The notes beneath the pieces were generated by a model. It searched no databases, had not been told where the DNA came from, and saw only the letters and a program-made list of their open reading frames with translations. A stretch of DNA of 47,352 nucleotides from a virus. This document shows, piece after piece, positions 1-47,352 of the stretch. Position 1 is the stretch's first letter. Every line of letters begins with the position of its first letter. Location: positions 1 through 47,352 of the IMG/VR virus record IMGVR_UViG_3300033148_006626. One strand, 5' to 3'. The translations under genes and the position numbers were made by a program.

Positions 1-65
<65 letters not shown>

Positions 66-114
66 CCATTCCGAAAGCATAGGGATAAAGACCGGTATTT
101 TGACAAAAAGGACG

Positions 115-300
115 GGTAACATGAAATTGCATACATCGCTTTCATTTTAAACAATTTGTTAATGATTACGCATGTTTACATCAAAAACCAATTTCGCTCG
201 TGTGTATGATCAATTTATATGGAAGCGTAACTTATTGATTTAATTCAGGTTGTTATTTTCATTATGATACCTAATTAGGCATAATCCTTAATTGAGTTAA
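115..300. other. AT-rich intergenic sequence without a gene
   Basis: No open frame with a ribosome site was found on either strand. It contains one more copy of ATTGCAT near 126, the heptamer repeated at 301-347. It belongs to the control region around the genome junction. Confidence 0.6.
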
Positions 301-347
301 ATTGCATAGCATTGCATCGAATTGCATAGCATTGCATCGGATTGCAT
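301..347. repeat. Five ATTGCAT iterons at exact 10-bp spacing
   Basis: The heptamer ATTGCAT begins at 301, 311, 321, 331 and 341. Copies alternate with AGC and CG(A/G) spacers, giving two tandem 20-bp units and a partial third. Ten-base spacing puts every copy on the same face of the helix, as in cooperative protein-binding arrays or replication iterons. The array ends 11 bases before a TTGACA box, so it may be an activator or repressor site for that promoter, or part of an origin. Confidence 0.7.
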
Positions 348-358
348 TCAGGTTTCGG

Positions 359-387
359 TTGACAATGCGAATAAGGTATGATAATGT
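359..387 (+). promoter_or_regulatory. Candidate rightward sigma70-type promoter
   Basis: A perfect TTGACA at 359-364 is followed after 15 bases by GATAAT (380-385) with TG just upstream; at 17 bases the hexamer is the weaker TAATGT. The short spacing suggests dependence on an activator, and the ATTGCAT array lies directly upstream. It could start the rightward operon, but the leader would then run antisense to the leftward gene at 496-702 before reaching terS at 961. Confidence 0.45.
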
Positions 388-448
388 ATCATCATGGAGG
401 TTTATTTTAAATTAGGGAAGGATGCCTCGGCGGAGGGTTGGCATTTTG

Positions 449-486
449 ACAAAACAAAGGCAGACATGCAATGTTGCATGCCTGCC
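449..486 (-). terminator. Rho-independent terminator of the leftward 68-residue gene
   Basis: Read leftward, a 13-bp stem (459-471 with 474-486, one G-T pair) closes on a 2-base loop as drawn and is followed by TTTGTTTTGT. It begins ten bases after the stop codon of the leftward gene at 496. No T-run follows in the rightward direction, so it should end leftward transcription only. Confidence 0.75.
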
Positions 487-495
487 CTGCCTACC

Positions 496-702
496 TTACT
501 TCTTCCGCGTTTTCATGTTCTTGATGTATTTGTCTATCTCCTCCTCCGTTACCGTGATTCCTGCCTTGATCGCCTTGTTTTTATAACAATACAACTCCGC
601 CGCGTATCGTTGCTGACTACGCTTCTCCTTTGCCTTGCGCTTGTCATACTCCGCTGCCTTTTCGCGCAACTCCTTCAATTCCTCTGCCGATACGTCGTTC
701 AT
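496..702 (-). CDS. Small charged protein, paralogue of the 109-residue early protein
   Basis: This 68-residue protein starts at the ATG after a GGGGAGG site, giving MNDVSAEELKEL. The first half is a charged, Lys/Glu-rich helix. The C-terminal part (about residues 34-68) matches the C-terminus of the protein at 45795-46124: YKNKAIKAGITVTEEEIDKY here against YKQKAIAAGITVSDADIDAY there. It is a one-gene leftward unit with its own promoter (769-797) and terminator (449-486). The function is not recognised; a small DNA- or RNA-binding early protein is only a guess. The longer opposite-strand frame at 394-843 is a shadow. Confidence 0.8.
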   Translation of the reverse strand: MNDVSAEELKELREKAAEYDKRKAKEKRSQQRYAAELYCYKNKAIKAGITVTEEEIDKYIKNMKTRKK

Positions 703-735
703 GATAAAACCTCCCCTTTTTGTTTTGCACGCACA

Positions 736-803
736 ATGCACGTGCATCAATCAATCAATCATGTAACAATGATAACACACAATCGTGCATTAATCAATGC
801 ACG
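736..803. promoter_or_regulatory. Two operator-like inverted repeats around the leftward promoter
   Basis: ATGCACGTGCAT at 736-747 is a perfect 12-bp palindrome. CGTGCATT-AATC-AATGCACG at 784-803 is a perfect 8-bp inverted repeat. Both share the half-site GTGCAT/ATGCAC. One covers the -35 box of the leftward promoter and the other lies just downstream of its start point, the layout of a dimeric repressor's sites. A tandem (ATCA)n stretch at about 746-761 lies between them. Confidence 0.6.
769..797 (-). promoter_or_regulatory. Leftward sigma70-type promoter for the 68-residue gene
   Basis: Reading leftward, TTGATT (797-792) and TATCAT (774-769) are 17 bases apart, with GTGTGT before the -10 box. 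The same -35 hexamer, spacing and upstream TGTGT motif occur in the leftward promoter at 46958-46986, suggesting both use the same host polymerase and perhaps the same regulator. Initiation near 762 would leave a leader of about 60 bases. Confidence 0.65.
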
Positions 804-833
804 CATAACCCAAGGATATCAACATGTTATGTC

Positions 834-865
834 ACATGTGTAAAAAACATAATGATTTCAATGGG
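834..865. repeat. Dispersed repeat ACATGTGTAAAA...AATGATTTCAATGGG, copy 1
   Basis: ACATGTGTAAAA followed after a short variable gap by AATGATTTCAATGGG occurs here and at 47023-47053, and the second half occurs again at 47001-47014. All copies are in the control region on both sides of the genome junction. Shared regulatory or replication protein binding is likely; the role is unknown. Confidence 0.6.
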
Positions 866-906
866 ATCCCGAAAACGACGACGATGACGTGGGAGGTGGG
901 CACACC

Positions 907-948
907 AAAATCCGCGTGGTATTTTTCAAAATTCGCGCGGCATTTTTC
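907..948 (+). repeat. Two tandem 21-bp repeats upstream of terS (candidate packaging site)
   Basis: Units 907-927 and 928-948 share 18 of 21 bases: AAAA, a CGCG-containing core, then ATTTTTC. A further AAAA follows, and terS starts at 961. In several phages the small terminase binds sites in or near its own gene, so this is a reasonable pac/cos recognition candidate. An operator is the alternative. Confidence 0.5.
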
Positions 949-960
949 AAAAGGTAGGTC

Positions 961-1458
961 ATGGACCAGATCCTAACACAGGCACCTCCAGACCTGTCCT
1001 TAACAGGTTTGGAAAAAGAAAAGCGAACCCTACGCCATCTTGGCCACCTGGCTGGTGATGTAACCCACCGGCACCGTTTGGTTCTTACCCTTTGGATGAC
1101 TAAGGCTCCGATGGAGGAAATCCTTAAGGTAACAGGATACTCCCATCCCAATTCGATTTATCGCATTCTTCATAGGGAAGATGTCCAGGCCTTAAGGCAA
1201 CAGATGCTTTCCAACCTGGACTTGGAATTTGAAAACCTTTACTCTTCAGTTATCGAAGCTGTGCAGACTGGTCTTGAGTCTGGTGATGCAAAGATCCGTC
1301 TTGAGGCGGCTAAGGTTTGGCTTAAGGAATTCTCTAGGGCCCAACCTTCAAATGGAAAGGGAGAACAGGACTCTCCTTCTAATCCCCTTGCAGGGGCTAA
1401 TATCTCTGCAGAGCATATTGTCTTTCAGATTCTAAGCCAGGCGAAGGAGGAAGGCTAA
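961..1458 (+). CDS. terS: Terminase small subunit (predicted)
   Basis: This 165-residue protein starts at the ATG after AAAAGGTAGG. Residues about 40-75 form a helix-turn-helix-like segment (WMTKAPMEEILKVTGYSH), followed by long helices (about 75-130) suited to oligomerisation and a low-complexity tail. Small terminases of this size have an N-terminal HTH and a central oligomerisation domain, recognise the packaging site and pass DNA to the large subunit. Position as first rightward gene, one small gene before terL, is the main support. Tandem repeats directly upstream may be its binding site. Confidence 0.7.
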   Translation: MDQILTQAPPDLSLTGLEKEKRTLRHLGHLAGDVTHRHRLVLTLWMTKAPMEEILKVTGYSHPNSIYRILHREDVQALRQQMLSNLDLEFENLYSSVIEAVQTGLESGDAKIRLEAAKVWLKEFSRAQPSNGKGEQDSPSNPLAGANISAEHIVFQILSQAKEEG

Positions 1459-1643
1459 TGAACCAGGATAATTGGAAGCACCGTGCCTCAAAACTGAAAC
1501 TAAAGGAGGCAATTCCTGAGGACAAACCTGTGGCAGGTTCTTTAGGAAGGTGTAGGCGTAATGCCCCAACTATGAAGGGTTGGCCTGCAGTCTTCAGTAC
1601 TGACTGGTGTGGTGACCATAAGATAGATGAGGAGAAAATTTGA
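1458..1643 (+). CDS. Small conserved-looking protein between terS and terL
   Basis: The 61-residue frame starts at an ATG overlapping the terS stop (TAATG) with an AAGGAGGAAGG site. It overlaps terL by a few bases, so translation is probably coupled across all three. The C-terminal half holds two cysteines (CRRNAP, DWCGDHK) and a basic stretch. No family recognised; a terminase-associated accessory protein is possible. Confidence 0.65.
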   Translation: MNQDNWKHRASKLKLKEAIPEDKPVAGSLGRCRRNAPTMKGWPAVFSTDWCGDHKIDEEKI

Positions 1644-3334
1644 AGGAGTATCTCTTAAATACCCCACGAGAGTCCCTTACGCCTGAAGCACAGGCGATTG
1701 AGAAACTATTCTGGATTCTGCCTAAGATAGGACCTAAGGTTCGCTTTAAGTTAAATGAGGCCCAGGAGGAGTATGACCGAATCCGGTCCCACCGTGACCT
1801 TATCACTAAGGCTCGCCAGAAAGGATTCTCAGCCTTTCGGATTGGGGTACAGACAGCCCAATGCTTAGGTGTTGAAGGTACGCGGGCTGTCTTAATCTCC
1901 CATGAGTCATTCTCCACCCAACGGCTGTTTGACCGGGCCCGTTTCATCCTATCTAACCTCTCCATTGAGTATCAGATTAAGGATTGGGAGTCAGGAGAAG
2001 TCCTGGGTGCACAGGACGTTCCACTCTCCGTCGAACTTGGCAGGCACTCCCGGCATGAACTCTACTTTCCCAAAACCGAATCAACCTTTTACATAGGCAC
2101 GGCAGGTGCAAGGGCCTTTGGGCGTGGTGATACCATAACTGACCTGCACATCTCTGAATATGCCTGGTGGGAGAAGTCAGCTGAACGGATGACTTCTGGA
2201 TTATTCCAGGCAGTCCCCATAGGAGGCACGATCTGTATCGAGTCCACAGGGAATGGGAAGAATAATGACTTTTACTTCATGTGCAAAAAGGCTGAGGATT
2301 TAGGTTACCAACTCTACTTTCGGCCTTGGTGGAAAGATCCTGAATACCAAATTACTCCTAGATCATCCTGGAATCCAGATGGGTTTGAGCATTACTTTGC
2401 TGAGATGGAAGCCCTTTACTCCCTTACTGAACCTCAACTTTATTGGTATTGGATGAAACTCCTTGAGGTCCGCCTTAACCTACCTTTCATGCAGCAGGAG
2501 TATCCATCTTGTGTTGATGAATGCTTTCAGGCCACAGGGCATAAGGTATTCCCTGTAGTTGAGCAGGTTCTTGATGCAGGGTGGGCTTGGAAATTCTTCT
2601 CTATCAAACCTCAGGTTAACCAGAGGGTTGAGAAGGGAGAGTTGGGCAGGTTTAGGGTTGATTACCTTAAGGGACACCCACATCCTGATTACACTTACGT
2701 ATTAGGAGGGGATGCATCAGGAGGTACAGGGAATGATGATGCAGCAATTGAGATTCTCACCCTCGAAACCTTTGAGCAGGTTTTTGACTTCGCATCTAAC
2801 CAGTGTGACCCGGTTGTATTTGGGCACTTCATAGTTCAGTTAGGCATACTCTTTAATATGGCATACTTGGTATGCGAAGGGAATAACCACGGGATAGCGA
2901 CGCACTCCATTATCCTTCAGGGATACCCCCAGCGCTCTCGGATCTACCGTAGAAATACTCCCAGTAAGACTTCAAAGGTTGAATATGGTTTCTGGACAGG
3001 TGAGACAACTAAGAATGAACTAGTAGGTAAGGTCTTGGAAGGATTAGATAATGGTCTGACAATTTATGGCGAAGATCTTATAACCGAGATGGACGAGTTT
3101 GAAGAGAGCGATTCTGGAAGGAAGGAAGGACCTCAAGATGGGCGGGTCATATCCTTAGGCCTTGCCTGTGTTGGATGGTTCAAGTGGAGGCATCGAGCTA
3201 GAGACCTCAGGCCCAAACCTCCTCCACCTTTGGTAAATTGGGAACATGCGGTCTTTAGGTATGACCCTTATGAGTGGATGATGGAAGCGGCTAAGAGGGA
3301 TAAAATGATGCCTCTTAATCAATTGAGACATTAG
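1640..3334 (+). CDS. terL: Terminase large subunit
   Basis: The 564-residue ATPase-nuclease drives DNA into the prohead at the portal and cuts the concatemer. Visible motifs are the Walker A-like KARQKGFS (57-64), Walker B ITDLHISE (166-173), a coupling motif ESTGNG (201-206), and nuclease-domain acids D358 in GGDASG, E413 in CEGNNHG and D500 in QDGR. Length is typical. The start is TTG after GAGGAGAAAAT; an in-frame ATG is absent there. It follows terS and precedes the virion genes. Confidence 0.93.
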   Translation: MKEYLLNTPRESLTPEAQAIEKLFWILPKIGPKVRFKLNEAQEEYDRIRSHRDLITKARQKGFSAFRIGVQTAQCLGVEGTRAVLISHESFSTQRLFDRARFILSNLSIEYQIKDWESGEVLGAQDVPLSVELGRHSRHELYFPKTESTFYIGTAGARAFGRGDTITDLHISEYAWWEKSAERMTSGLFQAVPIGGTICIESTGNGKNNDFYFMCKKAEDLGYQLYFRPWWKDPEYQITPRSSWNPDGFEHYFAEMEALYSLTEPQLYWYWMKLLEVRLNLPFMQQEYPSCVDECFQATGHKVFPVVEQVLDAGWAWKFFSIKPQVNQRVEKGELGRFRVDYLKGHPHPDYTYVLGGDASGGTGNDDAAIEILTLETFEQVFDFASNQCDPVVFGHFIVQLGILFNMAYLVCEGNNHGIATHSIILQGYPQRSRIYRRNTPSKTSKVEYGFWTGETTKNELVGKVLEGLDNGLTIYGEDLITEMDEFEESDSGRKEGPQDGRVISLGLACVGWFKWRHRARDLRPKPPPPLVNWEHAVFRYDPYEWMMEAAKRDKMMPLNQLRH

Positions 3335-3351
3335 GTTTGCATTGCAAACCT
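3333..3351 (+). other. Stem-loop after terL
   Basis: AGGTTTGC-ATT-GCAAACCT forms an 8-bp perfect stem overlapping the terL stop codon. No T-run follows, so it is not a standard terminator; it may affect processing or partial termination before the highly translated genes downstream. Confidence 0.5.
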
Positions 3352-3365
3352 GGGAGGAATGGTAA

Positions 3366-3668
3366 ATGGCATACAAGAAGATGTTGCAGTTGACGTGGCC
3401 GATCAAGACTACAGAGCAGATTACGGTTAGTACAGCGGTCAAGAGCCTTACCTCCAGTTACATCAAGAAGGGAGGCGCCCTTATCACTCTTGAGGGTGGT
3501 TCCATTCGCTGGAGGGCAGATGGGACTGACCCGACTTCTGAGGTTGGTCATCTCATGACTGAGGGGGATTCTCTAACCATCGTAGGAGACTCCACCACGG
3601 CAAGGACTATTAGGTTTATTCGCACGGGAGATCTTGATGGGATTCTGACCGTGAGCCATAGGGGATAA
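3366..3668 (+). CDS. Small beta-rich protein, paralogue A
   Basis: The 100-residue protein starts after GGGAGGAATGGTAA. The central part (about residues 36-70, LEGGSIRWRADGTDPTSEVG) has a near twin in the gene at 4382-4684 (LEGGDARWRNDGTDPTSLEG). The sequence predicts short beta strands throughout and no signal peptide. The DGTDPT-type motif is common in small phage virion-associated beta proteins, so a decoration or tail-appendage role is plausible but not shown. Confidence 0.75.
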   Translation: MAYKKMLQLTWPIKTTEQITVSTAVKSLTSSYIKKGGALITLEGGSIRWRADGTDPTSEVGHLMTEGDSLTIVGDSTTARTIRFIRTGDLDGILTVSHRG

Positions 3669-3681
3669 GGAGGTGTTGATA

Positions 3682-4368
3682 ATGATTAAGTTCTTCAGAA
3701 AGACGAGTGATGGTTTCAAATTGTCCCTGGTCAGTCTCCTGTTTGCATTCATTGCCTTTATGGCTTGGACTGCAAGAGATTATGGTTTCGCTGCGCCCAT
3801 ATCTGGGTCTCGAGCGTCCACTTATGTGATCCCCCTGGATATCACGGCTGAGAGGGCCGGGCACACCCGAACTGGAGTAACTGTTTCCCACTCTGGGTCG
3901 AGGACTACCATTAATTCTGGAGTTAGCCTGCTGGCAGACATAGACCTTACCAAACTCAACCTGATTGAGTACGAGTTTGCCTTTGCTCCAGGAACTATTT
4001 ACACTTCGGCAGTTCCTTCAGCTGATGGAGTAGGGAAGGGGTGGAACGCTGCTGATGTATACACAGGGACAGCTAACACAGCCCATACCTCTGGAGCGTC
4101 TACAACCTACAGGTATGCCTTTAGTCCTATTGATAGGAGCGTGACTGATTGGGAGCGCATGGGGATTACTGGTACCTCAGAGTTGTGTACGGTTGATGCT
4201 GCTTCTGCTAACTCCCCATACCCATTCAACATTAGCTCTCCTGAGTTGGGAGGACACTTGGCTATCTTCATTGACACTTCTAGCGCCTCATCTTGGTGCC
4301 TGCCTGGGTTCATTCCTGATGGTAGTTCACCTAGTGGAGGGCAGAGTTGTTACGTGATCGCACGGTAA
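3682..4368 (+). CDS. Exported or anchored beta-rich protein
   Basis: The 228-residue protein starts at the ATG eight bases after AAGGAGG; upstream in-frame starts are poorly spaced. Residues about 14-32 form a hydrophobic segment (LSLVSLLFAFIAFMAW), a signal anchor or signal peptide. The rest is Ser/Thr/Gly-rich with predicted strands and four or five scattered cysteines, as in surface proteins. It lies between the two paralogous small beta proteins. No family recognised. It may be displayed on the host surface or be a membrane-inserted accessory. Confidence 0.75.
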   Translation: MIKFFRKTSDGFKLSLVSLLFAFIAFMAWTARDYGFAAPISGSRASTYVIPLDITAERAGHTRTGVTVSHSGSRTTINSGVSLLADIDLTKLNLIEYEFAFAPGTIYTSAVPSADGVGKGWNAADVYTGTANTAHTSGASTTYRYAFSPIDRSVTDWERMGITGTSELCTVDAASANSPYPFNISSPELGGHLAIFIDTSSASSWCLPGFIPDGSSPSGGQSCYVIAR

Positions 4369-4381
4369 GGAGGAAAGGTAG

Positions 4382-4684
4382 ATGCCCCAGCTAAGAGTTT
4401 ACTCGATTGGTGCTGTTGCTAAGGATTATCAGTCTAAAACGATTGATAACCTTACAGCTGAGGGTATCTCCACCTCCATCCTTACCTCAGGCTCTCGGGG
4501 GGCCTTTGTGACTTTGGAAGGTGGAGATGCTAGGTGGCGGAATGATGGTACTGACCCAACTTCGCTTGAAGGTCATTATCTTGCAAATGGTGCACAACTC
4601 GAGTTTATGAACTATCGGGCTGCTAGCCAGTTCAAGGTAATAGCAATTGCAGGAAACATAACAATTAGAGTTAGTGTGTACTAG
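4382..4684 (+). CDS. Small beta-rich protein, paralogue B
   Basis: The 100-residue product has the same length as the gene at 3366-3668 and shares its central motif (LEGG-x2-RWR-x-DGTDPTS). A GGAGGAAAGGTAG site precedes the ATG. The two copies flank the exported 228-residue gene, which points to a local duplication followed by divergence, perhaps each copy pairing with a different neighbour. Virion appendage role inferred only from context. Confidence 0.75.
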   Translation: MPQLRVYSIGAVAKDYQSKTIDNLTAEGISTSILTSGSRGAFVTLEGGDARWRNDGTDPTSLEGHYLANGAQLEFMNYRAASQFKVIAIAGNITIRVSVY

Positions 4685-4694
4685 GAGGTTTAAC

Positions 4695-5591
4695 ATGAAG
4701 AAACTTATCCCTATCCTAATAGTGCTGGGCCTCCTTAGTGCGACTAACCTCTGGGCCCAACCTACTGGGAGAATGCCTGGGGTGTATGTGGTTGATGGCA
4801 CTTTAAGTGGCTCAACCCCTCCAAACATCTCAGGCAACACTACTGTAATTGGGGGTACGAGCCCCTTCGTTTTTGATCTTTATGGTGGTACTACCAGTAT
4901 TAACACCCTGAACGGGGGTTTGTGCGCTGTGCAAATCACTGGTATCACAGCTAGTCAGGCCTTCCCTACAGGGAGTGCTGGAGACACTTCAGGACCCACA
5001 TATTACCTTGTCGAGAGGACAAGATTACCAGGAGGGGCTGACTGGGATGAGCTGTCTTGGAGACCCATCAGTTCCCCCTTACCTCTTGGGAGTTCCCAAA
5101 CACCTTTTCCCGTGCCCTTCTTGGTAACAACACCGGGGGAGACCCGCATAGGTATTGTAACTGGTGCAACTCCCTTTGATGGTGTTAGCTCTAAGGTAAT
5201 TTCTGGAATTGATCCTAAGTTATTCCCTACTCCGAGTGAGGCTGGAGAGGTTAGGTATAGTCCCTTTGGAACTAGTGGGACTTCTTCAATTCCTGACCTC
5301 CTTTCAGGTACTTCAGTTGCAGGTGATGCTGGGTATGATGCAGATCTTATACCTCCTGGGTGGGCTAACTACGTGGTCCTAGGTAGTACTAATGATGATG
5401 CCCAGTGGGTTTTTGACTTTCCTGACACAGCAACCTCGCAAGCACCTTCAAGCACCTTATCGCATGAGATACCTGACCAGACGGAAATAGAATTTCCCAT
5501 CTGGATGTACAACCTAGGAAGGTTCACAGTCGGAGGAGCTGCTAATGGGTGTATTAGGCTTGAGTTCAGGGCGACTTCGAGTATAAGGTGA
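4695..5591 (+). CDS. Secreted protein with N-terminal signal peptide, unknown function
   Basis: The 298-residue protein starts at ATG after TAGGAGGTTTAAC. Residues 1-22 are a textbook signal peptide: MKK, a hydrophobic core (LIPILIVLGLLSATNL) and an AQ junction near residue 22. The mature part is Gly/Ser/Thr/Pro-rich and beta-predicted with few cysteines. The stop codon overlaps the start region of the beta-helix gene. No enzymatic motif seen. Signal peptides are uncommon in phage virion proteins, so export to the host envelope should be considered. Confidence 0.78.
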   Translation: MKKLIPILIVLGLLSATNLWAQPTGRMPGVYVVDGTLSGSTPPNISGNTTVIGGTSPFVFDLYGGTTSINTLNGGLCAVQITGITASQAFPTGSAGDTSGPTYYLVERTRLPGGADWDELSWRPISSPLPLGSSQTPFPVPFLVTTPGETRIGIVTGATPFDGVSSKVISGIDPKLFPTPSEAGEVRYSPFGTSGTSSIPDLLSGTSVAGDAGYDADLIPPGWANYVVLGSTNDDAQWVFDFPDTATSQAPSSTLSHEIPDQTEIEFPIWMYNLGRFTVGGAANGCIRLEFRATSSIR

Positions 5592-5596
5592 TGGCG

Positions 5597-7666
5597 ATGA
5601 AACGACTCCTGATAATCCTGATGCTGCTCTGGCCTGGTTGGGTGGGGGCTGCTGATATTTATGTTGATGGCAGCATCATGGATGTAAACTCTCACTCGAT
5701 TGTTCCTGATTCTACTGCCGGTGGCGTTTCGACCTACGCCACAATAGATGACATAAATCTCATGAGCACCAAAGGATCTCCACTTGTCCCCGGAGATACC
5801 GTCTATATCCATCAAAATTCTACCTTTAGGGAACAACTCACGGTACCTATTTCTGGCAGTGCAGGAAGCCCGCTCACATTTTCCACCTACGGAAGTGGGG
5901 CGACTGGTCCCATACTGCAAAGGTCTATCAACTTTGGCCTCTTCGCAACGGGGGTTACAAGTGCGCTCAACAGCAACGGGAGCTTTGAGACTTTTGTGGG
6001 CGTAGAAGATGACGGCAACACTGACACCATTACGGGGTGGGATGTAGGCCATATCGTGACGGTTGCAGATGCTAACCTTACCAGCATCCCGGATGGTACC
6101 TACGCCCTCATGCTGTGGGATGATGGGTCAAACGATTCATGCCGAAACCTCAATATCCCAATAACAGGAGGTCAACATTATGTGCTGGGTTTCTGGGGTA
6201 TAAGCGATGGCACAGGGACAATCCGGTTAGCGGCAAGACAGGAGGCAAGTCCGAGCGATTACCTTATAGTTAGTAGTGCGGGAAACAATTACAAATGGTA
6301 CTCGTTATGGTACTCCAGCATTACCTATACGAATGTTTTATCAGCAACCGATACCACATGGACCCGTAAATATGTACTGATAAAGGCACCAAAGGACTAT
6401 ACCGGAAACATCTATCTCAAATTTGAGAATATAGCTAACAATTCTAAGGCATACCTAGACAAAGTGGACTTCTACATTCCTAAATGGAACAATACTGCTG
6501 GCACAATCTATAAAGTTATCTGTGGGAATATGAAGGAGAGTGGCGGTGTGCATTGGTTGGACGGGACAACATGGGAAACCCTGACAAGTGGAACCACTGC
6601 GACACTTGCTGCCAAGGAGTATGGGACGGACCCGGAAGGAGAGAACAGTGAATATCTGTTTGTAAACATTGGCAAAGACCCTGCTGGTGAAACATTAGAG
6701 GTGGGGGCGGGCAATTATGGAGTCTTTGCTGACGATAAGAGTCATGTCGTAATAGACGGCATCACATCAAGGTTCAACCTTCTTGATGGTTTTCACCTTG
6801 AAGGCACGGGCAGCGGCATCACCATTGAGGATTGCATCGCAGAATATAACGACAATGATGGAATCAATGGACAGGAGACTCAGCTCAGCATCTATGTAAA
6901 GGACTGTATTGCTCGGTATAATGGAGACAAAGCTACAGGCGCAGCGGCTGGGGATGGATTAAGCTATCACAATGACTGCACAGGTGTCATTGAAGATTGC
7001 CAATTTATTGGAAACGACAAGAGCGGAATGTATTTCATTGAGGATTCCGCTACCATCACGCGAAGATGTTGGTTTTCAGGAAACGAAAACGGCTATGTTA
7101 TTGGAGCATCCTGCACACAGGAGCACGACCTGCAATCGTCTGTTTTCATCCAAGGAAGTGGAACCACTGGAGTAAAAGTAAGGGCAGGGACAGGCAATCT
7201 ATACAATTTGACCCTTTACGGTAATGTTACGGGTTCGACGGGCTTTCAAATCGAAGGTGGCACAGCCAATATCGTGAACAGTATCGTTAATAATTTTGCC
7301 GTAGGGATGGCTGGTGCCGGGGGGACTATCAATAATTCCTACAACTGTGTGTATGGTAACACAGTACAGTACAGCGGGACAGGCATGGCGGCAGGAACGG
7401 GGAGTATTGCGACGGACCCCAAATTCCTGGACCCTTCCGGGGATGATTTCCACCTCAAAAGAAACTCCCTTTGCGTCAACGCGGGAACGAACGACCGAGA
7501 TGGAGACAGCGTAGACGATACGGGACACAAGGATTACAGGGGCCGCATAGTTCCGAAAAATGTGCAATCCGATATTGGTGCCTATGAATCCTACGACCAC
7601 CCCACAGGACGAGACGGCAAACATGGACCTCGGAGCAGGGCAAGGGGGGCGTGGTATTCGCCTTGA
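5597..7666 (+). CDS. Parallel beta-helix protein with signal peptide (tailspike/polysaccharide lyase-like)
   Basis: The 689-residue protein starts at the ATG eight bases after AAGG; GTG 5588 and ATG 5591 are alternatives. Residues 1-19 form a signal peptide (MKRLLIILMLLWPGWVGA). About residues 370-600 have the regular VIDGI/IEDC/IVNS spacing of a right-handed parallel beta-helix, and the C-terminus has the YRGRIVPKNVQSDIGAYE block common in such repeat proteins. A lectin-like segment may precede it (about 120-290). Tailspikes and lyases of this fold bind or cleave polysaccharides. Base use is more CpG-rich than the neighbours, suggesting later acquisition. Confidence 0.82.
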   Translation: MKRLLIILMLLWPGWVGAADIYVDGSIMDVNSHSIVPDSTAGGVSTYATIDDINLMSTKGSPLVPGDTVYIHQNSTFREQLTVPISGSAGSPLTFSTYGSGATGPILQRSINFGLFATGVTSALNSNGSFETFVGVEDDGNTDTITGWDVGHIVTVADANLTSIPDGTYALMLWDDGSNDSCRNLNIPITGGQHYVLGFWGISDGTGTIRLAARQEASPSDYLIVSSAGNNYKWYSLWYSSITYTNVLSATDTTWTRKYVLIKAPKDYTGNIYLKFENIANNSKAYLDKVDFYIPKWNNTAGTIYKVICGNMKESGGVHWLDGTTWETLTSGTTATLAAKEYGTDPEGENSEYLFVNIGKDPAGETLEVGAGNYGVFADDKSHVVIDGITSRFNLLDGFHLEGTGSGITIEDCIAEYNDNDGINGQETQLSIYVKDCIARYNGDKATGAAAGDGLSYHNDCTGVIEDCQFIGNDKSGMYFIEDSATITRRCWFSGNENGYVIGASCTQEHDLQSSVFIQGSGTTGVKVRAGTGNLYNLTLYGNVTGSTGFQIEGGTANIVNSIVNNFAVGMAGAGGTINNSYNCVYGNTVQYSGTGMAAGTGSIATDPKFLDPSGDDFHLKRNSLCVNAGTNDRDGDSVDDTGHKDYRGRIVPKNVQSDIGAYESYDHPTGRDGKHGPRSRARGAWYSP

Positions 7667-7697
7667 AGCTTACAGTAACTGGTGTAAGGAGGATTAA

Positions 7698-7997
7698 TTG
7701 TCTTGGCAAGAGCATTTTACTACGGAAGCTGTCTCAGGTATACTTGGCGCGTTTGCTGTTATTGGAGCTGCACTGTGGAGGATGGGTCTCTTGCGTAAGT
7801 TAGGAGGACTTTTTAAGCATACCTCACCTGCACACTGCCCAGACCTAGAATGTCAGTCCCAGGTCCAAGAGATGGTAAAGGACTTGAAGAACTTAAAGGA
7901 GCAACACCAACAGACACATGACTCTGTCCTAAGGATGGAGGGTTATATTGAGGGGTGGCTACAACGAAACGGCCGAGACAGAAATCCCTTCCGGTGA
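7698..7997 (+). CDS. Membrane protein with C-terminal coiled coil (holin or spanin-like)
   Basis: The 99-residue protein starts at TTG after AAGGAGGATTAA. One hydrophobic segment (about residues 10-28, SGILGAFAVIGAALW) is followed by a basic turn, two cysteines (CPDLEC) and a heptad-like charged helix (about 52-85). One transmembrane helix plus a coiled coil occurs in class III holin-like and i-spanin-like proteins. No endolysin is evident nearby, so the lysis role remains an inference. Confidence 0.65.
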   Translation: MSWQEHFTTEAVSGILGAFAVIGAALWRMGLLRKLGGLFKHTSPAHCPDLECQSQVQEMVKDLKNLKEQHQQTHDSVLRMEGYIEGWLQRNGRDRNPFR

Positions 7998-8143
7998 GGG
8001 GTTGCCTAGAAGATTTGTTAAACCCTCTGCATGTATACTGTAGACTTAGGGATTTAGGTTTCTCGAAAATCAGAGCGATGAGGCTGGCAAGGCTGTGGGA
8101 GAGAGTTTATGGCAGCATTAACAGACCAGGCAATTCAAGATAG
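7955..8143 (+). CDS. Small basic protein, unknown
   Basis: The 62-residue frame starts at GTG after TTGAGGG and overlaps both neighbours. It is Arg/Lys/Leu-rich (KIRAMRLARLWERVYG) and has two cysteines. The long overlap with the previous gene lowers confidence, but the frame bridges to the next start, which supports coupled translation. No function recognised. Confidence 0.45.
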   Translation: MATTKRPRQKSLPVRGCLEDLLNPLHVYCRLRDLGFSKIRAMRLARLWERVYGSINRPGNSR

Positions 8144-8411
8144 TCATGAACAGTTGCTTCATGTCGACCGTGATGGTGGGGGTAATGGCACAACACGTGT
8201 GAATGTGAAGGATGGTGATAATGGTACTACCTTCTTGCTGCAACTTGCTACGAACGTTGTTGGTTTTGGTGCTACCTTTGGTGCCTGGGAAAGTGCTGGA
8301 GGTACGAGTTACTTCACCATGGTAGCTGATGATGGTGTTACACTGTACGTTTACCTCACAAACAATGGAGTCGCATATGAATGGAAATTCTCGACCACTG
8401 CTCCTTCTTAG
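8109..8411 (+). CDS. Small beta-rich protein, unknown
   Basis: The 100-residue protein starts at ATG after GGGAGAGAGTTT. It is Gly/Thr/Val-rich with repeated DGG/DGD/DGV turns and predicted strands, similar in size and composition to the two paralogous 100-residue proteins at 3.4 and 4.4 kb but without clear motif identity. Likely an accessory virion or surface protein. The next gene starts within its end. Confidence 0.65.
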   Translation: MAALTDQAIQDSHEQLLHVDRDGGGNGTTRVNVKDGDNGTTFLLQLATNVVGFGATFGAWESAGGTSYFTMVADDGVTLYVYLTNNGVAYEWKFSTTAPS

Positions 8412-8958
8412 CCTTCTTAGCCTTTGGCTGATACTGCCAATCCTCTTAATCTATGGATGGGGTTATGCACAGCTGACTGGGCCTTGGACTAGTGTCAGCA
8501 AGAGCTTACAGGGTGTGACGGCAGGTGTGAGCGGTTACACCATTACAGAAACCATATCAGAAGCCACTGGAGGCTCAGGCCAGGTAACAGGGTTCATCAT
8601 TGACCTTAGTGCTGGTGGTTTGCACACGATGGACTTCAGTGCAGTAACCTACCCTAATAACGCAGGTAATGTAGGAGTTAGCATTTACTTCGTTAATTAC
8701 GTGACTGAGTATCCCATGCAGCACTTTTTGTGGTGGAGGGAGCCTAAAGGAGGTACGCCTTACCCAATCTTCTGTGCGCCTGACCACACTTATTACAATA
8801 GTTGTGTGACACCTGAGTTTGTTTCTGGAGCCACACCAGTAGCCTGTGGTGAGATGGATGGTATGGACGGGGGAGCAATCTACGTTATAGAGTTTTGGAC
8901 AGGCATTGAGTCTGGACACTCTCTTTACGTAGTTAGTGGAACAACCATTAACACATAA
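8377..8958 (+). CDS. Exported/anchored protein with N-terminal hydrophobic segment
   Basis: The 193-residue reading starts at ATG six bases after GGAG (8377); ATG 8365 is possible. Residues about 7-28 (RPLLLLSLLSLWLILPILLI) form a strong signal anchor or signal peptide. The remainder is Gly/Thr/aromatic-rich with several cysteines (FCAPDHTYYNSC, VACGEMDG) that could form disulphides after export. It is the fourth gene in 3.6-9 kb with an N-terminal export-type segment. No family recognised. Confidence 0.7.
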   Translation: MNGNSRPLLLLSLLSLWLILPILLIYGWGYAQLTGPWTSVSKSLQGVTAGVSGYTITETISEATGGSGQVTGFIIDLSAGGLHTMDFSAVTYPNNAGNVGVSIYFVNYVTEYPMQHFLWWREPKGGTPYPIFCAPDHTYYNSCVTPEFVSGATPVACGEMDGMDGGAIYVIEFWTGIESGHSLYVVSGTTINT

Positions 8959-8968
8959 GGAGGAGATT

Positions 8969-9145
8969 ATGGCTAGGTTAGAAATTGGGATCTTTAAAAT
9001 CATAGGCCTCATCGGTTTGCTCGCAAAGGAGTTAGGGGATGCGGCAAATGATGGGAAGATTACCTTCGCAGAAGGCGTTTCCATCATTAAGGCAATCTGC
9101 GAGCAGTTGGGTATTGACTTTGAGGATGAAGGTATCGAGCTGTAG
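8969..9145 (+). CDS. Small amphipathic helical protein
   Basis: The 58-residue protein starts at ATG after AAGGAGGAGATT. It has a hydrophobic N-terminal helix (IGIFKIIGLIGLLAKEL) and an acidic second helix (ITFAEGVSIIKAICEQLG). The DAANDGKITFAEG stretch resembles a single EF-hand-like loop (D-x-N-D-G-K-I-x-x-x-E), but this could be chance. A small membrane-active or holin-like role is possible. Confidence 0.65.
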   Translation: MARLEIGIFKIIGLIGLLAKELGDAANDGKITFAEGVSIIKAICEQLGIDFEDEGIEL

Positions 9146-9154
9146 GAGGTAGTT

Positions 9155-10414
9155 GTGGGAAGTGTTTTGGTAATGAGCTTAGACGGCGACGGGATACCTC
9201 TGGCTCTTAGGTTAGCCCAGGAGAAGAACATAGTCAAGGTCTGGATTAAAGATTCCCAGGCCCATGACTCTTTGAGGGGTTATAAGAATCCCTCCCTAGT
9301 GGGTCAGCCTAAGATGTTAGATCAGTATGATCTTATTCTCTTTGATATGGTTGGCCTAGGTGCTAAGGCAGATGCCCTTAAGGGGGAGGGGCGGACTGTG
9401 TTAGGGGGAGGATCCTTTAATGACAAACTCGAACTTGACCGTTCGTATGGGGAGAAAGTATGCAAGAGCCTGACAGATTTGAAAATTCCAGATGGACAGC
9501 AATGTACTTCCCAACAGGCCCTGCTGAAAGTATTAAATGGGGTGGACCAGGCAAAGGTGGTAAAGCCAAAAGGAAACAAGTCTACCACCCTAACCCTTGT
9601 AAGCAAAGATCCCCAAAACAGGACCTTGAAGTCTCTCGTCAAGGCAGGCAACGTAGACCTGTACCCGTGTGTCGTTCAAGACTACGTGGAAGGGGTTGAG
9701 GTTAGCACCGAGGGTTGGTTTAATGGGCAGGAATTCGTGGCCTTTAATCACACCTTGGAACAAAAGCGCTTGATGGAAGGTAATCTAGGACCCCAAACGG
9801 GCTGTATGGGAAACACGGTTTGGGCCTGTGGGGAGGATGAACTGGTCAAGTGTGCCTTACTACCTTTGGAACCATTACTCCGTAAGGTTGACTACCTAGG
9901 ACCTTTGGATGTTAACTGTATTTGCCAGGAGGGTAAGGCTTGGTTCCTTGAGTATACTTCTAGGTTTGGATACGATGCCATCCAGGCCTATTCGGAGTTG
10001 ATTAAAGGGAAACTTTTTGACTTCCTATGGCGCCTTTCCATACAGGAGAGCCTAATGGAAGTTTCAAATGATTATGCAATATCTGTCCGGTTAAGTATGC
10101 CACCTTATCCTCAGGAAGGAGCAGAAGGTTTGAAAGGTGTTGAGGTCATATCCCTTGAGGATGAGGCCAAGCGGCATGTTTGGTTGGCAGATGTTATGAA
10201 AGATTCAGAAGGTAAGGAGGTCCTGGCAGGTGTGGATGGTGTAGTGGGTTGTGTGTCCTCAAGGGGACAGACAATAAATGAGGCTAGACGGAGAGTTTAC
10301 CGGACTATCCAAAAGTCAGCCTTAACTCAAGATCTTCAGTATAGAAAGGACATAGGAGCGGGGGTGGAGGAGTCTATTGAGAAACTGAAAGTTTGGGGGT
10401 GGTTAGATGCCTAA
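9155..10414 (+). CDS. ATP-grasp protein related to PurD (phosphoribosylamine-glycine ligase-like)
   Basis: The 419-residue protein starts at GTG after GTAGGAGG. The ATP-grasp signature GPQTGCMG (212-219) corresponds to PurD's GPNTGGMG, and LEYTSRFGYDAIQ (265-277) to the EFNxRFGDPE metal/ATP loop; EGVEVSTEGWF (179-189) fits the central lid region. Ordinary PurD joins glycine to phosphoribosylamine in purine synthesis. Here it sits inside the morphogenesis operon, one gene before portal, and the Gly-to-Cys and Asn-to-Ser changes suggest another substrate. A ligase that modifies a virion or cell-wall component is a speculative alternative. Confidence 0.75.
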   Translation: MGSVLVMSLDGDGIPLALRLAQEKNIVKVWIKDSQAHDSLRGYKNPSLVGQPKMLDQYDLILFDMVGLGAKADALKGEGRTVLGGGSFNDKLELDRSYGEKVCKSLTDLKIPDGQQCTSQQALLKVLNGVDQAKVVKPKGNKSTTLTLVSKDPQNRTLKSLVKAGNVDLYPCVVQDYVEGVEVSTEGWFNGQEFVAFNHTLEQKRLMEGNLGPQTGCMGNTVWACGEDELVKCALLPLEPLLRKVDYLGPLDVNCICQEGKAWFLEYTSRFGYDAIQAYSELIKGKLFDFLWRLSIQESLMEVSNDYAISVRLSMPPYPQEGAEGLKGVEVISLEDEAKRHVWLADVMKDSEGKEVLAGVDGVVGCVSSRGQTINEARRRVYRTIQKSALTQDLQYRKDIGAGVEESIEKLKVWGWLDA

Positions 10415-11771
10415 AGTCTCTGCCAAGGCCTTAGAGATTGCAGAAAAAATGATGGAGGCAGTAGCCAAGAAAAGGCCTATTAAATCAGGGGTTGAGACTG
10501 CAGAGGACTTTATGGAAGCCCTCGCTGCGGGAAGGCCTACTAGGTTATACCGCGCTACTATCCCTGATAAGATTTGGCAGCCTTTGAGTAAGTTTAAGGC
10601 ACCTACCTGGGAGGAGCCTGCAGGGAGATATTGGGCTCTAGACCCACAGGAGATCCTACCCCTCCTTAGGCCTGGGGACTGGGGAGGAAGGCCTAGGAGT
10701 GCTTGGTCTGAGGCCTTAGGAGCCTTTGAGGAGCATCCTAGCAGTAGAGAGTTTTATAACCTAAAGGCACTAGTTGAAGAAGGTTTGGGGATGGATGAGG
10801 CAGCAGGTGGTTACATTTTCAAAACAGGAAGACCTGCTAGGAAGTTAAAGGTTAGGAACCTCTCTGATCCAGATGATTGGAAAAGTTATCTAAATCACAT
10901 TGATGAGAAGACCCGTAGGAGGAGAACTGAAGCGTCGATAGCACAGCTTGGGGGTGCAGGGATTAGTTCACCTCTTACAAGAGCAAGATTAGGAAGGTAC
11001 ATGACCAAGGATTTGCAAAAGGAAGGTTATGACCTTGTGATCTTCCCAGACCTTGCTGCCGGGCAACCTGAGGTGGTACAGGCAGTGCAACTCTCAGCAA
11101 AGACACTTGCTACAAGAGCTGGTAAGAGGCATGGGACACGACTAATCATGATCCCTGCTGGAGTAGCTGCCGGGTTGGGCCTGATGGGGGGTCAGGATGA
11201 AGCTGAGGCAGCAAAATTCTTCCCTGTAGGAGCAAAATTAACCAAAAAGGCAAAGGATGCAGTTATGGGAGTTCTCAGTGAAGGCTCGACTAAGGCGTTG
11301 GCAGGGCGCACCTTTAGGAATCAGGTGATTAAGGAGGTCAGGAAGGGGAGTAATCCAAGATACCGTGCGGTTATCTTTGATGATGGAAGTATGGCAACCC
11401 TGACTACAAAGGAGGTTGAGGATCTTTGCCGATACAAAGGGACAGAGGACTATCTAGATGCCTTTAGGGAGGCTGGGCGAACTGAGAAAGTAGATCAGGC
11501 AATGAGGAGTTATGAACATAGGAAGAAGAGATTGGGGACAGCTCTGCAAAGTCTGAAGCAGGCATATCACAAGTCTTACGTTGAGAGTACAGAGCATCTA
11601 GTAGGTGGGCATCAGGAGCACCTTTTCGTTGATGATGGGATAGATATCTTTCCTATGCCAAAACCTTACGCCGAGGTTCTCGAAGAGATCGGTGTGGTGA
11701 AGATCAGGCGGGATAAGAAGTACATGAAGGCAGTTAAACCTGAGAAGGCAAAACCCAGACCTGGAGGCTGA
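10407..11771 (+). CDS. Virion-associated protein with possible ADP-ribosyltransferase-like domain
   Basis: The 454-residue protein starts at ATG overlapping the previous gene. RLYRATIPDK (about 46-55), GRYWALDPQ (about 73-81) and GYDLVIFPD...QPEVVQAVQLS (about 207-230) follow the order of the R, strand and E blocks in phage ADP-ribosyltransferase-like domains, but the match is weak. A hydrophobic stretch IPAGVAAGLGLMGG (about 247-260) followed by DEAEAA is typical of large ejected virion proteins. The C-terminal half is charged and helical. Position directly before portal agrees with a packaged protein. Confidence 0.55.
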   Translation: MPKVSAKALEIAEKMMEAVAKKRPIKSGVETAEDFMEALAAGRPTRLYRATIPDKIWQPLSKFKAPTWEEPAGRYWALDPQEILPLLRPGDWGGRPRSAWSEALGAFEEHPSSREFYNLKALVEEGLGMDEAAGGYIFKTGRPARKLKVRNLSDPDDWKSYLNHIDEKTRRRRTEASIAQLGGAGISSPLTRARLGRYMTKDLQKEGYDLVIFPDLAAGQPEVVQAVQLSAKTLATRAGKRHGTRLIMIPAGVAAGLGLMGGQDEAEAAKFFPVGAKLTKKAKDAVMGVLSEGSTKALAGRTFRNQVIKEVRKGSNPRYRAVIFDDGSMATLTTKEVEDLCRYKGTEDYLDAFREAGRTEKVDQAMRSYEHRKKRLGTALQSLKQAYHKSYVESTEHLVGGHQEHLFVDDGIDIFPMPKPYAEVLEEIGVVKIRRDKKYMKAVKPEKAKPRPGG

Positions 11772-11772
11772 T

Positions 11773-13560
11773 TTGAATAGGGATCATAATACATCTGGAG
11801 GAACTCCTGATAGGGTGCCTGAGGGTGAGAAAGATTTCGTAGACAAGTGGACCCAGAGGATTAAGGCAGGGAAGAAGTTTAGGAAGAAATTCTCTACCCA
11901 ACAGGAATGGGATAATTACAGGAAGTACTACAGGGGAGACTGGGTGGATGAGGTGTACCCAGTAAACCGAGTATTCAGTTTTGGTAGGAGTATGGTCCCC
12001 CGCGTGTACTTCAGGCATCCCCAGGTTGTTGTAACTCCAACCCGCCCTGAGCTGGTTTGGCCTGCCCGGGTGGTTGAAGCGGTGGATAACTGGTTGATCC
12101 GGGAGATAATGCTCAAGCAGACTCTTAAGAAGGCAATCATGCACGCCTACCTTTCTGGGATTGGGCCTATTAAGTTAGGTTATGATTCTGAGTTTGGGTT
12201 CCTGCCAGACCTTTCCATCGACAGGGATGCTGGGACAGTTTCTCAGCACTCAGTTAAGTCAGGAAGGAGGATAGAATATCGGTCTAATGTAAAGCCTGGC
12301 CTCCCCTGGGCTTTGCCGACCCTACCTGAAGATATTATAGTCCCCTGTGGCTATCCTGATCCCTATTCCCTACCCTGGGTGGCTCATAGGGTTATCCGAC
12401 CTATTGATGACGTTAAGCAAGACCAGAAATATAAACATACTAAGAATCTGCAAGGGACCCGACTAAGTGACATTGACGACCAGAAGAAGCAGCAATTCGA
12501 CTTTTACGGGGCGGATGATATCCATTATGCAGAACTCTATGAGGTAAGGGACTTTGCTACACAGGAGGTTCTAGTTATCTGCGAGAATAGACTCATCCTC
12601 CGTGATCTTGATGCCCTGCAGGTAGAAGGATTGCCTTGGGAGTTTATCATCTTTAATGAAGACCCGGAGTATTTCTGGCCAATCTCAGATGTGAAGATGA
12701 TAGAGAGGCAGCAACTCGAACTTAATGAGACCCGTACCCAAGAGCAGAAACATAGGAAGATCGCCTTGATAAAGTTCCTTTACCTTAAGGGGGAGATTGA
12801 TGATGACCAACTTGACAACCTACTCTCAGGGGTAGTAGGTCCTGCAGTAGGGGTGAAGGGGGATAGCCTTGCTGGTACGGTTGAGATTTTGCAACCTCAC
12901 ATACCTCCTGATCTCGCTTCTAGCGCCCAAATGATAAAGGAGGATATGAGAGAGACTCTAGGGTACTCAGAACTCTATACAGGTGGATTCAAAGGAGGAA
13001 CGCCTCCAACTGCCCAAGAGACTTATGAGGTATCTCGATCAGGTTCTGCTAGGGATGATGAGAGGAGGGATATAACTGCAGACACCTTAGTTAACATAGT
13101 AAGGAAGTTTAACCAGTTCCTCTTCAAGTTTTGGGATACCCAGAGAGTAGTTGAGATAGCAGGCCCTCAGGGTGAGGCTATGTGGGTTACCTACACAGGG
13201 GATCAGATCAAAGGAGAATATTCCCTAAGGGTTGATCCTGATTCAGGGATACCTATTTCAAAGATGCTGCAAACTGAGGTGGCCAATGCTTTGATGGACA
13301 AGTATAATGGTGACCAGTTAATAGACCAGATCCGTCTAAGGCAAATGCACCTGCAGCAATTTGAGTGGGTATTCCCAGGCATCTCCTCATTGATTAACCA
13401 AGGTGTGCCAGGTATGCCTGCCCAGATGATGGCAGGTGATAGGCAACCTCATCCGATAGGAATGGCCCGGTCAGGGCATATGCCTACAGGTAATAGGGGT
13501 GGAGGTAGATCACCAGAGAATCCCATGCCTTTAGAGAAGTTAGGAAAAGGAGGAGGGTAA
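11773..13560 (+). CDS. Portal protein
   Basis: The 595-residue protein starts at TTG after GGAGGCTGAT. Charged N-terminal helices (KKFRKKFSTQQEWDNYRKYYRGDW) lead into MVPRVYFRHPQVVVTP and a long central wing/stem region with RQQLELNETRTQEQ; the C-terminus is Gly/Pro-rich and disordered. Size, acidic helical content and placement between terminase and scaffold/capsid are those of podovirus-type portals, the dodecameric ring through which DNA is packaged. Family assignment is by overall pattern rather than a single motif. Confidence 0.78.
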   Translation: MNRDHNTSGGTPDRVPEGEKDFVDKWTQRIKAGKKFRKKFSTQQEWDNYRKYYRGDWVDEVYPVNRVFSFGRSMVPRVYFRHPQVVVTPTRPELVWPARVVEAVDNWLIREIMLKQTLKKAIMHAYLSGIGPIKLGYDSEFGFLPDLSIDRDAGTVSQHSVKSGRRIEYRSNVKPGLPWALPTLPEDIIVPCGYPDPYSLPWVAHRVIRPIDDVKQDQKYKHTKNLQGTRLSDIDDQKKQQFDFYGADDIHYAELYEVRDFATQEVLVICENRLILRDLDALQVEGLPWEFIIFNEDPEYFWPISDVKMIERQQLELNETRTQEQKHRKIALIKFLYLKGEIDDDQLDNLLSGVVGPAVGVKGDSLAGTVEILQPHIPPDLASSAQMIKEDMRETLGYSELYTGGFKGGTPPTAQETYEVSRSGSARDDERRDITADTLVNIVRKFNQFLFKFWDTQRVVEIAGPQGEAMWVTYTGDQIKGEYSLRVDPDSGIPISKMLQTEVANALMDKYNGDQLIDQIRLRQMHLQQFEWVFPGISSLINQGVPGMPAQMMAGDRQPHPIGMARSGHMPTGNRGGGRSPENPMPLEKLGKGGG

Positions 13561-13856
13561 TGCCTCTTTATGATCTTGAATGTAAGGCCTGTGGTGCTGA
13601 GTGGGAGATGTACTATAAGATTAGGGATATTGAAGAGAGTGATGGAAGATTCATATGCCCAAAATGTTCCGCTAGCAAGGGGAAGGTTGTTATTAAAAAC
13701 TTCAGAAGTCAGGATTGGTTCAAGCCTCATTGGAATGAGAATTTTGGAATCAAACCTGAGTTCGTCCGGTCAAGAAACCACCTCAAGCAGCTCTGTGATA
13801 AGTATGGGATGGTTTCGAATGCTTTGGGGGATCACAGGAATATAAAGGAGGTATGA
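13560..13856 (+). CDS. FmdB-type zinc-ribbon protein
   Basis: The 98-residue protein overlaps the portal stop (TAATG). MPLYDLECKACG and FICPKC place four cysteines at C8, C11, C33 and C36, the FmdB-like zinc ribbon pattern. Such proteins occur widely in phage structural operons with unknown roles. The C-terminal half is polar and has no recognised domain. Confidence 0.8.
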   Translation: MPLYDLECKACGAEWEMYYKIRDIEESDGRFICPKCSASKGKVVIKNFRSQDWFKPHWNENFGIKPEFVRSRNHLKQLCDKYGMVSNALGDHRNIKEV

Positions 13857-14086
13857 TGAAGTTTAAGGTAGATGATAGCGAAGTAGACCTGGAATTCGTG
13901 AGGTATCTGGATGAGGCTATCTTAGTCGCAGACATGCCCACAGGTGAGTTGGGGCTCTTTTTCAGAACTGAAAACAAGAGCGTCCCAGACAGGATCTTGA
14001 GAGGGTTAAGACTTAAGTTGCGGAGTCTAGTGCCTCACACTTTTATGGGGGTTGATTACTTACCACTGGGAGGTTTTAATGAATGA
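13856..14086 (+). CDS. Small protein, unknown
   Basis: The 76-residue frame starts at the second of two adjacent ATGs, better spaced from AAAGGAGG than the first at 13853. The first half is acidic with beta character, the second basic. It lies in a run of tightly overlapping genes between portal and scaffold. No family recognised. Confidence 0.65.
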   Translation: MKFKVDDSEVDLEFVRYLDEAILVADMPTGELGLFFRTENKSVPDRILRGLRLKLRSLVPHTFMGVDYLPLGGFNE

Positions 14087-14285
14087 GACGCGAAGGGTAG
14101 TTACCTTTTCCCAAGATCTGGAGAGTAAGACCTACAAGGTAAAATTCAGAGGGTCTTGGGCAAGAGGGGATCTTGATCGCCTTCACAAACTCCTCCTCAA
14201 GGAGTTGAAGCATTACAAGTTAGCCTTGAGGAAGGCGGATGAGGGGGAGAAGGCAAAAGCGAAGAAGGAGGGAAATGATGGTTAA
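14079..14285 (+). CDS. Small basic helical protein, unknown
   Basis: The 68-residue protein starts at ATG after GGGAGGTTTTA, overlapping the previous stop. A beta-like N-terminus is followed by a Lys/Leu-rich helix (about residues 30-65). Its end contains the ribosome site of the scaffold gene, so the two are translationally coupled. Function unknown. Confidence 0.65.
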   Translation: MNETRRVVTFSQDLESKTYKVKFRGSWARGDLDRLHKLLLKELKHYKLALRKADEGEKAKAKKEGNDG

Positions 14286-14952
14286 GGAGAAAGAGAAAGA
14301 GAATGGGAATGAAAATGAAGGTGAAGGTGAGGAGACTATAACCCTAACCAAGGCTCAGTATGAAGCTCTTCTGGATAAACTCGATGAGAAAGAGGATGAT
14401 CCTGCAGATGATGGGGATGATATTGACTCTCTGGCCAAGGAAGGGAAAAAGTCGCCTAAGGAACCTGAAGGGGATAAGGATGAGGTTGATCTTAAGTCCT
14501 TAGATAATGAGGAACTCTTCAGGTTCATTGATGGGGCGGTTAGGCAAGGTTACATCGGGCCCCTAGTGACCAAACTGGAGGAGATTGACCTTAGGCTCCA
14601 GATTGACCACCTTACCAGACCTACTGAGTTTGGGGGGAAAGGCTTCACCGATCTCTTTGACTATAAGGAGGAGATTAAGAAGATTGGGCAGGCCAACCCT
14701 GACATTTCTATGGAAGACGCATACCTCCTTGCTAAGCAAAAGGCTGGGAAAAAGGAAGAAAAGAAGGATAGCGAAAAGGGTTCTAAAGCAAAGGAACTTA
14801 GGCATCTTCCCCCTCTCTCATCTGCTAAGAAGGGAGGAGGGACAACACATAGCGAGAAGCCTGGCGTATCCGGGTCTGCCACGAAGGACGGAGAACCTGC
14901 TTCCTTGAAGGAGGCTTCTAGGCTCGCTTTCGATGAGGTCTTTGGGGAATAG
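14278..14952 (+). CDS. Scaffolding protein (predicted)
   Basis: The 224-residue protein is highly charged: an N-terminal Glu/Lys/Asn-rich stretch, an acidic coiled-coil-like block, and a basic C-terminal tail after residue 160. Composition and position immediately before the major capsid protein match head scaffolds, whose C-terminal basic helix contacts the coat protein. Two adjacent ATGs (14275, 14278) follow AAGGAGGGAA; either may be used. No protease domain is visible. Confidence 0.72.
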   Translation: MVKEKEKENGNENEGEGEETITLTKAQYEALLDKLDEKEDDPADDGDDIDSLAKEGKKSPKEPEGDKDEVDLKSLDNEELFRFIDGAVRQGYIGPLVTKLEEIDLRLQIDHLTRPTEFGGKGFTDLFDYKEEIKKIGQANPDISMEDAYLLAKQKAGKKEEKKDSEKGSKAKELRHLPPLSSAKKGGGTTHSEKPGVSGSATKDGEPASLKEASRLAFDEVFGE

Positions 14953-14986
14953 CCTCTCCAAAGTTGGGTAAACGAGGTACTATCAA

Positions 14987-15961
14987 ATGGCTGATGATAG
15001 TCAAAGCTGGACTCACAAGGTAGATACCTTCTTCACCACAACGTGGATGTATAGAAGGAAGACGGTAACCCAGCAGGCCTTTCTTAAAACGCCTTTTATC
15101 TATTGGCTGAGGGAGAGGGGCAAGATTGAGTTCATTTCAGGTTACCGGAGGATTGAAGTTCCTGTGGAGTATGGGGATAATGAGACTATCCGCTGGATCA
15201 CAAAGGGTGACACTGTACCCCTGGCAGATTCTGAACTCGCTACCATGACTTATGAGGATTGGAAGCATGTCTCAGTTACTGTCATGAGATGGATGCAGGA
15301 TGAGCAGCAGAACCGTGGAAAGGCTGCTATGATCAGTCTCAGTGATCTTAAGTTGGGGGCGGCAGAGCGTGGCCTTTACGAGGAATTCGAGCGGGTGATG
15401 TTTGCTGATGGAACAGGGACGAATGAGCCTAATGGTACTGAGAACCTGATCTCTACTACCCCTACGACAGGGATAGTTCATGGTCTTAACCGGGCAAATC
15501 TTACCTGGTGGAGGAACCAGGCAATGGAGTGTGAGGGAGCAGCGGCCTTGTACCTGGTAAAGAATATGAGGACCTGCTTTAATAACATCCTTAAGTACTC
15601 CAAAGCGGAACTTCAAGATATTGCCCTGGTGACTGATCAGGATACCTACGAGCTGTATGAGGAGGAAGGTTACGAACTCGTGCAGCTGCAGAAGACAGGG
15701 TTCTTTGATGCTGGTTTTCCTACCCTGTCCTTCCGGGGAAGGCCCCTTATGTGGTGCCCCTCGGCGCCTGATGGGAAGATGTTCTTTGTTAATACTGCTT
15801 ATTACAAGATGGTTTGTGATGAGCAGTACTGGATGCTGATGACTGATTGGAAAACAATTCCCAATCAGCCTCATGACCGGGTTGCCCAGATCACTTGTAC
15901 CTTTAATGTGATCTGTACCAGGCCTATCGTCCAGAACGTCCTTTATAACATTGCGGAGTAA
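14987..15961 (+). CDS. Major capsid protein
   Basis: The 324-residue protein follows the scaffold and starts at ATG after GAGGTACTATCAA. It has an N-terminal arm, then mixed alpha/beta segments (KGDTVPLADSELATMTYEDWKH; HGLNRANLTWWRNQ; DQDTYELYEEEGYELVQLQKTGFFDAGFPTLSFRGRPLMW is the likely A-domain core in shortened form). The order strand-helix-strand and the late RGRPLMWCP element recall HK97-fold phage coats. Length and context agree; the fold is inferred, not shown. Confidence 0.82.
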   Translation: MADDSQSWTHKVDTFFTTTWMYRRKTVTQQAFLKTPFIYWLRERGKIEFISGYRRIEVPVEYGDNETIRWITKGDTVPLADSELATMTYEDWKHVSVTVMRWMQDEQQNRGKAAMISLSDLKLGAAERGLYEEFERVMFADGTGTNEPNGTENLISTTPTTGIVHGLNRANLTWWRNQAMECEGAAALYLVKNMRTCFNNILKYSKAELQDIALVTDQDTYELYEEEGYELVQLQKTGFFDAGFPTLSFRGRPLMWCPSAPDGKMFFVNTAYYKMVCDEQYWMLMTDWKTIPNQPHDRVAQITCTFNVICTRPIVQNVLYNIAE

Positions 15962-15987
15962 CCGACTTATGGCGTATCCATAGGAGG

Positions 15988-16011
15988 CGGGTAGGCCTGA
16001 AAATCTACCCG
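15988..16011 (+). other. Stem-loop downstream of the major capsid gene
   Basis: CGGGTAG (15988-15994) pairs with CTACCCG (16005-16011) around a 10-base loop. The following ACTTAATCT is only partly T-rich, so this would be a weak terminator or an mRNA-stabilising hairpin controlling the ratio of capsid to downstream messages. Confidence 0.5.
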
Positions 16012-16048
16012 ACTTAATCTCTACCTTGATTGGTTAAAGGAGAATGAT

Positions 16049-16837
16049 ATGGGAGCACAAATAGGAAATTATCAAGAAGGGCCTCACACAATGTTCAACC
16101 TCAGCCTATTTGAGGAGACTACGGTTAAACCTCATAGGCTGGGAACTGTTCGCCCTCTTGATGATGGTAGAGTTTTCGTCCTTTGCAAGAACGGGACGGT
16201 TGCACTTGCTGCAGGTAAACTCGTAACTTTTATCACAACCCAAACCAATGAGCAGACCGTTGTCACTGCTGCGGCTGCGGGGGATAAGACTGTTTACATC
16301 ACCGCGGCTGGCATCACGGCCAATCTGTGGGAAGATGGAACTCTCATCGTAACTGCAGGAACTGGTATTGGGGAGTCTTACAAGATCAAGGGGAACAAGG
16401 CTACTGTCTCTGGGGTGGTTGAGGTGCTCCTTTATGATGCTATTGCAACTGCTTGGTCTACTACGGATACGGACATTTCTGTATGGCCTAATCCCTACAA
16501 CGCAGTTGTGGTCAACCCCACAGATGCCCAACAGATGCCTGTAGGATGTCCTCAGAGGATTGTGACAGCCTCAACCTCCTCGACCAGTTATTACTTCTGG
16601 GCGCAGGTTAAGGGTTGGGGATCTCTCATTATTGACACAGCTGGAAACACTCCTGGTGCAGAGTTGGATGAGAAGAAGATCCTAGCAAGTACCAACCATG
16701 CAGGTTATGGGATGGTAGTAGACGCCCCTGGTGCTGGAACTAATTACTTCGGGCACTATGAGGTGGGTTACCTGGTCCAGGAGGAAGATTTGAGGGATAA
16801 TGAGGCAACCTTGGTTTGCTTTGATATTCCTTATTAG
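16049..16837 (+). CDS. Probable head decoration or minor capsid protein
   Basis: The 262-residue protein starts at ATG after AAAGGAGAATGAT. It is rich in beta-forming Val/Thr/Ala, with VTAAAAGDKTVYITAAGITANLWEDGTLIV (split by turns) suggesting a small beta-barrel in the middle. Position directly after the major capsid gene is usual for a decoration or second capsid protein. No catalytic motif. Family not recognised. Confidence 0.65.
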   Translation: MGAQIGNYQEGPHTMFNLSLFEETTVKPHRLGTVRPLDDGRVFVLCKNGTVALAAGKLVTFITTQTNEQTVVTAAAAGDKTVYITAAGITANLWEDGTLIVTAGTGIGESYKIKGNKATVSGVVEVLLYDAIATAWSTTDTDISVWPNPYNAVVVNPTDAQQMPVGCPQRIVTASTSSTSYYFWAQVKGWGSLIIDTAGNTPGAELDEKKILASTNHAGYGMVVDAPGAGTNYFGHYEVGYLVQEEDLRDNEATLVCFDIPY

Positions 16838-16846
16838 AGGTTAACT

Positions 16847-17038
16847 ATGCCAAAGAAGTGGGATGAAGTAAGGCAGGCTTTGATAAGGGAAGGAAAGTCT
16901 GAAAACTCTGCTGCCGCCCTAGCATCTGCTATAACAGGTTATGTAAGGAAGAAAGGTGGTGGGTGGAGATATAGTAAGGCTCTTGGGGAAAAGACTAAGA
17001 GGGCCCGTAAGGCGGCCTGGAGGAAGGCTTTAAGATGA
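16847..17038 (+). CDS. Small basic protein
   Basis: The 63-residue protein is strongly basic (KKWDEVRQALIREGK at the start, KTKRARKAAWRKALR at the end). A weak GAGG site precedes the ATG. It overlaps the next start by four bases. Small basic proteins here may bind DNA or aid head completion; no family recognised. Confidence 0.65.
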   Translation: MPKKWDEVRQALIREGKSENSAAALASAITGYVRKKGGGWRYSKALGEKTKRARKAAWRKALR

Positions 17039-17700
17039 CGACGATTAATGATATGTTGTCTGAGGTGTACTCTGGCCTGGGTGGAAGGTCTGATTCTCTC
17101 GCTCAGGTAGCTTCCCTAAGGGGCCTTAATGCAGGAATCCAGTTGTACAACCTAGTTAATGAGCCTCCTGAATCTAGAACCCGGCAGAATTATTCTACTG
17201 GTGGGGGAGGTTCATTCAACTGGGTTACAACTCTAACCCGGCCCCTTAGGGTAGAGCAGGTCCGTAACTCAAGTAATTCCAACAAACCTGTTTGGTTCAT
17301 CCCTTATCCCATGTGGGATTTAACCCTCCATCTTCATCCCACTTCTGGAAGTTGTCTTTTCTACACCTTGTACGGGACGTGGTTTTATTACAGGCCTGAA
17401 CCAACTACTGCTGAGACTCTAGTCCTAACAACTTTAGTTTATCCAGCCAGGGTGGTTGCAGGAGATGATTACCCCTTTGCTGCAGGGGAGGATTATGTAA
17501 TATCCGTAGCCCATACCTTTGCCTTCCTTGTACTTGAGGAGGGGGATTCTGCCAAACTTTGGACCCAGTTGGCAGATGTACTACAGGTAGGTGAATCTAC
17601 TATAACCCAGGTTAGGCGGTTGATGCAGGAAGAGGTTAAGTACCATGACGACGTACGCGGAGTACTACTCAAAAGTCTTAGTGCGCTTGAATCGGAATGA
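17035..17700 (+). CDS. Head-tail connector/adaptor-like protein 1
   Basis: The 221-residue protein starts with MTTINDMLSEVYSGLGG, an N-terminal helix like those of phage adaptor proteins, and ends in helices. The middle part is beta-rich (about residues 55-135). It follows the capsid genes and overlaps a second protein that also begins MTT with an N-terminal helix, suggesting two successive rings below the portal. Role inferred from context. Confidence 0.6.
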   Translation: MTTINDMLSEVYSGLGGRSDSLAQVASLRGLNAGIQLYNLVNEPPESRTRQNYSTGGGGSFNWVTTLTRPLRVEQVRNSSNSNKPVWFIPYPMWDLTLHLHPTSGSCLFYTLYGTWFYYRPEPTTAETLVLTTLVYPARVVAGDDYPFAAGEDYVISVAHTFAFLVLEEGDSAKLWTQLADVLQVGESTITQVRRLMQEEVKYHDDVRGVLLKSLSALESE

Positions 17701-18355
17701 TGGTCTAGCCTTGATGGCCGCCCAGCAGGCAGTTAATGATGCTAGGAAGGTAATCTGTCGGGTTAGGGACTTTGACAACCTCAAGACTAGGGATACTACT
17801 AGTTGTACTACGGTGGCGGAGACTATGTCCTACCACCTGATTGATGATTGGGGTCTTACCCGCTTCAAGGATATTATAACCTTCAGGTTGATGGATGGGA
17901 GCAACTCCAGAAAACTTGTTTATAAAACTCCTAGGTGGTTAGACCAGAATATACCCTACCCTGAGGATATGGGTTATGGTAAGCCTTCTATGTACACCCA
18001 GAGAGGGTATGAGATTGATCTAATCAGGATACCTGATGATGAATATTCTCTTTATCTATTTTATAGTAGATGGCCTGCCCCACTCTCGGATGATGATGAT
18101 GAAGAGGCAGATTTAAACTACCCAGACCTAGAAGATGTTATTATCACCTTAGGGGAGAGGTTGGCTAGGGCCCAACTGAATAATGTAACAGTTGATGCTA
18201 AGTCCCTCACTGCAGAACTTCTCTCAGGAGCCTATCAGGAGGATGTAGGGAGGCCTGACCAGATTAAAACTGCACAGCCTTTTACATCCTTTCCTACATC
18301 AGGGAGTGTTCAGGGTGAGTGGTGGAAAAGGGCTTTTACTAGGAGGGATCCCTAA
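17645..18355 (+). CDS. Head-tail connector/adaptor-like protein 2
   Basis: The 236-residue protein starts with MTTYAEYYSKVLVRLNR and an alpha-helical N-terminus (LMAAQQAVNDARKVICRV), then a beta region and an acidic loop (LSDDDDEEADL), then helix (VIITLGERLARAQL). This helix-beta-helix plan is seen in podovirus adaptor proteins that seat on the portal. It overlaps the upstream gene by about 55 bases, which is long but has a plausible GAGG site. Confidence 0.62.
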   Translation: MTTYAEYYSKVLVRLNRNDGLALMAAQQAVNDARKVICRVRDFDNLKTRDTTSCTTVAETMSYHLIDDWGLTRFKDIITFRLMDGSNSRKLVYKTPRWLDQNIPYPEDMGYGKPSMYTQRGYEIDLIRIPDDEYSLYLFYSRWPAPLSDDDDEEADLNYPDLEDVIITLGERLARAQLNNVTVDAKSLTAELLSGAYQEDVGRPDQIKTAQPFTSFPTSGSVQGEWWKRAFTRRDP

Positions 18356-19044
18356 TGGCTTTCTCACGTGACTGGAATGCAACTTATGAGGAAACACCTG
18401 GTGGAAGTGAGGCTAAAAGCCTTGGAGATGATCGTATCAGGAACTTCAAGACTGATGTCCGTGAGCGGTTTGATGTTGACCATTATATGCCTGTTGATGG
18501 TACTCAGGCAGATCATGGCCAGCATCGGAAGATTTTATTCCGGGAGCCTCTAACGAGCAACCCTACAGTAAATGCTGATGAAGGCTGCTTATTCCCTAAA
18601 GATGCAGGTGGTGTTCTTGAGTTACACTGGCTTGATGAAAGTGGTAATGAGGTTCAGCTCACTTCTGGGGGCGCACTTAATGCTAGTACCCTCCCTAGTG
18701 GAACTTACATGTTATTCTACCAGGATACTGCACCAACGGGCTGGACAATACAAAACACACTTAATGATAAACTAGTCTTTGTTACAAAGGGAAGTGCTGC
18801 TGGGGGTGAGACGGGTGGAGGGACACACTCAGCAGGAACCTGGACCATCTCAGGTTTGACTTTTTCAGGAGTTGCAGGAACGACTGGGGCAGGTGCGTCA
18901 GGAGAGGGTTACGATGAGCGCTCGGGTGGGCCTACTCCTTCAGTGGGAGGTCACACCCACTCCTTTACTCCATCAGGATCTGTGTCTCAAGGAGGTGCTT
19001 GGAGACCAGCAGCCTACTGCTGTATTATTTGTTCAAAGGACTAA
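18355..19044 (+). CDS. Tail fibre/collar-type protein
   Basis: The 229-residue protein opens with a fibre-like attachment segment (DWNATYEETPGGSEAKSLGD) and contains LPSGTYMLFYQDTAPTGWT, the usual lead-in of phage tail-collar domains. A Gly/Ser/Thr/His-rich receptor-like end follows (GGHTHSFTPSGSVSQGG), finishing with WRPAAYCCIICSKD. This matches short tail fibre C-termini. It is separate from the beta-helix protein at 5.6 kb, so the virion may carry two adsorption proteins. Confidence 0.78.
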   Translation: MAFSRDWNATYEETPGGSEAKSLGDDRIRNFKTDVRERFDVDHYMPVDGTQADHGQHRKILFREPLTSNPTVNADEGCLFPKDAGGVLELHWLDESGNEVQLTSGGALNASTLPSGTYMLFYQDTAPTGWTIQNTLNDKLVFVTKGSAAGGETGGGTHSAGTWTISGLTFSGVAGTTGAGASGEGYDERSGGPTPSVGGHTHSFTPSGSVSQGGAWRPAAYCCIICSKD

Positions 19045-19047
19045 CCC

Positions 19048-19428
19048 ATGAAAGACACATGTGATACCAAATGTAAGTTTTGGAAGAAGTATGGTGAGCA
19101 CTGCCCTAATTACATTGAGAGTGCCTGGAGAAGTGCTGACAGTAACGAGTTCAAACGAGTCAAGGACTGTGCACCTAAGCGAACCTTCTTAATGCTTCAG
19201 AGTATTGAGAATAGGCTCCTTGCAATTGAGAAGCAGATTAACGGGTTCAAGAATGTTATTGATACCAAGGTCAAAACGATTCACTTTCGACTCGGACAGG
19301 ATCAAAGCAAGCCCGGAGAAACTATCAGGTTACCTAAGGGATCTGGTGAGGCAGATATGGGAGATGTGGGAGGATCTGGGCAAGGCCTTCTCCAGAGTGG
19401 AGGACATGGTAGGGGAGAACCTGACTAG
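19048..19428 (+). CDS. Cysteine-rich protein with coiled coil, overlapping the next gene
   Basis: The 126-residue frame starts CDTKCKFWKKYGEHC and has a fifth cysteine near residue 49, a likely metal or disulphide module. Residues about 57-80 form a coiled coil (MLQSIENRLLAIEKQINGF). The last 40 residues are Gly-rich and look like out-of-frame translation of the next gene, which overlaps by up to 176 bases. Either two overlapping genes or a frameshift product is possible. Confidence 0.6.
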   Translation: MKDTCDTKCKFWKKYGEHCPNYIESAWRSADSNEFKRVKDCAPKRTFLMLQSIENRLLAIEKQINGFKNVIDTKVKTIHFRLGQDQSKPGETIRLPKGSGEADMGDVGGSGQGLLQSGGHGRGEPD

Positions 19429-19684
19429 CAGTACCACCTGGGATCCTGGCAATATTGCAGCTGGGAGTATGGAGGCAAAAGAAGTAACGGTGAGTTATGC
19501 AGAATTGGGAGACTTTGCTTTGGCATCCTTTAGCCTGGACATCTCAGATTTACAACTTGATGCTCAGGTTACTGCTGCTAACACTGTTACTGCCGTGTTG
19601 TCAAACTCAACCGCAGGGGCAGTCAACCTTGGTGAAGGCACGCTCTACGTCAGAGTCTTCAAAAGGGAATGGGGGAGAGTCTAA
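19253..19684 (+). CDS. Tail-associated beta-sandwich-like protein
   Basis: The 143-residue reading starts at ATG 19253 (start uncertain; TTG 19205 is another). A helical N-terminal part (EKLSGYLRDLVRQIWEMWED) is followed by a module with WDPGNIAAGSMEA, VTVSYAELGDFALASF, AQVTAANTVTAVLSN and GEGTLYVRVFK, a recurring beta domain in phage tail and fibre proteins. No good ribosome site is visible, which fits translational coupling or frameshifting from the previous gene. Confidence 0.62.
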   Translation: MLLIPRSKRFTFDSDRIKASPEKLSGYLRDLVRQIWEMWEDLGKAFSRVEDMVGENLTSSTTWDPGNIAAGSMEAKEVTVSYAELGDFALASFSLDISDLQLDAQVTAANTVTAVLSNSTAGAVNLGEGTLYVRVFKREWGRV

Positions 19685-19685
19685 G

Positions 19686-21929
19686 GTGGGAAAGAAGCCA
19701 TACCCTGTAACAGAATTGACTGGTGGTTTGGACGTCTCCCTTGATGCGGTGCTGCTTGCTGATAAGAGGAGTCCTAACCTTAACTGTGTGAGGTACCAGC
19801 ATGGTGTGCTTAAGAGAGACCTAGGCTGGAGGCAGTTTGCACCAGCAATTGATGGTACACCAATGCTACTTGACACCTTCTACTTGGTAGATGGTACAGA
19901 GTACTTCCTACTTTTTGACCAAACCCAAGCCTACCTATACAGTACTACGACTGGAGAGTTTAGTGCTATAAGTGGGTCCAATGTCTTCACAGGTGATGAT
20001 GATAATCTGTTTGACTCTACTATAACCTACACCTCTGCTGGTACTGATATTTACGTTGTAACCAATGGTAATGACAACATCCAGAAGTATACTGGCAGTG
20101 CATGGGCGGACCTTGATGGATGTGTAGCAGAGGGTATTACGGCAGCTAGGCAAGTAGTCTCTTATTACAATCACCTCTTTCTTGGTTTCACAACTGAGGG
20201 AGGGGATCCCTGCCCCCATCGCATCAGATGGTCTGACACAGACGATCCTGAGGAGTGGGATGATACTACAACTAATGCAGGGTATTATGATCTCAATGAG
20301 ACAGTTGATTGGGTTGTTAAACTAATCATCCTGAGGGATCGCTTGTTCGTCTTTAAGGAGCGCTCAATCTGGGAGATCCAATATGTAAACTCGGCCACTA
20401 AGCTCTTTGATTACAAACTTGTTATTGATGGGGTTGGAACTTATGCACCCAATAGTGTTATTAACCTAGGTGACCGTATAATTTTCTACGGAACAGATGG
20501 GGTTTACCTCTTTGATGGTAATGAGCTCGAACCAGTGGGTGCTGCCATTTTTCCTTACCTGTATGAGAGCGATCATCGTAAGGTTGATGGGGCAAAGGTT
20601 CACAGATCTCCTGCGGTATACATCGAGGAGACTGGTGACTATGTTATTGTTCTTCCTACTAAGGATAATACAACACCCAACTGGATGCTTAGGTATAACC
20701 TAGTTGAGAAATGGTGGACGCAGCGTACACAGGAGGTTAGTTGCTTTGGTTACTGGTCTGAGACAGCATCTGCAGTGTGGAATGATGACTCCCAGGCTTG
20801 GGATGATGATACTGAAGAGTGGGATACTAGGAAGTTGCCTGAGGGTGCTCCTACAACCTTAATCTGCTACCCTGACGGGTCCATTTGGGAAGATGATCGC
20901 ATAACCAAGTACAAAGCAGTTCAGTGGAGTAATGAGAAACGAGCCTGGTCAGCAATTGATGATCTCTGGAAGAAGGTGCCTGAGGCAGAGTTGATGACTT
21001 GGGAGACTAAAGACTTTATCTTTGGGCATGCCTCACGGGTTCTTGAGTGTAGGTATCAAGTTAAAGGTGATGCTTTTGATGTAAGTTACTCAACTGATGG
21101 TGGGAAGAGTTGGTCTGAAGAAGACACCTTAAGGCCTGAACCTTTAGGAGAGGAGACTAGAGGTTTAGGAACTTACACAGAGGTGGATACAGGAGATTAC
21201 CTGTTTGTAACTGACGAGCAAGTCGTTGTCACCTCGGTGTACTTGTCAAATGAGTCTTACGTCTTTAGAGACTTTGGTAATGATCACTTCACAGACTTCA
21301 CACATGAGTTTGCTGTGGAAATTACTGAGGCGTTGTCAGGTCCTAATTATGTCCAGTTATGGATGCTGAGTAATAAAGTAGATACTTATTGGAATCTGCG
21401 GTCAGATGTTACTGCCAGTTTCTATGTACTAAACATCCTTAACACCTTTGGGACAATTGTCTTGACCTTCCAGGAGAAGGTGTCTGGTTCATCCTTTAGC
21501 ACACCTATAACCTTTGACATGCCTGCTGGCACTATGAGTGCTAAGTACTGGTATGTTATCATAAAGTCAGGTACCTCCTTCAAGATTTATGTATACACAG
21601 ACGCTGATCACTCAGCCCAGGTACCTAATAGCCCCTGGGAGTTCACAGCTACTAATGATCTCTCCCTGAGGTACCACTTTGCTGTTCCCTCTTATGGGTC
21701 TGGTTTGTCTGGGCCTACATCACATGTACTAAGTGATCTTGACCTGGGAGAAGACTTAACCGTAGGTGCTCCCATACCTGAGTTTGAGCACTTCCATGAG
21801 ATGGCACAGTATCTTAATGTCACCTGCCAAAAGATAAGATTCCGGGTTCGTACATGGAATGAGGACTTTGAGCTTAAATGGGTCGAGCCTTGGTATGTTC
21901 CTAGAAAGAGAAGTAAGGAGGTAAACTAA
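19686..21929 (+). CDS. Large tail protein with beta-propeller-like repeats
   Basis: The 747-residue protein starts at GTG after GGGGGAGAG; the longer upstream frame overlaps the previous gene and looks non-coding. Residues about 10-330 show repeated Y-x-F/V-x-G-x-x-Y/L strands (YFLLFDQTQAYLYSTTTG, DRIIFYGTDGVYLFDG), like propeller-type podovirus tail-hub or nozzle proteins. The middle has a WNDDSQAWDDDTEEWD repeat, and the C-terminal part looks like a concanavalin-type carbohydrate-binding module. Role in the tail hub is inferred from position and size. Confidence 0.68.
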   Translation: MGKKPYPVTELTGGLDVSLDAVLLADKRSPNLNCVRYQHGVLKRDLGWRQFAPAIDGTPMLLDTFYLVDGTEYFLLFDQTQAYLYSTTTGEFSAISGSNVFTGDDDNLFDSTITYTSAGTDIYVVTNGNDNIQKYTGSAWADLDGCVAEGITAARQVVSYYNHLFLGFTTEGGDPCPHRIRWSDTDDPEEWDDTTTNAGYYDLNETVDWVVKLIILRDRLFVFKERSIWEIQYVNSATKLFDYKLVIDGVGTYAPNSVINLGDRIIFYGTDGVYLFDGNELEPVGAAIFPYLYESDHRKVDGAKVHRSPAVYIEETGDYVIVLPTKDNTTPNWMLRYNLVEKWWTQRTQEVSCFGYWSETASAVWNDDSQAWDDDTEEWDTRKLPEGAPTTLICYPDGSIWEDDRITKYKAVQWSNEKRAWSAIDDLWKKVPEAELMTWETKDFIFGHASRVLECRYQVKGDAFDVSYSTDGGKSWSEEDTLRPEPLGEETRGLGTYTEVDTGDYLFVTDEQVVVTSVYLSNESYVFRDFGNDHFTDFTHEFAVEITEALSGPNYVQLWMLSNKVDTYWNLRSDVTASFYVLNILNTFGTIVLTFQEKVSGSSFSTPITFDMPAGTMSAKYWYVIIKSGTSFKIYVYTDADHSAQVPNSPWEFTATNDLSLRYHFAVPSYGSGLSGPTSHVLSDLDLGEDLTVGAPIPEFEHFHEMAQYLNVTCQKIRFRVRTWNEDFELKWVEPWYVPRKRSKEVN

Positions 21930-21930
21930 G

Positions 21931-22743
21931 ATGGGCTTCTTTAGCGACTTCTTCGGAGGAGGGGAATCAACTACCACAACCCAGGTTAAGACCAAACCTA
22001 CCTACTCTAAGGAGCAGGAAGAACTCCTTAAGAGTATGGCAGGTATTTTCAAGGGGGGTTTGTCTGGTCCTACTAGTCCTGCTCCTTCTATGTTCGTTCC
22101 TAAGACGAGGGAGGAGACTGCCTATCTAGATTGGGTCTCAGAACTTGCCAACCAGAGGGCAATGGGTCAACTCTTGTCTGGAGAACCTGCCTATGAGTTA
22201 GGTCAGGATTGGGCTGGAGATTGGTTTGATGAGTATATGAGGCCCACGTACGAACAAGAGTTCCAAAGGTATACCATTCCTGGGCTCAGGGCAGCCTATG
22301 CTGGGCCAGGTTATCATGGCTCCCCCCGAGCACGGGCGGAGACAACTGCAGCATCAGACCTTGCCACAACCATTGCAAAGGCCCGTGGAGAACTCTTGTA
22401 TAGTGAGGAACTTGCTGAGAGGCAGGCTATTGATGCAGCCTTAGGACGAGCCTCAGAGGCGATTCCCTCTTATACTAATATCTTAGGCACTGCAGGGGCT
22501 TATTCTAGAGGGATCGAGCAGGAGAGGGTGATGGATACCTTGAATAGGTATCTGATGGGTGAGGAGGTTGGAGGTTCTTACGAGGCTGCTTATAACCCAT
22601 ATGTCCAACTCTCAATGCAACTGCTGGGGTTCAGTCCATATACCTACCTGACAGGGTCAACTACTGAGAGTAAAGGTCCTGGGTTGGGCTATGGAATTCT
22701 CACAGGCCTTTCCCAAGGGTGGGCCTCAACATGGGGAGAGTAA
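21931..22743 (+). CDS. Internal virion/ejection-type protein 1
   Basis: The 270-residue protein begins MGFFSDFFGGG with Ser/Thr-rich sequence and then helices. The region about 120-175 is Ala/Arg-rich (YAGPGYHGSPRARAETTAASDLATTIAKARGEL), typical of small ejected proteins of podoviruses. It heads a run of four helical genes at the end of the structural operon. Function inferred from this arrangement. Confidence 0.6.
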   Translation: MGFFSDFFGGGESTTTTQVKTKPTYSKEQEELLKSMAGIFKGGLSGPTSPAPSMFVPKTREETAYLDWVSELANQRAMGQLLSGEPAYELGQDWAGDWFDEYMRPTYEQEFQRYTIPGLRAAYAGPGYHGSPRARAETTAASDLATTIAKARGELLYSEELAERQAIDAALGRASEAIPSYTNILGTAGAYSRGIEQERVMDTLNRYLMGEEVGGSYEAAYNPYVQLSMQLLGFSPYTYLTGSTTESKGPGLGYGILTGLSQGWASTWGE

Positions 22744-22746
22744 CCT

Positions 22747-24303
22747 ATGCCGTTCACAACAGATATTTCTCAACTAATAGCACAAACCAGGCCTAGAGCA
22801 ACTGGAGGGGGTGCCCACGCCCAAGTTGTACAAATGCCTCCTGCCATCTCCCAAAAGGTAGGGCATGGGGGATTGGGTGAGTCTATAGGCAAAGGTATTG
22901 GTGGTTACCTGGATTTTATGTACAATCCCAAGAGGGTTGGGGAGAGGTCTGAACACGTTTGGAAGATGCTCCTTGATATGAAGCCAGACGATCGCAGGTT
23001 CATCCTAGAAAGGCCTGAGGCCCAAAAGCAACTGCAGAACTTTATGAAGCATGACCCAGTAGGTAAGTACAGGTGGTTCAAGGATCCTGAACTCAGTGGT
23101 TTGATAGGCCCTGCATCTTCTGAGTCAATTGCTGCTGCCCAAAGGTTGGCCAAGGCTGAGGCTGGTAAGGCTGAGACCCAAGAGAGGAAGGGAAAGGTTG
23201 AGGCAGGTGTTGCAGAAGAGACTAAGGACTGGACAGTTGAGCAAGCACTACTCGACCTTCAGAAGTCAAGATCTGAGGCAGGCCTCCTCGCCTACACCGA
23301 TGAGCAGTTGGCAGAGTTGAGAAAGTTAGGGATTGATAAGGTTAAGTCTGAGGTTAATGCCCTGCAGAAGAGAACAGAGAAAACTGAGGCAGAGACAGCG
23401 GGGATAAAAACACAGAATCAACTTGCTAAGGAAACTTTTGATTTGGTAATCCAAAGTATGGTGAGTAAGAACCTTCTTACTGATAATCAAGCCCAGGCTG
23501 CTCTGGCTGCTTCAGAAGCTTCTTTTGCCCAGGCAGCAGAAACACGTGCCCTAACCTCAGGTAAGGTTGAAGAACAGGAGGTGGGAATTAGATACACAGA
23601 ACAGCAGATTAAGGAGAGTAAGGCACGTGAGGAAAATTACATGGAGCAGATAGGAATATGGAGGAAGAAATATAACATAGAGAGGGCTTCAGAACAGGTG
23701 AAGGAGTTGGTTAGCTTAAGGGAGTTAGAGGACAAGCAACTCTTTGAAAAGGAGAAGTGGTATGGAGATAATGTCCCCTTAGGATTTGCAAAGGAGGATA
23801 TTGCTAATACCCAATCTATGGTAAGGTCAATGAGGCCTGTCGTAACTGACTTTAAACTAGGAGATTCTAATTATGGAATCCCCTCTGCCTTGGGTGAGCC
23901 TTCAACTGCCTTTTGGGTCTCAAAGTCTCTTTATACTGCTTATAACTCCTTCCTGGGTGAGATGGAAGGAGGGTTTAAGGATCCTAAGTTGGGGGAGATA
24001 GTTAAAGATGCCACAGCACTTTTTAATACAACCTATGGGGCCTTAAGGGAGGTGCCTGCTGTCCATAGGCAATTATTAATTAGTGATTCTGAGTATTACA
24101 ATCTTATTAACTGCTTAGGGTACATGCAATATTGGACAGCAGAATATTTCCCCTCCTTATTTAATATGACTAAGGAGAATAAAGCCCAACTTAGACAGGA
24201 CTTAGAAAATGCAGGTTATACTATGACTCCTCCTGAGATTCCAGGTCTTTGGAGTCAGTTATTCAAGTCTATAAAGGAACATAAGGCTTTACCGGAGAGT
24301 TAA
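22747..24303 (+). CDS. Internal virion/ejection-type protein 2, coiled coil
   Basis: The 518-residue protein has a long Ala/Glu/Lys/Gln-rich helical middle (about residues 130-345) with strong coiled-coil character and a more ordered C-terminal part. No enzymatic motif. Long coiled coils in a no-tape-measure genome usually mark ejected internal proteins; a tape-measure role is an alternative, though it lacks the usual hydrophobic segments. Confidence 0.6.
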   Translation: MPFTTDISQLIAQTRPRATGGGAHAQVVQMPPAISQKVGHGGLGESIGKGIGGYLDFMYNPKRVGERSEHVWKMLLDMKPDDRRFILERPEAQKQLQNFMKHDPVGKYRWFKDPELSGLIGPASSESIAAAQRLAKAEAGKAETQERKGKVEAGVAEETKDWTVEQALLDLQKSRSEAGLLAYTDEQLAELRKLGIDKVKSEVNALQKRTEKTEAETAGIKTQNQLAKETFDLVIQSMVSKNLLTDNQAQAALAASEASFAQAAETRALTSGKVEEQEVGIRYTEQQIKESKAREENYMEQIGIWRKKYNIERASEQVKELVSLRELEDKQLFEKEKWYGDNVPLGFAKEDIANTQSMVRSMRPVVTDFKLGDSNYGIPSALGEPSTAFWVSKSLYTAYNSFLGEMEGGFKDPKLGEIVKDATALFNTTYGALREVPAVHRQLLISDSEYYNLINCLGYMQYWTAEYFPSLFNMTKENKAQLRQDLENAGYTMTPPEIPGLWSQLFKSIKEHKALPES

Positions 24304-24304
24304 A

Positions 24305-25663
24305 ATGCCAAGATTACCTGTTAAGTCATTTACTCGGGCAGCCTTCCTTAAGAAGCTATTTCCTGATAGTGCTATAACAAAGGAGATATCTAAGGTAGGC
24401 CTTCCTAAGATAGGTGCTAGGAGGGGGAGTTTAAAGGCTGCTGAGGAGTTGGCAGAAAGGGAGGAATTCCTTAAGTGGTGGAAAGAGATAGATATATCTT
24501 CACCAAAGCCTAAAGCACCTTCCCAGACTAAGACTAAGAGGATTACAGGTGAGGTAGGTAGACCTTCCTCCTTCAAGCATGCCCTTGAGTCTCCTGTGAG
24601 TCCTAGAGTTTTAAAGGAAAGGTTGAAGGTTAGTAGAGGGGAAAGCACCCGGAAGAGCAAGATTTGGTCCCCAGGAGAGCATAGGAGGAAGGCTGGGAGT
24701 TGGCCTGGTGTGTTCTCCAGCCAGATCAGTCCTAAGGTGGGCAGGAGGAGAATTGAGGAGGCTAAGAAAGTAAGGAGGGGTGTCCCCTCAGTTAAGAGGG
24801 AGTATGGTGAGATGGAAGAGGAGGCTATCAAAACTGCTAGGAGCTCTCCCACTTGGCCTAGGCCTAAGCCTACCTTAACCAAACCTCAATGGAGAGTTCT
24901 CCTTGAGAGGACAATGGAGTGGAAAACTAAATCACCTATGCAGGAGGCTGCAGGAAGAGAGATAATGGGCACACAGCAGCCTGGGCAGACAGAAACCTTT
25001 GGTCGACTTTATGAGGGGGTTAGTGATGAGTTTGGACTTGATCTTTATAGGCGCCCGCTTGATATGCCCTACCTTGATGCCCAGGACCTCCTCTCGAAGC
25101 ATATGATTCAGTCTTATAAACAAGGTCGGACGCCTAGGTTGAGTGCAGCAACTGAGAAGGTTCCTACAGCCAGATTACTAGATCCTTCAGGGTTTAGGGA
25201 GCGTATTTATAAGAAGGTGAATCCAAATGAGGCTGCTAAGAACTTACAGGCTTACACTGCCCTTGAGAAGGAAGAACTCCGTCTTGCTAGGAAACAGCAA
25301 AGGGAGCAGGCCAAGGCCTTAGTAAAGAAGGAGGAGGCTCTGGAGAAGGTTAAACCCAAGGGAGTAGAAAGAAGCATCTTGAAGGACGTTCCCCTTGATG
25401 ACTTAGTAGGCCAGCAAAACCTTGCCCAGCAGGTTTGGAAGTTCATAGGGGGAGGTAGGAGTACCTTGGGTAGGCTTTGGGGAACCTTCTCAAAGAGTGC
25501 TAAGGGTTACAAGAAGGGCCAACAGCCTAAGGCAGAGATTTATTTCATTAGGCAGTTTCTCAAGTTTTATAATGATCCTGAGGCCTTTACTAAGACCTAT
25601 CCTGCCCGAGAATCTGACTCGCTTAAAGCAATACTTCAGGATTTCATGGAGGCCATGGAATAA
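24305..25663 (+). CDS. Internal virion/ejection-type protein 3, basic
   Basis: The 452-residue protein is very basic and Pro/Ser-rich in the first 200 residues, then helical with a charged Lys/Glu stretch (about 325-360). It starts two bases after the previous stop and overlaps the next start by one base. No motif recognised. Packaged, DNA-bound internal proteins often have this composition. Confidence 0.58.
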   Translation: MPRLPVKSFTRAAFLKKLFPDSAITKEISKVGLPKIGARRGSLKAAEELAEREEFLKWWKEIDISSPKPKAPSQTKTKRITGEVGRPSSFKHALESPVSPRVLKERLKVSRGESTRKSKIWSPGEHRRKAGSWPGVFSSQISPKVGRRRIEEAKKVRRGVPSVKREYGEMEEEAIKTARSSPTWPRPKPTLTKPQWRVLLERTMEWKTKSPMQEAAGREIMGTQQPGQTETFGRLYEGVSDEFGLDLYRRPLDMPYLDAQDLLSKHMIQSYKQGRTPRLSAATEKVPTARLLDPSGFRERIYKKVNPNEAAKNLQAYTALEKEELRLARKQQREQAKALVKKEEALEKVKPKGVERSILKDVPLDDLVGQQNLAQQVWKFIGGGRSTLGRLWGTFSKSAKGYKKGQQPKAEIYFIRQFLKFYNDPEAFTKTYPARESDSLKAILQDFMEAME

Positions 25664-28611
25664 TGCCACTCCTTATAGATCCAGTTAGGCCTAAACCTGT
25701 TGAGGCTCTCTTTGAGCCTGTAAGGCCTTTCTCTCCTAGGGAGCCTATCCAAAAGGAGAGGGTTTTAGAAAAGGTACCTAAGATTCCTTACCGTTCAGAT
25801 GCTGAAGAAATTCGGGCAGAGCTTATGAGGTCTAGGATTAGGCAGGCACGTTGGACTTCACAAGCGGCAGGTTATAGGGTAGGAGCAGAGAAGGTGTATG
25901 GTAAGGATTTTCTTGATCAGGTATCTGCTTGGAGGCCTTGGTACCCAAAGGAGTATGAACACATCCGACTCATAGATGGGAAGTGGATTAATGAGTATGA
26001 TGAGGAACTCCCCGAGCCTCCGCCCACTTGGACCCATCCAGATGTTAGTAAAACCCTCCCCCAGAAGGCAGGTGAGATGGTCTTAGGCCCTAAGTTAGGT
26101 AGGCCTGACCTCTGGGTGCCTCGCTTACTAATGGGCTCTCCCAGTGAGAAGGCTGAGGTTATGGGGGAGTTAATGGAAGACCTCTTTTGGGGTACTACTA
26201 ATACAATAGGCCCGGATGGGGATAGGAAGCTCTTAGACCCCTTGGCTCCAGGTTGGTTAATGTTTTGGACTAGAGGGTTAACTAAAGGTTTGAAAGGTCT
26301 TGAGAAGACCCGCTTGGTCCAGCAGTTAGTTGAGCAGGGTATGCCTAAGGAGGTTGCTATAGGAGAGGCGGCAAAGTCCATGGCCCTCCAAATCCACCAG
26401 AGACGGGCTGAGGCTAGGCAGGTACTCAAGAACCTTAAGGAGGGTGGAGGGTGGGCTCCTCGACTCATCTGGAATGCCCTTAATGATCTAAAGAAACCTC
26501 TCGAACCCCTAGGAGTAGAGTTGCATGGATGGATGGCACCCCCTCTTGAAGGATTATGGGAGATCCTTTCGGCACCTGCTAAATGGCATGTGTTTCCTAA
26601 TATTGGTGAGGGGAGAAAGAGCCTACAGGAAATCTTTCAACCTGCAGTTGAGAGATTAGCCCAAGACCCCAGGAGGTTAGATAGGCCTTTCAGGCAGGCT
26701 GGTACCCAGAAGGCAATGGTTCTCAATTTTGCAACAAGGATGGGTGAGGAAGTTGCAAATATGAACATCAAGCAGAGACATGCCTTTCAGAAGTCAATCT
26801 TGCAGGTAGGTCCTAGTACTAAATCCTTTAGGAAGGTGGAGAAGTTGGTTGGTCTAGGAAGGAATATAAAACCCTCCTTCCGTCAGGAGTATGCCAAGCA
26901 GGTGAGACGGGCCTTCCTTTCCACTTCAAGAAAGGGCTCTAAATCTCCTGTGGGAGTTCATACCTGGGATGCTGCCAAACCCCTAGATAGAAGTGAGATG
27001 CTAGGCAAGATGGAGGATTTGGACAAGTTCGTACTTGATATTAGTAAGGAGACTTCAGGGAATGCTGACCCAGCTAAGCTCCATAAACTCCTTGGGAAAG
27101 CCATAGATAATCCTGACCTGCCTTTTGACGTTAGGAGGTATGCTAGGGATCTTTACAACCAACCTTTAGATACACCTTTAGCAATTGCAGACGCCTCACA
27201 TTTCTCTTCTAAGAGGTTCCTCGCTAATACCTTGAAGGAGATGGGTGTAACCAAACCTGTCCTCATGCCAGATGACAACCCACAGGAATTCCTTAAGAGT
27301 TCCTTTCCAGGACTAGAGGATTTATTCCTCCCTAGGGATGTAGAACTTGAGTTAAGATCCTTGGAGACAATACCTAAGATTGCCCACAAGGCATGGAATA
27401 AGTGGTTTCTTACTCCTTGGAAGACAAATAAGGTCATCCTCCGACCTGCTACCCACTTTCGGAATATCTTTTCTAATGCGATATTGAATGACTGGGGAGG
27501 ATTACCTTTCTGGAGGGGAGACATCTATGCTCGGGCTTGGAAGGAAGTTAGAGGTAAAGGTAAGTATTGGAAGGAGTGGGAGAAGATAACAGGTGGTGGA
27601 GGAACCTTTACCCTCTCAGATATCGAACAGGTCACCCGTGGGTATAGGCATGGAGCGAATATCTTTGATATAGGCCTGGCTCATTATGACAGGTATACCA
27701 AGAAAGCACGAGATCTTTATAACTTTGAAGAGCAGTGGTTCAAGATGGCTAAGTTCATCCATAACCGGGAGAAAGGTCTTGACCCTGAGGAGGCTGCTCT
27801 TGATGCTATGAAGTATACCTTTAACTATGGAGAGATTACCCGGTTCACTGCTAGGATGAGAGGTTCTGCAGCGCCCTTCTTTACATGGCAGAGTAAGGTC
27901 CTGCCCTTGATGGCAGAGACTGCAGTTAAGCATCCTGTTAGGTTTATGAAGTGGCCTATCTTAGGCTGGTACCTGCAGCAAAAGGCTATTGAGCGGTTGG
28001 GTATGACTGAAAGGGAATGGGAGTGGACTGAATCTGTTCTCCCTAAGTATGTTCAAGAGGGGCAGTTTCTTCTAGTTCCTTGGAGAGATCCCAAAGGGCG
28101 CCTTCAGTTCTTAAACCTAACCTATATGATACCAGGCCTGGGTGATATAGGTGAGATGTATATGAATCCCTCAGGTTGGATGCTTGGCCATCCCCTGATG
28201 GGTATAGGCTCCGCATTGCTCACAAAGACTAAATTTGGAGGTGCTCCTCTTTACTATGAGTGGGAAGAACCTGGGGTGAAGTTCATGAAGTCGATGGTGT
28301 ATGCTTGGCAGCAGTGGGCGCCTAACCTGCCTGTGATGCCTGGAGCTATCGACTGGTATCACATGTGGGATATGATAAATGAAAGGCCTGAGGCTCTCAC
28401 TTGGGACCAGGTACTCGCCTCACAAGTTGGACTTAAGGTAGTTGCGATTAATCCAGTCGTTCAGGCTAGAAAGAAAAGGGCTCTTGAGGATATTCATAGA
28501 TCACAGATTGCAAATCAGATGAGAAGGGAAATGCGAGATGCTACCTCCAATAGGGAGAGGAAGGCTATTATAGATAGGTACATGAAGTTAAGGAGGGAGG
28601 TGGGATTTTGA
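25663..28611 (+). CDS. Large internal virion protein (polyvalent-type)
   Basis: This 982-residue product is the largest in the genome. It is Pro-rich at the N-terminus and then mostly helical. About residues 590-790 contain HFRNIFSNAILNDWGGLPFW and an MRGSAAPFFTWQSKVLPLM segment, resembling the conserved PFxxW region near the end of very large 'polyvalent' phage proteins (LPD38-like). Similar proteins are packaged and ejected into the host. No lytic transglycosylase motif was recognised. Assignment is by pattern only. Confidence 0.62.
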   Translation: MPLLIDPVRPKPVEALFEPVRPFSPREPIQKERVLEKVPKIPYRSDAEEIRAELMRSRIRQARWTSQAAGYRVGAEKVYGKDFLDQVSAWRPWYPKEYEHIRLIDGKWINEYDEELPEPPPTWTHPDVSKTLPQKAGEMVLGPKLGRPDLWVPRLLMGSPSEKAEVMGELMEDLFWGTTNTIGPDGDRKLLDPLAPGWLMFWTRGLTKGLKGLEKTRLVQQLVEQGMPKEVAIGEAAKSMALQIHQRRAEARQVLKNLKEGGGWAPRLIWNALNDLKKPLEPLGVELHGWMAPPLEGLWEILSAPAKWHVFPNIGEGRKSLQEIFQPAVERLAQDPRRLDRPFRQAGTQKAMVLNFATRMGEEVANMNIKQRHAFQKSILQVGPSTKSFRKVEKLVGLGRNIKPSFRQEYAKQVRRAFLSTSRKGSKSPVGVHTWDAAKPLDRSEMLGKMEDLDKFVLDISKETSGNADPAKLHKLLGKAIDNPDLPFDVRRYARDLYNQPLDTPLAIADASHFSSKRFLANTLKEMGVTKPVLMPDDNPQEFLKSSFPGLEDLFLPRDVELELRSLETIPKIAHKAWNKWFLTPWKTNKVILRPATHFRNIFSNAILNDWGGLPFWRGDIYARAWKEVRGKGKYWKEWEKITGGGGTFTLSDIEQVTRGYRHGANIFDIGLAHYDRYTKKARDLYNFEEQWFKMAKFIHNREKGLDPEEAALDAMKYTFNYGEITRFTARMRGSAAPFFTWQSKVLPLMAETAVKHPVRFMKWPILGWYLQQKAIERLGMTEREWEWTESVLPKYVQEGQFLLVPWRDPKGRLQFLNLTYMIPGLGDIGEMYMNPSGWMLGHPLMGIGSALLTKTKFGGAPLYYEWEEPGVKFMKSMVYAWQQWAPNLPVMPGAIDWYHMWDMINERPEALTWDQVLASQVGLKVVAINPVVQARKKRALEDIHRSQIANQMRREMRDATSNRERKAIIDRYMKLRREVGF

Positions 28612-28805
28612 TCTTCCTAGAGACACATACCTATAGGCATCTTAGCAATACTAACTTCCATCACTTCTGTTTAGGCCTGCATCAGAAATACCCCTTCATC
28701 ACTCCCCAAGATTCTAAGGCCTTGGAGAGTGAGAAGAGGTTAACTCTACATCTGCCAGATGGTGCAGTAGTTGAGTTTAAAGCAGCTGAGATTGCAACTA
28801 CTTAA
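28608..28805 (+). CDS. Small protein at the end of the rightward operon
   Basis: The 65-residue frame starts at TTG in TTGA overlapping the previous stop, after AGGAGGGAGGTGGG. It is His-rich in the first half (HTYRHLSNTNFHHF) and ends with a beta-like segment. It converges with the leftward operon, whose last small frame ends at 28802, so the two overlap by a few bases. No terminator is obvious between the converging units. Confidence 0.55.
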   Translation: MIFLETHTYRHLSNTNFHHFCLGLHQKYPFITPQDSKALESEKRLTLHLPDGAVVEFKAAEIATT

Positions 28806-28966
28806 CAGATGCTTTCGTAAGCCCTCTCATGGATAATGAAGGCCTTAAAAGGATCCCTACCCCTAGCAATAAGTTTTGGGTACACAGCTTTCCTCTCAAA
28901 GACTACCCTTACCTTAGTCTTATGTACCTGAAGCCTTAGCAGTCTGGTGAAGGTGGGGGATAGCAT
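28802..28966 (-). CDS. Small protein at the end of the leftward operon
   Basis: The 54-residue frame overlaps the end of the upstream gene. Its second half (about residues 15-54, VRVVFERKAVYPKLIARGRD) uses ordinary codons of this genome and reads as a coding sequence through the otherwise empty 28802-28919 stretch. The start is uncertain because only a weak AAGCAGG precedes ATG. No function recognised. Confidence 0.4.
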   Translation of the reverse strand: MLSPTFTRLLRLQVHKTKVRVVFERKAVYPKLIARGRDPFKAFIIHERAYESIC

Positions 28967-29195
28967 CCTGCTTAAAGAAATCCCACCAAGTCCTTGGATA
29001 CTCTACAACACGCTCCTGATCCTCAAGATGCTCTGACCAGACGAAATCTGTTAAACTGACTGCCATCATATGGACCATATCTGGGATAATCTTAAACTCA
29101 GTTAGCTTAGGGTCATTGAAGAGTTGTTCCTCACTCAAGGCCCTTGTTGCAGCAACCTCCAGCCTTTCTAATGTGACTTTTTCCCTTTCATACAT
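28920..29195 (-). CDS. Small acidic helical protein, unknown
   Basis: The 91-residue protein starts at ATG after AGGAGGTTCTAG, overlapping the ligase stop. It is helical with several Trp and His in the C-terminal half (YPRTWWDFFKQDAIPHLHQ). Co-translation with the ligase suggests a replication-related accessory, without direct evidence. Confidence 0.65.
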   Translation of the reverse strand: MYEREKVTLERLEVAATRALSEEQLFNDPKLTEFKIIPDMVHMMAVSLTDFVWSEHLEDQERVVEYPRTWWDFFKQDAIPHLHQTAKASGT

Positions 29196-30042
29196 CTAGA
29201 ACCTCCTTTAGCTCAACGAACTCCTCAAAGACGGGTGCGTAAGGTATCCCGTCCCGGGTTAGTTCTTGGAATCGGATCTTAACGAACTTGCCAGGGAGGG
29301 ACTTTCTCAACTCCCAGAACACCTCTCTTTGGGACCTGGTAAATCCAGTCCCCACCTTAAAGACATCCTTGTTTTCATTCCAACACCTTAAAGCGCCTAA
29401 GGCACCTTTGGGAGCACCTGAGATGGAAACCTCCTCCTCATATCCAACTACTACGAAAGTGTCACTAACCTGAGGCTTGAGTTTCATCATAGTTGTAGTC
29501 TTCCTTCGGACGTAAGGTGCATGGGGATGCCTGGCGATGGCACCTTCATACCCTAGGATTACACTAGAGCCTACTTGGTTTAGGAATTCCTCAGGTGTGT
29601 TAACTAAGGTCATAGGAACCCTCCTCAAGAAAAAGGCTGTTGGGGGGATGAGGATGAATAACTCGTCCATTCTCCTGATCTGTTCTCTCTCCTCATCAAC
29701 CAAGTCATAGATGTAGTAGTTGATAAGTTCATGGTTTGGGTGTAGGTTAATAGTGCGGGAGGTTATTGAGCGGATGTCCTGGAAGCGCATACCGTGACAG
29801 TAAAGCTCACCATCCAGCTCCGTATTAGATAGGTGGAGATCTTCGAGTTCTTCATTGAGGTGTGGCACAGATACCCTGACCGCCCCACTCGAACTATAAA
29901 GTGTAACCTTCCCATTCTCATCGAACACCGCACGACATCTATCCCCATTGAGTTTAGGTTGGACAATTACAGGCTTGGGCCACTTGTTAAACCTTTTCTC
30001 CTCCCAAGCATATGCCAGCATTATATCTTTTCTTTCTGCCAT
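29188..30042 (-). CDS. ATP-dependent DNA ligase
   Basis: The 284-residue protein has the adenylation motif PKLNGDR with K30 as the expected AMP-acceptor lysine, motif III ELDGELY (about 95-101), motif IV YEGAIAR (about 173-179) and motif V MMKLKP (about 193-198), followed by a short OB-type domain. It seals nicks in replicated or repaired DNA. Size matches the minimal phage ligases lacking an N-terminal DNA-binding domain. Start ATG follows AAGGAGGGATTAA. Confidence 0.9.
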   Translation of the reverse strand: MAERKDIMLAYAWEEKRFNKWPKPVIVQPKLNGDRCRAVFDENGKVTLYSSSGAVRVSVPHLNEELEDLHLSNTELDGELYCHGMRFQDIRSITSRTINLHPNHELINYYIYDLVDEEREQIRRMDELFILIPPTAFFLRRVPMTLVNTPEEFLNQVGSSVILGYEGAIARHPHAPYVRRKTTTMMKLKPQVSDTFVVVGYEEEVSISGAPKGALGALRCWNENKDVFKVGTGFTRSQREVFWELRKSLPGKFVKIRFQELTRDGIPYAPVFEEFVELKEVLDV

Positions 30043-30053
30043 TTAATCCCTCC

Positions 30054-30428
30054 TTAGATCAAAGGTCCTAGATCCTTCTTCCCATACTCTATAAGGCCCT
30101 CTCTCCTGAGAACTACAAGATAGGAAGGTGAGACACCCAGAATCTCACAGGCGGTGACCTTAGGTAGGTTTATAATCCTCCATTCATTCTTAATGACGTG
30201 GTTTTTCTTGGTGCCTACTACACCATTATAACCTCCTTTATGCCTTCTGTACATAATCCCATTACTATCCATCCACTTGGTTATGGACCGTATGGAGGGG
30301 AAAGGTTTTTTGATAAGGCACCTACTTATCCAGGTGGGTCTCTTCCCTCTACAGAACTCTACTAGTTCCTCCTCAGAGTTTAGCCCACACTCCTTGGCAA
30401 CTTCGTCCCAATCTATTTTATTACTCAC
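30054..30428 (-). CDS. Possible HTH protein
   Basis: The 124-residue protein starts at GTG after AAAGGAGTAAGTC. The C-terminus (VTACEILGVSPSYLVVLRREGLIEYGKK) looks like the winged/MerR-type helix-turn-helix used to recognise DNA. The N-terminal half is charged, with a second possible helix-turn-helix (about 40-60). It lies between ligase and the exonuclease, so a replication or transcription regulator is likely; target unknown. Confidence 0.6.
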   Translation of the reverse strand: MSNKIDWDEVAKECGLNSEEELVEFCRGKRPTWISRCLIKKPFPSIRSITKWMDSNGIMYRRHKGGYNGVVGTKKNHVIKNEWRIINLPKVTACEILGVSPSYLVVLRREGLIEYGKKDLGPLI

Positions 30429-30431
30429 GAC

Positions 30432-30560
30432 TTACTCCTTTGGTAAGAGTAATGAGCCTACCAATGCTGTTAGGAAGGCCAAACCCCACTCACCAATCCA
30501 GCAAAGATAGATGGTGAGTGGGATGTAAGCAAAGGCAAAAAGGAATCTAACCAACTTCAT
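30432..30560 (-). CDS. Small membrane protein
   Basis: The 42-residue frame has two hydrophobic segments (FLFAFAYIPLTIYLCW and WGLAFLTALVGSLLL) and overlaps the exonuclease stop. Its last codons contain the ribosome site of the next gene, which supports translation. The start is not clear, because no good Shine-Dalgarno precedes ATG 30560. Confidence 0.45.
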   Translation of the reverse strand: MKLVRFLFAFAYIPLTIYLCWIGEWGLAFLTALVGSLLLPKE

Positions 30561-31212
30561 CAGTTGCATCATAAGCTGCATGAACATCTGGTGGAAGATT
30601 AATGAGGACCTTACCTCCCTCTGTATCAATCCCCCCACTATGCATGACATTCCTGAATAAACTTCCCGTGAGGCGGACATCTTGCAGATTATAAGAGAGT
30701 AGGGCGGCGTAGTTTTCCTTCTGGTAAAGCACAGGAGCATGGGCACCTGAGCCCGACTTTCCTGCTCCTAGGGTTCTCTGGCATAAGGTGTCGAGGTTGA
30801 AGTTTCCCTTATTTAAAGAACCTCTACCCCAGTAGGCTCCCTTCATTATGTTCTCCAGGACTTCTTCAGAACTGAGACCATCCCTGGCCATGAGGAAGAA
30901 AATCATCAGGTCCACCTCAACCCACTCCCCTACACTAATCAAACCTTCTCCAAGGTGCTCAATAGGCCTGTCATTACCCAGTACATTCCGGCTGTCAAAC
31001 TTAACCCCATTAAAACTCACGGCATAGTTACCTGAGAGTTGCTCTATTAGAAGTTCCTTCCCCCTCTCATGCAGGTACATAAGGTACTTGTCTTCCTTAA
31101 AGGAGTAGGTAACAGCACTGCCAAAGCCCATACCATGAGGGTTATTCCAACCTCCAGGTGTATCTTCAACCCTATGGGCAATTTCTATGTCATAAACTAT
31201 TATGCCTTTCAT
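30547..31212 (-). CDS. Stand-alone DEDD-type 3'-5' exonuclease
   Basis: The 221-residue protein has Exo I VYDIEI (D8, E10), Exo II VSFNGVKFDS (about 65-74) and Exo III YNLQDV (about 174-179), the DEDDy pattern of DnaQ/PolB-type exonucleases. It probably removes 3' ends in replication or recombination and may supplement the polymerase's own proofreading domain. It lies directly downstream of the DUF3987-type ATPase. Start ATG follows AAAGGAGATTTAG. Confidence 0.78.
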   Translation of the reverse strand: MKGIIVYDIEIAHRVEDTPGGWNNPHGMGFGSAVTYSFKEDKYLMYLHERGKELLIEQLSGNYAVSFNGVKFDSRNVLGNDRPIEHLGEGLISVGEWVEVDLMIFFLMARDGLSSEEVLENIMKGAYWGRGSLNKGNFNLDTLCQRTLGAGKSGSGAHAPVLYQKENYAALLSYNLQDVRLTGSLFRNVMHSGGIDTEGGKVLINLPPDVHAAYDATDEVG

Positions 31213-32438
31213 TAGTCTAAATCTCCTTTCTTTGCTAACTGGTAAGTTGGGTCGTTAGGTGATCCTGAGAAAATAACCTCACGAGACATGCAGAGTACTC
31301 GTAAGGCTTCGAGGAACTGTTGCTCACCTCCTGATAGATCTTTCATCAAACTCCTCAAGAGATGGGACCTCTTCTGGGGTCCTTTAACCCTTAAGATGGT
31401 GCGAATCTCCTGGGTTAACTGCATTTTTGGATGGGTTGTAAGTGCATCTATCCTGGGTGAAGTCTCTTGCATTAAGAAGTCAAGTATCTTCTCCGCATGC
31501 TTTATATTTTTGATTTCCATCCTAAACCCATCCTGAGAGATGGATATCTGAGCAGCAATCCTAAGCACCTGCTCTATGGACCTCTCCAAGTAGGCGTCCA
31601 TTTGACTGTTTCCTGTGGGTTTGACCTCTCTGTAGATATGGTCATAGTAATCCTTTGCCTCCCCTTCCCAGGGCATTTCACCTTTGGTCCTTCCTAATTC
31701 TCGCAGTCCTTGTACAATTTCACCCCAGGTCTTTTCTCCTTTGATCTCTGGGTCTGGAACTCTCTTTAGGTAATTACTAGGCATCTCAACCAATATGTAC
31801 CTGGCGAGGAATCCTCCTGTGAAGGCATCTTTTGGAAGCATCTTTGCCATCCAGTCAGGAGTAGTTGCACACCCCATTGAGAGGCAATTATTTCTTAACT
31901 CAATCTGCCCCCTCATTATAGTCTCCGAAGACCATCTTTCCCTCCAGTCATAGAGGTCGGTGATCAAGGAGACTAATCCTTGGTTGTACTGCTCCTTACC
32001 AAAGAAGACAGCAATCTCAGATGCCTTCACAAAACCTGTTGCATCTCTAGGCCCTATCCTTAACTTCTCCTTCTCACCTTTGGGAAAGGAAAGTGCTTTT
32101 AGAAGGGCCTCAGGAGTAATCTTGTCTGCAAGGATGCGGGTTTCCGGACACGCTTCTATAAGACAATTTACTCCCATCCAGAGGGTAGAGGATTTGTGCC
32201 CCCGGCCAGGTGGAGCGATTAGGATTACCCAAGGGTTAGGCATCAGGCGAGGCAACAGGACTGGATTACCTCGCCTTATCCAAACCTTGTTATTTATCGC
32301 TGCTCCCAAGATACAACAGGCAGTGAAGAACCTAAACCTAGTACAAGCCTCAAGTCCAGATGAGAAAATCACATAATCATGGAGCCAACCTTCCTGGGGG
32401 AGTATAGGATCTATAGGATCTTTGTCTATCCATTCCAT
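31212..32438 (-). CDS. DUF3987-like P-loop ATPase (primase-helicase-type)
   Basis: The 408-residue protein contains the loop PWVILIAPPGRGHKSST (about residues 69-85), with a histidine between the final Gly and Lys compared with a standard Walker A. The following VLEACP...LADKITPEALLKAL and ATGFVKASEIAVFF (Walker B-like acid) match the order of DUF3987 phage proteins, thought to act in replication initiation. The C-terminus resembles a winged helix. No separate helicase or primase was recognised elsewhere. Confidence 0.7.
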   Translation of the reverse strand: MEWIDKDPIDPILPQEGWLHDYVIFSSGLEACTRFRFFTACCILGAAINNKVWIRRGNPVLLPRLMPNPWVILIAPPGRGHKSSTLWMGVNCLIEACPETRILADKITPEALLKALSFPKGEKEKLRIGPRDATGFVKASEIAVFFGKEQYNQGLVSLITDLYDWRERWSSETIMRGQIELRNNCLSMGCATTPDWMAKMLPKDAFTGGFLARYILVEMPSNYLKRVPDPEIKGEKTWGEIVQGLRELGRTKGEMPWEGEAKDYYDHIYREVKPTGNSQMDAYLERSIEQVLRIAAQISISQDGFRMEIKNIKHAEKILDFLMQETSPRIDALTTHPKMQLTQEIRTILRVKGPQKRSHLLRSLMKDLSGGEQQFLEALRVLCMSREVIFSGSPNDPTYQLAKKGDLD

Positions 32439-32439
32439 C

Positions 32440-34719
32440 TTACCCCTCTGAAATTTCTCTCCAGTTTTTACCTTTGTCCAGGTCTACCTTGAACCCAATG
32501 TCCATGAGTTCTGGGTATGGCTCTTCCATCACCTCCTTTACCTTAGAGCACTCCTCTTCAACCTTTTCCTTAGGAACTTGGAGGATTACAGAATCATGCA
32601 CCGAGGCGAGTATTTCATAACCCAACTTATCAAGTTTTACTATTGAGAAGAGGGTTATATCGCTAGCAGTGGATTGGATTGGGAAGTTGTAACCAGCCGT
32701 CATGCTGGAGACATACCTTATCCTACCAAAGGGAGTTCTTAGAGGTTGGTTTGACTTCACAGTCCTCTCACACAACCTTCGGTATGTTGCAATTCCTTTG
32801 TACTTGTTAATAATCCTAGTCTGCCACGTCGCAGCCTCATCCCGGGTAACACCAAACTCCAAGGCAATTGAACCTGGTGACCTTCCGTAGACCGTACCAA
32901 AGGTCATAGCCTTCGCGATAAGGTTCTGCCGAGAAGTGAAGTCCTTCTTCCTCACCCCATGGATTAGGGGAACATCAGGGTAGCAGAGTTGGCAGGAGTG
33001 GTAGTGAATGTCTTCTCCTCCCTGGAGATCCAGCAGCATGCTATCATCTCCTGATACCCTGTAAATCTCAATTGAGATCGTCCATAATTCCAACTGCTTG
33101 TAGTCTGCCTGGATTAAAACCTTTCCTGGGTCAGGGATGTAAATAACCCTCATAGGGACTGGTATGTTCTGTAGGTTGGGATTTACTGAGGATAACCTAC
33201 CTGTACCTGTCCCAGCAACCTTGAAGTGGGTGTGGATCCTCCCTTCCCTCAGCCTGTTGTAAATTCCTATTAGGTAAGTTGAGTTAGCCTTGTCAATCTT
33301 TTTGAAGGTTAGTAAGGCTTGCATTATATCTGCTTGAGGATGGCCCCTTTTGATCAGCCTTTCAAAGGTTCCCTTTTGGGCATCCTCTGTCCCGAAGAAT
33401 TCCTTTATCTGCACAGGGGATCTCGGGTTGAATCCAATTTTATAAAACTTAGATTCCAGTTGATCTATCTTAGGCCTGAGTTTAGCATGGAGCAGGGCCA
33501 AGGCCTCCTCGGAAACTTTAAACCCCCTTCTTTCTATTCTCCCTAAGGCCCGAACTAAGGGGATCAACAACCTGCACCTTAGTTCTACCTGCTGCTCATC
33601 TAGCAAACCCTCCTGAGCAAGGTCAACCGCTTTGGTGGTAACTGCATCCCAGCAAGCATAACTCAAAAGCCTTTCCTTAGTCCACTTCAGCATCTCCTTA
33701 TAATCATCCTTAGGAGGCTTGTAAGGGGGAATGTCTGTATACTGTCCCCTCATGTGGTCAAGGTTGGCAGGAAGATCAGAGTAGAGTAACTGTTGATTTA
33801 GTAAGGTATCTGAGTAGTAACCAGCATCTTTAATCCCATGCGAGCGGGCAATCTCAGTATCATACGGCCCATTCTGCCAAACTTTCAGTGCCTCAGGATC
33901 CTCAAGGAAGGCCTTGACTACAGGCCATCTAGGATCATCCCGGGGGTCCTCCGTCTGGTAGTATACAGCACATGCACTTCCCAACTCAAAGCAGAAGGAA
34001 TGGCCAATTATCTTGTCCCTAAGGACATCAAGACCCGTAGCCTCAGTGTCACAGGCATAAATAGCCCCGTGACTTAGAAACTCCGCTAAGGTTACTGGAT
34101 CAGGATCAAGGAGGAACTCTGGGTTGAGGTCAGGTGTTAGGTTCCCTTTAAAGAACTTCTCAACCAACTCATAATGACTCACTTGGGAGGGTATGTATTG
34201 CCTATTCGACCTGACAAAGGAGGGGTGCCGGCAGCATAACACCTTGCATTCCCACTCAAATTCAGGAAGCAAATCAAGGAACCTCCCAGCAACTGAAGAG
34301 ATACTCTCCTTTGTCCCTGTTAGGGTTCTTGCAGCCGAGTCCCCTAAGGCAACGATTAACTCAGGCCTCAAGGCTTGAACCTCAAGTTTAAGGCCTGGGA
34401 GGCAGCACCTTATCTCAGACAGATTTGGTGCTCTGTCCCTCCCTTGGTTATTCCTTGGGGGCCAGCAGGAGCATGTATTAGTGTGTGGATAGGCAGGCTT
34501 TTTAAGGCCAGCCTGCATACAGCATGAGTAATGTTGTTTACCTGCTGGGCCTGTGAAAGGGATGCCCGTAAAGGCCTCATCTTCTCCTGGAGCCTGACCT
34601 ACCCACAATACTTGCCTGTGAGTTACCCACCCATGTTGCTCAGGGATGTATAGGGGAACATATTGCCTATCCCTAAGGGCACATTCCTCACATAGTGAAC
34701 CTGGACGCTTTCCTTCCAT
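32440..34719 (-). CDS. Family A DNA polymerase with N-terminal uracil-DNA glycosylase and 3'-5' exonuclease
   Basis: This 759-residue fusion has a family-4-type UDG domain (about 1-190; C10/C13, GQAPGEDE 41-48, GIPFTGPAGK 52-61, RHPSFVR 164-170), a proofreading exonuclease (about 220-370; DTE 224-226, D287, D358) and a polymerase domain (about 380-759). Motif A is DYKQLELW (539-546), motif B has K603, F607-G608 and Y611-G612, and motif C is VHDS (707-710). UDG-polymerase fusions are known in phages. Odd points are Trp for the usual Arg in motif A, Asn four residues before K603, and Ser for Glu after the motif C aspartate. The main replicase of the phage. Confidence 0.92.
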   Translation of the reverse strand: MEGKRPGSLCEECALRDRQYVPLYIPEQHGWVTHRQVLWVGQAPGEDEAFTGIPFTGPAGKQHYSCCMQAGLKKPAYPHTNTCSCWPPRNNQGRDRAPNLSEIRCCLPGLKLEVQALRPELIVALGDSAARTLTGTKESISSVAGRFLDLLPEFEWECKVLCCRHPSFVRSNRQYIPSQVSHYELVEKFFKGNLTPDLNPEFLLDPDPVTLAEFLSHGAIYACDTEATGLDVLRDKIIGHSFCFELGSACAVYYQTEDPRDDPRWPVVKAFLEDPEALKVWQNGPYDTEIARSHGIKDAGYYSDTLLNQQLLYSDLPANLDHMRGQYTDIPPYKPPKDDYKEMLKWTKERLLSYACWDAVTTKAVDLAQEGLLDEQQVELRCRLLIPLVRALGRIERRGFKVSEEALALLHAKLRPKIDQLESKFYKIGFNPRSPVQIKEFFGTEDAQKGTFERLIKRGHPQADIMQALLTFKKIDKANSTYLIGIYNRLREGRIHTHFKVAGTGTGRLSSVNPNLQNIPVPMRVIYIPDPGKVLIQADYKQLELWTISIEIYRVSGDDSMLLDLQGGEDIHYHSCQLCYPDVPLIHGVRKKDFTSRQNLIAKAMTFGTVYGRSPGSIALEFGVTRDEAATWQTRIINKYKGIATYRRLCERTVKSNQPLRTPFGRIRYVSSMTAGYNFPIQSTASDITLFSIVKLDKLGYEILASVHDSVILQVPKEKVEEECSKVKEVMEEPYPELMDIGFKVDLDKGKNWREISEG

Positions 34720-34751
34720 TTAAACCTCCTTTTTCCAGTCTTCCAGCTTGT

Positions 34752-34838
34752 TTATTCTTTTTCGTGACCAAAGATTACCACCAAAAGCGCAACCAAAAAG
34801 ACTATCTCCCAAAATACCTTAATGAGTTCTTGGATCAC
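34752..34838 (-). CDS. 28-residue single-span membrane peptide
   Basis: The frame starts at GTG after AAGGGGTAGAAA and encodes a charged start (MIQELIKVFWE), a hydrophobic span (IVFLVALLVVIF) and a HEKE tail. It is one of two tiny membrane-peptide frames between the polymerase and the 172-residue gene. Good ribosome site and spacing argue for a real gene despite the size. Function unknown. Confidence 0.5.
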   Translation of the reverse strand: MIQELIKVFWEIVFLVALLVVIFGHEKE

Positions 34839-34901
34839 TTTCTACCCCTTGCAAATCCTCTAACTTTTGCCACATACCACTCTCGTAGCAACTCAGCGTG
34901 G

Positions 34902-35009
34902 CTACCGGCGGGAGAGGAGTTCTTGAAGTTCAAGATGGATAACCGCCAACTCTCCTAAGATTAAGAGCAATAGCCTGATGACTATGCCTTCGAAAATAGC
35001 GTTGCTCAT
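34902..35009 (-). CDS. 35-residue membrane peptide
   Basis: The ATG overlaps the stop of the upstream gene (ATGA) and follows AAAGGAGCGGTGA. A single hydrophobic stretch (IVIRLLLLILGELAVI) is followed by an amphipathic end. Overlapping start plus strong ribosome site support expression. Such peptides can regulate membrane enzymes or superinfection, but no role is assignable. Confidence 0.55.
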   Translation of the reverse strand: MSNAIFEGIVIRLLLLILGELAVIHLELQELLSRR

Positions 35010-35524
35010 TTCACCGCTCCTTTCATCGTGACGAGCTTGGGTTGCCAGTCATCACATGGAAAGGTTGTCACTTTGTCCTTGTGCCCCTTTTTGCAAGGAT
35101 TAGAGTACAAGCCTGTGTTGTGCCTGCAATTCCCGGAGTCAACGCGCTCACCCCCTTTCTCGCCCTGGTCGGGCGGGTCTTCCGGCGGGGTGAGGATGAG
35201 GCCCAAGTCGAACTCGTGTTGCCCTGCCTGCAGCAATAGGATAAAATTTTCGTCAGAAGTATCGTCTCTCTCTCCAATGTGCGCTCCCCACCCCTCCCCC
35301 CACATCGCCTCCAGGACGGCGTGGAGCCTATCAGGGAAAGAGGCTTGTTCTCCTGGTGGCGTCAGAATAATCGCTCTTTCTCCGCCTTCAAACACTGCCT
35401 CCCCCTCCGAGACCTCCCACCCCTCAGAATCGGCCAGGGCGCGGAGGGCGTCGGGGAATAGCTTATTCATACATACCCATCCCCGTTCCCAGGGAATAGA
35501 AATATAATACCGTTTCTCACCCAT
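35006..35524 (-). CDS. Unknown protein with C-terminal cysteine/histidine module
   Basis: The 172-residue protein starts at ATG after AAGGAGGAAAGCG. The first 110 residues look like a small alpha/beta domain (ALRALADSEGWEVSEGEAVFEGG; HAVLEAMWGEGW). The last 45 contain GNCRHNTGLYSNPCKKG and TFPCDDW, a plausible zinc site. The DNA is richer in CpG than its neighbours, suggesting separate acquisition. It lies just downstream of queC; a link to base modification is possible but unsupported by motif. Confidence 0.72.
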   Translation of the reverse strand: MGEKRYYISIPWERGWVCMNKLFPDALRALADSEGWEVSEGEAVFEGGERAIILTPPGEQASFPDRLHAVLEAMWGEGWGAHIGERDDTSDENFILLLQAGQHEFDLGLILTPPEDPPDQGEKGGERVDSGNCRHNTGLYSNPCKKGHKDKVTTFPCDDWQPKLVTMKGAVK

Positions 35525-35535
35525 CGCTTTCCTCC

Positions 35536-36192
35536 TTACTCTAGGGCAGGGTCGGGTATCCCCACCTCTCTAAACCCCTTAGCCCTCAAGATGCAAGCCT
35601 GGCAGAGCCCACAAGGCTGACTTCCCCCTTTGTAGCAGGTCCAAGTATGCTTATACCAGTCCAGGTGGCCTAATCCCTCCATAAGGCGGATAATCTCTGC
35701 CTTTCTCCTCCAGATTAGAGGGGTTTCGATCTTAAAGGGGAAATCCAAGCTCTTTGAGATAGCATGTTCTATGGTAAGGATGGTCTGTTGTCTACAATCA
35801 GGATATCCAGAATAGTCAACCTGACTTACTCCAATTACAAGGTTATGAATTCCTCGGACACAGGCAAACCCCCCAGCAAGGCTAAGTAAGATCATGTTCC
35901 TTCCTGGGATCCAAGTTGCTGGATATCCCTTAGGTGCATGACTCTTCTTCTCGGATCCAGGAGTAAGGTCTGTGTATCCCCCAAAGCACTCCCTGAAGGC
36001 AGATGCTACTGTAATGGGGGTAAGCTCACACCCTGCCAGAGCACATAGGGAATTTGCTGAGTACACTTCCCTTTTATGTCTCTGCCCATAATCAAAGGTT
36101 ATTGCCTGCACTTCTTCAAACTCTTCAAGGGCCCAGGCTAGGCAAGTTGCTGAATCCTGACCTCCTGATAATAACACAACTGCCTTTTTCAT
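35536..36192 (-). CDS. queC: QueC, 7-cyano-7-deazaguanine synthase
   Basis: The 218-residue enzyme converts 7-carboxy-7-deazaguanine to preQ0 using ATP and ammonia. The PP-loop SGGQDS (9-14) binds ATP, FDYGQRH (33-39) is the QueC signature, and CYKGGSQPCGLCQAC near the C-terminus holds the four zinc cysteines. Length is normal and all key residues are present. It is the last modification gene in the leftward cluster. Start ATG follows AAAGGAGTAAAGC and overlaps the upstream stop. Confidence 0.95.
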   Translation of the reverse strand: MKKAVVLLSGGQDSATCLAWALEEFEEVQAITFDYGQRHKREVYSANSLCALAGCELTPITVASAFRECFGGYTDLTPGSEKKSHAPKGYPATWIPGRNMILLSLAGGFACVRGIHNLVIGVSQVDYSGYPDCRQQTILTIEHAISKSLDFPFKIETPLIWRRKAEIIRLMEGLGHLDWYKHTWTCYKGGSQPCGLCQACILRAKGFREVGIPDPALE

Positions 36193-36410
36193 GCTTTACT
36201 CCTTTCCTTGAGGAACCATAGGTAGGCGCAGGCTGCTATCTTGGCCAGGTCTATGGGATTGCCACCTTTATGGGAGGACGACTTAAAGCGGTGAACTTTC
36301 TCGATGATGTACTGGCCTATGTCCTCTTCCAGATAAAGTTCACCATAAGTGTGCTCACCATAGGTAAGTAGTTCATCAACTATGGCAATAAAGTCCTTAC
36401 TCATTTCCAT
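36189..36410 (-). CDS. Small helical protein between queC and dpdA
   Basis: The 73-residue protein overlaps both neighbours (ATG after AAAGGAGG). The C-terminal part (IIEKVHRFKSSSHKGGNPIDLAKIAACAYLWFL) faintly resembles MazG/DUF1599-like helical domains tied to nucleotide modification. Its fixed place between the transglycosylase and preQ0 synthase suggests a subunit or partner in the pathway. This is inference from position. Confidence 0.6.
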   Translation of the reverse strand: MEMSKDFIAIVDELLTYGEHTYGELYLEEDIGQYIIEKVHRFKSSSHKGGNPIDLAKIAACAYLWFLKERSKA

Positions 36411-37080
36411 GACATGCCTCCTTTAGCCTTTTAATGTTGTCCTTAGCCTCTTGGACTTGGGCCTGGGACATCTTGCACTTAAAGTATGCCTGGTATATAC
36501 CCTTGGAGTGGATGTGGGGGCAACCTTCTGCAACCCAATCCTTCCAAGACACTTCTAACATGGCAAGTTTAATCGGCATCCCTGTGTCTAGGTACTTTGG
36601 TTTATGCTCTTTAAACTCATCCAGGTCAGTCAGCCCAAACCAATAGGCGCATTTTTCCTTTAGCCTTTGGGACATCTCTGGACGCCAGTAGTAACTTGCG
36701 GCGAAGTTAAAGCAACCTGCCCTTTCTAGAAGATTATACTCATACTCATCCTTTACCAAGGCCAACTTGGCTGAGTGGTGAACACCTACTTGTTTGTAAG
36801 CGTCAAGGGCGGCCTCTGCTGTCCACCAATCTGTGTCAGGAGCAACCACCAGGTTGGGTTTAAATAGGTCCCACAACTCAGTCATTCGAGTTGGAGTCTG
36901 TGGAGCCTGAAGTTCATTATAGGAGTTATCCAGAACGAAGTGCAGATCCTGCTTGGTTAGGTTAAGATACTCCCTATACTCAGGCACCTTGCAGAGGAAA
37001 CTTAGACCGAATAGGAAGTCCTGCTGGAGATGAAAATCCCAGAGGTGTGGGATAGGAACCTCAAAAGCAAATTTAGTCAT
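36397..37080 (-). CDS. dpdA: DpdA-like DNA guanine transglycosylase
   Basis: The 227-residue protein resembles the small phage DpdA family, which exchanges guanine in DNA for a 7-deazaguanine. FVLDNSYNE (48-56) is in the place of the TGT-family strand bearing the substrate-binding Asp, and VVAPDTDWW (78-86) carries the next conserved acids; later blocks (LDTGMPIKLAM, HIHSKGIYQA) fit a TIM-barrel. It is overlapped on both sides (ATGA with the upstream gene), among preQ0 and preQ1 genes. Family subtype cannot be fixed by eye. Confidence 0.7.
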   Translation of the reverse strand: MTKFAFEVPIPHLWDFHLQQDFLFGLSFLCKVPEYREYLNLTKQDLHFVLDNSYNELQAPQTPTRMTELWDLFKPNLVVAPDTDWWTAEAALDAYKQVGVHHSAKLALVKDEYEYNLLERAGCFNFAASYYWRPEMSQRLKEKCAYWFGLTDLDEFKEHKPKYLDTGMPIKLAMLEVSWKDWVAEGCPHIHSKGIYQAYFKCKMSQAQVQEAKDNIKRLKEACHGNE

Positions 37081-37759
37081 TCCACACCTCCTTCACACAG
37101 AGTTCATCCTGACTTCCCTTAAGGCAGATGGGACAAGGTCCTGAAGGGGAAAGGTAACTGTCGAAGTGGGGGTAGGAGCGGTAGAGAGGAATTTCAAACT
37201 TCACATTTTCCCTATTCACCCCCCGGACAAATTCCAATGTTTCCTTGATACACCTCTTGGTTAGCCTTTTGGGTATGATGTGATTGGGTATGTCCCCCCT
37301 CGTCCATCTCTCAAAGTTGTGGGCTGACTCCCTGGGCGCTTGTTCATCGTAATAAAAGCGGAGGTCAGTAGCCGCCTTGTAGACCTTTGGGTTAACTGGG
37401 CATCCCATCTTAGGGCCTAGTGAGATCCTAGATATATACATAGGAAGAGGGAAGATCCCAGATGTATCTACCCATACTGGTGAATGTCTCTCATGGAGTT
37501 GTCTGAAGACATCTTCAAGATCCCACCCAAGAGGATCCTCACCCGTGAAGAAGACCCATTTAACATTCATACCAATACAGTTGTTCACTAAGGTGTCTTT
37601 ATCCATTGTGAGGATGTTATAGTCAAATCCCCTTTTGGGGAGAAGGTGGGCATTCCCTAGGTAAGGATTCCACCCCATCCGGACCATGCAGATAGGCGTA
37701 CCTGTATGGGGACCTAGGCCTTGAATGGTTGGGTAGATGGTTATTACGGAGTATTCCAT
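37073..37759 (-). CDS. QueE paralogue lacking the radical-SAM cysteines
   Basis: The 228-residue protein aligns with QueE along its length: YPTIQGLGPHTGTPICMVRMG (QueE: YSLQGEGKWAGTPMTFIRLAG), FTGEDP (71-76; QueE ITGGEP), WVDTSG (96-101; HLETNG), SLGPKMG (113-119; TVSPKSF). At the place of QueE's C-x3-C-x2-C it reads GWNPYLGN, so no SAM cluster can form there. Three cysteines near the end (209, 212, 221) could bind another metal. It is either a non-radical enzyme on a deazaguanine substrate or a partner of QueE or DpdA. RBS GGAGACAGG precedes the ATG. Confidence 0.75.
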   Translation of the reverse strand: MEYSVITIYPTIQGLGPHTGTPICMVRMGWNPYLGNAHLLPKRGFDYNILTMDKDTLVNNCIGMNVKWVFFTGEDPLGWDLEDVFRQLHERHSPVWVDTSGIFPLPMYISRISLGPKMGCPVNPKVYKAATDLRFYYDEQAPRESAHNFERWTRGDIPNHIIPKRLTKRCIKETLEFVRGVNRENVKFEIPLYRSYPHFDSYLSPSGPCPICLKGSQDELCVKEVWND

Positions 37760-38292
37760 ATCTTTCCTGTCTCCTTTCTTTTTAAAGCAGTTAGGACAAA
37801 GCGTGCTGCATCCTTGACAGGCATCACCTTATCCCACTTGGTTAATCGCTTTGGGTCACACATCTGTGTCCCAATGAGTCCAAACCTAAGCACGTTACAG
37901 CGGAAAGGTACCTCCTTGGCCAAGGTTAATATCGCAGCCTCTAAGCCTGCCTTACCTGCATTATAACCGAGTTGAAACTTAGGCATGTGTCTCAGATCCT
38001 TAGTGGAGATCATTAGCAAATGCCCTGTAGGCTTGATGGTAACCCTCCTTAAGAGGTTGAGATGGTGGATGAGGATTCCCTCACCAATCAGGATATGATC
38101 CAAGCAGGCATCAATAAAGGGTGATCTCAAATAGCCTGAGGCGTTCATAATCATGTAGTCCAGACTATCATCCCACCTTAGGCCTAGGTAATCATTATTC
38201 CTGAGAGACACCCTATGAATTTGGGTATCTGGAAACCTCCTTGTCAATTCTAATCCGAGGCCTGATGAGGTACCTGTTATTAAGACGCGCAT
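37744..38292 (-). CDS. Short-chain dehydrogenase/reductase in the deazaguanine cluster
   Basis: The 182-residue protein has the cofactor loop TGTSSGLG (6-13), NASG (50-53), catalytic S96, and Y110-x3-K114, so the full SDR active site is present in a short version of the fold. It starts after GGAAGGAG and overlaps both neighbours. SDRs are not part of known queuosine or preQ1 synthesis. In this setting a reduction or oxidation of the 7-substituent is the natural hypothesis; the cofactor (NADH or NADPH) is not determined. Confidence 0.82.
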   Translation of the reverse strand: MRVLITGTSSGLGLELTRRFPDTQIHRVSLRNNDYLGLRWDDSLDYMIMNASGYLRSPFIDACLDHILIGEGILIHHLNLLRRVTIKPTGHLLMISTKDLRHMPKFQLGYNAGKAGLEAAILTLAKEVPFRCNVLRFGLIGTQMCDPKRLTKWDKVMPVKDAARFVLTALKRKETGKIWNTP

Positions 38293-38666
38293 CTTTCTTC
38301 TCCTTCCAATACCTCAATAGAAATTCCTCCCCTAGTTCGGGTTATGAGGTTTACCTGGACAAAAGGTATCTTTAAGGCCAGCCTCACGTCTTTAGAAATC
38401 TGTACTGTAACAGCTTCGGCAAAACCTCCTTCCAGTCGGAATGAGTTTAGGTACATCTTAAGACTCTTGGACTCAAGGCAGAGGTCCTCAGGGGAATAGG
38501 TTATTCTTAACTCCCCATAATCAGGTTGGCCCGTAACTGGGCAGAGCCAAGTAAACTCCAGACAGTGGAGAGTTACCAGGTCTACCCCTGGGTTTGGGAA
38601 AGTGTCTAAGACAAAGGCACTAGGCTTCTTAAAGGTAAATTTGTCCTTCTCCTTCAGATGCTTCAC
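38280..38666 (-). CDS. queF: QueF-type preQ0 reductase
   Basis: The 128-residue protein starts at GTG after GGGAGGTAAGAA. FTWLCPVTGQPDYG gives the catalytic Cys42 and Asp49, and ESKSLKMY (65-72) is the QueF NADPH motif. The usual FHE reads F82-A83-E84, so a substrate-binding histidine is missing while the glutamate remains. QueF reduces preQ0 to preQ1 with NADPH. With DpdA and QueC it suggests preQ1-type DNA. A QueF-like amidinotransferase is less likely because the NADPH motif is intact. Confidence 0.85.
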   Translation of the reverse strand: MKHLKEKDKFTFKKPSAFVLDTFPNPGVDLVTLHCLEFTWLCPVTGQPDYGELRITYSPEDLCLESKSLKMYLNSFRLEGGFAEAVTVQISKDVRLALKIPFVQVNLITRTRGGISIEVLEGEERCAS

Positions 38667-38717
38667 TTCTTACCTCCCTTCTTTCTTGGTTATTTCTAAA
38701 AGATACATCCCACAATA

Positions 38718-39356
38718 TCACTTCCTCCACCATGGGCAATGCTCAAAGATCCAGTTAAGATGTAATCTCTTGTCAATGATGGGAGGAATCAGGATCATGT
38801 GCAGGAATTGAACACGTCGCACATGGAATCCCTCAAGGGGCAACTCCTCCAGCGTGTAAGCCTTGTGCTCAAAATTCTTTTCCACAACCGGCTTGCCGAG
38901 CAGTCGCAGAAGCTTCTTATCCCACTCTCGGAAGCGTTCGTAGCCGTTGCGTACGGCGATTATTGCACGCCCACCAGGGGCAAGAACACGGTGAATCCCC
39001 TTAAAGTGGAGCACGGGGTTCGGTAGGTATTCAAGGACGGCTATAGATAGCACGAGGCCAAAAGACCCATTGGGAAAGGAAAATCTCTCCGCATGGCCGG
39101 TCCTAAACCAATGCCTGGGATGCAACTCAAGCGCCTTCTTGACCATTTCCTGGCTGATATCAATTCCGATATAGATATTGGGGGTGAACAGTGACGCATA
39201 TAGGCTAGGACCACAACCTATATCAAGAACGCAACTCTGCTGCCCCTCCACCATCTTCGCTACAGCCTCAAATCGCCTCTGGTATCCGGGATGCTCAAGG
39301 CTACTGGCCCAATGACCTACTTGGCTGTCGAAATGTTGAAGAATCGCCTGATCCAT
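38718..39356 (-). CDS. Class I SAM-dependent methyltransferase
   Basis: The 212-residue reading starts at ATG after AAGGGGTACAAGG. VLDIGCGPS is motif I of a Rossmann methyltransferase, IGIDIS binds the SAM ribose, LSIAVLEYLPNP corresponds to motif IV, and VLAPGGRAIIAV to the post-motif strand. No DNA-methylase PPY signature is seen, so a small-molecule or glycan substrate is likelier. It overlaps the PIG-L deacetylase, a pairing also known as fused proteins in bacteria. CpG-richer composition sets the pair apart from the surrounding genes. Confidence 0.82.
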   Translation of the reverse strand: MDQAILQHFDSQVGHWASSLEHPGYQRRFEAVAKMVEGQQSCVLDIGCGPSLYASLFTPNIYIGIDISQEMVKKALELHPRHWFRTGHAERFSFPNGSFGLVLSIAVLEYLPNPVLHFKGIHRVLAPGGRAIIAVRNGYERFREWDKKLLRLLGKPVVEKNFEHKAYTLEELPLEGFHVRRVQFLHMILIPPIIDKRLHLNWIFEHCPWWRK

Positions 39357-40058
39357 TCCTTGTACCCCTTGATTGGAAGAGTGAAGAAAAGTTCCACATG
39401 CCGAGGCTTTAGGGCCTTCCCTCTCGGTAGCCACCTGGAATTGTAGGCACTCAGACCCATACTCCAATGAACATAATCCCTATGATCCATCTGAGACCTG
39501 AACATCACCATAGCCTGCATTTTTTGGGAAAGGACATCGGTGATATCCACATACCCATTTCCCGGCAACATGCTGTAAACCTGATACGCCCACACGGTCA
39601 TACGATCCGGGAAGTCCATCAGGAGGAGATTGGAATTTCTGTGGTCTGCATGGCCATCGGTCAGGAACGGCACAAAGACCCTCTGGAATCTTGCCAGGTT
39701 AGGCATCGCGGTCGTGGTTCCATACCCCACAACCTCCGCTACCGCCTGGGCCTCCCGATACGGCGCCTGGAGCTTACCTTGCGTGTGCTGGTAATATACC
39801 GTAACCTTGGCCCCTGCCTCAATCGCCTTGATGAGCGTACCTCCACACCCAAGGATCCCATCATCAGGATGCGGAGCGATTACCAGGACGCTTCCAGTTG
39901 GGAGGGGGGAGAGGAACTGGCTCCAGAACTTCATGTAATACTGGGGTATCAAAAAATGCCTGCATAGCTGTGGGGCCAAGGTCTATCCATTTCCTCACAG
40001 CAAATTTGTAGGCCAACTGGCCAAGAAGGTACTTGCGAATTCTTCTCTTCCAGTTCAT
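39317..40058 (-). CDS. PIG-L/LmbE-family deacetylase, split by an apparent +1 frameshift
   Basis: A 64-residue frame (40058-39864, ATG overlapping the zinc-ribbon stop) provides an N-terminus ending EPVPLPPP. A second frame provides LPTGSVLVIAPHPDD, the GILGCGG that follows, and HADHRNSN. Removing one base from the six-C run (plus-strand G run 39904-39909) joins them as EPVPLPLPTGSVLVIAPHPDD, about 246 residues, a normal PIG-L length. The zinc motif is PHPDDG (E to G) and HxDH. PIG-L enzymes remove N-acetyl groups from sugars or sugar conjugates. Sequencing error, a recent mutation or programmed slippage would all explain this. Confidence 0.72.
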
Positions 40059-40303
40059 TTCTTTTGCTTTTTCCTTTTCCTAGTTAAGGCTTCAGGAGGG
40101 ATTACAGCCTTGCAATTAAGACAGAACAGATGGCCTTGTACTCCTTCAACCACATCTCTTCCAGTTGGGTTCAAGAGGGCAGAATGCTCATAGAAGGTGT
40201 GGCAAGGTATGAAGGCACACCCCTGGCATTTGGGGCAGACCAAGGGAATTCGATTTTTAGGGGCAAGTTTGAGAGGTTGACCCTCTGGCATACGCCCGTT
40301 CAT
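40055..40303 (-). CDS. Small zinc-ribbon protein
   Basis: The 82-residue protein has CPKCQGC (23-29) and FCLNCK (about 59-64), two knuckles about 35 residues apart, then a basic tail RKRKKQKK. It starts at ATG after AAAGGAG and lies between queE and the deacetylase. Small zinc ribbons in phage replication/modification operons often bind nucleic acid; no specific role known. Confidence 0.7.
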   Translation of the reverse strand: MNGRMPEGQPLKLAPKNRIPLVCPKCQGCAFIPCHTFYEHSALLNPTGRDVVEGVQGHLFCLNCKAVIPPEALTRKRKKQKK

Positions 40304-40315
40304 AATTTCTCCTTT

Positions 40316-40942
40316 CTATCTTATCTCGATGTACTTCTGGGTCTGTAGACACAAACGGAACCTATGTGGCATCTCCTTACAGAAGTCTATCGCCCTCCTA
40401 AGGTTCATTAGGTATGCTGCGTTCTTGGCATTATCCAGAGTACCCTCCCCATACCAAACAGGCATTAGGAGATATTGGGCATGGTCTAGTCCATGGTATA
40501 GGGATAAGACATTGATTATCAAGTCCTTCCAATTAGGAGTACCAACTAGGAATTTGATCTCACTTGCCATCATCATGGTCCCTCTACAAAGATTGAAAGA
40601 CTTAGGACTAACAGTTATCCAGCTAAACCTCTCAGAATTTGGGATGGGATTGCTCCCATTAGTCTCCAGATGGATTTGAAATCCTCTGTTAAAGAGATCC
40701 TGGGTTAGATAGTCCAGGTCTTGGATGGTTGGTTCCCCACCTGTTATACAGACAGTTCTTGCTGGAAACTTCTCAACCTGCTCTACCATGGCGTGCTCCT
40801 CTGCGGTCCACTTACGAGAGTAGTCTGTATCACAGAAAGGACACTTTAGGTTACATCCTGCAAGGCGGATGAAAGTCATGGGTGTTCCTGCCCATTTGCC
40901 TTCACCTTGTAGGGAATAAAAGATTTCATTAACCTCAAGCAT
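40316..40942 (-). CDS. queE: QueE, 7-carboxy-7-deazaguanine synthase (radical SAM)
   Basis: The 208-residue enzyme rearranges 6-carboxy-tetrahydropterin into 7-carboxy-7-deazaguanine. C30, C34 and C37 in AGCNLKCPFCDTDYS bind the 4Fe-4S cluster; ITGGEP (66-71) and LETNG bind SAM and substrate. The start is the ATG preceded by AAGGAGGTTCTT; an upstream in-frame start has no ribosome site. Length agrees with the compact QueE group. It is the intact partner of the cysteine-less paralogue at 37073. Confidence 0.95.
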   Translation of the reverse strand: MLEVNEIFYSLQGEGKWAGTPMTFIRLAGCNLKCPFCDTDYSRKWTAEEHAMVEQVEKFPARTVCITGGEPTIQDLDYLTQDLFNRGFQIHLETNGSNPIPNSERFSWITVSPKSFNLCRGTMMMASEIKFLVGTPNWKDLIINVLSLYHGLDHAQYLLMPVWYGEGTLDNAKNAAYLMNLRRAIDFCKEMPHRFRLCLQTQKYIEIR

Positions 40943-41022
40943 AAGAACCTCCTTAAAGGTGCCCTCGGCCCACCCAGCCAAAAGGAGCGGAAAAGTCCAG
41001 GCAGGCCTTAGGCACGCAAAGG

Positions 41023-41538
41023 TTAAAGTGAAAGAAACTCCGCTCGGGCAGATGCCTCCTCGAGAAAAGCACCTGAGAAGCAGTCAGTTACGGTAGTTAC
41101 GCAGGGTGAGCGTACACCTCGGATGCGGGTGCACATATGCTCCCCTGTGATGAGGACGGCGGTTCCTATAGGTTTAAGGTTGTATTCTATGTCCTGAGTT
41201 ATAGCAGGGGCAATGTCCTCCTGGATAAGAAGTTGGGTGGCAAAGTAGTCTGCCAGGCGGGCCAACTTACTCAGACCCACCACTCTGTCTTCAGGTAGAT
41301 AAGCAATCTTAAACTCATACCTGACAGGTAGGAGGTGGTGAGGACAGAATCCCCAACAGATATGGTCCTTCAGGAGAAGGATACCACCACGCCCAATATG
41401 GGGGAAGACAACCCAGTCAGGATACGGAGCAAGGTGGTCCTTCCACATCTTAGCGACCCTCATGGGGGTATCAATGAAGTTGGGGTCATTCAAGTCAACT
41501 TCCAACCCTGATAGAATTCTTCTTACTCCTTCTTCCAT
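41023..41538 (-). CDS. folE: FolE, GTP cyclohydrolase I
   Basis: The 171-residue enzyme makes 7,8-dihydroneopterin triphosphate from GTP, the first step to preQ0. CPHHLLP provides C65, H67 and H68, and HMCTRIRGVRSP provides C136 of the zinc site; GLSKLARL and the following helix fit the family. It is about 50 residues shorter than E. coli FolE, missing the N-terminal extension. It overlaps queD by about 16 bases, so the two are coupled. Confidence 0.93.
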   Translation of the reverse strand: MEEGVRRILSGLEVDLNDPNFIDTPMRVAKMWKDHLAPYPDWVVFPHIGRGGILLLKDHICWGFCPHHLLPVRYEFKIAYLPEDRVVGLSKLARLADYFATQLLIQEDIAPAITQDIEYNLKPIGTAVLITGEHMCTRIRGVRSPCVTTVTDCFSGAFLEEASARAEFLSL

Positions 41539-41900
41539 GTTTTCTTACACCCCCTTTTTAAGGTTACCCTCCCACCCTGCCCTTCAGTAACTGAAACTGA
41601 ATAGACCTGGTTAGGAAGTAGTCGGTTGTACTCATTCCAAAGACGGGTGCAGATGTGCTCTGCTGTTGGATTGGGCAAGATGGTGTTCAAGTCTTCATGG
41701 TCAAGTCTTTCCAGTTGGGAGTTGAGGACACTCTTAGCCAGGCGGAAATCTACAGCCATTCCAGTTCTGGGGTTCATCTCATGTTCGAGTACAAGGGTTA
41801 CACCCCAGGTGTGTCCATGATGTTTAGAGCAATGTCCTTGGTAGTTAGGGAGGTGATGGGCAGCATCGAACGTGCCCCTTACTTCAATGAGATATTTCAA
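41523..41900 (-). CDS. queD: QueD, 6-carboxy-tetrahydropterin synthase
   Basis: The 125-residue protein has FDAAHHL (zinc His15), C24-x3-H28-G-H30, LDHEDLN (66-72), PTAEH (78-82) and TEG (105-107), the complete QueD set for making 6-carboxy-tetrahydropterin. It starts at TTG within TTGA, after AAGGAAGGAGATAAG, overlapping the stop of the small membrane gene. First of the preQ0 genes in the order of transcription. Confidence 0.93.
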   Translation of the reverse strand: MKYLIEVRGTFDAAHHLPNYQGHCSKHHGHTWGVTLVLEHEMNPRTGMAVDFRLAKSVLNSQLERLDHEDLNTILPNPTAEHICTRLWNEYNRLLPNQVYSVSVTEGQGGRVTLKRGCKKTWKKE

Positions 41901-42076
41901 TTCTTATCTCCTTCCTTATCTTTCTCAAGCAAAAGGTGCCAGGGGAGAAACACAAAAATAAGGCAGGCCACCAACCATCTGCCTGATGGAGGGGGCCCAC
42001 CTATGAAGATCACCCGGAGGTATCCTGTTAGGGAGAATAGAACCATCCCTAACAGGATTTTTATGATGATAGGCAT
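41897..42076 (-). CDS. 59-residue two-span membrane protein
   Basis: The ATG overlaps the upstream stop (TAATG) and the TGA overlaps the queD TTG start. Hydrophobic segments MPIIIKILLGMVLFSLTGYL and WLVACLIFVFLPWHLLL are separated by a GGPPPSGR turn, and the end is charged. The tight overlaps on both sides suggest translation. Its place directly before queD hints at a link to modification or to membrane association, without further evidence. Confidence 0.55.
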   Translation of the reverse strand: MPIIIKILLGMVLFSLTGYLRVIFIGGPPPSGRWLVACLIFVFLPWHLLLEKDKEGDKN

Positions 42077-42567
42077 TAGGAGGGTATTTCCTCTTCTTCT
42101 TCTTTACCCTTCTTGGAGGGTTTGGCTGCCTCACCCTGCCCAACTCCCATTACCTGTTCGACATTCATGCGGGAGTCCCCTGTGTTTGTCTCCCCCACAG
42201 TGAGGTCGATCATCGCTTCCATACCTACGAGGTTCACCTTGAGAGCCTCAGCAAAGTCATCCAACTCCATCCCACCTGCAGGGAGCCGGGTGCCTGTCAG
42301 TTCGATGTAGACATCGTTCAGCCTCCACAAGGCTTGCTCCTGGCAGGAATAAGGATCCAAAACCCGTTCTCCAATGGTAGATTGATAGTCCTTCTTCTTC
42401 CTGCCCGAGTACTCAGATTTGATGATCCAGACGAGGTAGACCATGGGCTGTTGGGACGACTTGGAGAGTTTCCCAAAGACATCCTTCACAACAGCCCGGT
42501 AGGTATCTTCTTCGAAGATGCGTAGTTTTCCCGATTCGAGGTCTTCGGGTACATGAACCATTACCAT
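42076..42567 (-). CDS. DUF669-like recombination/ssDNA-binding-type protein
   Basis: The 163-residue protein starts at ATG after GAAGGAGATATG. Its plan, DTYRAVVKDVFGKLSKSSQQP then PMVYLVWII, a linker, and a later ELTGTRLPAGGMEL block, with an acidic low-complexity tail (KGKEEEEEIPS), resembles phage DUF669 proteins and ssDNA-binding proteins, whose acidic tail recruits partners. It is encoded with the P-loop ATPase and Cas4/RecB-like nuclease, as in phage recombination modules. No separate single-strand-binding protein was recognised elsewhere in the genome. Confidence 0.62.
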   Translation of the reverse strand: MVMVHVPEDLESGKLRIFEEDTYRAVVKDVFGKLSKSSQQPMVYLVWIIKSEYSGRKKKDYQSTIGERVLDPYSCQEQALWRLNDVYIELTGTRLPAGGMELDDFAEALKVNLVGMEAMIDLTVGETNTGDSRMNVEQVMGVGQGEAAKPSKKGKEEEEEIPS

Positions 42568-42734
42568 AACATATCTCCTTCTTCATATTGGTTTGAATTG
42601 ATAAAGGTCCCACAGGTTTCACATTTATACCACCCATAGACCTTAGGCCATTTGGACCATACCTTAAGAATTCGCCTCCTTTCCGGCCCATCCCTAGGAA
42701 AACAAAAAGGGCAAAACCTAACTGGAATGTACAT
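42561..42734 (-). CDS. 57-residue zinc-ribbon protein
   Basis: The ATG overlaps the nuclease stop (TGATG). CPFC (8-11) and CETC (38-41) form two zinc knuckles separated by a basic, Trp-rich stretch (RRRILKVWSKWPKVYGWYK). This pattern suggests nucleic-acid binding. Its end overlaps the start of the DUF669-like gene. Too short for a casual gene search but well supported by overlaps and motif. Confidence 0.68.
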   Translation of the reverse strand: MYIPVRFCPFCFPRDGPERRRILKVWSKWPKVYGWYKCETCGTFINSNQYEEGDMLW

Positions 42735-43585
42735 CAAAAATCAACTCCTTTCTCCTTTTCATACTCCTTGGATCGGGAGATAAAAAGGGTCTGCCTTCGT
42801 GCGGGAGTGTCGTTTTGGCAAAGGGGATAATAGTCACATCCTCTATTATAAACTGCACAGGATAGAGAGGGGTACCTGTAGTAGGAGAGTGACTTTGCCA
42901 GATAGACCTCATTAACCACTCCATAGACCAACCTCTTGATCCAATCCTGCTGCCATTGGGACCTCCGGTAGAAGTCAAAGGTAGCCTTTTTCTCCTTCGT
43001 ATTCACAACAAGGTTGAAAATGGTACCGTGAACTTTCTCATCGGAGAGTTCATCAAGGAGCCAATGGCAGATGCCAGTCTGCACTCCCTGCTTGAATCCC
43101 TTGATGTAAAGCTGATCCATCCTCGCTCCAGTTTTGAGTTCATCTCTCCACAACCTCCCGTCTGGTGTTCGGGACATCCCATCCAATCGTGCCTTGAGGA
43201 TGAAAGGTTCCCCCGTCCAGGGAATCTCAAAGGTCTTGGAGAGGGTTAACTCAGGAGATACTATTTCAATATTCTCCCGTTTGTACTCCTGCCTCCAGCA
43301 CATGAAGAGCTCTGCTGCGTCGGAGGCTACCCGTTCGGATACCTGTTCGGGATCTTCGGGGTAAATGAGGTTTACTTTCTGAGGCAGGTTTTGGATATCT
43401 TGTAGGGAGAGTTCCCCTTTAAGGTATTTCTCCCTTAGGCGATGGGTTATGTCCCCAATCTTGGGAGGTTCTGCCTTAACCTTCGGGGCAAGGTCTTCAT
43501 CATAAATCCAATGATAACCTTGCCTGCACCAGAGCCAAGTTGAGATCTTGGTTGGTGAAAAGGATTCAATCTCATCAGTCATCAT
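42734..43585 (-). CDS. Cas4/RecB-like PD-(D/E)XK nuclease with Fe-S cluster
   Basis: The 283-residue protein starts after GAGGAGGAGCAAG. C20 (LWCRQGYHW) together with C243, C250 and C256 gives the four-cysteine iron-sulphur pattern of Cas4/AddB-type nucleases. The active site is D135 (KARLDG), then E149 and K151 in RDELKTG, with a downstream Q-containing helix (FKQGVQTGICHWLL). Such enzymes resect DNA ends in recombination. No CRISPR adaptation genes or arrays are present, so a recombination function is likely. Confidence 0.88.
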   Translation of the reverse strand: MMTDEIESFSPTKISTWLWCRQGYHWIYDEDLAPKVKAEPPKIGDITHRLREKYLKGELSLQDIQNLPQKVNLIYPEDPEQVSERVASDAAELFMCWRQEYKRENIEIVSPELTLSKTFEIPWTGEPFILKARLDGMSRTPDGRLWRDELKTGARMDQLYIKGFKQGVQTGICHWLLDELSDEKVHGTIFNLVVNTKEKKATFDFYRRSQWQQDWIKRLVYGVVNEVYLAKSLSYYRYPSLSCAVYNRGCDYYPLCQNDTPARRQTLFISRSKEYEKEKGVDF

Positions 43586-43958
43586 CTTGCTCCTCCTCAT
43601 TGAGTGTTTTCTTCGCTTCGAAGATTTCTTTCTGCCTCATGGCCTGTGCAAGGCAGGCATCACAGATGTATCCAGTCTCTGTGTCATACTCTTTCTCCCA
43701 ACTGTGTTTCTTGGGATATTCACGGTTACCACAGGAGTCAATACCAAAGGTGCCTTCGCACTCGCAGCAGGTTACTATAACCTCCTTGGTATCTCTCTCA
43801 TAGACTGAGAAAGAGCCATCTCCATCATGGTAGCGGATGCCTGCATCGTGGATCTCCACGTCTACACCCTTTGTGAAAAGGAGGAGAGCCTTTTCACGAT
43901 CCTGCTGGGAGATAAACTCTACTCCAATGTTGCCAATCTTTAATCCATACTTTTTCAT
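43575..43958 (-). CDS. Zinc-binding protein, unknown
   Basis: The 127-residue protein starts at ATG after AAAGAAAGGAG. Residues about 62-105 hold CCECEG, DSCGN and ICDAC, enough for one or two zinc sites. The N-terminal 60 residues are beta-rich and the C-terminus is acidic. It overlaps the nuclease start, so the pair are translationally coupled. Function unknown. Confidence 0.7.
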   Translation of the reverse strand: MKKYGLKIGNIGVEFISQQDREKALLLFTKGVDVEIHDAGIRYHDGDGSFSVYERDTKEVIVTCCECEGTFGIDSCGNREYPKKHSWEKEYDTETGYICDACLAQAMRQKEIFEAKKTLNEEEQDDD

Positions 43959-43980
43959 AACTTACTCCTTTCTTTAAGTT

Positions 43981-44006
43981 TGTTGCTGCGGGCAGGATTC
44001 GAATTG
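43981..44006 (-). other. tRNA 3'-end-like fragment in an intergenic gap
   Basis: Read leftward, CCAATTCGAATCCTGCCCGC is followed by AGCAACA, similar to the T-loop-to-acceptor end of bacterial tRNAs (TTCGAATCC, then a GC-rich stem side). The 5' half of a T-arm that could pair is not seen, so it is not a tRNA gene. It lies in a 50-bp gap between two early genes. It could be a relic or a chance match. Confidence 0.35.
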
Positions 44007-44008
44007 GT

Positions 44009-44815
44009 TTACTCTTCGTCTTGGGTTAAAACTTGGTTCCCAAGGATCTCCTCAAAGTCAGCATTCACATAAGTCTTAAGGTCAAGTGAGGTCCGAGCAT
44101 GCTTGATCTTCCCAACCGGGCGGGTGTAGACCATGTACCTGGGTTCGGACACCCGTGAGGCTTGGTCAAGTTCACAGAAATAGGCCTCATCGACCAGAGA
44201 TGCTGCCTTATCCCTGAAGGAACCTGTGAACAGGGGGAGGTATTCGGATACATTGCCCTGGTCGTCATAATCATTCTTCACATGGGCGGTGGCAATACAG
44301 TGTGGGTAGATGTCAGGTTGTAGGGAGAAGAATGCTGTGAAGAGTTCCTCATAGTTGAGTAGGATGGCTCCATATTCATCCCAACTCAACTTCGTTGTCT
44401 TCCCAAAGTACATCATGAGGCGACGCAGGTGCTCATCCACCCGGGACAGTGAGTCAAGGACTGGTACTACCCGGTTGTGATCCTCAGGTGGGTTGTCTCG
44501 GAGGTCGTCGATGATGTCGCAGAGTTCCATATACCCCTCAGGCATAATCTTGGGGTAATCCTGATCCTTTGCAAACTCTCCTTTAGCATCTTTCTTAATC
44601 GAAAAGACACGGTCAGATAACTTACCAACGGTTAAGGGTTTGGTCAGGGTTATAACTTCAATGAGGTCTTGCTCAAGGTAAGGCTTTAGGTTGAACATCG
44701 TCCTAACCTTCCGGTCAAGGTCGATAAACTTAGGCCTGAGACCTAACTTCGCTAATGAGGCAGCAAGGGTGGTCTTGCCAGAGCCTGGTTTACCAATTAG
44801 TAGGAAGCCTGCCAT
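44009..44815 (-). CDS. P-loop ATPase, Sak4-like (AAA_24 type)
   Basis: The 268-residue protein has Walker A GKPGSGKTT (8-16), IDLD (about 31-34), VVPVLDSLSR as Walker B (about 115-124) and CIATAHVKND (about 169-178), the order of single-domain RecA-like phage ATPases used in single-strand annealing or recombination. The C-terminal 30 residues are acidic. It is followed by the zinc protein and Cas4-like nuclease. Start ATG follows AAAGAAAGGAGC. Confidence 0.85.
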   Translation of the reverse strand: MAGFLLIGKPGSGKTTLAASLAKLGLRPKFIDLDRKVRTMFNLKPYLEQDLIEVITLTKPLTVGKLSDRVFSIKKDAKGEFAKDQDYPKIMPEGYMELCDIIDDLRDNPPEDHNRVVPVLDSLSRVDEHLRRLMMYFGKTTKLSWDEYGAILLNYEELFTAFFSLQPDIYPHCIATAHVKNDYDDQGNVSEYLPLFTGSFRDKAASLVDEAYFCELDQASRVSEPRYMVYTRPVGKIKHARTSLDLKTYVNADFEEILGNQVLTQDEE

Positions 44816-45261
44816 TAAATTGCTCCTTTCTTTGGGTTCCCATTAGAACCCGAGAGGTGAAGGTAAGATTGGATATGGAATAAAGGTGTGAAGTTTCTAT
44901 CTAACAGCCAATCCCCCTCCTTACAGGTTAAAATATAGAACATACACCATTTTGTAAGGTGGGTTGGGATGGCTGAGACCTCCTCAATTCCCTTAGGTAG
45001 GTAAACTTCTTCATACTGAACAGTCAAAGGGTGCCTGCTAAGGTTTCGGAATTCAGATGCATGTCTTAGTAGGAAGTTTAGGGCGTCTATCTCAGATTGA
45101 GTCCATACCCTACAGTTCGTCTTTTCAAGGATTTCATCCCTCAGTGGGATGTTTCCTCGGCGAATCTCAAGGATTTCCTTCCGGAATTCCCCCATAATCC
45201 TAAAGGGAGGGATACCTTTAGGTTTTCCTTTAATCTGGTGGGTAAGGGTTGGTCTGATCAT
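44815..45261 (-). CDS. Early protein, unknown
   Basis: The 148-residue protein overlaps the ATPase start by one base and the previous gene by about 30. It is mixed alpha/beta, with a charged N-terminus and a C-terminal W-x-M-F-Y-I-L-T-C segment. No family recognised. Likely belongs to the recombination or early gene set by position only. Confidence 0.6.
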   Translation of the reverse strand: MIRPTLTHQIKGKPKGIPPFRIMGEFRKEILEIRRGNIPLRDEILEKTNCRVWTQSEIDALNFLLRHASEFRNLSRHPLTVQYEEVYLPKGIEEVSAIPTHLTKWCMFYILTCKEGDWLLDRNFTPLFHIQSYLHLSGSNGNPKKGAI

Positions 45262-45769
45262 CTTCCCCTTCTCCTAACAGTTGGATCCTGAGTGCATCAA
45301 CCTTTTGGTGAAGTCGGTTTAGGGATGAGTGTATCATCTCAAGGGTGACCCTCTCCTTTACAATTTGAGGTGCTTTCCTTGCTAACTCAGAGTATACTAT
45401 CAACTGAGCCTCTGCCCGAAGTGTTTCATCAGGAGCAACCTCGGCAAGTTTGAACACCTCTGTTGCCTTTAAGGTGGGGTTTAACTCAGGATGTATCTGA
45501 ACGCCTACCACAGCACGGATGAAATGGGTGTGATGGTAAATGTCTTGAGGTGAGGAGGCGATGCCGGCGGGAAGTCCCAAGGCATGGAACCGACGGATTG
45601 CCTTATCCTCAAGACTTGGGTTGAGGGATAATGCCCAAGATAGTGCACGGAGACCTTCCTGGGATGTGTCTTTGCCTAGGCTTCGGAGATGAAGGAGGCA
45701 GGCCCGTCTTGCCTTATGAACCTGCTCCTTCAACTCCGTGAGCCACTGGGCCTCGCGGTCAGTGGTCAT
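45230..45769 (-). CDS. Helical early protein, unknown
   Basis: The 179-residue protein starts at ATG after AAAGGATGAG. It is helical throughout with a Leu/Lys/Glu-rich middle (ATEVFKLAEVAPDETLRAEAQLI) and a C-terminal helix (LNRLHQKVDALRIQLLG) that could form a coiled coil. No motif recognised. Confidence 0.62.
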   Translation of the reverse strand: MTTDREAQWLTELKEQVHKARRACLLHLRSLGKDTSQEGLRALSWALSLNPSLEDKAIRRFHALGLPAGIASSPQDIYHHTHFIRAVVGVQIHPELNPTLKATEVFKLAEVAPDETLRAEAQLIVYSELARKAPQIVKERVTLEMIHSSLNRLHQKVDALRIQLLGEGEDDQTNPYPPD

Positions 45770-45794
45770 TTACTCATCCTTTTAACCTGGAGGG

Positions 45795-46124
45795 TTAAAG
45801 CTTGCCTTTCTCCTTGAGGTACGCGTCGATGTCGGCATCGGAGACAGTAATGCCAGCCGCGATAGCCTTTTGTTTGTAGATCTGGATCTCCGCCTGGCGC
45901 CTGCGTTCTTTGGCCCGGGCCTTCTCCTTCTGTTCCGGAGACAGGTCCGCCCAGGAGGTCTTTTTGACCAGGCCGGCATCTTCCTTTGCCTTTCTCACAC
46001 GTTTCTTTTTGAGTAAGGCGAGTGCCTCATTGAGATCCTCATCTGAGGCCTCATCGAGGGAGACTTCAAAGTCCGACTCGTTAATGGTGATTGGTGTTTC
46101 TTCCATTTCCTGCGCTTTTGCCAT
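45795..46124 (-). CDS. Charged helical early protein, paralogue of the 68-residue protein
   Basis: The 109-residue protein starts at ATG after AGAAAGGAGAAAG. An acidic N-terminal half (TINESDFEVSLDEASDEDLN) is followed by a basic region and a C-terminal block (YKQKAIAAGITVSDADIDAY) shared with the leftward gene at 496-702. The two lie on either side of the control region and the genome junction, as products of duplication. The shared block may be a dimerisation or DNA-contact module. Confidence 0.72.
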   Translation of the reverse strand: MAKAQEMEETPITINESDFEVSLDEASDEDLNEALALLKKKRVRKAKEDAGLVKKTSWADLSPEQKEKARAKERRRQAEIQIYKQKAIAAGITVSDADIDAYLKEKGKL

Positions 46125-46203
46125 TTCTTTCTCCTTTCTTTTGGGTTTGGTTAAGGTTAAAGGCAGGTTTAAGGTTGTTCACCTCCTTCCCAACCTGCCC
46201 AGT

Positions 46204-46245
46204 CATACCTTGACCTATTAGGTTTGCACTGAGGGTCAAGGTATG
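46204..46245. repeat. Inverted repeat CATACCTTGACC...GGTCAAGGTATG
   Basis: Twelve-base arms (46204-46215 and 46234-46245) are exact complements around an 18-base spacer, with G-T pairs possible further out in RNA. No T-run follows on either strand. It lies in the 134-base gap before the 109-residue gene, so an operator or an mRNA hairpin is likely. No promoter was recognised alongside. Confidence 0.55.
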
Positions 46246-46258
46246 GTGAGGAGGTTAA

Positions 46259-46468
46259 TCAAAGGGCCTTCAGCAGGTGTCCCCTTGCTTCAATCCTTCC
46301 TGCCTTTTGGAGCAGGTCGATGATTGACTGATAAGTATCAAGGTCCATCTTGCCACACAGGGCAGTGTAGAGATGCCCAGAGGGTATTCCTTTGGAACCT
46401 GCCTCCTGGATAGCATAGAGTATTGCTAAGATAATCCCCCATCCCGCTTCATTCTTTGTCATCTCCAT
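46259..46468 (-). CDS. Small helical protein
   Basis: The 69-residue protein starts at ATG after GAGGGGGAAAGCA. A helix IILAILYAIQEAGS is followed by IPSGHLYTALCGK and a second helix ending in KAGRIEARGHLLKAL, which resembles a winged helix in outline. It overlaps the previous gene by 20 bases. Early function likely; family not recognised. Confidence 0.62.
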   Translation of the reverse strand: MEMTKNEAGWGIILAILYAIQEAGSKGIPSGHLYTALCGKMDLDTYQSIIDLLQKAGRIEARGHLLKAL

Positions 46469-46604
46469 TGCTTTCCCCCTCGTAAGGCTCCCACCTGTCA
46501 GGTTGGATTTCCTCAAAATGCCTTTGACAGAGTGGGTCCCACTCTTCATGAATGTAATTCCACGCCTCACCCACTGCTGGATGGGGACATCTGCCACATG
46601 TCAT
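46449..46604 (-). CDS. Small cysteine/histidine protein
   Basis: The 51-residue protein starts at ATG after GGGGGGGGAAGCA, an unusually G-rich ribosome site. CGRCPHPAVGEAW and LCQRHF provide three cysteines and two histidines suited to a zinc finger. The end is acidic. No function recognised. Confidence 0.6.
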   Translation of the reverse strand: MTCGRCPHPAVGEAWNYIHEEWDPLCQRHFEEIQPDRWEPYEGESNGDDKE

Positions 46605-46626
46605 TGCTTCCCCCCCCCTTTCTTCA

Positions 46627-46899
46627 TTAGAACTGAACACTGATTACTTTGCCTTCATGAGGTCCCCTAAGAACCCACACGTAGGCAGCATAATTCCTGT
46701 ATTCTCCATTCAGTGTGAAGTACCTGGCAAGATAGGTTGCCGGGTAACAAGGCTCAGGCACTAGGTTAGGCCTTGATTCCTTTGACCACCTGTTGTTAGG
46801 TTTGGAATACCTCACGAAGAGTTTGTCCCCCCTTTGCCTACCTCGTGCACCCTTAATAGGATGCTGATGAGGTTTGAGTGTTACTTCAGGCAGGTTCAT
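46627..46899 (-). CDS. First gene of the main leftward operon, small basic protein
   Basis: The 90-residue protein starts at ATG after AAGAAAGGAGCAAATC; the longer frame upstream would begin inside the promoter leader. It is basic and aromatic-rich (GDKLFVRYSKPNNRWSKESR; YPATYLARYFTLNGEYRNY) with a beta-like C-terminus. As the first gene after the leftward promoter it is probably made early and could act on the host. No family recognised. Confidence 0.68.
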   Translation of the reverse strand: MNLPEVTLKPHQHPIKGARGRQRGDKLFVRYSKPNNRWSKESRPNLVPEPCYPATYLARYFTLNGEYRNYAAYVWVLRGPHEGKVISVQF

Positions 46900-46957
46900 G
46901 ATTTGCTCCTTTCTTCCTTTTAGGACAGGTTGGTGTTGCAAATACGATTATGTCCAT

Positions 46958-46986
46958 ATTGTAACACATGCCGGGCGAACAATCAA
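46958..46986 (-). promoter_or_regulatory. Main leftward early promoter
   Basis: Reading leftward, TTGATT (46986-46981) and TACAAT (46963-46958) are 17 bases apart, with TG one base before the -10 box (extended -10). Start near 46951 gives a leader of about 50 bases before the first gene. The promoter at 769-797 has the same -35 hexamer and spacing. Confidence 0.7.
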
Positions 46987-47000
46987 TTCGTTGAAAATTC

Positions 47001-47053
47001 AATGATTTCAATGTGTTGCGGGACATGTGTAAAATGTCAATGATTTCAATGGG
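47001..47053. repeat. Dispersed AATGATTTCAATG repeats, copies 2 and 3
   Basis: AATGATTTCAATG occurs at 47001-47013 and again at about 47039-47051, the second copy inside ACATGTGTAAAATGTC-AATGATTTCAATGGG (47023-47053), which matches 834-865. Read on the opposite strand they contain ATTGAAATCATT, almost a palindrome. Role unknown; regulatory binding is likely. Confidence 0.6.
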
Positions 47054-47092
47054 TTATGTCGTCACGGACATGAGGTTTGCATAGCATGTAAA

Positions 47093-47141
47093 TTGAAATG
47101 TGACATAACCTGTTGAAATGATTGATAAATAGGTTGAAATG
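47093..47141. repeat. Three TTGAAATG repeats at 20-21 base spacing
   Basis: TTGAAATG begins at 47093, 47113 and 47134, about two helical turns apart, in AT-rich sequence. This is a second iteron-like array on the other side of the TG tract from the ATTGCAT array. It may be part of a replication origin or a regulator site. Confidence 0.5.
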
Positions 47142-47235
47142 AAAGTGATGCACCCAATTTATTGATACCTATCCTTTATTCATTTCACCCGAGGGTTGAG
47201 GTATGTCTGGGTGAGTGTAACTGGGTGTGTTATTC

Positions 47236-47352
<117 letters not shown>

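Follow-up and report, generated by a model that had tools for sequence, protein, structure and literature searches.

A QueE homologue lacking the radical-SAM cofactor site in a phage 7-deazaguanine gene block

The 7-deazaguanine gene block

The stretch of DNA analysed here (the window) was a single IMG/VR virus record of 47,352 bases. Its 7-deazaguanine operon had the gene order QueD, FolE, QueE, a zinc-ribbon ORF, a small ORF, a PIG-L deacetylase, a methyltransferase, QueF, SDR, a second QueE-like gene (pseudo-QueE), DpdA, a 73-aa ORF and QueC. The main features were as follows.

35536 to 36192, minus strand: QueC; family profile matches
36189 to 36410, minus strand: 73-aa ORF between DpdA and QueC; no family
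36397 to 37080, minus strand: DpdA, a divergent DpdA3-like DNA guanine transglycosylase of 227 aa; LDNS and LDTxxP kept; 8 nt shared with pseudo-QueE
37073 to 37759, minus strand: pseudo-QueE, 228 aa; predicted QueE fold without the cluster, Mg and SAM residues; Q13, R27 and K117 kept; C209-x2-C212-x8-C221 tail
37076 to 37147, minus strand: pseudo-QueE tail with CPIC-x8-C, not present in any of 34 aligned QueEs
37532 to 37546, minus strand: TGEDP at the place of the SAM-binding TGGEP
37646 to 37678, minus strand: loop MGWNPYLGNAH at the place of C-x3-C-x2-C-D-T (Fe-S and Mg ligands); low model confidence
37744 to 38292, minus strand: short SDR with the motifs TGTSSGLG, NASG, S and YNAGK; 16 nt shared with pseudo-QueE
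38280 to 38666, minus strand: QueF (preQ1 synthase) with LCPVTGQPD and ESKSLKMYLNSFR
40316 to 40981, minus strand: intact QueE, 221 aa, C-x3-C-x2-C; profile matches and motifs
41023 to 41538, minus strand: FolE (GTP cyclohydrolase I); family profile match
41523 to 41900, minus strand: QueD (PTPS family); family profile match

The six consecutive genes QueF, SDR, pseudo-QueE, DpdA, the 73-aa ORF and QueC overlapped at their ends by 4-16 nt, and each had an AGGAG-like site. As the preliminary description of this DNA had stated, pseudo-QueE lay between the SDR and DpdA genes and overlapped both, and it was probably translated together with its neighbours. The intact queE gene was located about 2.5 kb upstream, and the coupling of pseudo-QueE was with SDR and DpdA. 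QueF makes preQ1. Since the window encoded QueC and an apparently intact QueF, the predicted free base was preQ1, and the phage looked equipped for guanine modification in its own DNA. Searches with Rfam and PADLOC gave no match.

Several other genes were observed in the window. The PIG-L-type deacetylase and the SAM methyltransferase (38718-39979, minus strand) were located inside the operon, and their substrate may be the modified base or a sugar; their true start codons were probably further in, because the listed ORFs overlapped by more than 100 nt. A small zinc-ribbon-like ORF (40055-40303, minus strand) came right after the intact QueE, and a PurD-like (GARS) ATP-grasp protein was encoded amid the phage structural genes (9155-10414, plus strand).

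Reading frame and motifs of pseudo-QueE

The pseudo-QueE frame started with the ATG at 37759 and ended at 37073, and the plus strand across the same positions was closed by stops throughout. Codon usage did not discriminate between the reading frames. We also considered a CQGC...CPNC string in frame upstream of the ATG. It was rejected since it had no usual start codon and fell inside the SDR gene in another frame.

The QueE motif order proposed earlier was present in full in the sequence (IQGLG, TGTP, TGEDP, DTSG, SLGPK). The corresponding motifs of the intact QueE were QGEG, CNLKCPFCDT, TGGEP, ETNG and SPK, so that the phage did possess a second, intact QueE with C-x3-C-x2-C, as had been noted.

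Loss of the cofactor site

In the E. coli enzyme, Q13, E15 and R27 bind the substrate, C31, C35 and C38 bind the cluster, T40 binds Mg, and G94, S136 and Q189 have been assigned to SAM (PMC11142719). In our alignment, 7/7 of these cofactor residues (three Cys, the Mg-Thr and three SAM residues) were replaced in pseudo-QueE. Namely, the three [4Fe-4S] Cys columns contained W, a gap and L, and N36, E74, G115 and I162 stood at T40, G94, S136 and Q189. The alignment thus agreed with the original observation that GWNPYLGN had taken the place of C-x3-C-x2-C, and comparison with 34 aligned phage QueEs showed that the cluster site was wholly lost. The old SAM loop had acquired two new acidic residues (E74 and D75). 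At the substrate positions, Gln13 and Arg27 were kept and Glu15 was changed to Leu. R27 of QueE forms a salt bridge to the substrate carboxylate (PMC5347944).

Formation of Q-tRNA was abolished in the E. coli R27A and C38A mutants, while the single mutants C31A, C35A and E15A were still active (PMC11142719). The loss of one ligand would therefore prove little. The loss of all of them argued against radical chemistry, and pseudo-QueE, judged by its residues, probably no longer performs it.

The losses were also uneven. Among the 29 columns with at least 85% conservation in the 34 phage QueEs, pseudo-QueE kept 0/8 cofactor columns and 14/21 others (Fisher p 0.002, with the column classes assigned by hand). 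Beyond the motif order and the two substrate residues, it shared the TG, T-x-G and PK elements with QueE.

An additional difference, beyond those listed in the preliminary description, was found at the C-terminus, where a longer tail containing C209, C212 and C221 stood in place of the QTHK strand of QueE. This tail could bind zinc or a cluster and give the protein a new active or structural site, and the three cysteines were not found in the 34 aligned QueEs. However, only three Cys were present, the tail had low model confidence (pLDDT about 48), and there were no relatives in which its conservation could be seen. Thus, we considered a new metalloprotein improbable.

Descent from QueE and predicted fold

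Pseudo-QueE scored 53.8 bits against a QueE HMM that was built without it, while the best of 2,000 shuffled sequences reached 6.7, which upheld the earlier assignment to QueE. It also matched the PHROG QueE family (phrog_2076, phage QueE-like radical SAM proteins; E 7.5e-5, a significant but partial match over the N-terminal 26 residues), two NCBIfam QueE models (about 4e-4, with TIGR04508 at 3.5e-4), the QueE of Hafnia phage yong3 (2e-5) and the intact QueE of the window itself (1.2e-4). There was no match to the Pfam Radical_SAM family, and a PDB sequence search with pseudo-QueE alone gave none either. On these sequence comparisons, pseudo-QueE is a QueE by descent.

The AlphaFold model, obtained with the 34 phage QueEs as the alignment, had a pLDDT of 83 and a pTM of 0.80. 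As suggested before, it contained a QueE-type partial barrel. Its best matches among the solved structures were the QueEs of B. multivorans (4njg, the top match, Z 18.4), E. coli (6nhl) and B. subtilis (5th5), with Z 17.5-18.4 over 183-194 residues, compared with 12.6 for pyruvate formate-lyase activase. Folding of the single sequence was useless (pLDDT 37). Since the QueE alignment steered the model, the fold evidence was not independent of homology; the predicted QueE fold was well supported, yet dependent on it.

In the tree, the branch of pseudo-QueE was extremely long, and the protein could not be placed because this branch was saturated. Its identity to the QueE of the window was 19-28%. 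Both observations bear on the possibility that pseudo-QueE regulates the intact QueE or serves as its pseudo-subunit, in heterodimers that would stabilise, activate or limit CDG synthesis. QueE is a homodimer, pseudo-QueE was predicted to have the same fold, and in other families pseudoenzymes are known to partner with active paralogues. However, the low identity and the long branch spoke against such pairing, as did the coupling of the gene to SDR and DpdA rather than to the distant queE. Moreover, hundreds of phages had one QueE and no such partner. This role was therefore unlikely.

The neighbouring DpdA

The earlier DpdA call was borne out in the form of a short, divergent DpdA3-like protein. 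A profile of six DpdA3-like members (immuto, CP220, Youna2, BSTP12, MA9V-3 and Ahp1) recognised it with E 6.5e-6 and its motifs were aligned, and in the comparison with IMG/VR loci of this group it matched one of them (L195) at 1e-7. The group of immuto, CP220 and L195 transglycosylases is presumably the published DpdA3 subfamily. DpdA1 profiles did not recognise the protein; DpdA3 profiles did. No Pfam or PHROG family was matched. With 227 aa compared with 256-290 in the aligned members, the protein was about 30-60 residues shorter.

Relatives in the DpdA3-like group often adjoined DNA polymerase A. In the window, the DNA polymerase A (32440-34719, minus strand) had a uracil-DNA-glycosylase-like domain at its N-terminus. 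The polymerase beside DpdA in another IMG/VR locus (L128, 7730-11308) had an apparently similar N-terminus and may carry an intein. In a further IMG/VR phage (L017, 5863-7615), a QueE and a DpdA3-like ORF overlapped directly.

Search for relatives and second copies

A tblastn search of 50,697 phage records with pseudo-QueE gave ten weak matches, with one place per record, and those inspected were canonical QueEs. Scans of IMG/VR that used the protein, a QueE-guided alignment or the degenerate DNA patterns TG[DE][DE]P...DT.G and IQGLG...GTP detected canonical QueEs or chance matches and no cluster-less relative. In a pattern scan of about 85,000 prokaryote genomes from GTDB, there was no QueE-like match. 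Remote relatives may be missed because these scans rested on short motifs.

We also looked for phages with a second QueE-like place. None was present among 305 phage records with a match to the intact QueE, 126 with a match to the phiST QueE, 43 examined by profile search and 14 that represented reference 7-deazaguanine loci. CP220 and Ahp1 gave additional matches, but these were limited to the surroundings of the radical-SAM core and looked like other radical-SAM proteins. Similarly, no second or cluster-less QueE was present in 80 DpdA3 loci, 48 of which had a QueE-like gene. Eleven of the DpdA3 loci had been flagged as motif-less; these proved to have a long insertion ahead of the final Cys or to be truncated. 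The full-length phage QueEs examined all kept the three cluster Cys, either as C-x3-C-x2-C or as insertion variants, in contrast to pseudo-QueE. No precedent for a pseudo-radical-SAM protein turned up in the literature searched. Thus, pseudo-QueE is an orphan within the phage genomes, IMG/VR loci and GTDB genomes searched, and confidence in its interpretation was limited because it was a single sequence without relatives.

Such isolation, together with the very long branch, might be expected of a functionless vestige in decay. However, the gene had an open frame of 228 codons, its own ribosome-binding site and a place in a compact block, and its losses fell mainly on the cofactor site, with fold residues retained. 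We therefore regarded decay as very improbable.

Comparison with known systems

The fetched loci of DpdA3-like systems (immuto, Campylobacter CP220 and IMG/VR L195) had either an ordinary QueE or no QueE within reach, and never a cluster-less copy. Within the stretches displayed (L110, 15426-16346, and L004), Flavobacterium phage immuto had FolE, QueD, QueE, DpdA and a QueF-like protein, and phiST had FolE, QueD, QueE and DpdA3; neither had an annotated QueC.

The preliminary description had proposed comparison with DpdL, which is reportedly a predicted CDG decarboxylase of phage 7-deazaguanine DNA modification. The proposed role of DpdL belongs to the same pathway as the gene block of pseudo-QueE. 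The complete genomes of phiST, phi47:1, immuto and HVTV-2 had one QueE-like gene each and no second. With a single QueE in each, a QueE-derived DpdL was not visible in these phages. The immuto protein gp202, which kept the QueF motifs in a phage stretch with no annotated QueC, may be a candidate for DpdL.

These results bear on the possibility that pseudo-QueE is an enzyme that acts on a 7-deazaguanine without radical chemistry, such as a DpdL-like CDG decarboxylase or an SDR-paired enzyme that alters the 7-substituent. The barrel and the carboxylate-binding Arg27 were retained, the former SAM loop had its new acidic residues, and the adjoining SDR had intact motifs. However, there was no recognisable new catalytic motif, and the four complete genomes offered no second QueE-like protein as a parallel. 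Additionally, a CDG decarboxylase would compete with the route to preQ1 predicted from QueC and QueF. An independent enzyme was thus a possibility that we held to be doubtful.

A possible role beside DpdA

The suggestion that pseudo-QueE was free to take another role was supported, since an intact QueE was encoded elsewhere and the cluster site was wholly lost. Because all known cluster and SAM residues were lost while the fold and the key Arg were kept, pseudo-QueE probably acquired a new use within its pathway, either as a helper or as an enzyme that works without radicals. Over an independent enzyme, a QueE pseudo-subunit, a metal protein and a vestige, we favoured, though tentatively and at somewhat less than even odds, a role in the 7-deazaguanine pathway as a partner protein that binds a ligand without radical chemistry and possibly serves the short DpdA.

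Such a partner would work without radicals or SAM. In pseudo-QueE, the remaining QueE pocket, with Gln13, Arg27 and the new Leu at position 15, would hold a 7-deazaguanine intermediate. Its synthesis would be coordinated with that of the SDR and the short DpdA3-like transglycosylase, both of which the protein might serve by handing over substrate, by forming a complex or by gating.

QueE homology and fold, with the contrast between cofactor and other columns, were consistent with this ligand-binding role. However, there was no relative that could reveal which residues are under selection. Two of the three substrate residues were kept, but R27 and Q13 may persist for folding alone, and the loss of the Glu15 contact argued against an unchanged ligand. 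The gene overlaps from QueF to QueC, each gene with its AGGAG-like site, fitted a partner, although coupled translation would fit a lone enzyme too. Finally, a DpdA shorter than its DpdA3 relatives was compatible with a partner subunit, but its length may be mere divergence. A more specific version, a two-component DNA guanine transglycosylase in which the short DpdA3-like protein is the catalytic subunit and the cluster-less QueE the one that binds and delivers the base, seemed to us rather unlikely.

QueE is a model radical-SAM enzyme, and a natural copy that has lost the cofactor site yet stays in its own pathway would show repurposing of the scaffold. Moreover, pseudo-QueE could point to a step, so far overlooked, by which the 7-deazaguanines protecting phage DNA are made or inserted.
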